In this document: positions 1-64,000 of the stretch, one piece after another
Layout: the number at the start of each line of letters is the position of its first letter
Numbering within the stretch: position 1 is the stretch's first letter
DNA from: Opitutia bacterium
GTDB taxonomy: Bacteria > Verrucomicrobiota > Verrucomicrobiia > Opitutales > Opitutaceae
NCBI GenBank assembly: GCA_016187925.1
Contig: JACPIS010000025.1
Coordinates: 123,531-187,530, forward strand
Reading direction: 5' to 3'
DNA length: 64,000 bases
Translations under genes and position numbers: made by a program
The notes under the pieces: model-generated
Database searches by the model: none
What the model saw: the letters and a program-made list of their open reading frames with translations, nothing else
Told to the model about the DNA's origin: nothing

Positions 1-709
1 CGCCGCAATAACCAGCCTGCTTCTGATATCTTTGAACTGATCGATCGAGTCTGGTTTGGATTTAGAGCGAAACTACATGGGCACTGGTAGCCAGCCGCCC
101 ACGGATAACAAGGTGGCGTTCTGCCGATTCTGCGGGCAGCTTGAACTCCGATTTGGACGGCCCCCCGCCGCTTGCGTTCAGGGATGCCTTTGTGGCACGG
201 TGGGGCGGCGCACGGCCCGGCTCAGTCGGCCGCAGTATCCTACACCTACTTCCGAAATACCCTCGCATGGATTCTATGGAAGGGCTGTGTTCCTGACCGG
301 ACAGGGCACGAACGACCTGCTCCTGCGGGAGGACGGTTACATGTTGGTCCATCTCGTCTGGCCGCTGCAGCGATTCATTTGCTGTGGGTCTATACCTCGA
401 AGCTTGCTTCGGCTTGGTCGGCAGAACGGGATTGAGTGTGGATTGCATGGGGCTCGAGCGGGTTTGCCGAGGTCTTGTCAAATGCCCCGGAGCTTGCTTC
501 GGGGATTCTTTACTCGCTGTCCAGTTCCCTCCGAGGGAACTTCCCCAATACGTTCCAAGGGTTCCTGGAACGCAAAGGACCGGGCAGCCATTCGACGCGC
601 CGCCCAAGCGCGGCTTGCTCATGGCAGGCGGCCTTGGCCCGTTTGATCGTCCCAGGATCACCCAGGGATAGGCCGGGCGACAGCGGCGGTGACGGCGTGC
701 GGCGTCCCA

Positions 710-1135
710 TCACACCACGGCGTTGATGCCTCCGGATTTCGCGGCCTGTTTCACGAGCCTCATTGCAACGTCGAGCTTCAGGTCCTCGAGCTTCTTGAAG
801 TTGATGCAGCTGCGGCCGGTCTTCACTTTGCCGAGCTTTGCAGCATTCCGCTCGACGAGGTAGCCGTCCTTGTCGCCGACACAGATGTGGAGGGCGTAAC
901 CGCTTTTTCCCGCAGCGAGTCCGATCAGGAACCAGTCGCCCTCGCGGCCGCTGGCCGACTTGTAGTGATACTTCCCGTAGCCGATGACGGGCGACGGCCC
1001 CATGCCGGACATCATGACCGGCGCGAGCTTCGGCACGGCCTTGCGGATTGCCTTGTGCAGGATCGTCATCGTGACGCGGCGATCGGCGGGGAGGGCGGCA
1101 AGAAATCCGGCGAGAGTGGGAAGGGGTTTGGGCAT
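710..1135 (-). CDS. DUF1801-type small protein
   Basis: 141 aa ORF; N-terminal MTILHKAIRKAVPKLAPVMMSGMGPSPVIGYGKYHYKSASGREGDW resembles the DUF1801 family. Confidence 0.65.
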   Translation of the reverse strand: MPKPLPTLAGFLAALPADRRVTMTILHKAIRKAVPKLAPVMMSGMGPSPVIGYGKYHYKSASGREGDWFLIGLAAGKSGYALHICVGDKDGYLVERNAAKLGKVKTGRSCINFKKLEDLKLDVAMRLVKQAAKSGGINAVV

Positions 1136-1256
1136 GCGGCGAGGCTGTGCATCCGATGCGCCGCGGGCAAACTCGAACAGGCGGCGCGCGGGTACGGCGT
1201 CGGGGCGACACGGTGCGCGTCCGCAAGGTGTCGCCGCCCGGTCGATCCAGCCGAGA

Positions 1257-1649
1257 TCAGCGCGGCAGCTTGCCGGCCTTGCTCCGGCGCGCCTCGCTTT
1301 GGCGCACCATCTCGCTCAGGTCGGCGGCGGGACGGATCTCCCACGGGCCGAACGTCACCCCGGGATGCTTCGAGATCAACTCGACGGCGTGGTTCAGGTC
1401 GCGCGCTTCGAGGATCATGATGCCGCCAAGCTGTTCCTTGGTCTCGGCGTAGGGCCCGTCGGTCACCACGACGCGCCCGTTCGCGTGGCGCAGCGTCATC
1501 GCGGTGTTGGGCGGCTGCAGCGCTTCGCCGCCCTTGAAGTGACCGTTGGCGCGGAGCTGGTCGTCGTAGGTGAAGCAGCTGTCCATGTCCGTCTCCGTGA
1601 CGGAGGCCAACCTGTTGGGGTCGATGTAACCGAGGCAGATGTATTTCAT
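1257..1649 (-). CDS. YCII-related domain protein
   Basis: MKYICLGYIDP...VVTDGPYAETKEQLGGIMILEARDLNHAVELISKHP is typical of YCII/DGPF proteins; next to ECF sigma. Confidence 0.85.
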   Translation of the reverse strand: MKYICLGYIDPNRLASVTETDMDSCFTYDDQLRANGHFKGGEALQPPNTAMTLRHANGRVVVTDGPYAETKEQLGGIMILEARDLNHAVELISKHPGVTFGPWEIRPAADLSEMVRQSEARRSKAGKLPR

Positions 1650-1919
1650 AGGGATTTTGGGTGACGGGCCCGGAATTGGGCGCCGTTCATCAGCTGGTCG
1701 ATCCGCCGGCGCGCTTTTCGACGCGCGGCTGGAAAATATTTCAGTCAGGAAAACGCCGCTGAACCAACCCCTAATCCACGCTAATCAGGAGAGTGAGTTC
1801 GAGACGCAGAAAACGGACGCGCCACCTGAGCGGAGAAGCGCCCGCGCAGAAAGTTTCTTTGCTTCAACTTCATTAGCGCTGATTAGCGGAAATTAGCGGT
1901 TACTCGGCTGCTTCTAGGT

Positions 1920-3167
1920 TCAGGCGAGTTCGCGCAGCCGTTTTTCCAGAAAACGTATCTCCGGGTCGGATTTGGCCAGCGCGTGCGCCTGCTCGTAGGC
2001 GGCCCGGGCCTCGTCACGGCGCCCGAGCCGGCGGAGCAGGTCGGCGCGGGCCGAATGCGCGAGGTGGTAATCTCGCAGCTCGCCGCGCGCGAGCAGCGCA
2101 TCGATGAGGGTCAGCCCGGCGGCGGGACCTTCGTGCATCGCGACGGCTGCGGCGCGGTTGAGTTCGATGACCGGTGAGGGCTGCAGCGCCAGCAACGCGG
2201 CGTACAGCGCGCAAATCTGCCGCCAGTCGGTCGCCTCCGGCGTGCGCGCCTCGGCGTGGACGGCGGCGATGGCGGCTTGCAGCGTGTAGGAGCCGAAGCG
2301 CCGCGTGGCCAGGGCGCGCTCCACCAGCGCGACGCCCTCGCGGATGAAAGCGGGGTTCCATGCCGACCGGTCCTGTTGCTCAAGCAGCACGAGCCCGCCA
2401 TCGGCGCTGACGCGCGCTGCGCGGCGCGATTCGTGCAGCAGCATGAGCGCGAGCAGCCCGATAACCTCCGGTTCCGGCAGCAGCTCGAGCAACACGCGGC
2501 CGAGGCGGATGGCCTCGGTCGACAACTCCGCGCGCGTCAGCGAGGGACCCGACGACGCGGCGTAGCCTTCGTTGAAGAGCAGGTAGACTACGGTTAGCAC
2601 CGCGCCCAACCGCTCCGGCAGTTCCGCGGCCGCCGGCACCTGGTAAGGGATGCGTTCATCGCGGATCCTGGCCTTTGCGCGGACGATGCGCTGGGCGATC
2701 GTCGGCGCCGAGGTGAGAAAGGCGCGCGCAATCTCCTCGGTGGTCAGTCCGCAAACCGCGCGCAACGTGAGCGCCGCGCGGGCGTCGGGCGCCAGCGCGG
2801 GATGGCAGCAGGTGAAGATGAGCTTCAGTTGGTCGTCGGGCAGTTCGTCGCCGCCGGCGGGCGCGGCGGGTTCGCCGCCATGCAACGTCTCGGCGATGCG
2901 GTCCTGCGCCGCGTCGAACCGCGCGCGGCGGCGGATCGCGTCGATCGCCTTGAAGCGCGCGGTCGAGATCAGCCAGGCGCGGGGATTCGCGGGCGGGCCA
3001 TCCACGGGCCAGCGCTGCAGCGCGGCGTTGAACGCGTCGTGCATCGCATCCTCGGCCAGGTCGAAACCGCCGAGCAGACGGATGAGCGTCGCGAGGATGC
3101 GGCCCGATTCCGCCCGGAACAGGGCGTCGAGGCGGGTGCGAATCTCGTCCGCGGATGGCTTGGGCAT
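1920..3167 (-). CDS. RNA polymerase ECF-type sigma factor (YCII-associated class, DUF6596-like C-terminus)
   Basis: Sigma-70 region 2 (LIRLLGGFDLAEDAMHDAFNAALQRWP) and region 4 (LTLRAVCGLTTEEIARAFLTSAPTIAQRIVRAK); long C-terminal extension. Confidence 0.9.
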   Translation of the reverse strand: MPKPSADEIRTRLDALFRAESGRILATLIRLLGGFDLAEDAMHDAFNAALQRWPVDGPPANPRAWLISTARFKAIDAIRRRARFDAAQDRIAETLHGGEPAAPAGGDELPDDQLKLIFTCCHPALAPDARAALTLRAVCGLTTEEIARAFLTSAPTIAQRIVRAKARIRDERIPYQVPAAAELPERLGAVLTVVYLLFNEGYAASSGPSLTRAELSTEAIRLGRVLLELLPEPEVIGLLALMLLHESRRAARVSADGGLVLLEQQDRSAWNPAFIREGVALVERALATRRFGSYTLQAAIAAVHAEARTPEATDWRQICALYAALLALQPSPVIELNRAAAVAMHEGPAAGLTLIDALLARGELRDYHLAHSARADLLRRLGRRDEARAAYEQAHALAKSDPEIRFLEKRLRELA

Positions 3168-3322
3168 GCGGGGAAAGAGGAGAGGGGAAGCCGGCCGCCA
3201 GCAGCAAGAGTATTTGGGGCGGCGGACGCCGGACGTGCGCCCGGCGGAAAATCATCGCCGCCAGCGGGACGAACGCCTTGCATCGCCGCGTGGAGAATTC
3301 ACGCCTCGCCCCGTCAAACGCG

Positions 3323-5725
3323 GTGTTCACGCCACTCGTCCGGCCGCTCGCCGCTGCCGCGCTCCTGTTTGGAATTCATCTCGCCTTCGGCGCCGAAACG
3401 CCGCCTGCGCGCCCCGGCGCCTACGCCGGACATCACCGCGTCGAACGCAGCGTCGTGGTAGAAAGCGTCAGCGGGGCGCGGCTGCGTCTGACGCCCTACG
3501 GCGAACACATGCTGCGTGTCCAGGCCGTGCCGCGCGGCGCGGAGTTTTTGCCGGACGAGCATCTGCCGATGATCGAGCGGCATGATCTCGGTGGGGAGCT
3601 GGTCGTGACGGACGAGCCCGCTGCGCTGCACATCGCCACCCACGCGGCGGACGGCGTCGGAGTGACGTTGTCGAAAGCGAACCTCACCGCGCGCTGGCAG
3701 TGCAACGGCAGCGCGGCACCGCAACTGGTCGAGGCGGGCGGGATCACCTGGGAGGAGCGGTCGGTCCGCCTCGAATTCGCGCCGGACGCCGCCGAGCATT
3801 TCGCCGGGCTGGGCCATGGTTTCTACGGTCGCGACGCCGCGCCGCTGGATTTGCGCGGCCGGACGATCTCGCGCTCGTACGGCTTCCAGGCGTCGCTCAT
3901 CGCGCCGTGGTTTATCTCCAGCAAGGGCTACGGGTTTTTTCTGAATTGCGCGTTTCCGCATCGCTTCCGCTTCGACGCCGGCGGGCACTTCGATGTGGAG
4001 ATCACCGGCACTGATCTCGGTGCGCAGCTCGACTACGTGGTCGCTGCGGGGCGGACGCCGCTGGAGCTGATTGCGCGCTACACGGAGCTGACCGGCCGGC
4101 CGCGGTTGCCGCGCCGCGCGATGTTCGGCCTGCAGGTGACCGACAAGCACCGCGAGGCGGAGAGCCTCGCGCAAGGCATGACGTGGTGGTTCGATAATTT
4201 CCCCAAGCTGCGCGCCGCGGGCATTCCGGTCGACGCGATCATCATGGACAACACCTGGCGCGCGGGCGGTGGCACGTGGCAGGACTCCATTTTCGCATTC
4301 GACCCCAAGCGCTATCCGGACCCGAAGGCGTTTCGCGCGTGGGCCGAGCGGATGGGCGTGATCGTCGATCTCGATTTCAACGGCCCGATGTACATGCAGA
4401 GCGAGGGTTGGAAACCGGAGTACGGCGTGCGCGGCGGCCAGTTGAAGGACGGGCGGCCGTTCTATCTGCCCAATTTTTTCCGGACCGATACCAACGACTG
4501 GCTGTGGGGGCTGATGTGGCGCAACGCGCTCGACCCGCGGCTCGGTTATCCCGGCGACATGCTGTGGATGGACGAGACCGACCAGGCCAACGTCGCCGAC
4601 GAGCGCGCACCGTTCCATGCCGGGCGTCCGTGGCTGGAGCTGAAAAGCCTGTACGCGCTCGCGGGTGCCAAGGCGCTCGTCGAGCGTTGGGACCGGGATT
4701 TCGCCGGCGCGAAGCGGCCTTACTTCTGGTTCCGCTCGGCGACGAGCGGGCTGCAACGCTACGCGGTCTACTGGTCGGGCGACATCGAGGGCGACGAGGC
4801 GGACCAGTCGGCGCAAATCCCCGCGATGCTTTCCGCGGGCATCTGCGGCCTGCCGTATTTCAGTTATGATGCCGGCGGCTGGCAGTCGACCGACGAGCCG
4901 ATTTACCGGCGCTACGGGATCGTGACCGGCAGCCTGAGCCCGGTGTGGCGGACGCACGGCATCAAGGGCCCGCGCTGGCCGACCGATTACGGCGCGGACG
5001 TCGTCGCGCTCGCGCAGCGTTACGCGGGGCTGCGCTACCGGCTCTTCCCGTATCTCTACAGCCTCGCGCGGCAGGCCACGCGCGACGGTACGCCGATGGC
5101 GCGCGCGCTGTTCCTCGACTCGCCCGGCGAACCGGAGGCGTGGCGGCGCGATTACCAGTATCGTTTCGGTCCATCGCTCCTCGTGGCCCCGCCGGTCGAG
5201 AGCCGCCGGGATGTCTGGCTGCCGTCCGGCGCTTGGTTCAACTGGTGGAGCGGGGCGCGGGCGGAAGGCGGCCAGACGGTCGCGGCTCCGGCCGGCGACG
5301 AGGCGGCGGTTTACGTCCGCGCCGGTGCGGTCATCCCCATGGGCGAATTTGCGCTCAGCTCGCAGTTCATTCCGGCGGACCGCCTGGAAGTGCACGTCTG
5401 GTGCGGGGCCAGCGGCGCGTTCGAACTCTACGAGGATGACGGCACGACCGAGCGTTACCGCGCCGGCGAATTTTCCGTCACGCCGCTGACGTGGGACGAC
5501 GCCGCTGGGGCGTTGCGCATCGGCGCGCGCGAAGGGAGTTGGCCCGGCGCTCCCGCGCAACGCCACTGGAGCGTCGTGCTGCACGGACTCAGCGGTCCGC
5601 GCCGCGCGGTCATCGACGGCCAACCGGCAACCGATGTGCGTTGGGATGCCGCCCGACACACCCTGTCTATCGCATTGCTCGAGCGCCGAGGAGCGGTTGG
5701 GGTCGAAATGCGCTTGGTGCGCTAA
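3323..5725 (+). CDS. GH31 family glycosidase (alpha-glucosidase/xylosidase-like), probably secreted
   Basis: ORF open from 3155; likely GTG start near 3323 before a signal-peptide-like stretch. GH31-like segments GYPGDMLWMDETDQ and YFWFRSATSGLQRYAVYWSGDIEGD. Confidence 0.85.
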   Translation: MFTPLVRPLAAAALLFGIHLAFGAETPPARPGAYAGHHRVERSVVVESVSGARLRLTPYGEHMLRVQAVPRGAEFLPDEHLPMIERHDLGGELVVTDEPAALHIATHAADGVGVTLSKANLTARWQCNGSAAPQLVEAGGITWEERSVRLEFAPDAAEHFAGLGHGFYGRDAAPLDLRGRTISRSYGFQASLIAPWFISSKGYGFFLNCAFPHRFRFDAGGHFDVEITGTDLGAQLDYVVAAGRTPLELIARYTELTGRPRLPRRAMFGLQVTDKHREAESLAQGMTWWFDNFPKLRAAGIPVDAIIMDNTWRAGGGTWQDSIFAFDPKRYPDPKAFRAWAERMGVIVDLDFNGPMYMQSEGWKPEYGVRGGQLKDGRPFYLPNFFRTDTNDWLWGLMWRNALDPRLGYPGDMLWMDETDQANVADERAPFHAGRPWLELKSLYALAGAKALVERWDRDFAGAKRPYFWFRSATSGLQRYAVYWSGDIEGDEADQSAQIPAMLSAGICGLPYFSYDAGGWQSTDEPIYRRYGIVTGSLSPVWRTHGIKGPRWPTDYGADVVALAQRYAGLRYRLFPYLYSLARQATRDGTPMARALFLDSPGEPEAWRRDYQYRFGPSLLVAPPVESRRDVWLPSGAWFNWWSGARAEGGQTVAAPAGDEAAVYVRAGAVIPMGEFALSSQFIPADRLEVHVWCGASGAFELYEDDGTTERYRAGEFSVTPLTWDDAAGALRIGAREGSWPGAPAQRHWSVVLHGLSGPRRAVIDGQPATDVRWDAARHTLSIALLERRGAVGVEMRLVR

Positions 5726-5729
5726 GATC

Positions 5730-6479
5730 ATGCTTTTTCTGAATAAACTCCTGCCAGTCTTCGTGCTGCCGTTCGGTTGGGTCTTGTTGCTGCTGGTCTT
5801 CGCCCTCTGGCGGAAGAAGCGCTGGCCGGTGGTCGCGGCGCTGGCCGTGCTGGTGTTCTTCAGTCTGCCGGTCGTGGCCAGCCGGTTGGTCGGGATGCTC
5901 GAGTCGGCCTACCCGGCGCGGAGAATCGCCGAGGCCGGTCCGGCGGATGCCGTGGTCGTGCTCGGTGGCGTGTTGGGACCCAAGACCGGCCCGGGCTACG
6001 TGACCAATTGGACGGAGGTTTCCGAGCGCTTCGATGCCGGGCTGGCGCTGCTGGCCGCGCAGCAGGCGGACTGGCTCGTGTTCACCGGGGCGCGCATTCC
6101 GTGGGAAGGGCGCGAGACGCTCGAAGGCGACGATTTGAAGACGCTCGCATTGCAACACGGCGCGCCCGCGGAGCGCGTGCTGGTCACACGCGAGGTCGGC
6201 AACACCTGGGACGAGGCGCGCGCGATCGCCGAGCTGGCGAAGCAACGCGGTTGGAGGAAAGTCATCGTCGTCACGACCGCATGGCACATGCCGCGGGCGG
6301 CGCGGCTCTTCCGCGCGGCGAAGGTGCCGTTCACGCCGTTCCCGGTCGATTTCCGCCGCGACAAGTCGCGGGTTTTGTCCGCGGCGGAATTCATTCCCAA
6401 GGCCGAGGCGTTCCAGATGAGCGAAACCGCGCTGCGCGAGTGCTACGGCTACGCGTTCTACGCGCTGACCGGGCGCTGA
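5730..6479 (+). CDS. YdcF/DUF218 family membrane-associated protein
   Basis: N-terminal TM helices then DAVVVLGG...RAIAELAKQRGWRKVIVVTTAWHMPRAARLFRAA. Confidence 0.88.
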   Translation: MLFLNKLLPVFVLPFGWVLLLLVFALWRKKRWPVVAALAVLVFFSLPVVASRLVGMLESAYPARRIAEAGPADAVVVLGGVLGPKTGPGYVTNWTEVSERFDAGLALLAAQQADWLVFTGARIPWEGRETLEGDDLKTLALQHGAPAERVLVTREVGNTWDEARAIAELAKQRGWRKVIVVTTAWHMPRAARLFRAAKVPFTPFPVDFRRDKSRVLSAAEFIPKAEAFQMSETALRECYGYAFYALTGR

Positions 6480-6485
6480 GCGCGT

Positions 6486-7088
6486 TCAGGCCTGGCCGCG
6501 CCGGAAGCGCTCGTAATCGGCGGGCGTGTCCAGGTCGGCTGACGTAGCCAGCGGCACCGCCGCGACAGATTCGGGATGAGCCTGCAGCAACGCCCGCGCC
6601 CCCGCGTCGCCGTGCAGTTCGAGCAGCCGGGGAAACCACGCGGCCGCGAACAGCACGGGCGGACGCAGCACGCCGTTCGCCGCGGAGGCGACGATGGGTT
6701 TGCCGGTGGCGCAGCGCGTTTCGATCAGGCTGGCCAGATGCGTGGCGGGAAAATCCGGCTGGTCGGCGAGGGCGATGATGACGCCGTCCGGCGTCGATTG
6801 TTGCGCGGCGAGCGCGTGCAGGCCGGTGCGAATCGACGAACCCATGCCCTCCGCCCAGCGCTCGTTGACGGCCACCCGCACGGCCAGTCCGGCGAGGCAG
6901 GGAGAAATTTCTTTCGCGTGCGCGCCCAGCACCACGATCACGGGCGAGACGGGCGCGGCTAGTGCGATCTCCGCGACGTGTCGCAGCAGCGGCCGGCCGC
7001 CGACGGGCAGCAGCTGCTTCGGCCGGCCCATCCGCCGCGATTCACCCGCGGCGAGCAGAAGGAGCGCGCAGGAAAATTGCTCAGCCAT
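6486..7088 (-). CDS. MocA-like molybdenum cofactor nucleotidyltransferase
   Basis: MAEQFSCALLLLAAGESRRMGRPKQLLPVGGRPLLRH nucleotidyltransferase signature; overlaps xdhC-like gene. Confidence 0.85.
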   Translation of the reverse strand: MAEQFSCALLLLAAGESRRMGRPKQLLPVGGRPLLRHVAEIALAAPVSPVIVVLGAHAKEISPCLAGLAVRVAVNERWAEGMGSSIRTGLHALAAQQSTPDGVIIALADQPDFPATHLASLIETRCATGKPIVASAANGVLRPPVLFAAAWFPRLLELHGDAGARALLQAHPESVAAVPLATSADLDTPADYERFRRGQA

Positions 7089-8073
7089 GGATGGGACCCG
7101 GGCGGTCGCGCAGATGTCCCGGCAACCGGTTTTCGCGCCGGCAATGCATCTCGGCCAGGATGGAAAGCGCCACTTCCTCCGGCGTGCGTCCGCCCAGATC
7201 AAGGCCGACCGGCGCGTGCAGCCGCGCGCGCATGGCGTCGACGACGACGAGTCCGTTCCGCTGCAGCTCGGCCAACAGGCGGTCGGTGCGTTTGCGCGGA
7301 CCGAGCACGCCGAGGTAGGGCAGGGGCAGGGGCAACAGGGCGCGCAACAGCAACAGGTCGTCGCTGTAGCGGTGCGTCATCATCACAGCAAAGCTGCGCG
7401 CGTCGAGCGGCAGCACGTCGGTCAGTTGCGCGGCCGGTGCTGCCACCACGGCATCGGCCAGCGGAAAGCGCGCCGCCATGGCGTAGGCCGGCCGGCTGTC
7501 GGCCACGGTGACGTGCCAGCCGGTGTCCTTGGCCAGACGCACCAGCGTTTGCGCATCGTCGCCCGCGCCGAAGATGAACACGGCTGGCGGCGCAAAGATG
7601 GTTTCCCGAAAAACTGCCCCGTCGGACGGCGTTGGTTCACCTGCGGCCAATTGCGTGCCGGTGGGCTGGTCGCCGCCGTGGACGACGACCAGCGCGGTGT
7701 CGCGTCGGGCGCGGAGATTTTCGGCGAGTACCTTGATCCACGGCGGGCGGATCACCGGAATCGGTTCGAGAAAGATTCGCACCACGCCCTGGCAGCCGGT
7801 GCCGACGCCCCAGACGAGGTCGTTTTCCGCGGTGGTGTCGTAGGTCGCCAGCTCGGGTCGGCCAGTGGCGAGCACGCGTTGCGCGCGCAGCACCACATCG
7901 TCCTCGAGGCAGCCGCCGCTGATCGAGCCGAGCCGCGTGCCGTCGGCGAGCAACAACAGCCGCGCGCCGGGCCGGCGGTAGGACGAACCCTCGACGCCCA
8001 CCAGCGTGGCGAGCGCGGCTGGTTGGCCGGGCGCGGCGGCCAGCGCGGCAAGGATGCGGGAAAGCTCAGGCAT
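7081..8073 (-). CDS. XdhC/CoxI family protein
   Basis: LATLVGVEGSSYRRPGARLLLLADGTRLGSISGGCLEDDV and Rossmann segment VFIFGAGDDAQTLVRLAKDTGWHVTVADSR. Confidence 0.9.
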   Translation of the reverse strand: MPELSRILAALAAAPGQPAALATLVGVEGSSYRRPGARLLLLADGTRLGSISGGCLEDDVVLRAQRVLATGRPELATYDTTAENDLVWGVGTGCQGVVRIFLEPIPVIRPPWIKVLAENLRARRDTALVVVHGGDQPTGTQLAAGEPTPSDGAVFRETIFAPPAVFIFGAGDDAQTLVRLAKDTGWHVTVADSRPAYAMAARFPLADAVVAAPAAQLTDVLPLDARSFAVMMTHRYSDDLLLLRALLPLPLPYLGVLGPRKRTDRLLAELQRNGLVVVDAMRARLHAPVGLDLGGRTPEEVALSILAEMHCRRENRLPGHLRDRPGPIHG

Positions 8074-8098
8074 GGGAGGGAGAAGAGTTGGGGAACCA

Positions 8099-8314
8099 CT
8101 AGTGAGATTTCTCAGAGAGAAATCTTACAGAGTCCCCTTCGGCTGATCGCCTGCGGAGTTGAAATTGGGGCGCCGCTGATTGCGGCGCAGACCGGCCTGC
8201 GATAAGCCGGCCCCAAAACTGATGGCGCAGCCGATCAGGCGAAGCTACCGGCGTAAAGTTCCGGCCATGGTCGGAACTCACTAGCGGTTCAACGTCTCGG
8301 TTCTTGGGTCGCAT
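8099..8314. repeat. Structured inter-gene palindromic element between the MoaE-MoeB fusion gene and xdhC
   Basis: Outer arms ACTAGTGAG/CTCACTAG, GATTTCTC-aga-GAGAAATC, CTTCGGCTGATCGCCTGC with near-complement GCAGCCGATCAGGCGAAG, CCGGC...GCCGG; open in one frame on - strand. Confidence 0.5.
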
Positions 8315-8315
8315 T

Positions 8316-9779
8316 TCAAGACTTGGTCAGGGCGAAGACTTGGTCTGCGCCCTCGGTGCGGAAGAGACGGGCGAGGGCGGCGCTGCGCACGCCGTAGCGA
8401 CAGGTGAGCACGAGCGGGCCGGCCGCAGCAAGCTCGCGCAACCGGCTCAGGTCGAGTGCGGGCACCGCGGTCGCTCCGCTCGGGGCCGCCTCGCCCGGTT
8501 CGGTCAGATAAACCGTCCGGGCCTTCGATCCCAGCGCGGCTGCACCGGCACGATCGAGAAAGGGCGAAGTATCGCTGGCCGCGACGGGGTTCGACGTCTT
8601 GAGCTGATCGAGCCGCGCGCAAACCGGGCAATCGGGCCGTGCCGCGCGGGCGACGGCCAGCATCGAACCATCGAGCAGGTTGACGAGATGTGTCTGGCGC
8701 GGGGCGTCGCCTTCGCGGCCGAGCAGGAGCTTCAGCGCCTCGGCGGCCTGCATCACGCCCAGCACACCGACCGCGGGACCGAAGACCGGTGCGCCGGCGC
8801 AGTTGCCGGCGGTGTCGAGCTCCGCGACGCTGCGCCCCGGCCACTGGCAGTGGAGGCAGCCGCCTTCGCCGCGCCGGAAAACATCCAGCGTGCCCTCGAA
8901 GCGGTGCACGGCCGCTGAGACGAGCGGCACGCCGAGTGCGAGGCAGGCGTCATGCACAAGGAAACGCGTGGCGAAATTATCGGTGCCGTCGAGCACCACG
9001 TCGTGTCCGGCGACGAACGCCCGGGCGTTGCGCGCGGTGAACTCCGTCTCGTGCGCCGTGATCTCGACCGCCGGATTGTGCGCGCGCAGGCGAGCCGCCG
9101 CGGCCAGCACCTTGGGCGCGCCGACTTCGGCGGCGGTGAAAAGAATCTGCCGGTGCAGATTGGAGAGTTCGACCTTGCCGCTGTCGACCAGCGTCAGCCG
9201 GCCTACGCCGGCGCCGGCGAGATAAAGCGCCGCCGGACAACCAAGCCCGCCCACACCGACCACGAGCACGCGCGCGGCGGCGAGCTTCGCCTGCCCCTGT
9301 GCCCCGACCTCGGGCAGCGCGATCTGGCGGGCGTGATATTCGGCGGAGGCACTCGCGGGTTTAGCCTCCGTCGTGCAGTTCACCCACTCGGCGGCGCCGT
9401 CGGGGTGGTGCTCTTTTTTCCAGATGGGCAGCCGGCGCTTGAGCTCCTCGATGACGTGGCGGCACGCGGCGAAGCCGGCCTGCCGGTGCGGGGAGGTCAC
9501 GCCGATCCACACCGCCACCTCGCCGATGCGGAGCGTGCCGGTGCGGTGCACGCAGAGCACGCGCGCCCCCGGATAAAGTCGCTCACTCTCGGTGACGATG
9601 GCTGCGCCCTCGGCGAGCGCGAGTTCATCGAAGGCCTCGTATTCGAGCTGCGTGACCGGCCGGCCGAGATGGTGGTCGCGCACCCGGCCCTCGAAGACGA
9701 CGAGCGCGCCGGCGTCGGGCCGGTCGAGCCGGGCGCGCAGCGCGGTGTCATCGAAGGGAGCGGCGGTGAGTTCGAACAT
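8316..9779 (-). CDS. Three-domain fusion: MoaE + MoeB/ThiF-type adenylyltransferase + C-terminal rhodanese-like domain
   Basis: MoaE: VVFEGRVRDHHLGRPVTQLEYEAF...WKKEHHPDG; ThiF: RVLVVGVGGLGCPAALYLAGAGVGRLTLVDSGKVELSNLHRQILF...GTDNFATRFLVHDACL; rhodanese: LVLTCRYGVRSAALARLF. Confidence 0.9.
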   Translation of the reverse strand: MFELTAAPFDDTALRARLDRPDAGALVVFEGRVRDHHLGRPVTQLEYEAFDELALAEGAAIVTESERLYPGARVLCVHRTGTLRIGEVAVWIGVTSPHRQAGFAACRHVIEELKRRLPIWKKEHHPDGAAEWVNCTTEAKPASASAEYHARQIALPEVGAQGQAKLAAARVLVVGVGGLGCPAALYLAGAGVGRLTLVDSGKVELSNLHRQILFTAAEVGAPKVLAAAARLRAHNPAVEITAHETEFTARNARAFVAGHDVVLDGTDNFATRFLVHDACLALGVPLVSAAVHRFEGTLDVFRRGEGGCLHCQWPGRSVAELDTAGNCAGAPVFGPAVGVLGVMQAAEALKLLLGREGDAPRQTHLVNLLDGSMLAVARAARPDCPVCARLDQLKTSNPVAASDTSPFLDRAGAAALGSKARTVYLTEPGEAAPSGATAVPALDLSRLRELAAAGPLVLTCRYGVRSAALARLFRTEGADQVFALTKS

Positions 9780-9900
9780 GAGCGGATTAGTTGAGAGTTG
9801 AGCGATGAGAGTTGAGAGATCGGAAAGGCGCGATGTTCGTCGCTGATGATTTTGGCTTGGCTCTCAACCATCAACTCTCAGCTCTCAACTGGGCCGCGTC

Positions 9901-10152
9901 TCAGCCTCCGGCGACGGGCGGGATGAACACCACGCGGTCGCCCGCGGCGAGCGGCGTGGACATGTCGGCGTAGCGCTCATTGACGGACACGCGGAGCAGC
10001 GTGGCGGGGAAAGTCAGCGCGTGGCGCGTCTGCAGCTCGGCGTAGAGCGCAGCCGGCGTCGGCGCGGCGCTCTCGACGTCCACGGCGGAGCAGCCGGCCT
10101 GCTCGCGCAGGATGGCGAAGAAACGGACATGGAACTGACGGGAAGGCGACAT
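9901..10152 (-). CDS. moaD: Molybdopterin synthase sulfur carrier subunit
   Basis: Small ubiquitin-like protein ending PPVAGG; between moaA and MoaE fusion. Confidence 0.9.
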   Translation of the reverse strand: MSPSRQFHVRFFAILREQAGCSAVDVESAAPTPAALYAELQTRHALTFPATLLRVSVNERYADMSTPLAAGDRVVFIPPVAGG

Positions 10153-10241
10153 GGATGGGTAACCACTAATGTCCACTGATATTTCACTAATCCGAATCCA
10201 TTAGTGTCTCATTAGTGTGGATTAGTGGTTTCAAAATCTGG

Positions 10242-11222
10242 TCACCCGCCGATTTCGGACATGCCGCGCGTGGCGGGGATGAGGTGCTGCTCGAGGCCGT
10301 GGCCCCAGGGCTTCGCGGTGACGGCGCGCCGGATCGTGGCGGACAGTTCGTCGTCACTCGCGCCGCCGCGCAGCAGCGGGCGGAGGTCGACCTCGTTGTC
10401 GCGCAGCAGGCAGAGCCGCAGCACGCCGTCGGCGGTCAGGCGCAGGCGGTTGCAGTCGGCGCAGAACGGCTTCGAGACCGGGCTGATGAAGCCGAGGCTG
10501 CCGGCCGCGCCGGGGATGCGGTAAAGCCGCGCCTCGCCGTCGAGCCGGCCGTTGTTCACCGGCTCGAGCGGGCCGTAGGCGGCGGCGAGCACGGCGCGCA
10601 GTTCGTCCTCGTTGACGAGGCTGCGCAGCTGGAACTCGGAATTGTTGCCGAAGGGCATCTGTTCGATGAAGCGCACCTGCCACGGGTGCTCGAGGGTGTA
10701 GCGCGCGAGCGCCACCACGTCCTCGCGGTCGTTCGTGCCGCGCGAGACGACGGCGTTGAGCTTGAGGCGCAGGCCGGCCTTGGCGGCGGCGTCGAGTCCG
10801 GCGAGCACGGCGTCGAGCTTGCCCCAGCGCGTGAGGCGGCGGAATTTCTCCGGGTCGAGCGTGTCGAGCGAAAGGTTGACGGAGCGCAGGCCGGCCGCGC
10901 GCAACGGTGCGGCGAGGCCGGCGAGCAGCACGCCGTTGGTGGTGAGGCCGACCGTCTCGATGCCGGGTGTCTGCGTGGCGTGCCGGACGAGGTCGACGAG
11001 GCCGGGGCGCAGCGTGGGCTCGCCGCCGGTGAAGCGGATTTTCCGGAAACCCGCCGCGCCGAACAGCGAGATGAGGCGCTGCAACTCGCCGTCGGACAGC
11101 AGCTCCTCGCGCGGCCGAAAAGTCATGTGCTCCGGCATGCAGTAGACGCAGCGGAGGTTGCACGCGTCCGTGAGCGAGATGCGGAGATAGTCGATGTCGC
11201 GGTTGTAGCGGTCGAAGGGCAT
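10242..11222 (-). CDS. moaA: GTP 3',8-cyclase
   Basis: Radical SAM motif CNLRCVYC, C-terminal cluster CADCNRLRLTADGVLRLCLL, GG C-terminus. Confidence 0.95.
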   Translation of the reverse strand: MPFDRYNRDIDYLRISLTDACNLRCVYCMPEHMTFRPREELLSDGELQRLISLFGAAGFRKIRFTGGEPTLRPGLVDLVRHATQTPGIETVGLTTNGVLLAGLAAPLRAAGLRSVNLSLDTLDPEKFRRLTRWGKLDAVLAGLDAAAKAGLRLKLNAVVSRGTNDREDVVALARYTLEHPWQVRFIEQMPFGNNSEFQLRSLVNEDELRAVLAAAYGPLEPVNNGRLDGEARLYRIPGAAGSLGFISPVSKPFCADCNRLRLTADGVLRLCLLRDNEVDLRPLLRGGASDDELSATIRRAVTAKPWGHGLEQHLIPATRGMSEIGG

Positions 11223-11269
11223 GGGCGTGGCCGGGAGCTAACGAGACGCCTTCCGGCGTCTTCCTCAAA

Positions 11270-12403
11270 TTAAAAACGGACCCCGGCGGCCCGCAGCGCG
11301 TAATACCCCGCCATGCCCGCGAGCAGGCCGGTGAGATAACCCTGTGGCGCGAACACGCACAGCAGCGCCACGCCGGCGGCCAGCGCGAGCGCGGCGGGCG
11401 ACGCGCGCAAGTCGCGCACCAGCAGCACGAGCACGGTGGCCTCGACCAGCAGCACGGCGCCTAGGACCGCGGGCGGGAAGGCCTGCACCAGCGTCACGAA
11501 CCCGCCGCTGAAAAGCAGTCCGGCCACCACAAACATCGTTCCGTAGACGACCACGGCGCCCCCGGTGCGCGCTCCCAGCGCGTAGTTTCCCGCGAGCCCG
11601 CCGCAGCCGTGGCAGACGGGCAGCCCGCCGAGCCAGGGCACGAGGAGATTGATGCCGCCGTAGGTGAGGCCGAGTTTGCGCAGGCTGAACGCGCGCTCGG
11701 GGAACAGGTCGCGCGCCGTCTGCTGCGTGGCGATGACGGAGTTGCCGAGCGAGAGCGGCAGCTGGGGCAGCACGAGCAGAGTCAACGCCGCGAGCCATCC
11801 CTCGGTCGGCCAGACCGCCGGCCCCGGGGCGGCGAATCCGATGGCGGGAGCCATCGCGCTCCAGTCGATGCGGAACAGTGCCGCCCACCCGACCGCGGCG
11901 CCGATCACGAGCAGGGCGCCCGGCCAGCGGGGATGCCGCCGCAACAACGCCAGCACGGCGATGGCAACAAGCGCCGCGATCCAACTCCAAGGGCTGTGCT
12001 CGCGGCCGACGAGATTTGCCGCCGTGCGCGCCAGCATGAGCCCGAGACCGGCCTGCAGGCCGCGCACCACGCACAGCGGGATCACCCGGCTGAGCCACCC
12101 GAGCAGGCCGCTGGCAGAAAGACCGATCATCAGCACGCCGATCATGAGCCCTGCCATTTGGAGCAATCCGCCGGAGGCCTGGCCCGCGATGACGACGACC
12201 GCCATGGCCTTGAGCGGCTGCACCGGCATGGGCAGGCCGTAGAGCAGGCCGGTCGCGATCTGGGCGAGACCGAAGGCCAGCAGCACGCCCGCCGCCGGCA
12301 GCTTCGTGGCGAGCAGCACGGCAACGATCAACGGCAGCGACGTGCCGATGTCGCCGAACGCTCCGGCCAGCTCGCGACGGTTGAACTGGATATTCGGCCG
12401 CAA
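11270..12403 (-). CDS. Putative molybdate/sulfate transporter (MOT1-like)
   Basis: FNRRELAGAFGDIGTSLPLIVAVLL, MPVQPLKAMAVVVIAGQ, multiple TM segments, inside the Moco cluster. Confidence 0.8.
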   Translation of the reverse strand: MRPNIQFNRRELAGAFGDIGTSLPLIVAVLLATKLPAAGVLLAFGLAQIATGLLYGLPMPVQPLKAMAVVVIAGQASGGLLQMAGLMIGVLMIGLSASGLLGWLSRVIPLCVVRGLQAGLGLMLARTAANLVGREHSPWSWIAALVAIAVLALLRRHPRWPGALLVIGAAVGWAALFRIDWSAMAPAIGFAAPGPAVWPTEGWLAALTLLVLPQLPLSLGNSVIATQQTARDLFPERAFSLRKLGLTYGGINLLVPWLGGLPVCHGCGGLAGNYALGARTGGAVVVYGTMFVVAGLLFSGGFVTLVQAFPPAVLGAVLLVEATVLVLLVRDLRASPAALALAAGVALLCVFAPQGYLTGLLAGMAGYYALRAAGVRF

Positions 12404-12415
12404 GCGATGAAGGTC

Positions 12416-12913
12416 TCAGGCGGGTGGGCGCAGCGCCGGGCGGAACCCCGCGATGTGGTCCAATGCCTCGGCGATGGCGGGCACGAGCAGCGGCAGGCAC
12501 TCCGCGATGGCCGTGGGGCGACCGGGCAGGTTCACGATGAGGGACTGGCCGCGCACGCCGGCCGTGGCGCGCGAGAGGATGGCGGTCTTCACCTTCGCGT
12601 AGCTCTGCATGCGCATGACTTCGCCGAAGCCCGGCAGCTCCTTCTCAAGCACGGCGCGGGTGGCCTCCGGCGTGATGTCGCGCGCCGACGGGCCGGTGCC
12701 GCCGGTCGTGACGATGAGCGGGCAACGCTCCACGTCGGCCAGCCGGCGCAACTCCGCCTCGAGCGCTGCGCGGTCGTCGGCCAGCAGCACGCGCGTCCCC
12801 TCGAGCGGCTCCGCGAACTGCGCGGCGACGACGCGCTCGATTTCCGGCCCGCTGGCATCGGCATAGACGCCCGCCGCGGCGCGGTCGCTGAGGGTGACGC
12901 GCGCGACTTTCAT
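12416..12913 (-). CDS. mogA: Molybdopterin adenylyltransferase MogA/MoaB family
   Basis: VTLSDRAAAG...LIVTTGGTGPSARDITPEATRAVLEKELPGFGEVMR...VNLPGRPTAIAECL. Confidence 0.9.
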   Translation of the reverse strand: MKVARVTLSDRAAAGVYADASGPEIERVVAAQFAEPLEGTRVLLADDRAALEAELRRLADVERCPLIVTTGGTGPSARDITPEATRAVLEKELPGFGEVMRMQSYAKVKTAILSRATAGVRGQSLIVNLPGRPTAIAECLPLLVPAIAEALDHIAGFRPALRPPA

Positions 12914-13094
12914 GGGAGCATGTTTTTGGCCACGGATGAACACGGGTTCGTTCGGATGAAAACCAGAGATGGAAAATCTGTCATTCTGAGCGAAGCGAAG
13001 AATCCAGCGGCGCGGTCGCAGGCGGACATTGAATTGGATTCTTCGCTCCGCTCAGAATGACACGCCGAAGAGAATGCATGGAGGAGATCGATGC

Positions 13095-13098
<4 letters not shown>
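12910..13098 (-). other. Junction-spanning spacer ORF (62 codons) between moaC and mogA, repeat-derived
   Basis: GTG overlaps moaC TGA (GTGA) and TGA overlaps mogA ATG (ATGA); contains the 12979-13062 palindromic repeat. Confidence 0.5.
12979..13062. repeat. Dispersed palindromic repeat, TCATTCTGAGCG..GAAGAATCC type
   Basis: tgtcattctgagcgaagcgaagaatcc ... ggattcttcgctccgctcagaatgaca inverted arms; same family at 47901, 60817 and 62217. Confidence 0.9.
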
Positions 13099-13555
<457 letters not shown>

Positions 13556-13565
<10 letters not shown>

Positions 13566-14737
13566 GGAATGAACCCGACCGGCGCCGCCGGGTCGAGGCT
13601 GTTTGCCGTCAGCGGCAACAGGGCGTTGGCGCCGACCAATCCACTGCCGTCACCCGAGCTCGCGAGCGACAGCGGTGTGAGTTCGGAGGCGCCGTTGCGG
13701 ATGACCGCGCGGCACGGCCAGTAGGTGTGGCGTGTGTCCGGCGGCGGCAGTTTCGCGCCGGGGGCGAGCCGGCCCGTGAGCAGCGCCGAGGCGGCGCCGG
13801 TGCCGGTTTGCAGGTGGTCGAGCAGCGGACCGACGACCAGCTGGAACACAACCCAGTGCGAAACCGGGTTGCCGGGCAGGGCGAAGGCGAGTTGCGCGCC
13901 GCGGCTGGCGAACACGAGCGGTTTGCCCGGCCGCAGGTTGACCTGCTGAAAATGCAGCGTGTAACCGAGCGCCTCGAGCAGCGGACGCGCGATGTCGTGG
14001 TCGCCGACGCTCGCGCCGCCGGAGATGAGCAGCACGTCGTGCGCGGGCAGGGCGGCGACGGCTGCGCGCGCGGCCGCGAGGTCGTCGCGCAGGTGAATCT
14101 GTGCCACCAGCTCCGCGCCGCGGCCGGCGAGCAGGGCGGCGATGAGCGTGGAGTTGCTGTCGCGAATCTGTGCGCCGGTCGGAGTGCGGTCGGGGGCGAC
14201 GAGTTCGTTGCCGGTGACGAGGTGCACGCCGCGCGGCGCACGCGTCACCTCGGGCCGGGCCGTGCCGGTGGCGGCGAGCGCGGCCAGCTCGGGCGGACCG
14301 AGCCGCGTGCCGGAGGGCACGACGATGTCGCCGGCCCGGCGGTTTTCGCCGCGGCGGCGGATGAAATTGGGTTCGTCGCGGCGCGCGACACGGATCGTGT
14401 CGCCTTCGCGGGTGACATCCTCCTGTTTCACGACGCAGTCCGCGCCGGCCGGCACCGACGCGCCGGTGAAGATGCGCACGCATTCGCCTGCGCCCACCGT
14501 GCCGGCGAAGGCGGCGCCGGCCTGGGCCTCGCCGATGACGCGCAACGGCGTCGCGAGATCGGCGCGGCGCGCGGCGTAACCGTCCATCGCGGACGCGTCG
14601 AACGGCGGCGAGTCGGCGTCGGCGCGCGCGTCAGCGCGCAGCGTGCGCCCGAGCGCCTGCGCGAGGGTCACGCGTTCGGCCGCGAGCTGCGGCGCACGAG
14701 CGAGGACTTCCCGCAGGGCGTCGGCGACGGAGATCAT
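13556..14737 (-). CDS. moeA: Molybdopterin molybdotransferase
   Basis: [12 protein letters not shown]...[22 protein letters not shown]...ARIFTGA-type segment, [24 protein letters not shown]. Confidence 0.93.
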
Positions 14738-16062
14738 GAGCGGACTACGCGCGGGCGTTTGGTCGCGGACTTCTTCTTCGGTGCGGCCGGTGGCAGAATG
14801 AACGGCTCGAAGAGTGCGCGTTGCTTGACCGGGAAGCGGCCGGTCACGAACACGCCGTCGTCGCGCGTCTCCTGCGTGCGCACCTGGCCCGCGGCGTGGA
14901 GCCGGGCCACGACGTCGTAGCGGCTGTGCGGGATGAGCAGCTCGGCGGCGATGTTGTCGTCGATCGCCAGCGCCTCGCAGCGGGCGAGCAGCCGGTCGAG
15001 TCCCTCGCCGGTGTGCACGCTGATGAAGTAGGCCTCGGGGTGCTTCGCGCGCATGAGCGCGAGTTTCTTCGGGTCGGCGGCGTCGACCTTGTTGAAGACG
15101 GTGATGGCGGGCTTGTCGGCCGCGCCGAGTTCGCCGAGCACCTCCATCGTCGTGGCGAAGTGGTGATCGACGTTCGGGTTGGTGACGTCGAGCACGTGGA
15201 TGAGGAAATCCGAGACGACGACCTCCTCGAGCGTGGCCTTGAACGCCTCGACGAGCCGGTGCGGCAGGCGGCGGATGAAGCCGACGGTGTCGGTCACGAG
15301 CAGCGTGCGGCCGTCGGGCAGGGCGAGCTGGCGCGTGGTCGGGTCGAGCGTGGCGAAGAGTTTGTCGGCGGCGTAGATTTGCGCGCCGGTGAGTTTGTTG
15401 AGCAGGGAGGACTTGCCGGCGTTGGTGTAGCCGACGATGGCGGCGCCCGGCACGGGCTTGCGCATGCGCTTGCGGCGCTGGGTGGCGCGCTGGGAGATGA
15501 CGTGCGCCAGCTCGGCCTTCAGGTGCGCGATGCGGTCGCGCACGATGCGGCGGTCCTGCTCGAGCTGCGTCTCGCCTTCGCCGCCCATGGCGCCCTTGCC
15601 GCGCTGGCGGGACAAGTGCGACCACGCGCGCGTCAGGCGCGGCAGCGAATACTCCATGCGGGCCAGCGCGACCTGCAGCACCGCCTCGCGCGTCTGCGCG
15701 CGGTCGGCGAAGATTTCCAGGATGACCTCCTGCCGGTCGATGATGGCGAGGCCGGACTCCTCCTCCCAGTTGCGCTGCTGCGCGGGGGAGAGTTCCTCGT
15801 CGATCACGATGAGATCGGCGCCGTCGGCCTTGGCGAGAGCCATGAGCTCGGCGGCCTTGCCTGAGCCGACGAGGAACTTCGGCTGCTGGCGGTCGCGCAG
15901 GTTGACGAGCACGGTGCGCGTGACGGTGAGGTCGAGGTTTTCGACCAGTTCCTTCAGCTCGCCGAGCAGCTCCTCACCTTCGCGCGGGGACATGTCGGGC
16001 GTTTGGACGCCGACGAGGAGGGCGCGGGAGACGGGTTTCTGGTCGGTGAGGAAGTCAGCCAT
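14734..16062 (-). CDS. hflX: GTPase HflX
   Basis: GGEGETQLEQDRRIVRDRIAHLKAEL, VGYTNAGKSSLLNKLTGAQIYAADKLFATLDPTTRQL; ATGA overlap with moeA. Confidence 0.95.
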   Translation of the reverse strand: MADFLTDQKPVSRALLVGVQTPDMSPREGEELLGELKELVENLDLTVTRTVLVNLRDRQQPKFLVGSGKAAELMALAKADGADLIVIDEELSPAQQRNWEEESGLAIIDRQEVILEIFADRAQTREAVLQVALARMEYSLPRLTRAWSHLSRQRGKGAMGGEGETQLEQDRRIVRDRIAHLKAELAHVISQRATQRRKRMRKPVPGAAIVGYTNAGKSSLLNKLTGAQIYAADKLFATLDPTTRQLALPDGRTLLVTDTVGFIRRLPHRLVEAFKATLEEVVVSDFLIHVLDVTNPNVDHHFATTMEVLGELGAADKPAITVFNKVDAADPKKLALMRAKHPEAYFISVHTGEGLDRLLARCEALAIDDNIAAELLIPHSRYDVVARLHAAGQVRTQETRDDGVFVTGRFPVKQRALFEPFILPPAAPKKKSATKRPRVVRS

Positions 16063-16242
16063 TCGCGACCAAGGAAGCCCACGACGGCCCGGGAGTCAAC
16101 GGGCGCGGTGAAGCCAGATTGGCCCGGGATGGGACAGGCGGCGCGCCAATAGGCCCGGCGGGCGCGGCCGGGCGGCGGCGCTCAGAGGGGCAAGGCCGGT
16201 TCGCAGGTTGGAATGCCGGCTGCAAAGGGATACGCTACTTTT

Positions 16243-18852
<2,610 letters not shown>

Positions 18853-19045
18853 CGCCGACTCATCCTGAAAGCCGCAATTGGACACAGAGAGCACAGAGCC
18901 GAACCGGAGGAACACCGAGGCTTGAGCCCACAAAATCATGAAGAGCGCATTCACCAGTCAGGTGAGTGCCCCAAGCCATCTGGTTTCGAAATGCATTCTC
19001 CGTGAACTCGGTGTCGCCTCTTCCGACCTCTGTGACGGGATTGGG
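18853..19045. repeat. Flank repeat F0 downstream of clpB, paralogous to 20567-20760
   Basis: ggacacagagagcacagagccgaaccggaggaacaccgagg ... tctccgtgaactcggtgtcgcctcttccgacctctgtgacgggattgg; near-identical segment at F2. Confidence 0.85.
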
Positions 19046-19063
19046 CTGCGGGATTTAGATTGA

Positions 19064-19272
19064 AGCGCCGCGTCACGGTGACGCTCGACTCGAAAGCGAA
19101 GGAGTGGGTGGCGGAGAAGGGCTACGACCCGGTTTCCGGCGCGCGCCCGCTCAAGCGTTTCCTGCAGCGCCACCTCGAGACCCGGCTCGCCCGCGCCCTC
19201 ATCGCCGGCGAAGTCACCGAGGACGCGAAGGTTACCTTCAAGGCCAAGGGCGACGAACTGGTGATGGGGTGA
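19064..19272 (+). pseudogene. Extra clpB 3'-end fragment (copy C1)
   Basis: [68 protein letters not shown] matches the ClpB C-terminus. Confidence 0.93.
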
Positions 19273-19291
19273 AGCGCGCCAGTTCGCCACC

Positions 19292-19891
19292 TCAGCTCTG
19301 CGCGAACGCCACTATCGGCCCGAAGTCTCCTGCGTCCGCTCGCCGCATCGCCGCGAGATAACGCTGGCGAGTCTCGCCGGGTGCCAGGAGATCGGCGTGC
19401 GCGCCCCACGTCGGCTCCGCCACTTTTCGCGCCGCGCACCAGACGTCGGCGATCAAGCGCGCGTGGCGACCATTCCCGTTGGACCAGGGATGAATCACGA
19501 CCAACCGGTGATGCAGCCGGGCTGCGGCCTCGAGAAGAGGGTAGGTCCCGTTCTTGTCCCAATACGCCGCGTCCTCGAAGGCAGTTCGCATCCCCTCGGT
19601 GATCCGAGGCCAATCCCAGCCCAGTGTCTTTTCCGTGGTGCGATACTTGCCGGCCCAACGCCACACCTCGGAAAACATCCGCCGGTGCAGTTCCCGCGCA
19701 AAGTGATCGGTGAGCAGATCCTCACGCCGGAGCACCCGGGGGCGCATCGCCCACAGCCGGGCGTCGTTGATGTTGTAGCGTTCGAGCGCGTTGAGCTCCG
19801 CTCGCGTCGCGATGCTGGGCACAAGGTCCAGTTGTTCCTCGGGTGTCAGCGGCGTGTCGCCGGGCTGCGTTTCGAAAAGGTCGGACGTCAC
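19292..19891 (-). CDS. Fic-domain protein, mobile mystery protein B family
   Basis: Fic motif HPWSNGNGRHAR; GTG start overlapping the partner stop; N-terminal LTPEEQLDLVPSIATRAELNALERYNI. Confidence 0.88.
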   Translation of the reverse strand: MTSDLFETQPGDTPLTPEEQLDLVPSIATRAELNALERYNINDARLWAMRPRVLRREDLLTDHFARELHRRMFSEVWRWAGKYRTTEKTLGWDWPRITEGMRTAFEDAAYWDKNGTYPLLEAAARLHHRLVVIHPWSNGNGRHARLIADVWCAARKVAEPTWGAHADLLAPGETRQRYLAAMRRADAGDFGPIVAFAQS

Positions 19892-20304
19892 GGCTTGCGC
19901 TTTTTCAGATCCCCGACCGCCTGACCCTCCAACGACATGGAGTGCTCTGTCTTCCGCAGATGCTTGAACATCGGGTCGTGGATTTGCGCCAATTCGGCGA
20001 AGGTCCGCCCCGCGGTTTCCTTCGGCACGAGGAAGTAGACCACCTCGCAATCCATCGCCTCGGCCGCCCGGTCCAACGACTTCAAGCTGATCGAGCGATT
20101 GGCTTCCGCCCGCTCGAGTTGGGCATACGACTGCCGCGTGACTCCGATCGCCTTCGCGACCTCGGTCTGTTTCAGGCCGATGGCCTCGCGCACACTTTGC
20201 AACCAGCCCCAGCCCGGACGCCGAATCGACGTTCGAGCGTCTTGCATCACGGAGGTCTGCTGGTCGAGTGCGGTGCGGATGATGTTTCGTGCCCCTGCTT
20301 TCAT
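19888..20304 (-). CDS. HTH regulator, mobile mystery protein A family (probable partner of Fic protein)
   Basis: WGWLQSVREAIGLKQTEVAKAIGVTRQSYAQLERAEANRSISLKSLDRAAEAMDCEVVYFLVP. Confidence 0.88.
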   Translation of the reverse strand: MKAGARNIIRTALDQQTSVMQDARTSIRRPGWGWLQSVREAIGLKQTEVAKAIGVTRQSYAQLERAEANRSISLKSLDRAAEAMDCEVVYFLVPKETAGRTFAELAQIHDPMFKHLRKTEHSMSLEGQAVGDLKKRKP

Positions 20305-20383
20305 GCAGGTTAAAGACTGCGTATTTCGACAAAAGGCAAGTTAAATACTGCCATTCAACGTATGATTGCAGGTTAAAACCTGC
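20305..20383. promoter_or_regulatory. Three 16-bp palindromic operator-like sites upstream of the mobile mystery A/Fic operon
   Basis: GCAGGTTAAAGACTGC (20305), GCAAGTTAAATACTGC (20336), GCAGGTTAAAACCTGC (20368; perfect palindrome), spacing 31 and 32 bp. Confidence 0.75.
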
Positions 20384-20404
20384 CATGCTTGCCTCCGGAC
20401 TGAT

Positions 20405-20566
20405 GCCGAGAAGAGCTACGACCCGGTCTTCGGCGCGCGCCCGCCGAAGCGCTTCCTCCAACGCCACCTCGAAACCAAACTCGCGAGAGCCCTCATCGCG
20501 GGCGAAGTGACCGAGGACAGCGCCGTGAAATTCTCGGTGAAGGACGACGCGCTGGTGATGAAGTGA
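20405..20566 (+). pseudogene. Extra clpB 3'-end fragment (copy C2)
   Basis: [53 protein letters not shown]. Confidence 0.93.
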
Positions 20567-20760
20567 CGCCGGATCATCCTGAAAACCACCATTGGACACA
20601 GAGGGCACAGAGCCGAACCGGAGGAACACAGAGGGTCGAGTCCACGAATCATGACGAGCGGATTCATCCGTCAGGTAAGCGCCCCCAAAGCCATCTGGTT
20701 TCAGAGATGCATTCTCCGTGAACTCGGTGTCGCCTCTTTCGATCTCTGTGACGGGATTGG
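20567..20760. repeat. Flank repeat F2, second copy of the clpB downstream segment
   Basis: cgccggatcatcctgaaaaccaccattggacacagagggcacagagccgaaccggaggaacacagagg... aligns along its length with 18853-19045. Confidence 0.85.
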
Positions 20761-20762
20761 CA

Positions 20763-20924
20763 GCCGAGAAGGGCTACGACCCGGTCTTCGGCGCGCGTCC
20801 GCTCAAGCGTTTCCTCCAACGCCACCTCGAAACCCGCCTCGCGAGAGCGCTTCTTTCGGGCGAAATAGCCGAATGTTCCGAAGTAGAATTCGGAATCGAG
20901 AGCGGCGAATTGGTCATTAAGTAG
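20763..20924 (+). pseudogene. Extra clpB 3'-end fragment (copy C3, most divergent tail)
   Basis: [53 protein letters not shown]. Confidence 0.9.
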
Positions 20925-20931
20925 GCATCTC

Positions 20932-21717
20932 ATGTCGCTCTACAAGTATACCCGCCCTGCCAACGCGCGCTTTTTGGCCCCGTGCACCTTGCGTTTCAGC
21001 CCCGCAAGCGAGTTCAATGATCCATTTGACGGGCTGCCCGACACTGCCGCTCTCACGACGATGCCGGAATACCAAAGAATCAAAAACGAATGGGAGGGCT
21101 TGGCGATGCACGATCCTTCGGACCTGGAGCTTGCACGCGGAGCGGCGATGGCGGGTGAGCTAATCGAGCAGAAGGCCAAAACCGGCATGATCAAACGGCT
21201 GCTTGCGGACTTGAACCAAAATTTTCGCATCCTCTGCCTCAGTCACGCATCTCCGGAATCCATGGGCGCAGCACTCATGTTCGGACACTACGCCGACAAT
21301 CATAAAGGCTTCGCATACGAGTTCGACGAACACCATCCTTGGTTCGCCGAGCACGAGGCCCGAAGAAATCCCTCGAGAGAAATCGGTCCAGTCGTGTATC
21401 GCCAGCATCGCGCTACTGTTGTCGGCGACGGTCGCCAGGGCCTTTTCGTGAAATCCAGCTTGTGGTGGTATGAGGAAGAATTTCGGCTGGTCCGCTATAT
21501 CGGTGCTGGAGCTAACGGTCTCTCGGGTGCGGATCATTCGATTGCCCGATTCCCGCCTGACATGCTTACGGCAATTTTGGTCGGTTGCATGGCGGAGGTC
21601 GCCACGGTCGATGAACTGAAGAAGCAACTGGCCTCGCGTCCGGAGCTGGCTCACGTTCGGTTGGAGCGCATGATTCCACACCCAGACGCCTTCCTCTTCA
21701 CTCGTGAAGGTATCTAG
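20932..21717 (+). CDS. DUF2971-like protein
   Basis: MSLYKYTRPANARFLAPCTLRFSPASEFNDPFDGLPD; lower-GC accessory gene. Confidence 0.75.
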   Translation: MSLYKYTRPANARFLAPCTLRFSPASEFNDPFDGLPDTAALTTMPEYQRIKNEWEGLAMHDPSDLELARGAAMAGELIEQKAKTGMIKRLLADLNQNFRILCLSHASPESMGAALMFGHYADNHKGFAYEFDEHHPWFAEHEARRNPSREIGPVVYRQHRATVVGDGRQGLFVKSSLWWYEEEFRLVRYIGAGANGLSGADHSIARFPPDMLTAILVGCMAEVATVDELKKQLASRPELAHVRLERMIPHPDAFLFTREGI

Positions 21718-21744
21718 GGAGGAACTGGAGGTTGGCTACATCGG

Positions 21745-22437
21745 CTAGGTTCCGCCCGCCGCGTTGAGTTCGGAAAGATCTTGATGGCTGGTCCCGACTA
21801 CGCCCTCTGCGGTATGGCGTAGGATCACCGCAGGATAACAGCATTCGTAGGGGAAAAGCTCTGTGGCGCGCTGAAAGACCGGTGCAGCACTTTTCGCCGC
21901 CTGCGGAATAGTCTGCGGTCCGTGATTACACAGGCTCTTTAGCTCGTCATATGCGGCGATATTCGGACCGGGCTGGCTGATGGCCATGAAGTAGCCTGCC
22001 GCAGGTTGGAACCGCAGAACTTGTCCTGTCTGAACAAATACGAACCACAGCATCCCCGGATGCGGACTTACAAAAGCGAACATCTTCGCATTCTGTCGGA
22101 AGCTCTCCCGCTTCGCGTTGTCGTCCTGTCCGGTGGCGTCGTCTTTCCAGTCTCCGTTGTCCGCTTCGTCTCTAAGGCGGGCCAACATCACATCTCGGAT
22201 CACTTCCGGCAAGAATCCGGGTTGATTGTCGACGGCTGTTTGCAGGGTATCAATGGATTGGATTCCACCCTTTGCTCCGGCAAAACCTCCGAACGTTACC
22301 ACGCAAGCTTGGCCGTTACGATTTCCAGTCACGAACTTGATCGCATTGCGCTCTGGAGCGTCGACGTCTGGTATAGCGATGCTGTCCGCCATAAGCAGCA
22401 CGCCGTCGCTACAGGCTTTCGCAAGCAGGAAGGTCAT
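21745..22437 (-). CDS. Putative proteasome/HslV-like Ntn-hydrolase (Thr peptidase)
   Basis: MTFLLAKACSDGVLLMADSIAIPDVDAPERNAIKFV: after Met removal T1, D17, K33; then VVTFGGFAGAKGGIQSIDTL and TGQVLRFQPAAGYFMAISQPGPNIAAYDELK parallel HslV blocks. Start 10 nt after hicA stop. Confidence 0.7.
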   Translation of the reverse strand: MTFLLAKACSDGVLLMADSIAIPDVDAPERNAIKFVTGNRNGQACVVTFGGFAGAKGGIQSIDTLQTAVDNQPGFLPEVIRDVMLARLRDEADNGDWKDDATGQDDNAKRESFRQNAKMFAFVSPHPGMLWFVFVQTGQVLRFQPAAGYFMAISQPGPNIAAYDELKSLCNHGPQTIPQAAKSAAPVFQRATELFPYECCYPAVILRHTAEGVVGTSHQDLSELNAAGGT

Positions 22438-22447
22438 GGGCTCAGAC

Positions 22448-22672
22448 TCACTTCCGAAACAATCGGTGATCGAGGCCGCTGAGGCGGATGATCGATTTGA
22501 GCGTGCCGGTCGCGACTTCGCGGTGATTGGGGACGGGCACCGTGGCGCTGTCGCCGCCCGGCAGTTCACGCCGCATGATGATGTGGCTACCGGCTTGCCG
22601 CTCCCGCACAAAACCGTGGGCCGCGAGGATGCGGCAGATCTCGGCCGGCGGCAGCGGGCGGAGTTTAGGCAT
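22448..22672 (-). CDS. hicA: HicA-type toxin
   Basis: LPPAEICRILAAHGFVRERQAGSHIIMRR...VPVPNHREVATGTLKSIIRLSGL. Confidence 0.9.
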   Translation of the reverse strand: MPKLRPLPPAEICRILAAHGFVRERQAGSHIIMRRELPGGDSATVPVPNHREVATGTLKSIIRLSGLDHRLFRK

Positions 22673-22925
22673 GCGCCAACGTCAGGGGCCGCACGCGGGC
22701 GCCGCGTTTCAGGCACCGTTTGATCTCGGCCGCGCTCGCCGCCTCAAGCCACAGCTCCACCGCCTCGGCGAGCATCCGGTGCGCTTCCGTGCGGGTCTTG
22801 CCCTGGCTCGCCACGCCCAGCTCCGGGCAGCGGGCGACAAACCAGGAGCCATCCTTCTCGATGACCGCCGAAAAGTTCGGCAGATCGATCACCTGGCCGT
22901 CGCGCTCGATCCAGTTGGCTTTCAT
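22665..22925 (-). CDS. hicB: HicB-type antitoxin
   Basis: FSAVIEKDGSWFVARCPELGVASQGKTRTEAHRMLAEAVELWLEAA; overlaps hicA. Confidence 0.88.
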   Translation of the reverse strand: MKANWIERDGQVIDLPNFSAVIEKDGSWFVARCPELGVASQGKTRTEAHRMLAEAVELWLEAASAAEIKRCLKRGARVRPLTLAHA

Positions 22926-23431
22926 GGTGGCAACTAAGCGCAGGCAGCCGTAGGCGTCAAGCGCCCCGCCTTTTACTCGCTTTGGTTCAATGCCGCAAAG
23001 CTTGCTTCGCCTTGGTTTGGGTTGTGGGAGCGTGCTTGCACGCGAGTCGCTCCCACAAATACAGCCAATGGGATGGCTTGGCCGGATGCCTCGGGGCTTG
23101 CCCCGAGGATATTCACTGCAAGGCCGTGGGTGACGAGCCGGCGCTGGGGTATGAGGGAAATTCCGCTTGGATGACAGACGGCTAGTGGAGGGGCATGAAG
23201 CCCCGTTTGACATCTTCCAGATGAGCCGCGGCTCGGCGGGACACCTCGCCCTACCACGCGAACCGATTTATACTTAAAAACAAGTAGACTTAGCTATAAA
23301 TCGATAGATTCCCGTTAACTAACCCGTCCGTCGCAAAATATCCGCCGAGGAATTGTGGCCATTCTTTTTCCGACAGGCCTACGCATCGGGACGCCTCGCC
23401 CTACCTACCACGCGAACGCGCGGATCGACCA

Positions 23432-23815
23432 TTACACCCGGCCGATCTTGCCGAGGTGGGTGAAGCGGAAGCCTTCGGCGGACTTCAGTCCGTAACCGAG
23501 GGCGCGGTCGAAGCCGATGTGCGCGCACCAGATGAGGCCGATGCCGAGCAGGCTCGTGCGCGGCGCGCCGTTCAGTTGCGCCAGGAGCCCGGCGCTGAGG
23601 ACGATTGCCGCGACGGCATAGGTGTGCGCGAGGTTGTAAAGCCACGCGCCGACCCGGGGTCCGGCGAGGTAGCCGAGCATCGACAGGTCGGGTGCGAGGA
23701 AGAGCACGCCGAACCAGAACCAGCGCAGGCCGAAATGCTGATAGAGGAGGGCGGCGGCGAAGAACGCGGCCAAGCCCTCGAGCCGGAGCCAGACGCGGGC
23801 GAAAGAGGTGTCCAT
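23432..23815 (-). CDS. DUF4260-like membrane protein
   Basis: RLEGLAAFFAAALLYQHFG...LFLAPDLSMLGYLAGPRVGAWLYNLAHTY...HIGFDRALGYGLK. Confidence 0.85.
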   Translation of the reverse strand: MDTSFARVWLRLEGLAAFFAAALLYQHFGLRWFWFGVLFLAPDLSMLGYLAGPRVGAWLYNLAHTYAVAAIVLSAGLLAQLNGAPRTSLLGIGLIWCAHIGFDRALGYGLKSAEGFRFTHLGKIGRV

Positions 23816-24030
23816 GCGGCGAGCGTGGCGTTTCAGTCGTGCGGCACAATCCCGGACCAGGGCAAAGTGTCTTATCGAATATTACCCTTTGAAGTTACAA
23901 CGGTCGATCCGGCGGCAGGGCGAGTCGTCCCCGACGAGCCGCTCTGGGGCACGGCTCATCCGGAGGATTCGCCCTACCTGCCTTTTCGTCTCATCTTTGG
24001 GTAATCCTCAATAGGATTTTATTTGGATCT

Positions 24031-24144
24031 GTCATTGCGAGGAGCGTCGCCCGTTCGGCAAGCTCAGGGCTCCGAGCCCGTCGAGGGGCGACGAAGCAAT
24101 CCAGCTGGATCGCCACGCCCGACTGCGTCGGGCGCGCGATGACA
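24031..24144. repeat. Dispersed palindromic repeat, GTCATTGCGAGGAGC type
   Basis: gtcattgcgaggagcgtcgcccg...cgacgaagcaatccagctggatcgccacgc...gcgcgatgaca. Confidence 0.75.
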
Positions 24145-24166
24145 AGGCTGGTTTTGAATTGAATGC

Positions 24167-25147
24167 TTAGGCGCGGTGTCCGCCGAAGCGCTGCCGATAG
24201 CGGGCGGGGCTGGTGCCGGTGACGAGCCGGAAGTGGCGACGGAAGGATTCCTCGGCGCCGAAGCCGGCGCTCTCGGCGACTTTCCACAGCGGAGCGTTGG
24301 TTGCCTCGAGCGCTTCCTTGGCCAGCGCCACGCGCTCGCGCACCAGCCACTGTTTCGGCGACAGCCCGGTCGCCTCGCGGAAATGCCGCTGCAGTGTGCG
24401 CGGGCTCATGCCGGCGCGCCGGGCCAGTGCGGGCAGGGCATGGCCTTGCTTGGGATTTGCCCGCACCCATTCGATCAGTGGCGCGAGCGGGCTGCGCTCG
24501 TTGCGCGGCAGAGGGCGCGGCAGGTATTGCGCCTGGCCGCCCTCGCGGTGCGGCGGGATGACGAGCCGCTGGGCGACGAGATTGGCGATGCGCGCACCGT
24601 AGTCGCGCCACACGAGGTGCAGCATCATGTCGAGTCCCGCGGCCGAACCAGCGGAAGTGATGATGCTGCCGGTGTCGACGTAGAGTTCATTGGGCCGCAC
24701 GTCGATGGCGGGAAAACGCTGGCGGAGTTTTTCCGCGTAACGCCAATGGGTGGTGGCTGCGCGGCCGTCGAGCAGTCCGGTGGCGGCGAGCACGAACACG
24801 CCGGAGCAGATCGAGCACAGCCGCGCCCCGCGCGCGTGGGCGGCGCGCAGTTTGCGCAACAGCGCCGGCGGAGGCGGCTCGTCGGCGCCGCGCCAGCCGG
24901 GAATCACGATGATATCCGCGCGGTCGAGCAGGCTGAGCGAGTGCGGTGCAGTGATGCTCACGCCACCCACGGCGCGCAACGGTCCGCGCTCGGCCGCGCA
25001 GACGCCGAAGCGATACCACGGCACGCCGAGCTCCGGGCGCGCCAGCGAGAAGAGCTCCACCGCGCAGCCGAACTCGAACGTGCACAGGCCGTCGTAGGCG
25101 ACGGCGGTGACGAGCAGCGGGCGGGTTGGCGCGTTTTTGCCGGACAT
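24167..25147 (-). CDS. GlxA-type transcriptional regulator (DJ-1/PfpI + AraC HTH)
   Basis: LCSICSGVFVLAATGLLDGRAATTHW and AraC helix LARRAGMSPRTLQRHFREATGLSPKQWLVRER...GFGAEESFRRHFRLVTGTSPARYRQRF. Confidence 0.92.
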   Translation of the reverse strand: MSGKNAPTRPLLVTAVAYDGLCTFEFGCAVELFSLARPELGVPWYRFGVCAAERGPLRAVGGVSITAPHSLSLLDRADIIVIPGWRGADEPPPPALLRKLRAAHARGARLCSICSGVFVLAATGLLDGRAATTHWRYAEKLRQRFPAIDVRPNELYVDTGSIITSAGSAAGLDMMLHLVWRDYGARIANLVAQRLVIPPHREGGQAQYLPRPLPRNERSPLAPLIEWVRANPKQGHALPALARRAGMSPRTLQRHFREATGLSPKQWLVRERVALAKEALEATNAPLWKVAESAGFGAEESFRRHFRLVTGTSPARYRQRFGGHRA

Positions 25148-25219
25148 TGTCGTATGCGACACTACCCGAAAGGCGACGGGCAAGCTAAATTACCGGCGAA
25201 CCTTCAACCCATTCCCCTC

Positions 25220-25645
25220 ATGCCCACCCTCACCAAGCCCTCGCCTGTGACTGAAACCCCGCCGGCGGACGCCGCTTCGGCCCGCGCGCACTTCGCCGAA
25301 GCCTTCCGCTTCGAAACCGACTGCTGGGATGTGAATTACTCCCTCACGAACGGCCTCGCTGATTTCGTCCTGCTCGATGTGCGCAGTCCCGAGCTCTATG
25401 CCCAAGGCCATGTGCCCGGTGCCCTCAGCGTGCCGCACCGCAAGATCGTCGAGGGCTACATGGCGCAATGGCCGCAAGAGACCGTCTTCGTGGTCTATTG
25501 CGCCGGCCCGCACTGCAACGGCGCGCACCGCGCCGCCGTCCGGCTCGCCGGGCTCGGCCGTCCGGTGAAGCTCATGCTCGGCGGCCTCACCGGTTGGCTC
25601 GACGAAGGCTTGCCGTTGGCGCGCGGCGAGGCGCCGGGTGCCTGA
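25220..25645 (+). CDS. Rhodanese-like domain protein
   Basis: DFVLLDVRSPELYAQGHVPGALSVPHR...VVYCAGPHCNGAHRAAVRLAGLGRPVKLMLGGLTGWLDEG; divergent from GlxA gene. Confidence 0.9.
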   Translation: MPTLTKPSPVTETPPADAASARAHFAEAFRFETDCWDVNYSLTNGLADFVLLDVRSPELYAQGHVPGALSVPHRKIVEGYMAQWPQETVFVVYCAGPHCNGAHRAAVRLAGLGRPVKLMLGGLTGWLDEGLPLARGEAPGA

Positions 25646-25687
25646 GTTCGGCCAACGGGCGCACAGGCAGCGTCGCCTTCAGCGGCT

Positions 25688-26770
25688 TCAGGGCGAAACA
25701 CTTCGCCGGCGTAGCGGCTGCACGGGGGTGCCGTCGCTCCACTTGCCCATGTCGAGCTGGGCCGGGCCGCCGCCGAGGGCAACGTCGCGGTATTTGCTTT
25801 CGTAGGCGGCGGCGCAGAGGGAGTCGAAGAGCTTCCAGGTGCCGTAGTAATCCAGCGCGTTGGTCACGGCGGGCTCCTTCGATGCGGCCTCGGGATCGAA
25901 GCCCCGCTCGGTCATGCGCTCCCTGGCTTTTTGCGCGAGGCGCTTGCGAAGAAAGCCCTTCGGCTCGCGGCGCTGCGGCGGCTCGTAGCCGGGCAGGGGA
26001 GCGGCGGGCGCGCGGTGCGTGGCTTCGAGGGCAGGCGCGCCGTGGTCGTCGGATGGAAGCTCGAGCCAGTCCTTGTTCGCCGCCGGCACGGACGTGCTCT
26101 CCTGGAAAATGCGGCGGGCATCGTGGTCGCCGACCAGATGGTCGTCCTCGCCGCTGATCACGAGGAGCAGCGTGGACGGAGCGAGCTTTGTCAGGTCGGC
26201 GAGGGGGATGAGCGTGCCTTTTTTGCCTTGGGTGATGCCGGGTTCGACGCTCATCACGGCCTTGGGTGCGGGCAGGCCGGCGGCGGGCAGGGCGACGGCG
26301 AGGTTCGCCGCGAGGAGGCCTCCGGCGGAGTGGCCGACGGTGGCGAGGCGGGCCGGATCGGGCTGCGGATACTCCTTGTGCTGGGCGAGCCAGTCGAGTC
26401 CGTGGCGGACGCCGGCGACGGCGCCGGGCGTGAAGGTTTCGGGTTTGGCGCGCAGGCTGGCCTGATAACGCGGATAAAGCACGATGGCGCCCTTGCGGAC
26501 AAGGTGGTGAATCCACGCCTGATAGTGCTCCGGCTTCACGGCACCCCAGCCATGCGTGAAGACGACGATCGGCAGCGGGCCGGTCGGGGCCGGTTGTTCG
26601 GGCCAGAAGACCGTGACGTCCTCGGCCCCCTCACCCGTGGCGTGCTGGCCAACTCGGGCGTAGAGGTAATCGGAGCCACCGGGGCCAGAGGCCGGTTGGA
26701 CCGGAGGAGTCGGGGCCGCGAGAGCGAGTTGGAGGAGCAGCAGGAAGGAGAGCGGAAGAGAGAAGCGCAT
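25688..26770 (-). CDS. Secreted alpha/beta hydrolase
   Basis: Signal peptide MRFSLPLSFLLLLQLALA; nucleophile elbow VGHSAGG; VVFTHGWG oxyanion segment. Confidence 0.85.
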   Translation of the reverse strand: MRFSLPLSFLLLLQLALAAPTPPVQPASGPGGSDYLYARVGQHATGEGAEDVTVFWPEQPAPTGPLPIVVFTHGWGAVKPEHYQAWIHHLVRKGAIVLYPRYQASLRAKPETFTPGAVAGVRHGLDWLAQHKEYPQPDPARLATVGHSAGGLLAANLAVALPAAGLPAPKAVMSVEPGITQGKKGTLIPLADLTKLAPSTLLLVISGEDDHLVGDHDARRIFQESTSVPAANKDWLELPSDDHGAPALEATHRAPAAPLPGYEPPQRREPKGFLRKRLAQKARERMTERGFDPEAASKEPAVTNALDYYGTWKLFDSLCAAAYESKYRDVALGGGPAQLDMGKWSDGTPVQPLRRRSVSP

Positions 26771-26828
26771 GATCAAGTGAACCCGAAGACGCACCGGCCA
26801 CGTCGCGGTTACGGCAGAGCGGGATGGG

Positions 26829-28370
26829 CTAGCGGGCGGACAATCCCGCCAGATGACGGCGCAGCAGCGCGGCGATGCGACGGGCGTGGGTGCCGTCGGG
26901 ATCGAGATCCGGATCGTAGATGCCGATGTTCACGCCGACGAGTTTGGGATGCGACAGCAGCGCGCCAAAGGCGGCGTCCAACTCGTCCCAGGTGAATCCG
27001 GTCGGATCGGGTGAATCCACGGCGGGCATGAGCGCCGGATCGAGGACGTCGAGATCGACATGGAGCCAGAAGCCGGCGACAGGTGCGCGATCCAGCTCCG
27101 TGATCAATTGCTTGAGGGTCGCGGCGAGACCGTGGGCGCGCACGCGGGCGAGCGGGAAGCGATGCACCGTGGTCCGGGCGAAATCCGGCGTGTCTTGCTC
27201 GTTCTTTTCGCCGAGTTGAAACACGTCCTCGTCGCGGAAATAGGGTCCGGGTCCGTCGAGCGAGGTGAGGAGCCGGGGGCCGCGGCCGGTGACGACGGCG
27301 AGGTCCGCGCCGGCGATGCTGGCGTAGGGACGCCCCGTGTTGCCCTCGTGGCCGAAGTCGCTGTGCCCATCGACATGGACGAGAGCGTAGCGGCCGAGCC
27401 GGTGGAGCGCGAGCGCGGGGCCGAGCAGCACGCTGCAATCACCGCCCAGCACGACGGGCAGGCGTCCGGCCTGCAGCTCGGCCGTGATGGTGCGGTCCAG
27501 CGTGCGCGTGAATTCGACCAGCGCAGGCAAGTTGAGAATGCCGGAGGTGGAATCGATCGCCGGATCGTAGGCGGGCTCGTCGAGGTCGACGCGCTGGGCG
27601 AGGGTCACGCCTTCGAGCAAGCCGGCGGCGAGCAAGGCGGTGGGCATGCGTCGCGTCCCGGGAATCCGCCCGGGCGCCGGAGGGCGCAGGCCCAACGGGG
27701 ATGGCGCGGTGATCAACGCCAGTTCGCGATGCAGGGACGGTGGCGGAGGCGGCTGGGCCGGAGTCGATCCGGATTCGACGTGACGCCGGGCGAACATCTC
27801 CTGCGTGAGCGTCTCGGTTTTCCAGTTGTCGCGCGAGGTGACGGCGCGCCACCGAAACGCGTCCGCGGTGATGTCGCCAAAAACCCAGCGGGTGACTTCC
27901 CCGGGGGCGAACGAGCCTTCCAATACCAGTTCGCCGTTCACCGGCCGTCCGATGAACGGCATCAGGACGTGGTGCTTCGGGCCATGCCAGGTGGAGCGCC
28001 AGGCGTCGATCGACGGATCGTAGAAACGGACGGTCATGCCCCATTCGCCGGACACGGGCATCGGCCCGCTGCGCAGCGGTCGCGCCGGTGCAATCCAGAT
28101 GTCGACGAGGGCGCGCCCCTCCAACGCCCAGTCGAAATGCCATTCCCCGGTGACGCGCCGGTCACCTTCCGGGGAATGAAAGACGATGTCCACGTCCCAG
28201 GAACCGATCAGCGGGGCGAACGGCGCCAGCTTGTCGGCGACCGACGGATGGGGCGCCGCGGCGGGCAGGACCGAGAGGAGGGGAGAGGGAGCGGGCACGG
28301 CGGAGATGGCGAGGAGGGGCAGGAGCGCAGCCGCGATGGCCGGCAACCGGAGCGGCAGGCGGAAGGGCAT
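26829..28370 (-). CDS. Signal peptide + lipocalin/DUF1579-like domain + arginase/agmatinase-family domain fusion
   Basis: N-term LAPFAPLIGSWDVDIVFHSPEGDRRVTGEWHFDW; C-term VVLGGDCSVLLGPAL, HVDGHSDFG, HVDLDVLDPALMPAVDSPDP. Confidence 0.8.
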   Translation of the reverse strand: MPFRLPLRLPAIAAALLPLLAISAVPAPSPLLSVLPAAAPHPSVADKLAPFAPLIGSWDVDIVFHSPEGDRRVTGEWHFDWALEGRALVDIWIAPARPLRSGPMPVSGEWGMTVRFYDPSIDAWRSTWHGPKHHVLMPFIGRPVNGELVLEGSFAPGEVTRWVFGDITADAFRWRAVTSRDNWKTETLTQEMFARRHVESGSTPAQPPPPPSLHRELALITAPSPLGLRPPAPGRIPGTRRMPTALLAAGLLEGVTLAQRVDLDEPAYDPAIDSTSGILNLPALVEFTRTLDRTITAELQAGRLPVVLGGDCSVLLGPALALHRLGRYALVHVDGHSDFGHEGNTGRPYASIAGADLAVVTGRGPRLLTSLDGPGPYFRDEDVFQLGEKNEQDTPDFARTTVHRFPLARVRAHGLAATLKQLITELDRAPVAGFWLHVDLDVLDPALMPAVDSPDPTGFTWDELDAAFGALLSHPKLVGVNIGIYDPDLDPDGTHARRIAALLRRHLAGLSAR

Positions 28371-28469
28371 GATGTATGTAACCGAATAAACAAGTTAATA
28401 GGTGTCAAGCTTGGCCTCGAAAACCGTCCCGGGGCTTGCGTGGGGCGGTTCGCGGCCTAGGTTGCCCGC

Positions 28470-29015
28470 GTGGACAATCTCGCCATCGACCTCGCCAACC
28501 TGCTGCGCTGGAATCCCGACGGGACGCCGGTCGACCGTCTCGACCTGCCCGAGTGGTTCGCGCCCTATGCGCGCCGCCTGGGGGCGAAGACGGATGATGC
28601 CGCGCTGCGCGAGCAACTGCGCGAGCTGCGGCCGCTGGTGCGCGACTGGCTGGAGAAGCTGGCCAGGCGCACCGGGCGGGCATCGCCAGGCATGCTCGCG
28701 GGCTTGAACGATTGGATCGGGGACGTGCCGGTGAACTGCCGGCTGACGGTGGAGCACGGGCGCGTGGTCCGGCAGGAGCAGCCCGCGGCGCACGGCGCGC
28801 GCTGGCTCGCGGCGGCGCTCGGTCTCGAACTCGCGGAACTGCTGACGGAATACGAGCCGCAGCGCGTGAAGGTGTGTCCGAACCCGCTTTGCCGCTGGGT
28901 CTATTACGACGAGACGCGCGGCAATATCCAGCGCTGGTGCTGTTACGAGTGCGGCAACCGCGACAAGGTCGCCCGCTATCGCGCCCGCCTGAAGAAGCAG
29001 ACGCGCCGGAAATGA
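28470..29015 (+). CDS. CGNR zinc-finger (ABATE-type) protein
   Basis: VCPNPLCRWVYYDETRGNIQRWCCYECGNRDKVARYRAR. Confidence 0.85.
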   Translation: MDNLAIDLANLLRWNPDGTPVDRLDLPEWFAPYARRLGAKTDDAALREQLRELRPLVRDWLEKLARRTGRASPGMLAGLNDWIGDVPVNCRLTVEHGRVVRQEQPAAHGARWLAAALGLELAELLTEYEPQRVKVCPNPLCRWVYYDETRGNIQRWCCYECGNRDKVARYRARLKKQTRRK

Positions 29016-29051
29016 CGCTCCGCCAGCCGCGGCGGGCGCCGCGAGTGGGAC

Positions 29052-30212
29052 TCAGGCGGCGGCGCGCAGGATCTGCTCGATGCGGGCAGGCGTGAGGTCG
29101 CCGCGTTCGCCGATGGCCGTCACGCCGCGGGCGGTGAGGCGGCGCGCGACTTCGGGAGCAGTGACGGCGGCGTCGACCTGGTAGTCGGCGAGGTGCGTCC
29201 TGATGCCGAGCGACTCGTAGAAGGCGCGGGTTTTTGCGATGGCGGTGTCGATGCGGGCGTCCGCGCTGCCGTCGCGCACGTCCCAGACGCGCTCGGCAAA
29301 CTGGAGAAGTTTTTCGCGCTTCGTGACGCGTTGCAGGTGCAACAGGCTGGGCAGCACGATGGCGAGCGAACGCGCGTGGTCGATGCCGTGCAGCGCGGTG
29401 AGCTCGTGGCCGATGGTGTGGGTGGCCCAGTCCTGCGGCACACCGGGGCTGATCCAGCCGTTGAGCGCGCAGGTGGCGGCCCAGACGAAGTTGGCGCGGG
29501 CGGCGTAGTCGGTCGGCGCGGCCATGGTCTTCGGTGCGACCTCGACGAGCGTGCGGAGCACGCCCTCGGCGAAGCGGTCCTGCACGGCAGCGTCGGCCGG
29601 GTAGGTGAGGTATTGCTCGAGCACATGGCAGAAGGCGTCGCCGATGCCGTTGGCGATCTGGCGTGGTGGCAGCGAGAAGGTCGTCTCGGGGTCGAGCACG
29701 GAGAAACGCGGGAAGACCGACGGGTGGCCGAACGCGAGTTTCTCCTTCAGCGCGCGCCGGCTGATCACGGAGAAGCAGTTGGCCTCGGAACCGGTGGCGG
29801 GCAGCGTGAGCACGGCGCCGAGCGGCAGGGCGGACTTTATCCCGGCGCCCCGTTTCACCACGAAGTCCCACGGGTCGCCCGCGAAGGGCACGGCGGCCGC
29901 GACGAACTTGGCGCCGTCGAGCACGGAGCCGCCGCCGACGGCGAGGATCCAGTCGAGCTTCTCGCGGCGGCAGAGCTCCACGGCGCGCATGAGCGTGTCG
30001 AAATCCGGGTTGGCCTCCACGCCCCAGAACTCGGTGACGGAGCGCGCGCCGAGCGCCTTGAGCACCTGCGCGTGCACGCCGTTGGCCTTGATGCTGCCGC
30101 CGCCGGCGAGCAGGAGGGTGCGCGCGTCGGCCGGGATTTCCTGGGCGAGCTGGGCGATCTGGCCGCGGCCGAAGTGGATGCGCGTGGGGTTGTGGAAGGT
30201 GAAGTTCTCCAT
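29052..30212 (-). CDS. Iron-containing alcohol dehydrogenase (YqhD-like)
   Basis: MENFTFHNPTRIHFGRGQIAQL; ILAVGGGSVLDGAKFVAAA; LTLPATGSEAN; GIGDAFCHVLEQYLT; GHELTALHGIDHARSLAIVLP. Confidence 0.92.
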   Translation of the reverse strand: MENFTFHNPTRIHFGRGQIAQLAQEIPADARTLLLAGGGSIKANGVHAQVLKALGARSVTEFWGVEANPDFDTLMRAVELCRREKLDWILAVGGGSVLDGAKFVAAAVPFAGDPWDFVVKRGAGIKSALPLGAVLTLPATGSEANCFSVISRRALKEKLAFGHPSVFPRFSVLDPETTFSLPPRQIANGIGDAFCHVLEQYLTYPADAAVQDRFAEGVLRTLVEVAPKTMAAPTDYAARANFVWAATCALNGWISPGVPQDWATHTIGHELTALHGIDHARSLAIVLPSLLHLQRVTKREKLLQFAERVWDVRDGSADARIDTAIAKTRAFYESLGIRTHLADYQVDAAVTAPEVARRLTARGVTAIGERGDLTPARIEQILRAAA

Positions 30213-30350
30213 GCCGCCGGACAGTAGCCGCGGGCCGGGCTTTGGCAAACGCCGCGTGCCGGTGGAGCGGCTTGACCCCGGCGCCTGACCGGGGCGACGC
30301 TGAAGAAGTGCGTTGAGGTCGACGCGCGCCATCGCTTCACTCCTGCCTTC

Positions 30351-31253
30351 ATGTCCACCGAGCCCATCCGCTATTTTCACCGCGCGAAGAAGACCGTCGA
30401 GACCGAGCAGGTCTACGGCGAGAAGTGGCTGCGCTGGACCTACGGGAGCGGGCTCGGGCGCTTCGCGTTGAACGCCGTGGTGAAGCGCGCGGTGCTCTCG
30501 CGCTACTACGGCTGGCGGATGTCGATGCGCGACAGCGCCCGCCGCGTGCTGCCATTCATCGCCGACTACAACCTCGACGTGGACGAGTTCGCGAAGAAGC
30601 CGTTCGCGTTTAAAAATTTCAACGACTTCTTCTACCGCGCGCTGAAGTCCGGTGCGCGGCCTATCGCCCCCGGCGACCGCGTGGCGGTGCTGCCGGCGGA
30701 CGGCCGGCACCTGGCGTTCCAGGATGTCGCACTCGCGGAGGGTTTTTATGCGAAGGGCCAGCGGTTCAACCTGGAGTCCTTCCTTGGCGACAAGGCGCTC
30801 GCGCAGGAATTCGCCGGCGGCTCGCTGCTCATCTCGCGGCTGTGCCCGGTGGACTACCACCGGTTTCACTTCCCGATTGGCGGCACGCCGGGCGAGCCGC
30901 GGTTGATCAACGGCTGGCTCTACTCCGTGTCGCCGATCGCGCTGCGGCAGAACCTCGCCTTCCTGTGGGAGAACAAGCGCATGGTCACGCTAGTCGATTC
31001 GCCCGTCTTCGGCCGTGTGGCGGTGGTCGAGATCGGCGCGACGATGGTCGGCAGCATCCTGCAGACGTTCACACCCGGCCGCGCCGTGGCGAAGGGCGAC
31101 GAGATGGGTCTGTTCAAGTTCGGTGGGTCATGCGTCGTGACGATTTTTGCGCCCGGTCGGATCAGGCTCGATGCGGACCTCGTGACGCAGAGCGCGCAGC
31201 AGAGGGAAGTCTACGCGCGCATGGGCGAGCGTCTGGGCGAGGCGGCGGGCTGA
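30351..31253 (+). CDS. psd: Phosphatidylserine decarboxylase
   Basis: NFNDFFYRALKSGARPI, RLCPVDYHRFHFPIGG, GATMVGSI, FKFGGSCVV cleavage region. Confidence 0.92.
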   Translation: MSTEPIRYFHRAKKTVETEQVYGEKWLRWTYGSGLGRFALNAVVKRAVLSRYYGWRMSMRDSARRVLPFIADYNLDVDEFAKKPFAFKNFNDFFYRALKSGARPIAPGDRVAVLPADGRHLAFQDVALAEGFYAKGQRFNLESFLGDKALAQEFAGGSLLISRLCPVDYHRFHFPIGGTPGEPRLINGWLYSVSPIALRQNLAFLWENKRMVTLVDSPVFGRVAVVEIGATMVGSILQTFTPGRAVAKGDEMGLFKFGGSCVVTIFAPGRIRLDADLVTQSAQQREVYARMGERLGEAAG

Positions 31254-31308
31254 GCTTTCTCCGCTTGCGGCAGGGAGGGAAATCGGCAATTCCCCTGAGC
31301 GTTCCTCC

Positions 31309-31389
31309 GCTCGGGTGATGGAATGGCAGACATGCGGGTCTTAGAAGCCCGTGCCGTAAGGCGTGTGGGTTCGAGTCCCACCCCGAGCA
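31309..31389 (+). tRNA. tRNA-Leu (TAG)
   Basis: gctcggg...cccgagc acceptor stem, anticodon loop cttagaa, T arm gtgggttcgagtcccac; no encoded CCA. Confidence 0.9.
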
Positions 31390-31393
31390 TTCT

Positions 31394-31912
31394 TCAGGAT
31401 CGAGGAGAAGGCGGCGGGGGGACACCGTCGGGCGACTCGGATTCCAAAGGCGGGGGCGGCACGATGGGCGGATGGATGATGCCGATGCCGGTGTGGCAGG
31501 TGTTACAGGCCTTGAGCAGCTGGAGATAGTCGCGCCGACAGCCGGGGAGGTCGGAGTGTTCGAGACTGGATTCGAGGTAGGCGAGGGGCGGTTGCAGCAT
31601 GAGCGAGGCCATGTAGCCGACCGGTTTGTCCTCGTGGATGACCCCGTGCACCACGATCTCCTCCGCGATGGCGTCCATCTCGTGGTGATAGAAGGCGGCG
31701 AGGGTGAGATTCTCCTGATCGAGGGCCCGGCCGAGTTTCAGGGCCAGCCGGTGCAGCCGGTTCATTTTATCCTCGAGGGGATAGTCCGGTTCGGCGGGAG
31801 CCGGAGCGGCGATGGCGGGCGCGGGATGCGGTGAGACGGAGCGCCACAGCGAGGCGGCGGAAAGCGCGCAGGCGATTACCGAGAGCGCCAGCGCGATCAG
31901 GTTCGGTTTCAT
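31394..31912 (-). CDS. Periplasmic protein with a single CxxCH heme-binding motif
   Basis: N-terminal membrane/signal segment; CNTCH motif. Confidence 0.6.
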   Translation of the reverse strand: MKPNLIALALSVIACALSAASLWRSVSPHPAPAIAAPAPAEPDYPLEDKMNRLHRLALKLGRALDQENLTLAAFYHHEMDAIAEEIVVHGVIHEDKPVGYMASLMLQPPLAYLESSLEHSDLPGCRRDYLQLLKACNTCHTGIGIIHPPIVPPPPLESESPDGVPPPPSPRS

Positions 31913-31924
31913 GCCGGGCGTGGT

Positions 31925-32548
31925 TCAGAGCGGGATGGGGACGAACGAGGGCGGGGCGTGGTCGAAGTAAACCATGCCACGCTGATCGCAAAACGGGCAG
32001 GGCATCTTGCCCGTGCCGGCACACATGAAGCACTTGCCGGTATCCGAGCAGGCGGGGCAAATATCGCCGCCGGGGAGATGGCCGGAGCCGTGGCACTCGG
32101 GGCATTTCCCGTCGTTGTGCCCGTCGCAGATGAGGCAGAATTTGAGGAACGAATCGTCGCAAATGGTGCAAGGGGTCTCAAGCGCGGGGCTGCGCCCGGC
32201 GGCGGCATGGAGGTTTTGATACTGCGACCAATGGCGGAGGATGAGATTGCTCCACTCGGTGCGGTGGGCGTCGAGGTGGCGCTGGCGGTAGGCGGCCATC
32301 TGGTCGGCGGCGGTCTGGCGGCGATCCAACTGCCGCTTTGTCCGTTCCAAGGTGGTGAGGCGGGCTGAGGCGAGGTGCTGCTCTGCGGCGGCTTGCTGGG
32401 CGCGGGTCACGAGATCGGGCCGGGGGGTGGCATGGGCGATAATCGCGGCGGGGGCGGGTTTGCTTGCGGGGGAGGCGAACGTGGCAAGTAGGTAGAGCAG
32501 GCCGATGAAGCAACCTACGGCGGCGAGGAGTTGGCGGAGTGTGATCAT
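31925..32548 (-). CDS. Membrane-anchored Cys-rich (DnaJ zinc-finger-like) protein
   Basis: Repeated CxxC: CTICDD, CLICDG, CPECHGSG, CPACSDTG, CFMCAGTG, CPFCDQRG after N-terminal TM. Confidence 0.65.
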   Translation of the reverse strand: MITLRQLLAAVGCFIGLLYLLATFASPASKPAPAAIIAHATPRPDLVTRAQQAAAEQHLASARLTTLERTKRQLDRRQTAADQMAAYRQRHLDAHRTEWSNLILRHWSQYQNLHAAAGRSPALETPCTICDDSFLKFCLICDGHNDGKCPECHGSGHLPGGDICPACSDTGKCFMCAGTGKMPCPFCDQRGMVYFDHAPPSFVPIPL

Positions 32549-33963
32549 CGGCGGTCGACGACGCGGATCACCTTACCTTTGATGCCTGCGGTCGCCAAGT
32601 TGTCGACCGAGGCGGAATCGAAGCTGATGATGCTCTTGGAGGTGGACTGGTTGTTCTCGTAGAGCAGGCCGTGCCCCAGGATGACGGAGCCCTTGATGTA
32701 TTGCGTCTGGTTGGCGCTCTTTTGCTCGATCTCGGCGTAGATCGGCGAGTAGACGACGCCGGAGATATTCACCGGCCCGTGGAAGTCGCAAATCGCGGTC
32801 TTGTACATGATGGCGGGCAGGTCGTCCTGAGCGGTGAAGTTGACGAAGCCCGCGGCGCTGATGTTCGCGTTTTTGGCCTGCCGCGCCGAGTTGGTGAAAG
32901 TGGCGGGGTAGCCGGTGGTGTAGGTGGTGGGGTCGCCGATGACCAGGCCGCTGAGGTCGGCCGGATTGATGCTCAGCGGGGTGGTGATCACGAGCTTCTC
33001 GGTGCCGGTCCAGCCAGTGGCGAAGTTCAGGACCAGGGTGCCCCGGATGTTGATGCCGGAGGGATAGCCGGCGGTGTCGAACTTCGGCAGCGTGCCGGAG
33101 TGCTCCACATCCACGGTAATGACGCCCTCCAGCACACCGCCGGGCGCGGCGGCCAGCGCGGCCTTGAATGCGGCGGTGTTGGCGTAGTGGGTGCCCATGA
33201 CATCGCTCACGGCCATGAAGCGGTCGAAGTTGAAGAGCTGGTCGGTGGAGCCGGGGTTGGTGTAGTCGGGGATCTGGTTGGGCGTGCCGAAATTGCCTTG
33301 GGAAATGTCAGCGGTCGGGATATGTGCGTTGGCGGACTGGTTGACGGTGCCGTTGGCGATGACACCGCCGTCGATGAAGGTCCGGTTGACGGTCGAGGCG
33401 TTCACGACGACGTTGCCGGCCTGGGCGTTGGACTTGGCGACGGCGGTGGAGGTGCTGCCCTGTGCGGTGCTGATGATGGCGGCACCCCAGCCGTAGATCA
33501 TGGTGAGGCGCAGGTTCACGGTCTTGGTCACGCTGCCAACGGTGGCGGTGCTGACAATGCGGGCGGTCGACGGAGAAGTGGCCCCTACGGGCAACCAGAC
33601 CTGCGTTTGCACGGACTGGTTGATGAAGGGAGTCGTGATGGTGCGCGTGTAGCAGTTTTCGTCAGCTGTGCTCAGGGTGCTGTCGAGCGTGTAGGGGAAG
33701 CTGGCGTCGGTGGTCAGCCCGAGCGGCACGTTGGACGGGCTGTTGGTGTAGGCGCGGTCGAGATCGCTCGCCGCGATGGAGCCGCCGCCATCAGCAAACT
33801 GGTAGGCGGTGGTGAGGCGTTTCCGCCCGCCGGCGACACCCACCTGTTGGGTCAGATACAACGCTACGCTGCCGATCACGGCGATCAGGGCCATGGCGAT
33901 CACGATATAGGCGATGATGGAGCCGCGGCGCGGATTGCGGGAGAGGTGGGGAGGGAGTTTCAT
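32545..33963 (-). CDS. PilX-like/pseudopilin-associated protein
   Basis: N-term RRGSIIAYIVIAMALIAVIGSVALYLTQQ; located with two pseudopilins. Confidence 0.55.
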   Translation of the reverse strand: MKLPPHLSRNPRRGSIIAYIVIAMALIAVIGSVALYLTQQVGVAGGRKRLTTAYQFADGGGSIAASDLDRAYTNSPSNVPLGLTTDASFPYTLDSTLSTADENCYTRTITTPFINQSVQTQVWLPVGATSPSTARIVSTATVGSVTKTVNLRLTMIYGWGAAIISTAQGSTSTAVAKSNAQAGNVVVNASTVNRTFIDGGVIANGTVNQSANAHIPTADISQGNFGTPNQIPDYTNPGSTDQLFNFDRFMAVSDVMGTHYANTAAFKAALAAAPGGVLEGVITVDVEHSGTLPKFDTAGYPSGINIRGTLVLNFATGWTGTEKLVITTPLSINPADLSGLVIGDPTTYTTGYPATFTNSARQAKNANISAAGFVNFTAQDDLPAIMYKTAICDFHGPVNISGVVYSPIYAEIEQKSANQTQYIKGSVILGHGLLYENNQSTSKSIISFDSASVDNLATAGIKGKVIRVVDRR

Positions 33964-33990
33964 GGTTAAAAGGGCAGCCGCCCGGGTGGG

Positions 33991-34566
33991 TCAGTTCAGG
34001 CGGGAGGCGCTGCTGATGATTTCCACGCGCTGACCGCGGGCGGAGTTGTCCCCGCCGCTGACGGCGAAGCTGAGGGAGACAGTCTTGGTGCTGGTGGCCG
34101 CGAAATAGTTTGCGCCACCGATTCTGCTGATGCGGCGGGCCAGCAACTGTGCGGTGGCCGTCGCCGTGGGTTTGTAGGACAGGGTGTTGTCCGTCAGTGT
34201 GGCGGGGTCGCTGTCGGCATCGGAGAACTGAAAGGTTTCCTGGTGGTCGGGGTCGTTGTAGAGATTGCCATCGCCGTCGGAGTCGGTGGTCGGATCATCG
34301 TCGATGTCGATGACGAGAGTGCCGCCGCTGTTCTGGACGGAGAAGCTGTGACAAAGGCGGGTGCGCTGCACGATGAGCGTGGCGGCGTTGCCCGCCTGTT
34401 GGTTATAGACGGCTTGGTTCGTCACGTTCAGCGCCGAGATGCCGGCGTAGCGCATATAAGTGAGAAATCCGACGGTGACGAACGATACGATGGTCGCCGA
34501 CACCATCAGCTCGACGAGGCTGAAGGCGGATGCGCCGGCGCGGCGGAAGTCGGGGCGGAGTGTCAT
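33991..34566 (-). CDS. Type IV pilin-like/pseudopilin (PilW-like)
   Basis: GASAFSLVELMVSATIVSFVTVGFLTY prepilin signature. Confidence 0.8.
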   Translation of the reverse strand: MTLRPDFRRAGASAFSLVELMVSATIVSFVTVGFLTYMRYAGISALNVTNQAVYNQQAGNAATLIVQRTRLCHSFSVQNSGGTLVIDIDDDPTTDSDGDGNLYNDPDHQETFQFSDADSDPATLTDNTLSYKPTATATAQLLARRISRIGGANYFAATSTKTVSLSFAVSGGDNSARGQRVEIISSASRLN

Positions 34567-35060
34567 CAGCTCAATCTCGCGTTGGCGACCGAGTGCTCGT
34601 TGATCACGGTCTGGGTGGTGATGGTGACGGGCTTGTTCTGGTAAGTGTAGGTGGCCACGACGGTGACCAGATGCCCGCTGGAAACGACCGAGACGGTGCT
34701 GGTGAGAGTGACGTTCACCACGATGGAGCCGCCGCCTTCGCTGAGGGTGATCGGTACGGTGTCCGTGACCGTGTTGGCCGTGGAGAGAAACGGGGCCGCG
34801 GGCGGCGCGTAGTTCTGCGCGCGGAACCACTCCTGCTTGCTCTCGACCAAGGCGAGAGCCGAGTTGTAGACGCCCTGCCGCCGGGCGGTGCCGTGCATGG
34901 TGGTGAGGGCGGAGAGGCCGCCGATCAACAACAGGCTGAAGAGGGTGAGCGCGATGACGACCTCCACGAGGGAGAGGCCGCGCTGGAGGCGGGGCACAGG
35001 CAACAAGCAGGGCGCGACGTGGGCCGCGCGTGGATAAGCAGGGCTGGCTGGATGGCTCAC
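34566..35060 (-). CDS. Type IV pilin-like/pseudopilin (PilV-like)
   Basis: QRGLSLVEVVIALTLFSLLLIGGLSAL prepilin signature; TGATG overlap with the next gene. Confidence 0.8.
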   Translation of the reverse strand: MSHPASPAYPRAAHVAPCLLPVPRLQRGLSLVEVVIALTLFSLLLIGGLSALTTMHGTARRQGVYNSALALVESKQEWFRAQNYAPPAAPFLSTANTVTDTVPITLSEGGGSIVVNVTLTSTVSVVSSGHLVTVVATYTYQNKPVTITTQTVINEHSVANARLS

Positions 35061-35158
35061 GATGGCTTCATCCTACGGCGATCGGCGCAATCGCGACAGA
35101 GTCGGGCGACTCCCGAAAACGGGTGGTGTGCTCAGGCCCGAAATTACCTACTCATTCC

Positions 35159-35839
35159 CTATTCAGGCCGGGTAGGGCGATTGTTCAGATACAATGCCGT
35201 GGCCTGCGAACGGCGTTCGATGCCGAGTTTCTGGAACATATTGGCGATGTAATTCTTCACGGTGTTGGTGCTCAGGCCCAGGAGATCGGCGATTTCCTTG
35301 TTGGTGTGCCCTTCGGCCATGGCGGCGAGGACGCGCCGTTCCTGCGGGGAGAGCGAGGCGAGGGCCGAAGGGGTGTCCGACCGCGTTTGATTCTGGCGGA
35401 TGATGTCGAGCACCCGCATGGCGATGTCTCCGGTAAACACCGGGCGTCCGGCGAAGCCGTCTTCGATGGCCTGGATCAGCGTGGCCGGGTGGATTTCCTT
35501 GAGCAGGTAACCCTGTGCTCCGGCGATCACCGAATCGTAGATGGAGCGGTCGTCGGTGGATGACGTGAGCACGATCACGCAGGTCGCGGGGAGCAGCTCG
35601 CGGAGCTTGCGGCAGGTGTTGAGGCCGCTGTCGTCGGGCAGGCGCAGGTCGAGCAGCACCACGTCGGGGCGCAGCCGTTGCGCCTCGGCCACGGCGCTGA
35701 AGGCGGTGTCGGCCTCGCCGACAATCTGCAGGTGTTCCGAGGTGGGTTCGCTTTCGATGGCGGCGCGGATGCCGTGTCGGACGAGGGGGCTGTCGTCAAC
35801 GATAAGGATGCTGATGGTGGCGGCGGCGGCGGCGGTCAT
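35159..35839 (-). CDS. NarL/LuxR-type response regulator
   Basis: ILIVDDSPLVRHGIRAAIE...VVLLDLRLPDDSG and HTH LSPQERRVLAAMAEGHTNKEIADLLGLSTNTVKNYIANMFQKLGI. Confidence 0.93.
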   Translation of the reverse strand: MTAAAAATISILIVDDSPLVRHGIRAAIESEPTSEHLQIVGEADTAFSAVAEAQRLRPDVVLLDLRLPDDSGLNTCRKLRELLPATCVIVLTSSTDDRSIYDSVIAGAQGYLLKEIHPATLIQAIEDGFAGRPVFTGDIAMRVLDIIRQNQTRSDTPSALASLSPQERRVLAAMAEGHTNKEIADLLGLSTNTVKNYIANMFQKLGIERRSQATALYLNNRPTRPE

Positions 35840-37413
35840 GGGGGGAGCTTGTTGGAGGACAGTTTGAGATTGATGCGGGTTCCCCGGTTGGGGCTGGAGT
35901 CGATCTCGAGACGGCCGCCGAGCGCGACGGCCCGCTCGCCGAGGTTGCCGAGGCCGCGGCCGCCCGGCCTGACGGTCTCGGGGTCGAAGCCGCGACCGTC
36001 GTCGCCCACGGTGAGGGTCGAGCCCTCCGGGGTGCGTTGCCACGAGACGGAGAGGCGCGACGGCCGGCCGTGCCGCAGGGCATTGCTGATCGCTTCGCGG
36101 ACGAACTGCAGGGCCTGGCTGCGAAGCAGCGGAGCGTGGTCGGCCACGAGGGTCTCGTCGATGTCGAGCTCGGTGACCACGGGGCCCGGCCCGTGGAGCA
36201 ATTGGATGAGCCGCGCCACGGCCTCGCCGAAGGAAGTGTCGAGCGGCTTCGGATCGGCGCGTTCGACGTGGCTGCGCAACTCGAGGATGATCCGGTTCAG
36301 TTCGCTCCGGGTTTCGTCCAGGAGCTTTTGCGCCGCGGGAAGATCGCGGTTCATGATCGACTGGATGCTGCTGAGCGCCATGCCGGCGCCGTAGATGCCC
36401 TGGATCGCACCGTCGTGGAGTTCGCGGCCGAGCCGGGCCCGCTCCTCGAGGTTGAGCGCGAGCAGTTCGCGGTCGCGCAGCGAGGATTGCACGAGGCGGG
36501 CCAGCTGGCCGAATTCATCGCGATGATGCAACAGCGGGGCGAGCGGCGCCGGATCGTCCATCGCGAGGCTTTTCCGCACGAGCGAGAACGGCCGGAGGAT
36601 CCAGTAGTGCAGCAGCACGCCCAGCAGCAGGAGCATGCCCACGCTGTTGAGGACGAAGAGGACGACCTCCAGACGCTCCTGCGCGGGATCCTCCGCCAAC
36701 GGATTCACCACGCGGTAATCCAGCCCGGCGATGGGCTGGCCGCGCTGGTCGAGCAGCGGCAGCCACGCCTCCAATTCTTCGGGCCGCGTACGGCCGGCCT
36801 GGTACTTCGCCGGAGTCAGGACGATCTGGCCCTGGCCGGCGTCGGCGAGGTCCTCCAGCATGGGCTGGCCCCAGCGTTTGGCGGCGAGCAGCCATCCGGC
36901 GGCCGGACTGCGCCGGTCCAGATCGGACGCGGGCAGGATGGGCATGCCTTGGATCTGATAAAGCCCGTCGCCGAGCATCGCGAAGAAACTGAAATGGTCG
37001 TTCGTCTGGAAATGCGCGGACAATTCATCCACCGGCACGGGGGCGCTGCCCAGGGCGGAGTCGGTCGGTCGGTTCAGGCCGTAGACGACCGCCCCGTCGC
37101 GGTTGAGCACCCACACAGCATCGATGCGGTAAATGTCGAGGCGGCTCTTGATGGATTTGTCGGCCCATGCCGGGTCGTGATTGGTGAGAAATTCCACCAT
37201 GCCGCTGCGGGTGGCGTAATTGCGCAGATAGCGGTAGGTCGGTCGCGAAGTCGTGCTGACCAACCGCTGCAGCCGGAGCGAGAGATCCGCCTCGCGTTTT
37301 TGCTGCGCGAGCACGTCCTCGTTTTTTTGGATGTCTTCGAAAAACAGAAAGGTCCCCAGAAAGACCAGGCTGAGCAACGAAAGCAGCGCTAGGATTCGGA
37401 GTCGGATGGTCAT
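35836..37413 (-). CDS. NarL-family sensor histidine kinase
   Basis: HisKA_3-type ERARLGRELHDGAIQGIYGAGMAL and ATPase VREAISNALRHGRPSRLSVS...DDGRGFDPE. Confidence 0.92.
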   Translation of the reverse strand: MTIRLRILALLSLLSLVFLGTFLFFEDIQKNEDVLAQQKREADLSLRLQRLVSTTSRPTYRYLRNYATRSGMVEFLTNHDPAWADKSIKSRLDIYRIDAVWVLNRDGAVVYGLNRPTDSALGSAPVPVDELSAHFQTNDHFSFFAMLGDGLYQIQGMPILPASDLDRRSPAAGWLLAAKRWGQPMLEDLADAGQGQIVLTPAKYQAGRTRPEELEAWLPLLDQRGQPIAGLDYRVVNPLAEDPAQERLEVVLFVLNSVGMLLLLGVLLHYWILRPFSLVRKSLAMDDPAPLAPLLHHRDEFGQLARLVQSSLRDRELLALNLEERARLGRELHDGAIQGIYGAGMALSSIQSIMNRDLPAAQKLLDETRSELNRIILELRSHVERADPKPLDTSFGEAVARLIQLLHGPGPVVTELDIDETLVADHAPLLRSQALQFVREAISNALRHGRPSRLSVSWQRTPEGSTLTVGDDGRGFDPETVRPGGRGLGNLGERAVALGGRLEIDSSPNRGTRINLKLSSNKLPP

Positions 37414-37562
37414 GAACTCGCCACTCGGCGGGCGTCAAGGTAGGTCTGGATGGCTCTAGACAGGCAACATCAATTACTCAGCATATATTGAGGCGACAAG
37501 GCCCCTCCATTAGCCGGTGAGTCCGCCAGTCTGCCGCCCTGCCCTGCAGAACCGCTTGCAGG

Positions 37563-39053
37563 TCAGAATAATCCCAACAGCAGCGACGGCCAGAGGCCCA
37601 ACAGCAGCGACGGCCAGAGGCCGAACAGCACGAGCAGGCCCGCCGACACGAAGAGCGAAAGCGCCGCCAGCGGCGGCACCGGGATCCGCGCGGCACCATC
37701 CTTCGGCGCCGCGACCAGCGCCTGCTTCAGCACGACGAGATAGTAATACAGGGCCACGGCGCTGAGAAGAATGGCGAGGATCGCCAGCCAGCCCGCGGGA
37801 CCGGCCAGCCCGCCGAGCCGGAGCGCGGCGGCGAAGACGGAGAACTTGCCGAAGAAACCCGCCAGCGGCGGCACGCCCGCGAGCGACAGGATGAACACCG
37901 CGAGGCAGCCCGCGAGAAACGGCGAGCGCCGGTGCAACCCGGCGAGATCGGTGATCTGCTGGCAGCTGCCCGCGCGGTCGACCACGGCGATGACGCCGAA
38001 CGCGCCGACCGTCGCGAGACCGTAGGTGGCGGCGTAGTAGAAGAGCGGACCCGGGCCGGTGCGGCCCGCCGCGATCACGCCGAGCAGCAGCGCGCCAGCG
38101 TGGGCGATGGCGGAGTAGGCGAGCAGGCGGCGGACGTTCGTCTGGGCCAGCGCGCCGATGTTGCCGAGCAGCAGCGAGGCGGCGGCGATGAAGGCCACGA
38201 CCGGCGCCCAGCCGACCATGAGCGGCAGGTGCGCGGCGCTGCCGGCGGCCAGCCCGAGGCCGGTCCAGAGCAGGCGCGAGAAAAGCACGAAGCCCGCGAG
38301 TTTCGAGGCCGAGGCGATGAGCGCGGCGGACGGAGCGGGCGCGCCCTCGTAGGCGTCGGGCGCCCAGAGATGGAACGGCGCGGCGGCGGCTTTGAAGCCG
38401 AAGGCGACGAGCACCATCACGAGCGCCACCACCAGCAACGGGCTCACGCCCATGCCGGCGAGCCGCTCGGCGATCTCGGGGAAGTCGAGCGAGCCGGTCA
38501 GCCCGTAGAGCAGGCTGAAACCAAAGAGCATGAACGCCGCGGACATGCCGCCGAAGAGAAAATATTTCAACGCGGCCTCGGCCGACTTCGGACTGGTCTT
38601 CGCGAAGCCCGCCAGGATGTAGAGCGAGAGGCTGGCCAGCTCGACCGCGAGGAAGGCGACGAGCAACTGCTGCGCCCCCGCCATGAGCGTGAAGCCCGCC
38701 GTCGCGAACAGGAGCACGGCGACGTATTCGGCCGGGTGCCGCACCGGCTTCGCGGCGGGCAGCAAGCCGAGCGTAATCCACGCGAGACCCAGCACGCCGA
38801 GCCGGGTGGCGCGCGTGAGGCTGTCGAGCATCAGCACGCCGCCGAAGACATGGCCGGTCGCGCCGGCCGCCACGGTGCCGTAGAGTGCCGCGAGAAGCGC
38901 GACCTGCCCGGCCAGCGCGCTGCCGCGGAGGCGTTGCTCGGCGGAGCGGTTCTTGCCGCCAAAGAGATCGAGGCCGAGCACCACCAGCGCGCCGAGCGCG
39001 AGGGCGGTCTCAGGCAACAGGGCCCGGAAGAGTTCGGCGTAGTTCAAATTCAT
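37563..39053 (-). CDS. nuoN: NADH-quinone oxidoreductase subunit N
   Basis: Proton-pump family ORF; last gene of nuo operon; KYFLFGGMSAAFMLFGFSLLYGLTGS. Confidence 0.93.
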   Translation of the reverse strand: MNLNYAELFRALLPETALALGALVVLGLDLFGGKNRSAEQRLRGSALAGQVALLAALYGTVAAGATGHVFGGVLMLDSLTRATRLGVLGLAWITLGLLPAAKPVRHPAEYVAVLLFATAGFTLMAGAQQLLVAFLAVELASLSLYILAGFAKTSPKSAEAALKYFLFGGMSAAFMLFGFSLLYGLTGSLDFPEIAERLAGMGVSPLLVVALVMVLVAFGFKAAAAPFHLWAPDAYEGAPAPSAALIASASKLAGFVLFSRLLWTGLGLAAGSAAHLPLMVGWAPVVAFIAAASLLLGNIGALAQTNVRRLLAYSAIAHAGALLLGVIAAGRTGPGPLFYYAATYGLATVGAFGVIAVVDRAGSCQQITDLAGLHRRSPFLAGCLAVFILSLAGVPPLAGFFGKFSVFAAALRLGGLAGPAGWLAILAILLSAVALYYYLVVLKQALVAAPKDGAARIPVPPLAALSLFVSAGLLVLFGLWPSLLLGLWPSLLLGLF

Positions 39054-40597
39054 GGCGTGCCTCCCTTCAGCGCCGCCTGGAAGAGCGGCGACTCGAGCGC
39101 CGGCTGGATCCAGCGCAGCAGCGAGTCGGGGTTGAGGCCGATGTAGACCGTCGCGGCGATCAGCAGCAGCGCTCCGGCCTTCTCGGGCCAGGTGATGGGC
39201 GGCAGCGGATGCGCGTGGAGCGGATCGGGGTAGGGCGCGACCGCTGGGCGCGCCGCAGAGTGGAGCGCGTTGGGGTCAACGCGCTCCGTCTTGCCGAAGA
39301 ACGAGACTTGGATGGCGCGCAGCGTGAAAGCCGCGGCGACCAGCACGCCGGTGGCGGCGACCAGAGCCCAGAGCGGCGAAGTTTTCCACACGCCGATGAG
39401 GATCGTCAGCTCGGCGGGGAAGCCGCTGAAGCCCGGCAGGCCCATCGAGGCGAGGCCGGCGATGACGAACACCACCGCGGCGAACGGCAGCAGGCGGTGG
39501 AGCGGCAGCGCGCGCAGGTCGGCCATCTGCCGGGTGTGCGTGCGCTCGTAGACAATGCGGCCGACGACGGCGAACAGCAGGCCGGCGATCACGCCGTGCG
39601 AAAACATCTGCAGCACCGCGCCGCTCACGGCCACGGGATTGGCGGCGGCGAGGCCGAGCAGCACGAAGCCCATGTGGCTCACGCTCGAGTAGCCGATGAC
39701 GAACTTGAAGTCCTCCTGCACCAGCGCCACGAGGCCGGCGTAGATGATGCCGATGATGGCCAACCAGGCGATAACCGGAGCGAAGTAAGCGAGGCCGACC
39801 GGAAACGTCGCCATCGCGACGCGCAGGCAGCCGTAGGCGCCGAGCTTCATGACGACGCCGGCGAGCAACATCGAGGCAGCGGTCGGCGCCGCGACGTGGC
39901 CGGTGGGTGCCCACGTGTGGAAGGGGAACAGGCCCGCCAGCACCGCGAAGCCCAGGAAGACCAGCGCGAACATGCCGAGCTGCTGGCCGCGGGTGAAGTT
40001 CACCGCGCTGGCCGCGAGGTCGCCGAGCGCGAAGCTGTGGCCGCCGCCCGCCGCGTAGGCCCAGAGCAGACCGGCGAGCACGAGCGCACTGCCCGCGAAC
40101 GAGTAGAGCACGAGTTTCATCGCGCCGTATTCGCGGTTGGTGGAGCCCCAGTTCGCGATGAGGAAATACTTCGGGACGATCGCGATCTCGTAGAACACGA
40201 AGAGCACGAACGCGTCGGCGCTCATGAACACGCCGTAAACGCCGCCGATGAGCGCGAGGTAGAGACCGAAGAACTCGCCGACGCGTTCCTCGATGTTCCA
40301 GGAGAACAACACGCCGGCCGTCGCGGCCAGGCCGGTGAGCACGAGCAGCGTCAGGCTGATGCCGTCGACCGCGAGATGATAGCGGATGCCCATCTCGGCG
40401 ATCCACGGTGCGTCGACGAGCGTCTGCAGGCCGGCTTGCGGCACGAAACCGACGGCCGCCCACAGCGTGAGGCCCCACGCGGTCAGCGCGGTCACGAGCG
40501 CGACGACGCGCGCGGCCACGGCGGAACGCGACCCGACGACCAGCGCGAGCAGGGCGCCGGTGAAGGTCACGTAGATGGTGCAGGGCAGGGCGGTCAT
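39050..40597 (-). CDS. nuoM: NADH-quinone oxidoreductase subunit M, copy 2
   Basis: YHLAVDGISLTLLVLTGL, FVFYEIAIVPKYFLIANWG, KLVLYSFAGSALVL; ATGA overlap with nuoN. Confidence 0.92.
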   Translation of the reverse strand: MTALPCTIYVTFTGALLALVVGSRSAVAARVVALVTALTAWGLTLWAAVGFVPQAGLQTLVDAPWIAEMGIRYHLAVDGISLTLLVLTGLAATAGVLFSWNIEERVGEFFGLYLALIGGVYGVFMSADAFVLFVFYEIAIVPKYFLIANWGSTNREYGAMKLVLYSFAGSALVLAGLLWAYAAGGGHSFALGDLAASAVNFTRGQQLGMFALVFLGFAVLAGLFPFHTWAPTGHVAAPTAASMLLAGVVMKLGAYGCLRVAMATFPVGLAYFAPVIAWLAIIGIIYAGLVALVQEDFKFVIGYSSVSHMGFVLLGLAAANPVAVSGAVLQMFSHGVIAGLLFAVVGRIVYERTHTRQMADLRALPLHRLLPFAAVVFVIAGLASMGLPGFSGFPAELTILIGVWKTSPLWALVAATGVLVAAAFTLRAIQVSFFGKTERVDPNALHSAARPAVAPYPDPLHAHPLPPITWPEKAGALLLIAATVYIGLNPDSLLRWIQPALESPLFQAALKGGTP

Positions 40598-40737
40598 GAG
40601 TGAGCGGTAAGCAGTAAGCCGTAAGCCGTAGGCGCAGTGCGCTGGGCGGCTGCTGAAGCGTGCAGCGGCAGAAGTGCCGCGGACTGGCGCGGCATGGCAG
40701 GCTTAAAGCCTAAAGTTTTTCGCTGGTCACTTTTCAT
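40594..40737 (-). other. Junction-spanning spacer ORF (47 codons) between nuoM copy 1 and copy 2
   Basis: Starts in ATGA overlap with nuoM1 stop; ends in ATGA overlap with nuoM2 start. Confidence 0.5.
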
Positions 40738-42257
40738 GGCAGATTCGCGACCCACGCGGTCACGAGCGGGTTGATGAGGCCGGCGAGCAGCTGCGGCACG
40801 ATGCCGAGGATGAACATCAGGGCGACGAGCGGCAGCAGCGTGACGACCTCGGTGGCGTCGAGGTCGCGGAACTTCACCCCGGCGCCGTTCGCCGGGCCGT
40901 GGAAGACGCGTTGCCAGAAGGTCAGCAGGAAGAGCGCGGTGGCCAGCAGGCCGAGGCAGGCGACTCCCGCGGCCCACGGTGCGAGGCCGAACACGCCGCG
41001 GAAGATCAGGAACTCGCCCACGAAGCCGTTGAGGCCCGGCAGGCCGAGCGAGGAGAACAGCGCGATGCCGCACAGCCCGGCGAAGACCGGGGCGGCCGTG
41101 CGCACGCCGCCGAAGTCATTCAGGCCGCGCCGGCCGTGGGCGCGGCTTTCCAGCACGCCGACGCCGAAGAACAGCGCGGCGGCGGACAGGCCGTGGTTGA
41201 ACAGCTGGAGGATCGTGCCGCTGAGCGCCGCGGTGGCGGACTCGCTGCCGGGGCGCGCCGTGGCGGTGACGGCGAAGAGCGCGAGCAGGCAGTAGCTCAG
41301 GTGGTTGACGGACGAGTAGGCGACCATGCGCTTGAGGTCGGTCTGGCGCAGCGCCGCGTAGGCGCCGAACACCACGCCGCCCAGCGCGAGCCAGAGCAGG
41401 CAGGGCGCGGCCGCGTGCAGCGGCGCGGGGAAGAGCGGCCAAAGGATGCGCAGGAAACCGTAGACGCCCATCTTCGACATCACGCCGGTGAGGAACATCG
41501 ACGTGCCGGTCGGCGCCTCGGCGTAGGCCGAAGGCAGCCAGGTGTGGAAGGGGAAGAGCGGCACCTTGACGGCGAGCCCGAGCAGCACGCCGAGGAAGAC
41601 CGCCTGCGGCCAGATGCCGCCGAGCCCCGCGAGCTGGCCGGCCAGCGTGCCCTCGCGGGCAAGCGCGGCCAGTTGGAGGAAGTCGAACGTGCCGGTGGCG
41701 GCGTAGAGCGCCGCGAAGCCCAGCAGCATGAACGCGCTGCCGCCGATGGTGTAGATGACGAACTGGTAGGCCGCGGCCGTCGCGTCCTTGCCGCCCCACA
41801 ATTTGATGAGGAAGAACGCCGGCACGAGGCTCAGCTCCCAGAAGATGAACCACGGGAAGAAATCCAGCGCGAGGAACACGCCGAGCGCGGCGCCCTGCAG
41901 CAGGAGGAAGAGCGCGGCGTGCAGCGCGGGCTGGCTCGCCTGCTTGCCGGTGCCGAAGAGCGCGACCGGGGCGATGATGCCGGTGAGCAACACCAGCACG
42001 AGGCTGAGGCCGTCGAGCCCGAGGTGATAGTTGACGTGCAGCGTCGAGATCCACGCGTGGTGCTCGACGAACTGCGGCGCGACGGCCGCGGGGTCGAAGT
42101 TGCAGAGCACCGTCGTGCCGAGCACGAGCGTCGAGAGGCTGAAGAACAGCGCGATGGTCCGGCTCAGTCCGGGCGCCAGCCGCGGCAGCGCGAAAAGCAG
42201 CACGGCGCCGGCCATGGGCGTGAAGACGAGCAGCGAGAGGAGCGGCAGGGAGTTCAT
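40734..42257 (-). CDS. nuoM: NADH-quinone oxidoreductase subunit M, copy 1
   Basis: MNSLPLLSLLVFTPMAG; YHLGLDGLSLVLVLLTGI; FIFWELSLVPAFFLIKLWGG. Confidence 0.92.
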   Translation of the reverse strand: MNSLPLLSLLVFTPMAGAVLLFALPRLAPGLSRTIALFFSLSTLVLGTTVLCNFDPAAVAPQFVEHHAWISTLHVNYHLGLDGLSLVLVLLTGIIAPVALFGTGKQASQPALHAALFLLLQGAALGVFLALDFFPWFIFWELSLVPAFFLIKLWGGKDATAAAYQFVIYTIGGSAFMLLGFAALYAATGTFDFLQLAALAREGTLAGQLAGLGGIWPQAVFLGVLLGLAVKVPLFPFHTWLPSAYAEAPTGTSMFLTGVMSKMGVYGFLRILWPLFPAPLHAAAPCLLWLALGGVVFGAYAALRQTDLKRMVAYSSVNHLSYCLLALFAVTATARPGSESATAALSGTILQLFNHGLSAAALFFGVGVLESRAHGRRGLNDFGGVRTAAPVFAGLCGIALFSSLGLPGLNGFVGEFLIFRGVFGLAPWAAGVACLGLLATALFLLTFWQRVFHGPANGAGVKFRDLDATEVVTLLPLVALMFILGIVPQLLAGLINPLVTAWVANLP

Positions 42258-42418
42258 GCGCTCAGGAAGGGGGTTGGCCGCAAAAAGGCGCAAAGATCAA
42301 AGTCCGCCGCGGGAGCGAGCAGTCTTGTAGGGGCGTGGCTTGTCCACGCCCGTTGGGCTTCCCAGAGGAGAAAGAGAACGAGCAAGAGAAAGAGGAAAGA
42401 AAGGGTCAGGGAGTTCAT
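42254..42418 (-). other. Junction-spanning spacer ORF (54 codons) between nuoL and nuoM1; begins with duplicated nuoM start
   Basis: ATGAACTCCCTG at both 42418 and 42257; ATGA overlaps at both ends. Confidence 0.5.
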
Positions 42419-44445
42419 CGGCCACCTCCCGTGAGGATGACGAGGAGCAGCAGGATCACGAAGCCGAGGGCGATGGCGCGCAGGTAGCCGTGGGCGTCGC
42501 CCGTCTGCGCCTTCGAGTAGAATTTGCCGAGCCAGCGCAGGTCCTCGCTGGCGGCGTTGAAGCCGGCGTTGAGGCCCTGTTCGTCGGTGTCGCGGTTGAT
42601 GAGGCCGGTGAACTCGCCGAGCCTGGCGAGCAGGGCCACGAGGCCGCCCCAGACGAAGCGGTCGAAGAAATCCGAGAGGAGCGCGAGGCCGTCGTTCAGC
42701 TTGAAGACCGTGGCCGCGTAGAGTTCGTCGAAACCCAGCCGGTTGCCCAAAGCGGCGAAGACGCCCGGGGTGCGCGTCTCGAGCGGGTCCTTGGCCGTGG
42801 CGGTGGGGCGGAGGGTGCGGCCGTAGAGGGCCCAGCCGGCGCCGAGGCCGAGGGCGACGAGCAGGACGGAGAGGCCCATCAGGCCGGCGCCCTCGAAGAG
42901 AGGGTGGCCGTGCACCTCGTGTTGGCCGAGCAGCTTCGCCTGCAGCCAGGGATAGGACGGCAGGTTGACGAGGCTCAGCAGCACGGCGCACGCGGCGAGC
43001 AGCACGAGCGGGAGCGTCATCGCCGCGCTGTTCTCATGGGCGTGCTCGGCGGCGGGCGAGCGCGGGCGGCCGAAGAAGGTCTCGCTCACGAGGCGGGTGT
43101 TGTAGAAAGCGGTGAGCACGACGCCCAGCAGCGCGGCGTAGAAGGGCAGGTGGGAGACCTCCCAGCCGTGCGCGGCGTGGAGGATGGCCTCCTTGCTCCA
43201 GAAACCGGAGAAGAACAGCGGCACGCCGACGAGCGCCATCGTGCCGATGGCGAAGGTGGCGAAGGTGACCTTCATGGGGCCGCGCAGGCCGCCGAGCGCG
43301 CGGATGTCCTGCTCGTGGTGCGCGGCGTGGATGACCGAGCCGGCTCCGAGGAAGAGCAGGGCCTTGAAAAACGCATGCGTCAGCAGGTGAAAGATGGCCG
43401 CGACCCAGGAGCCGACGCCGAGGGCGAGCATCATGTAGCCCAGCTGCGAGACGGTGGAGAAGGCGAGCACGCGCTTGATGTCGTTTTGCGCGACGGCGAT
43501 GAACGCGCCGAGCAGCGCCGTGATGGCACCGATGAAGGCCACGACCGTCAGCGCGTGCAGCGGGACGTGGGCGAGCAGCTGGTCGGCCATCATCAGCGGG
43601 TAGACGCGGGCGATGAGGAACACGCCGGCGGCGACCATCGTGGCCGCGTGGATGAGCGCGGAGACGGGCGTCGGGCCCTCCATGGCGTCGGGCAGCCAGA
43701 CGTGCAGCGGGAACTGGCCGGACTTGCCGATCGCGCCGCAGAAGATGAGCAGGCCGATGGCCGTGGAGAGCGCGAGGCCGCCGGCGACCGTCTGGCCCAG
43801 GAGCGACTGAAGCACGGCCGGCTCGAGCGCGCCGTGGCCGCCGTCGTAGAAGAGCAACGTGCCGCCGGAGTGTTGCAGCCAGAGCATGCCGAGCAGCAGG
43901 CCGAGGTCGCCGATGCGCGTTGTGATGAAGGCTTTTTTCGCCGCCGCGGCGGCGGACGGCTTGTGGAACCAGAAGCCGATGAGCAGATACGAGGCGAGGC
44001 CGACCAGCTCCCAGCAGATGAAGAGCAGCAGGAGGCTGTTGGCCACGACCAGGCCGAGCATCGCGGCGGCGAACAGGCTCAGGAAGCAGAAGAACTGTTT
44101 GTAGTTCGCATCCTCCTTCATGTAGCCGGTGCTGAAGATGAAGATCAGCAGGCCGACGAACGTGACCATCACGGCCATGAACGCCGTGAGCGGATCGAGC
44201 AGGAAGCCGAGCCGCAGCGCGCCGTTGCCGAGGTCGAACCAGTCGAAGTTGCTCACGAGCTTGGCCGCGGGATCGGCCAGCGCGGTCTGCAGCGCGAGGC
44301 AGGCCAGCACGAACGCCGCGCCCATCGCGCCGAGAGCGGCGCCCGCGGCGAGCTTGCGTCCGCCGCGCGGGGTCAGCGCGCCGACGGCCGCCGCCGCGAG
44401 CGGCAAGGCGGGGATGAGCCAGAGGTGTTGGGCGGAGAAAGTCAT
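42415..44445 (-). CDS. nuoL: NADH-quinone oxidoreductase subunit L (676 aa)
   Basis: FLLDPLTAFMAVMVTFVGLLIFIFSTGYM; CWELVGLASYLLIGFWFHKPSAAAAAKKAFITTRIGD. Confidence 0.95.
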   Translation of the reverse strand: MTFSAQHLWLIPALPLAAAAVGALTPRGGRKLAAGAALGAMGAAFVLACLALQTALADPAAKLVSNFDWFDLGNGALRLGFLLDPLTAFMAVMVTFVGLLIFIFSTGYMKEDANYKQFFCFLSLFAAAMLGLVVANSLLLLFICWELVGLASYLLIGFWFHKPSAAAAAKKAFITTRIGDLGLLLGMLWLQHSGGTLLFYDGGHGALEPAVLQSLLGQTVAGGLALSTAIGLLIFCGAIGKSGQFPLHVWLPDAMEGPTPVSALIHAATMVAAGVFLIARVYPLMMADQLLAHVPLHALTVVAFIGAITALLGAFIAVAQNDIKRVLAFSTVSQLGYMMLALGVGSWVAAIFHLLTHAFFKALLFLGAGSVIHAAHHEQDIRALGGLRGPMKVTFATFAIGTMALVGVPLFFSGFWSKEAILHAAHGWEVSHLPFYAALLGVVLTAFYNTRLVSETFFGRPRSPAAEHAHENSAAMTLPLVLLAACAVLLSLVNLPSYPWLQAKLLGQHEVHGHPLFEGAGLMGLSVLLVALGLGAGWALYGRTLRPTATAKDPLETRTPGVFAALGNRLGFDELYAATVFKLNDGLALLSDFFDRFVWGGLVALLARLGEFTGLINRDTDEQGLNAGFNAASEDLRWLGKFYSKAQTGDAHGYLRAIALGFVILLLLVILTGGGR

Positions 44446-44724
44446 GAAGGGTTCTCCGCGGATGGCGCGGGTAGGCGCGGATGGATGGAGGGCTCAGCTC
44501 CCGCTGAGCCGCGGCCCAGCGGGAGCTGGGCCCTCCAATTGACCTGCTGGTAATCCGCGCTCATCCGTGAAATCCGTGGTTAAAAAATCGGCCCTGAATT
44601 GATGGCCACAAAGAGGCGCAAAGATCATCCGTCCGGCCGGTCAGGATTTCGCGTGCGCCTATCGGCGCCGTGGCGATGCACTGAGCAGGACGGACCATTT
44701 GATGTTTTTTGTGACAAATCATGG

Positions 44725-45036
44725 TCAGCCCTTGAGGCGGTTGGCTTCCTGCAGCCGGATGTTCTTCTGGTGGCGGTAGACCGCGATCACCAGCGCGAGG
44801 CCGACGGCTGCCTCGGCGGCGGCGACGGCGATGGAGAAGAGGACGAAGATCACGCCCGTGCCGGCGGCGGAGTGCGGGCCGTAGCGCCAGAACGCGATGA
44901 AGTTCAGGTTGGCCGCGTTCAGCATCAGCTCGATGCCCAGCAGCACGAGGATGGTGTTGCTGCGCGACAGCGCGCCGACAAGCCCGATGCTGAAGAGCAG
45001 GGCGGAGAGCGCGAGGCAGAGCTGCAGCGGGCTCAT
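44725..45036 (-). CDS. nuoK: NADH-quinone oxidoreductase subunit K
   Basis: GLVGALSRSNTILVLLGIELMLNAANLNFIAF; EAAVGLALVIAVYR. Confidence 0.95.
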   Translation of the reverse strand: MSPLQLCLALSALLFSIGLVGALSRSNTILVLLGIELMLNAANLNFIAFWRYGPHSAAGTGVIFVLFSIAVAAAEAAVGLALVIAVYRHQKNIRLQEANRLKG

Positions 45037-45194
45037 GAGGCACCTCCGATCTCAGACTGGCCGATGGGCCGCAAAGAGGCGCAAAAATCCAAGTCCGATG
45101 CGAAAGTTCGGACCGCGCGCCCATAGGCGCTGAGCGGACGTGCGGTGCCGTCGGACTTTTTGTGCCTTCTTGTGGCAGAAAATGCAGGACTCAT
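45033..45194 (-). other. Junction-spanning spacer ORF (53 codons) between nuoJ and nuoK
   Basis: ATGA overlaps at both ends; junction context gcgtcATGAGtCC vs gcctcATGAGcCC. Confidence 0.5.
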
Positions 45195-45709
45195 GACGCG
45201 TCCTCCTTGCCGTCGGGGTGGTCGACCGAGGCCAGCACGACGGCGCCGAGCAGGGAGACCGTGAGCAGCAGGCCGACGATGAGCAGCGCCGCGGTGTGCG
45301 GGCCCATGAGCTGCGTGCCGAGATCGCGGACGGTCAGCTCGGGTGCCTGGGCGGCGGCGGGCACATCCAGCGGCGTGCCGAGGATGGCGCCGAGCAGCAC
45401 GCCCGCCACGCCCCCGCCGACGATCAGCCCGCTGATGAAGCGGCTGAGCGAGGGGAACTCGACCGGCGGCATCGGGTCGGCCTGGCGCGTGAGCAACACG
45501 GCGAAGAGCACGACCATCGAGATGGCGCCGACGTAGATGAGGATCTGCGCAAAGGCCACGAACTCCGCGCCGGCCCACAGGTAGAACGCCGCGATGCCGG
45601 TCCAGCTGCCGATGAGCAGCAGCGCGCTGTGGATCAGATTGCGCAGCGCCATCGCGACCGCGGCGGCGCCGAGGATGAGGCAGGCGATGAGAATGAGCGC
45701 GAGAGTCAC
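45191..45709 (-). CDS. nuoJ: NADH-quinone oxidoreductase subunit J
   Basis: NLIHSALLLIGSWTGIAAFYLWAGAEFVAFAQILIYVGAISMVVLFAVLL; GTG start. Confidence 0.95.
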   Translation of the reverse strand: MTLALILIACLILGAAAVAMALRNLIHSALLLIGSWTGIAAFYLWAGAEFVAFAQILIYVGAISMVVLFAVLLTRQADPMPPVEFPSLSRFISGLIVGGGVAGVLLGAILGTPLDVPAAAQAPELTVRDLGTQLMGPHTAALLIVGLLLTVSLLGAVVLASVDHPDGKEDAS

Positions 45710-45820
45710 GGATGATTTTGGATTTACGACTTATGATTTACGAATTGGCCGGGCTCCGCACTCTGCGCGGCATGGGCGGTCGCGGTGGGAATCGTAATTC
45801 GTAAATCGCTCTTCGTAATT

Positions 45821-47092
45821 CTAGGCATAGCGGTAGGTGCGCGGGGCGCGTCCGGCGTTGAGCCGGCGGCCGAGCAGGACGAAGGGGACGACGACGACCA
45901 CGAGCGACACGCCCCAGCGGACGAGTTGCAGCGGGCCGGACCAGCCGGCGGTCAGCGCCCAGAAGCCGGCGTTGCCGAGGTTGAGCAGCGCGAGCGGCAC
46001 GAGGAACTGCCAGGAGAGGCGCGTGAGCTGGTCGATGCGCAGGCGGAGCAGCGTGCCGCGCACCCAGATGAAGAACCCGATCATCGCGACCAGCTTGGCC
46101 ATGAACCACAGGTAGGACGGGATGAACTCGAGGAAGGGCAGCGGTGCCTGCCAGCCGCCGAGGAAAAGCGTGACGCCGAGGCCGCTCAGCGCGGTGAGTC
46201 CGAAATACTCGGCCATGAAGAACAGCGCATACTTGAAGCCGGAGTATTCCGTCAGGTGGCCGGCGATGAGTTCGCTCTCGGCCTCGGGCAGGTCGAACGG
46301 CGAGCGATTGCTCTCGGCCAGCGCGGCGATGAGGAAGGTGACGAAGCCCGCGAAGCCCCACGGCGTGAACACGTGCCAGTGCGGGAGGAAGCCGAGCGTC
46401 CAGCCGCCCTGCGCCTCGGCGATCGCGCGCGTCGAGAGCGTGCCGGCGACGAGCACGACCGGCACGGTGGAGAGCAGCAGCGGCAGCTCGTAGCTGATGA
46501 GCTGGGCCAGCGCGCGCATCGCCGCGAGCAGCGAGTATTTGTTGTGGCTCGACCAGCCGGCCATGAAGATAGCGAGCTCGGTGGCGGCGCCGGCGGCGAA
46601 GAAGTAGAGCAGCCCCGCATCGAGGTCGGCCGGGATCAGGTGCCGGCCAAACGGCAGCACCACGAACGTCATGAGCGAGAACGCGACGACGATGACCGGC
46701 GCGAGGAAGTGCAGCACCTTGTCGGCCGCGGCGGGCACGATGTCCTCCTTCGTCAGCGCCTTCACGGCGTCGGCGAACGGCTGGGTGAGGCCCCAGAGGC
46801 GCGGGCCGTTTTTCCACCACGGCAAGCCGGCGCGGTTCGGGCCGAGGCGGTTCTGCAGGCGGCCGAGCAGCTTGCGCTCGGCGACCGTGGTGAAGGCGAA
46901 GAACACCCCGAACACCGCGAGGATGGCGACGATCGAGATCAGGTTGTGCACCAGCCACTGCAACGGCGCGGGGAACCACGAGACGATGGCGTCGCGCAGG
47001 ACGAGCGGCGCGCGTTCGAGGAAAGCGGCGTCCGCGGTCGACACCGCAGTTGAGAGTTGAGAGCTGAGAGCTGAGAGACCGAGCGAGCTCAT
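45821..47092 (-). CDS. nuoH: NADH-quinone oxidoreductase subunit H
   Basis: TVAERKLLGRLQNRLGPNRAG; DLPEAESELIAGHLTEYSGFKYALFFMAEY. Confidence 0.96.
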   Translation of the reverse strand: MSSLGLSALSSQLSTAVSTADAAFLERAPLVLRDAIVSWFPAPLQWLVHNLISIVAILAVFGVFFAFTTVAERKLLGRLQNRLGPNRAGLPWWKNGPRLWGLTQPFADAVKALTKEDIVPAAADKVLHFLAPVIVVAFSLMTFVVLPFGRHLIPADLDAGLLYFFAAGAATELAIFMAGWSSHNKYSLLAAMRALAQLISYELPLLLSTVPVVLVAGTLSTRAIAEAQGGWTLGFLPHWHVFTPWGFAGFVTFLIAALAESNRSPFDLPEAESELIAGHLTEYSGFKYALFFMAEYFGLTALSGLGVTLFLGGWQAPLPFLEFIPSYLWFMAKLVAMIGFFIWVRGTLLRLRIDQLTRLSWQFLVPLALLNLGNAGFWALTAGWSGPLQLVRWGVSLVVVVVPFVLLGRRLNAGRAPRTYRYA

Positions 47093-47841
47093 GTGGCGGG
47101 TCCTCCTGCGCTCGGGCGCGGTTCGTCCTGCGGTTTCAGCGCCGGCGCCGGCGCCGCAGCTCCAGGAGCGGGTGCGGGCCCGCCTTCGCCCGATGGGCTA
47201 CGGCGCGGTTCGTCCTGTGGCTTCGCCACAGGCGAAGCGGCGGGTGCGGCCGGAGTCGCGGGCTTGGCTGCTGCTGCGGCTTTCGCGGCTGCGGCGGCCT
47301 TGGCTTTCTCTTCGGCGGCTTTGCGCTCGGCGGCGAGGCGCGTGTCGACCTCGTCGGCTTCGACCGGGTGGATCTGGTGGTAGTAGCTGTTGGACTTGGC
47401 CAGCTGTTCGCGGTGCAGGAGCAGGCCGGAGAAGCGGTTCGTCGCGGCGACCTCGAACACCTTGTCCATCTTGATGGAGTCGAACGGGCAGACCTCGGCG
47501 CAGATGCCGCAGTTCATGCAGACGGAGGTGTCGATGTCGAAGATGGCGGGGTAGAGCTGCATCTTGCCCGTGGCGTCGGGCTTCTTGTCCTTGCTCTTCT
47601 CGATGTAGATGCACTGCGGCGGGCACTCCTTCTCGCAGATCTGGCAGGCGACGCAGCGCAGCGTGCCCATCGGGTCGGCGGCGTCCTCGCTGACGAGGAA
47701 GGGGAAATTGCGGTAGTTCTCCGGGAGCTGGGTGCGTTCCTCGGGGTATTGCACCGTCACCATCCGTGCAGGGTCATGGTAGCTCCCCACGAAGTTCTTC
47801 GCGGTGACGAGGAGGCCTTTGATGATGCCGGAGCCGAGCAT
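47089..47841 (-). CDS. nuoI: NADH-quinone oxidoreductase subunit I with repeat-encoded C-terminal extension
   Basis: Two 4Fe-4S motifs CVACQICEKECPPQCI and CMNCGICAEVCPFDSI; C-term [21 protein letters not shown]...KPQDEPRPSAGGPAT. Confidence 0.95.
   Translation of the reverse strand: MLGSGIIKGLLVTAKNFVGSYHDPARMVTVQYPEERTQLPENYRNFPFLVSEDAADPMGTLRCVACQICEKECPPQCIYIEKSKDKKPDATGKMQLYPAIFDIDTSVCMNCGICAEVCPFDSIKMDKVFEVAATNRFSGLLLHREQLAKSNSYYHQIHPVEADEVDTRLAAERKAAEEKAKAAAAAKAAAAAKPATPAAPAASPVAKPQDEPRRSPSGEGGPAPAPGAAAPAPALKPQDEPRPSAGGPAT
47174..47238. repeat. In-gene palindromic repeat in nuoI C-terminal region
   Basis: gcgggcccgccttcgcccgatgggctacggcgcggttcgtcctgtggcttcgccacaggcgaagc; hairpin CTGTGGC-ttc-GCCACAG. 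Confidence 0.85.
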
Positions 47842-47843
47842 GG

Positions 47844-48023
47844 CTAGATTGCGGAGTGCGGAGTGCTGAGCGCGGAGCGCCAGGATGGGTCGCGCGAAAC
47901 TGTCATTCTGAGCGCAGCGAAGAATCCAGGCCGACGCACGCGAGCGGACGTTCTGTTGGATTCTTCGCTGCGCTCAGAATGACACGCCGGAGTGAGACGG
48001 GAGGTGGTGCGACGGGCGTTCAT
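47844..48023 (-). other. Junction-spanning spacer ORF (59 codons) between nuoD and nuoI
   Basis: ATGA overlap with nuoD stop; TAG two nt before nuoI ATG; contains repeat 47901-47984. Confidence 0.5.
47901..47984. repeat. Dispersed palindromic repeat, TCATTCTGAGCG type
   Basis: tgtcattctgagcgcagcgaagaatcc...ggattcttcgctgcgctcagaatgaca. Confidence 0.9.
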
Positions 48024-49192
48024 CGGTCGACCTCCCCGAGGACGATGTCGATGCTGCCGAGGATGACGACGGCGTCGGCCACGGTGTGGCCGAGGCACAT
48101 TTCCTCGAGCAGGGTGAGGTTGATGAGGGTGGGCGGGCGGACGCGGTAGCGGTAGGGATTGGGCGTGCCGTCGCTGATGAGATAAAAGCCGAGCTCGCCC
48201 TTCGGGCTCTCGGTGCGGCCGTAGGCCTCGCCGGGCTTCGGGCGGAAGCCGCGGAGCTTGGCCTTCGGGTCCATGACCGGGCCGGCGGGCAGTTCCTTGA
48301 AGGCCTGCTGGAGAATCTTCACCGACTCGCGCATTTCGAGGACGCGCATCATGTAGCGGTCGTAGGTGTCGCCGTGCGCGCCGAGCGGCACGCGAAAATC
48401 GAAGCGCGGGTAGAAGCCGTAGCCGTCGACCTTGCGCACGTCGTAGTTGCAGCCGGAGGCGCGCAGGCACGGGCCGGTGATGCCGGCGGTGACGGCGTGC
48501 TGCGGGTCGAGGCGGCCGACGCCCTGCGTGCGCGCGAGCATGATCTCGTTGCCCGTGAGCATCGTCTCCCACTCGTCGAGGAAACGCGGATAATTCTCCA
48601 CGAGCCGGCGGGCGGCCTCGAGCCACTCGGGCGTGGGGTCGACGCGGCAGCCGCCGAAGCGCTGGTAGTTGCACATCATGCGCGAGCCGCTGAGCGCCTC
48701 GAACAGGTCGAGGAACTTCTCGCGCTCGCGGAAGCCGTAGAGCAGCGGCGTGAACGAGGTGCCGAGGTCGTTGAAAAGAAAGCCGACGAGGCAGGTGTGG
48801 TTCACCAGGCGCGTCATCTCGGCGAGGATGATGCGCAGATACTGGGCGCGGTCCGGCACGGTCAGGCCGGCGAGCTTCTCGACGGCGAGCGCGTAGGCCC
48901 AGTTGGTCGTCATCGAGCAGAGGTAGTCGAGACGGTCCGTGTAGGGCATCGTCGAGAGATAGGTCGTGTTCTCGGCGATCTTCTCGTGGTTGCGGTGCAG
49001 GTAGCCGAAGACGGGCTTGAGCTTGACGATGACCTCGCCGTCGAGCGTCACGACCATGCGGAACACGCCGTGGGTCGACGGGTGCTGCGGCCCCATCGAG
49101 ACTTCGAGCAGGTCGCCGTGGAACGGGTCATTGACCGCGCGCACGGTCGGGCCGCCGAACGGGGAGAAAGGAGTGGGAGCGGAGCCGTTCAT
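48020..49192 (-). CDS. nuoD: NADH-quinone oxidoreductase subunit D
   Basis: VSMGPQHPSTHGVFRMVVTLDGE; GYLHRNHEKIAE; PYTDRLDYLCSM. Confidence 0.97.
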   Translation of the reverse strand: MNGSAPTPFSPFGGPTVRAVNDPFHGDLLEVSMGPQHPSTHGVFRMVVTLDGEVIVKLKPVFGYLHRNHEKIAENTTYLSTMPYTDRLDYLCSMTTNWAYALAVEKLAGLTVPDRAQYLRIILAEMTRLVNHTCLVGFLFNDLGTSFTPLLYGFREREKFLDLFEALSGSRMMCNYQRFGGCRVDPTPEWLEAARRLVENYPRFLDEWETMLTGNEIMLARTQGVGRLDPQHAVTAGITGPCLRASGCNYDVRKVDGYGFYPRFDFRVPLGAHGDTYDRYMMRVLEMRESVKILQQAFKELPAGPVMDPKAKLRGFRPKPGEAYGRTESPKGELGFYLISDGTPNPYRYRVRPPTLINLTLLEEMCLGHTVADAVVILGSIDIVLGEVDR

Positions 49193-49884
49193 GGCTTGGC
49201 CTCCGTCGGGGGTGTCCGCGGCGCGGGCGCCGCGGCTCCAGCGGCGGGCGTCGCAGGCACTGGATAATGCGTCTTGGCCTGCTCGAGCACCTCGTCGTGC
49301 GGCGTGGGCTCCCACTCGAAGTCGTCGGGCGCCACGTAGTCTTTGCGCATCGGGTGGTCCTTGAACTCATCCCACATCAGCAGGCGGCGCAGGTCGGGAT
49401 GCCCCTCGAAGACGATGCCGTAGAGGTCGAAGATCTCGCGCTCCTGGAAATCGCACGAGCGCCACACCGGCGTGAGCGACGGGAGCTTCACCTGGTCGGA
49501 GCGGTTGGCCGTGCGCAGGCGGAGGATGACCGGGCCGTGGCGCAGCGCCATGGAGTAGAGATGATAGACGGCCTCGAGGCAGCCGGGCTCGGTGCGCTTG
49601 GTCTTCTCCTCGACAATTTTCGCCGGGCCTCCAGCCGGATCGGGCACGGAGACCTTCTTCACGTCGACGATTTCCTTGTCGGGCCAGTCGACGCCGGTGG
49701 CGTTGGAGCAATAGTCGAGTTGCAGTGCCGCATCGTCGCGCAGGAACAAGGCGATGTCGCGCCCGTGCGCGGCGTCGATCAGCAGCGAGTGCTCGGCGGC
49801 CGGGCCGGGATTCGTCACGAGCGTCACCGTCGCGCCCGGGAAGCGGGCGAGGAGACGGTCGCGGATCTGCTCGAGGGATTCCAT
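49189..49884 (-). CDS. nuoC: NADH-quinone oxidoreductase subunit C
   Basis: SCDFQEREIFDLYGIVFEGHPDLRRLLMWDEFKDHPMRKDY. Confidence 0.96.
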   Translation of the reverse strand: MESLEQIRDRLLARFPGATVTLVTNPGPAAEHSLLIDAAHGRDIALFLRDDAALQLDYCSNATGVDWPDKEIVDVKKVSVPDPAGGPAKIVEEKTKRTEPGCLEAVYHLYSMALRHGPVILRLRTANRSDQVKLPSLTPVWRSCDFQEREIFDLYGIVFEGHPDLRRLLMWDEFKDHPMRKDYVAPDDFEWEPTPHDEVLEQAKTHYPVPATPAAGAAAPAPRTPPTEAKP

Positions 49885-50001
49885 GGGCGGTTCAGAAGGT
49901 GGCGCGCACTGACCCCAATGCGCTCGGCAAGGCGGCGGGGGAAGTCAGCGCGTGGCGGTCAACGCGCTCCACCGGGGAAACTGGAAGGCAGGAAAGCATG
50001 G

Positions 50002-50769
50002 TCAGATTTTGCCCGGGCGGATGGCGGTCGGCGCCTGCCAGACGGCGGGGTTCTTCGTCGGTTGCAGGTCGTGTTCGCCGTAGGCCGGGACGGGGAACTC
50101 GCTCGGGGCGTCGGCGCGGAACTGCTTGGCGGCGCCGGCGCCGCTGACGCGCTCGGCCTGGATTTTCTTTTGCAGCTCGATGAGGCCGTTGAGCAACGCC
50201 TCGGGGCGCGGCGGGCAGCCGGGGATGTAGATGTCGACGGGGATGAAACGGTCGATGCCCTTGAGGACGTTGTAACCCTGCTTGAACGGGCCGCCGGAGA
50301 TGGCGCACGCGCCCATGGCGATGCAGTATTTCGGCTCGGGCATCTGGTTCCAGAGGCGGACGACCTGCGGGGCCATCTTCTTGGTGACGGTGCCGGAGAC
50401 GATCATCAGGTCGGCCTGGCGCGGTGACGGACGGAAAATCTCGGCGCCGAAGCGCGCGATGTCGAACCGCGCCGTGGCGGCGGCGATCATCTCGATGGCG
50501 CAGCAGGCGAGGCCGAACTGGAGCGGCCAGATGGAATTGCTGCGGCCCCAGTTGTAGAGCTCCTCGAGGCTGGTGAGCAGGATGCCGTGGCGGCGCAGCT
50601 CCTCCCGCTCGGCGTCGGAGATGTTCCCGGCGGCGGGGAAGGGGGTGGGAGTCGGGGCGGCGGGCCCGCCTTCGCCCGCTGGGCTACGGCGCGGTTCGTC
50701 CTGCGGTTTCACCGCAGGCGAAGAAGAGGGCGGGGTGGGAGCGGCGGGCGTGGAGGGGGTGTCGCTCAT
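50002..50769 (-). CDS. nuoB: NADH-quinone oxidoreductase subunit B with repeat-encoded N-terminal extension
   Basis: [45 protein letters not shown]-term [17 protein letters not shown]. Confidence 0.96.
50660..50723. repeat. In-gene palindromic repeat in nuoB N-terminal region
   Basis: gcgggcccgccttcgcccgctgggctacggcgcggttcgtcctgcggtttcaccgcaggcgaag; hairpin CTGCGGT-ttc-ACCGCAG. Confidence 0.85.
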
Positions 50770-50770
50770 G

Positions 50771-51142
50771 TTATTTCCACTCGAGGTGGCCGCGTTGCCA
50801 GGCCCACACGAGGCCCTCGGCGAGCAGGAGGATGAACACCAGCATGGCGGCCAGCGCGCCCGCCGGCAGGCCGGTGAAGGTGACGGCGAAGGGCAGCAGG
50901 AACAGCACCTCGACGTCGAAGATCAGGAACAGGATCGCATACAGGTAATAGTGCGCCTTGAACTGGATCCACGAGTCGCCGGAGGACTCGAGGCCGCACT
51001 CGTAGGTCGAGTTCTTCATCGGGCCCGGCTTGCGCGCCTGGAAGAGCCGCACCCACAGTCCGGCCACGCCGAGCATGATGAGCGGGAAGGCCAGGGCGAC
51101 GGCCAGGAAGAGAGCCAGAAACGCGTGGGAATGGGCGCTCAT
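50771..51142 (-). CDS. nuoA: NADH-quinone oxidoreductase subunit A
   Basis: [50 protein letters not shown]. Confidence 0.96.
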
Positions 51143-51331
51143 TGACGGAGTTCCAGCCTTTGAAAACGACTGCCCGGGTTCAATGGCAAATGCCTGCTAC
51201 AAATTGACAGAAGCTGCTCATTCTTTGTGCAGAAGCCATATCACTTGCGCTTAGGGTCTTGGCCGCCGCGGCTGAACCTGCGGATCACGGGGACGTGAGC
51301 CCTCCGCGCCCGGAGTCCGCAGAGGAGATTT

Positions 51332-51399
51332 GTGGGAGGGGCTTTATGCCCCGACAGGTTCGGGAATGGTGCACTGTCGCGGCGTGAAGCCGCTCCCAC
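51332..51399. repeat. Dispersed inverted repeat, GTGGGAGGGGCTTTATGCCCCGAC type
   Basis: gtgggaggggctttatgccccgaca...tgtcgcggcgtgaagccgctcccac. Confidence 0.85.
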
Positions 51400-51593
51400 C
51401 TCCCGGCCGCGCGGTCCGGCCCTGCAGCGGCGGTCTATGACCGCCGGCAGGCCCTCCGCCCTCGTGCCGCTACATTCCGCTCCGGCCTCGTCCCCGCGAC
51501 ACGCCAAGAAATGGCAAGCATTCGTCAACCGGAGAGCAGAAGCCCGCGCCGTCCGCGGCTATAGTGGTTGCTCAACTCACCCAGGAAACATCC

Positions 51594-64000: not shown

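Follow-up and report, generated by a model that had tools for sequence, protein, structure and literature searches.

A probable divergent proteasome-like gene, likely gained as unrelated cargo, behind an ordinary hicBA module in an Opitutia bacterium

In this study, a stretch of 64,000 nucleotides (the window) from the assembly of an Opitutia bacterium (G000; 3.99 Mb in 48 contigs) was analysed, in which a gene for 230 aa, here designated X, lies immediately behind hicB and hicA. X is probably an orphan, divergent and stand-alone proteasome-like gene, which was gained as unrelated cargo behind an ordinary hicBA module at an insertion hotspot downstream of clpB.

Gene order and the hicBA pair

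The initial annotation placed hicB, hicA and X in this order on one strand, with X starting 10 nt behind hicA, and its coordinates were right: hicB shares 8 nt with hicA, the gap between the hicA stop and the start of X is 10 nt, and all three genes are on the minus strand (Table 1). HicA scored above the Pfam cut-off (PF07927). HicB matched DUF7387 above the cut-off and UPF0150 just under it, and is devoid of a DNA-binding part. With a HicA domain, a HicB-like antitoxin and overlapping genes, the pair is a type II toxin-antitoxin module of the ordinary two-gene kind. It is like the known HicBA modules in its overlapping genes, in having the antitoxin first and in a HicB without DNA-binding domain; only the neighbour X is unusual. 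The promoter-like sequence before hicB was noticed by eye, and a promoter scan did not report this candidate. From the spacing of the genes, read-through from hicBA over the 10-nt gap is likely, and X would be made in this way.

Table 1. Positions of the features in the window
Feature	Position	Strand	Remarks
clpB 3′ end and its copies	18678-18850, 19098-19270, 20392-20564, 20750-20922		
Fic + Xre pair	19292-20304	minus	between clpB-end copies
DUF2971-like ORF	20932..21717	plus	convergent; PF11185 just under cut-off; low GC3 like X
X	22437-21745	minus	230 aa; orphan, very probably a divergent proteasome-like (Ntn) protein
Predicted Lys33 codon of X	22338-22336	minus	from sequence; Lys in every alignment row
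Predicted Asp17 codon of X	22386-22384	minus	from sequence; invariant in relatives alignment, by construction of the pattern search
Predicted Thr1 nucleophile codon of X	22434-22432	minus	from sequence; invariant in relatives alignment, by construction of the pattern search
DNA block common to hicBA of G012 (90%) and G019 (78%)	22450..22926	minus	hicB ATG to hicA stop
hicA toxin gene	22672-22448	minus	74 aa; GSH motif; PF07927 E 2.5e-17
hicB antitoxin gene	22925-22665	minus	86 aa; HicB-like domain only; orthologues with 98/86/80/83% identity in four genomes
Promoter-like TTGACG-17-TTAGTT	22926..22960	minus	just before hicB; by eye, weak; comparable spacing, also by eye, before hicB at locus L007

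N-terminal signature, sequence similarity and fold of X

X shares with the proteasome-like superfamily an N-terminus of the form MTxhh[A/G]xxxxDGhhhx[A/S]D[S/T], the absence of a propeptide and, as had been counted correctly from the residue after Met, the proteasome spacing of T1, D17 and K33. A Gly-rich stretch is found at the expected oxyanion hole, and the C-terminal half fits in the model described below. The pattern M-T-x-hydrophobic-hydrophobic-[A/G]-x4-D-G-hydrophobic3-x-[small]-D-[S/T] was scanned in 2.9 million viral contigs and matched in frame in 36 stretches, all 36 of which were proteasome-like reading frames by inspection (two cut by the contig end). Six such proteins were tested, and all six scored above the curated PF00227 cut-off and matched PHROG 1040, 'peptidase HslV family'. 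A control pattern shifted by one base gave one match in the same contigs. The signature occurred once in the window and in none of 100 shuffles, and its chance by base composition was approximately 1e-13 per position. As far as these sequences indicate, the N-terminal pattern of X is diagnostic for proteasome-like proteins, and this short signature finds such proteins where profiles fail.

The first 21 residues of X were 52% identical to those of two of the viral signature proteins. Since the viral set was selected by X's own motif, the conservation of T1 and D17 in it follows from the search itself. Lys33 is outside the search pattern and aligned in X and all 13 relatives of an alignment whose members had been selected by a script for keeping the register at Lys33 and in the GSG region. 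Three of the viral loci (L048, L051 and L057) encoded phage-contig proteins of 248-280 aa starting MT[LAV][IL]VG..C.DG..., with a C-terminal part longer than that of the common 177-184 aa type; two were tested, and both were above the PF00227 cut-off.

X had no family match in Pfam, NCBIfam, PADLOC or PHROGs, and no match to PF00227 at E<=1. Matches from a sequence search of the PDB were at chance level only and were discarded. Past residue 21, neither pairwise nor profile scores of X against the tested family members stood out from those of its own shuffles. This applies also to two later blocks of X, which had been lined up by eye with HslV in the initial annotation; the line-up did not hold statistically, and in place of the HslV-type G-S-G, X reads AISQPGP. 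A first proteasome profile, built from seven typical members, did not tell X apart from its shuffled versions, and hhalign of X against it gave a P value of 0.005 with a probability of 7%, which was not taken as proof. A local profile from 17 members ranked X first of 3001, via residues 1-48 only. Ser154 of X is near the Ser of GSG, and the aligned Asp166 column has Phe in X, in a part where the alignment is uncertain. In the 20S proteasome, Ser129 and Asp166 matter for activity (PMC4792962); because X has no G-S-G and has Phe in the Asp166 column, catalysis by X is unproven.

AlphaFold modelling of X as a single sequence gave a pLDDT of 39 and no meaningful structural match, with a rough strand/helix order that fits. 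With a 14-sequence alignment, the pLDDT was 59.8 and the pTM 0.56, a model of moderate confidence based on an alignment picked by X's own motif and hence partly circular. Subject to this circularity, the model matched chains of 20S and of Anbu from end to end (E 3e-5, probability 1.00, TM 0.58/0.67), and all 50 of the structural matches listed were proteasome or Anbu. Matches to predicted viral structures were weaker, and by look the model therefore does not appear to be a mere copy of the aligned phage proteins.

It is highly improbable that X is not proteasome-like, with an N-terminus that is coincidental or an ORF that is no functional gene. The empty library searches, the poor single-sequence fold and the insignificant similarity past residue 21 speak for this explanation. 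Against it, the pattern is rare by chance and specific in a real viral collection, the signature coincides with the very start of an ORF of 230 aa whose position-specific GC is coding-like, Lys33 is in register, and strands and helices are predicted in a fitting order. Together, the diagnostic N-terminus, the spacing of K33 and the fold model make it very probable that X is a divergent proteasome-like (Ntn, T1-type) protein, despite the moderate, partly circular model and the lack of significant similarity beyond residue 21.

Methionine aminopeptidase removes Met before Thr. As the next residue of X is Thr, this enzyme would remove Met1 and leave a free Thr1, which with Asp17 and Lys33 may form the catalytic centre. 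If active, X would work on its own as a peptidase or amidase, with no ATPase dedicated to it, rather than as a controller of HicB.

The proteasome-like superfamily comprises PF00227 and 22 additional families, for example AAH, PMI-4 and Anbu, and the new families have been described as lacking telling gene contexts (Fuchs, Alva and Lupas 2021, PMC8665760). X differs from the superfamily in lying under detection by every profile tried, in having no G-S-G and in the Phe at the Asp166 position, and by the tools used it was not assignable to one named family. HslV (ClpQ) has in common with X the Thr right after Met and the spacing of D17 and K33, whereas significant similarity, a PF00227 match and the GSG motif are missing in X, which has 230 aa versus 176 aa of HslV. 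An assignment of X to HslV was rejected on the lack of significant similarity and the AISQPGP in place of the motif. No PF00227 protein above the cut-off was found in the genome carrying X or in 56 relatives, and HslV seems to be absent from the order as sampled.

The diversity of proteasome-like proteins goes far beyond the proteasome and HslV, and nearly all new families are without function. X would add a new singleton lineage to this known superfamily, beyond the reach of family profiles and in an order without members above the Pfam cut-off among the sampled genomes. The hicBA itself is of an already known kind, and its neighbourhood adds little because it is not conserved.

Distribution of X and hicBA loci in related genomes

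No relative of X was detected in three overlapping sets of genomes, namely 95 relatives, 388 from the phylum and 373 from the order; weak partial matches in the search of relatives and phylum (E 0.002-0.01) were taken as chance. In plasmids and phages, tblastn of X found none, and none was detected by a pattern search in viral contigs. Peptide patterns with confirmation by tblastn gave no relative in 84,980 species genomes, a kind of scan that can miss relatives. Searches of viral and genome contigs with alignments steered to the motif of X, some rows of which were made-up search aids and not real proteins, yielded no confirmed relative.

The hicBA pair was found elsewhere, and in each case X was absent. 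A genome of the same genus (G012) has a HicB 98% identical to that of the window, with hicA present, in the same orientation and at the same spot downstream of clpB; between clpB and hicA there is a different gene on the opposite strand. In a genome of another genus (G019), HicB is 86% identical, and the hicBA block, which lies at another genomic place, has identical boundaries. Two further genomes (G010 and G054) have a hicB of 80-83% identity with hicA broken or missing. At both of these loci (L009 in G010 and L010 in G054), hicB is near a gene reading like glycine dehydrogenase (gcvP); they look like what is left of decayed hicBA modules, at a second location common to both genomes.

For the order, 30 hicA loci from 373 genomes were examined, and a proteasome-like start behind hicA was seen at none of the 29 other than that of the window. 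This neighbourhood survey showed a lone occurrence of X behind hicBA, an outcome that the initial annotation had named as refuting its proposal. Conversely, no match to hicA or hicB beyond chance was present at the 36 viral signature loci.

Antitoxins are degraded by general proteases. In a dedicated three-gene system, X would be a Thr protease that degrades HicB and frees HicA, or it would serve as a third effector, and the same strand, the 10-nt gap, the intact triad spacing and the lack of any PF00227 protein detected in the genome are in line with such a role. Nevertheless, this is very unlikely: the sister hicBA loci have no X, the linkage did not recur at the 29 other loci, and X is a singleton with a different GC3. 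In addition, a survey of HicA contexts names 14 of them, and the words protease, proteasome and peptidase are absent from its text (PMC10865869). It is likewise very unlikely that with X a hitherto undescribed family of proteasome-like proteins has come to light for the first time, captured by hicBA as antitoxin protease or third effector. Of the original interpretation, the proteasome-like nature of X was supported; the dedicated hicBA protease is unsupported, because near-identical hicBA occurs without X, none of the 29 loci repeats the arrangement, and X, a singleton, has a codon composition unlike that of hicBA. The arrangement resembles the tripartite toxin-antitoxin-chaperone modules (PMC5105189) in having a third gene behind the toxin-antitoxin pair, but no recurrence of hicBA-X was seen in the searched genomes, and X is no chaperone.

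Base composition and the surroundings at the clpB end

The GC content at third codon positions (GC3) was 0.615 in X and 0.653 in the convergent DUF2971-like ORF, compared with 0.80 in hicA, 0.87 in hicB and 0.83-0.95 in the neighbouring chromosomal genes. The position-specific GC of X is coding-like, and its third-position GC is foreign.

The last approximately 170 nt of clpB (16213-18852) recur three more times downstream, with 74-85% identity. The Fic and Xre genes lie between these copies, and X and the DUF2971-like ORF sit between the last copy and hicBA. This looks like serial insertion of cassettes, each with a copy of the clpB end. In another genome of the same genus (G008; locus L120, G008:C50:5500-11500, about 2634-5000), two clpB 3′ ends 2.1 kb apart enclose AbiEi-like and AbiEii-like genes, named from reading the translation. 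The clpB end seems to be a recurrent insertion hotspot for toxin-antitoxin and defence-like cargo.

Another reading of X is defence or counter-defence cargo, possibly from a phage or mobile element like AAH and PPH, that sits with other toxin-antitoxin and defence-like genes downstream of clpB. The Fic and Xre neighbours, the AbiE-like genes and hicBA at the same hotspot in relatives, and the related proteins in phage contigs agree with this, and AAH and PPH have been reported in phages (PMC8665760). It is nonetheless unlikely, as the searches of phages, plasmids and viral contigs detected no relative of X and PADLOC gave no match. Unrelated cargo remains the preferred reading of X, although the 10-nt gap is as in a designed operon, X starts almost where the conserved hicBA ends, and loss of X in the sister genomes is possible.

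Upstream of hicB, a palindrome-like sequence, TTGTGGGAGCG...CGCTCCCACAA, was noticed at 23013-23058 and is present in a single copy in the window.
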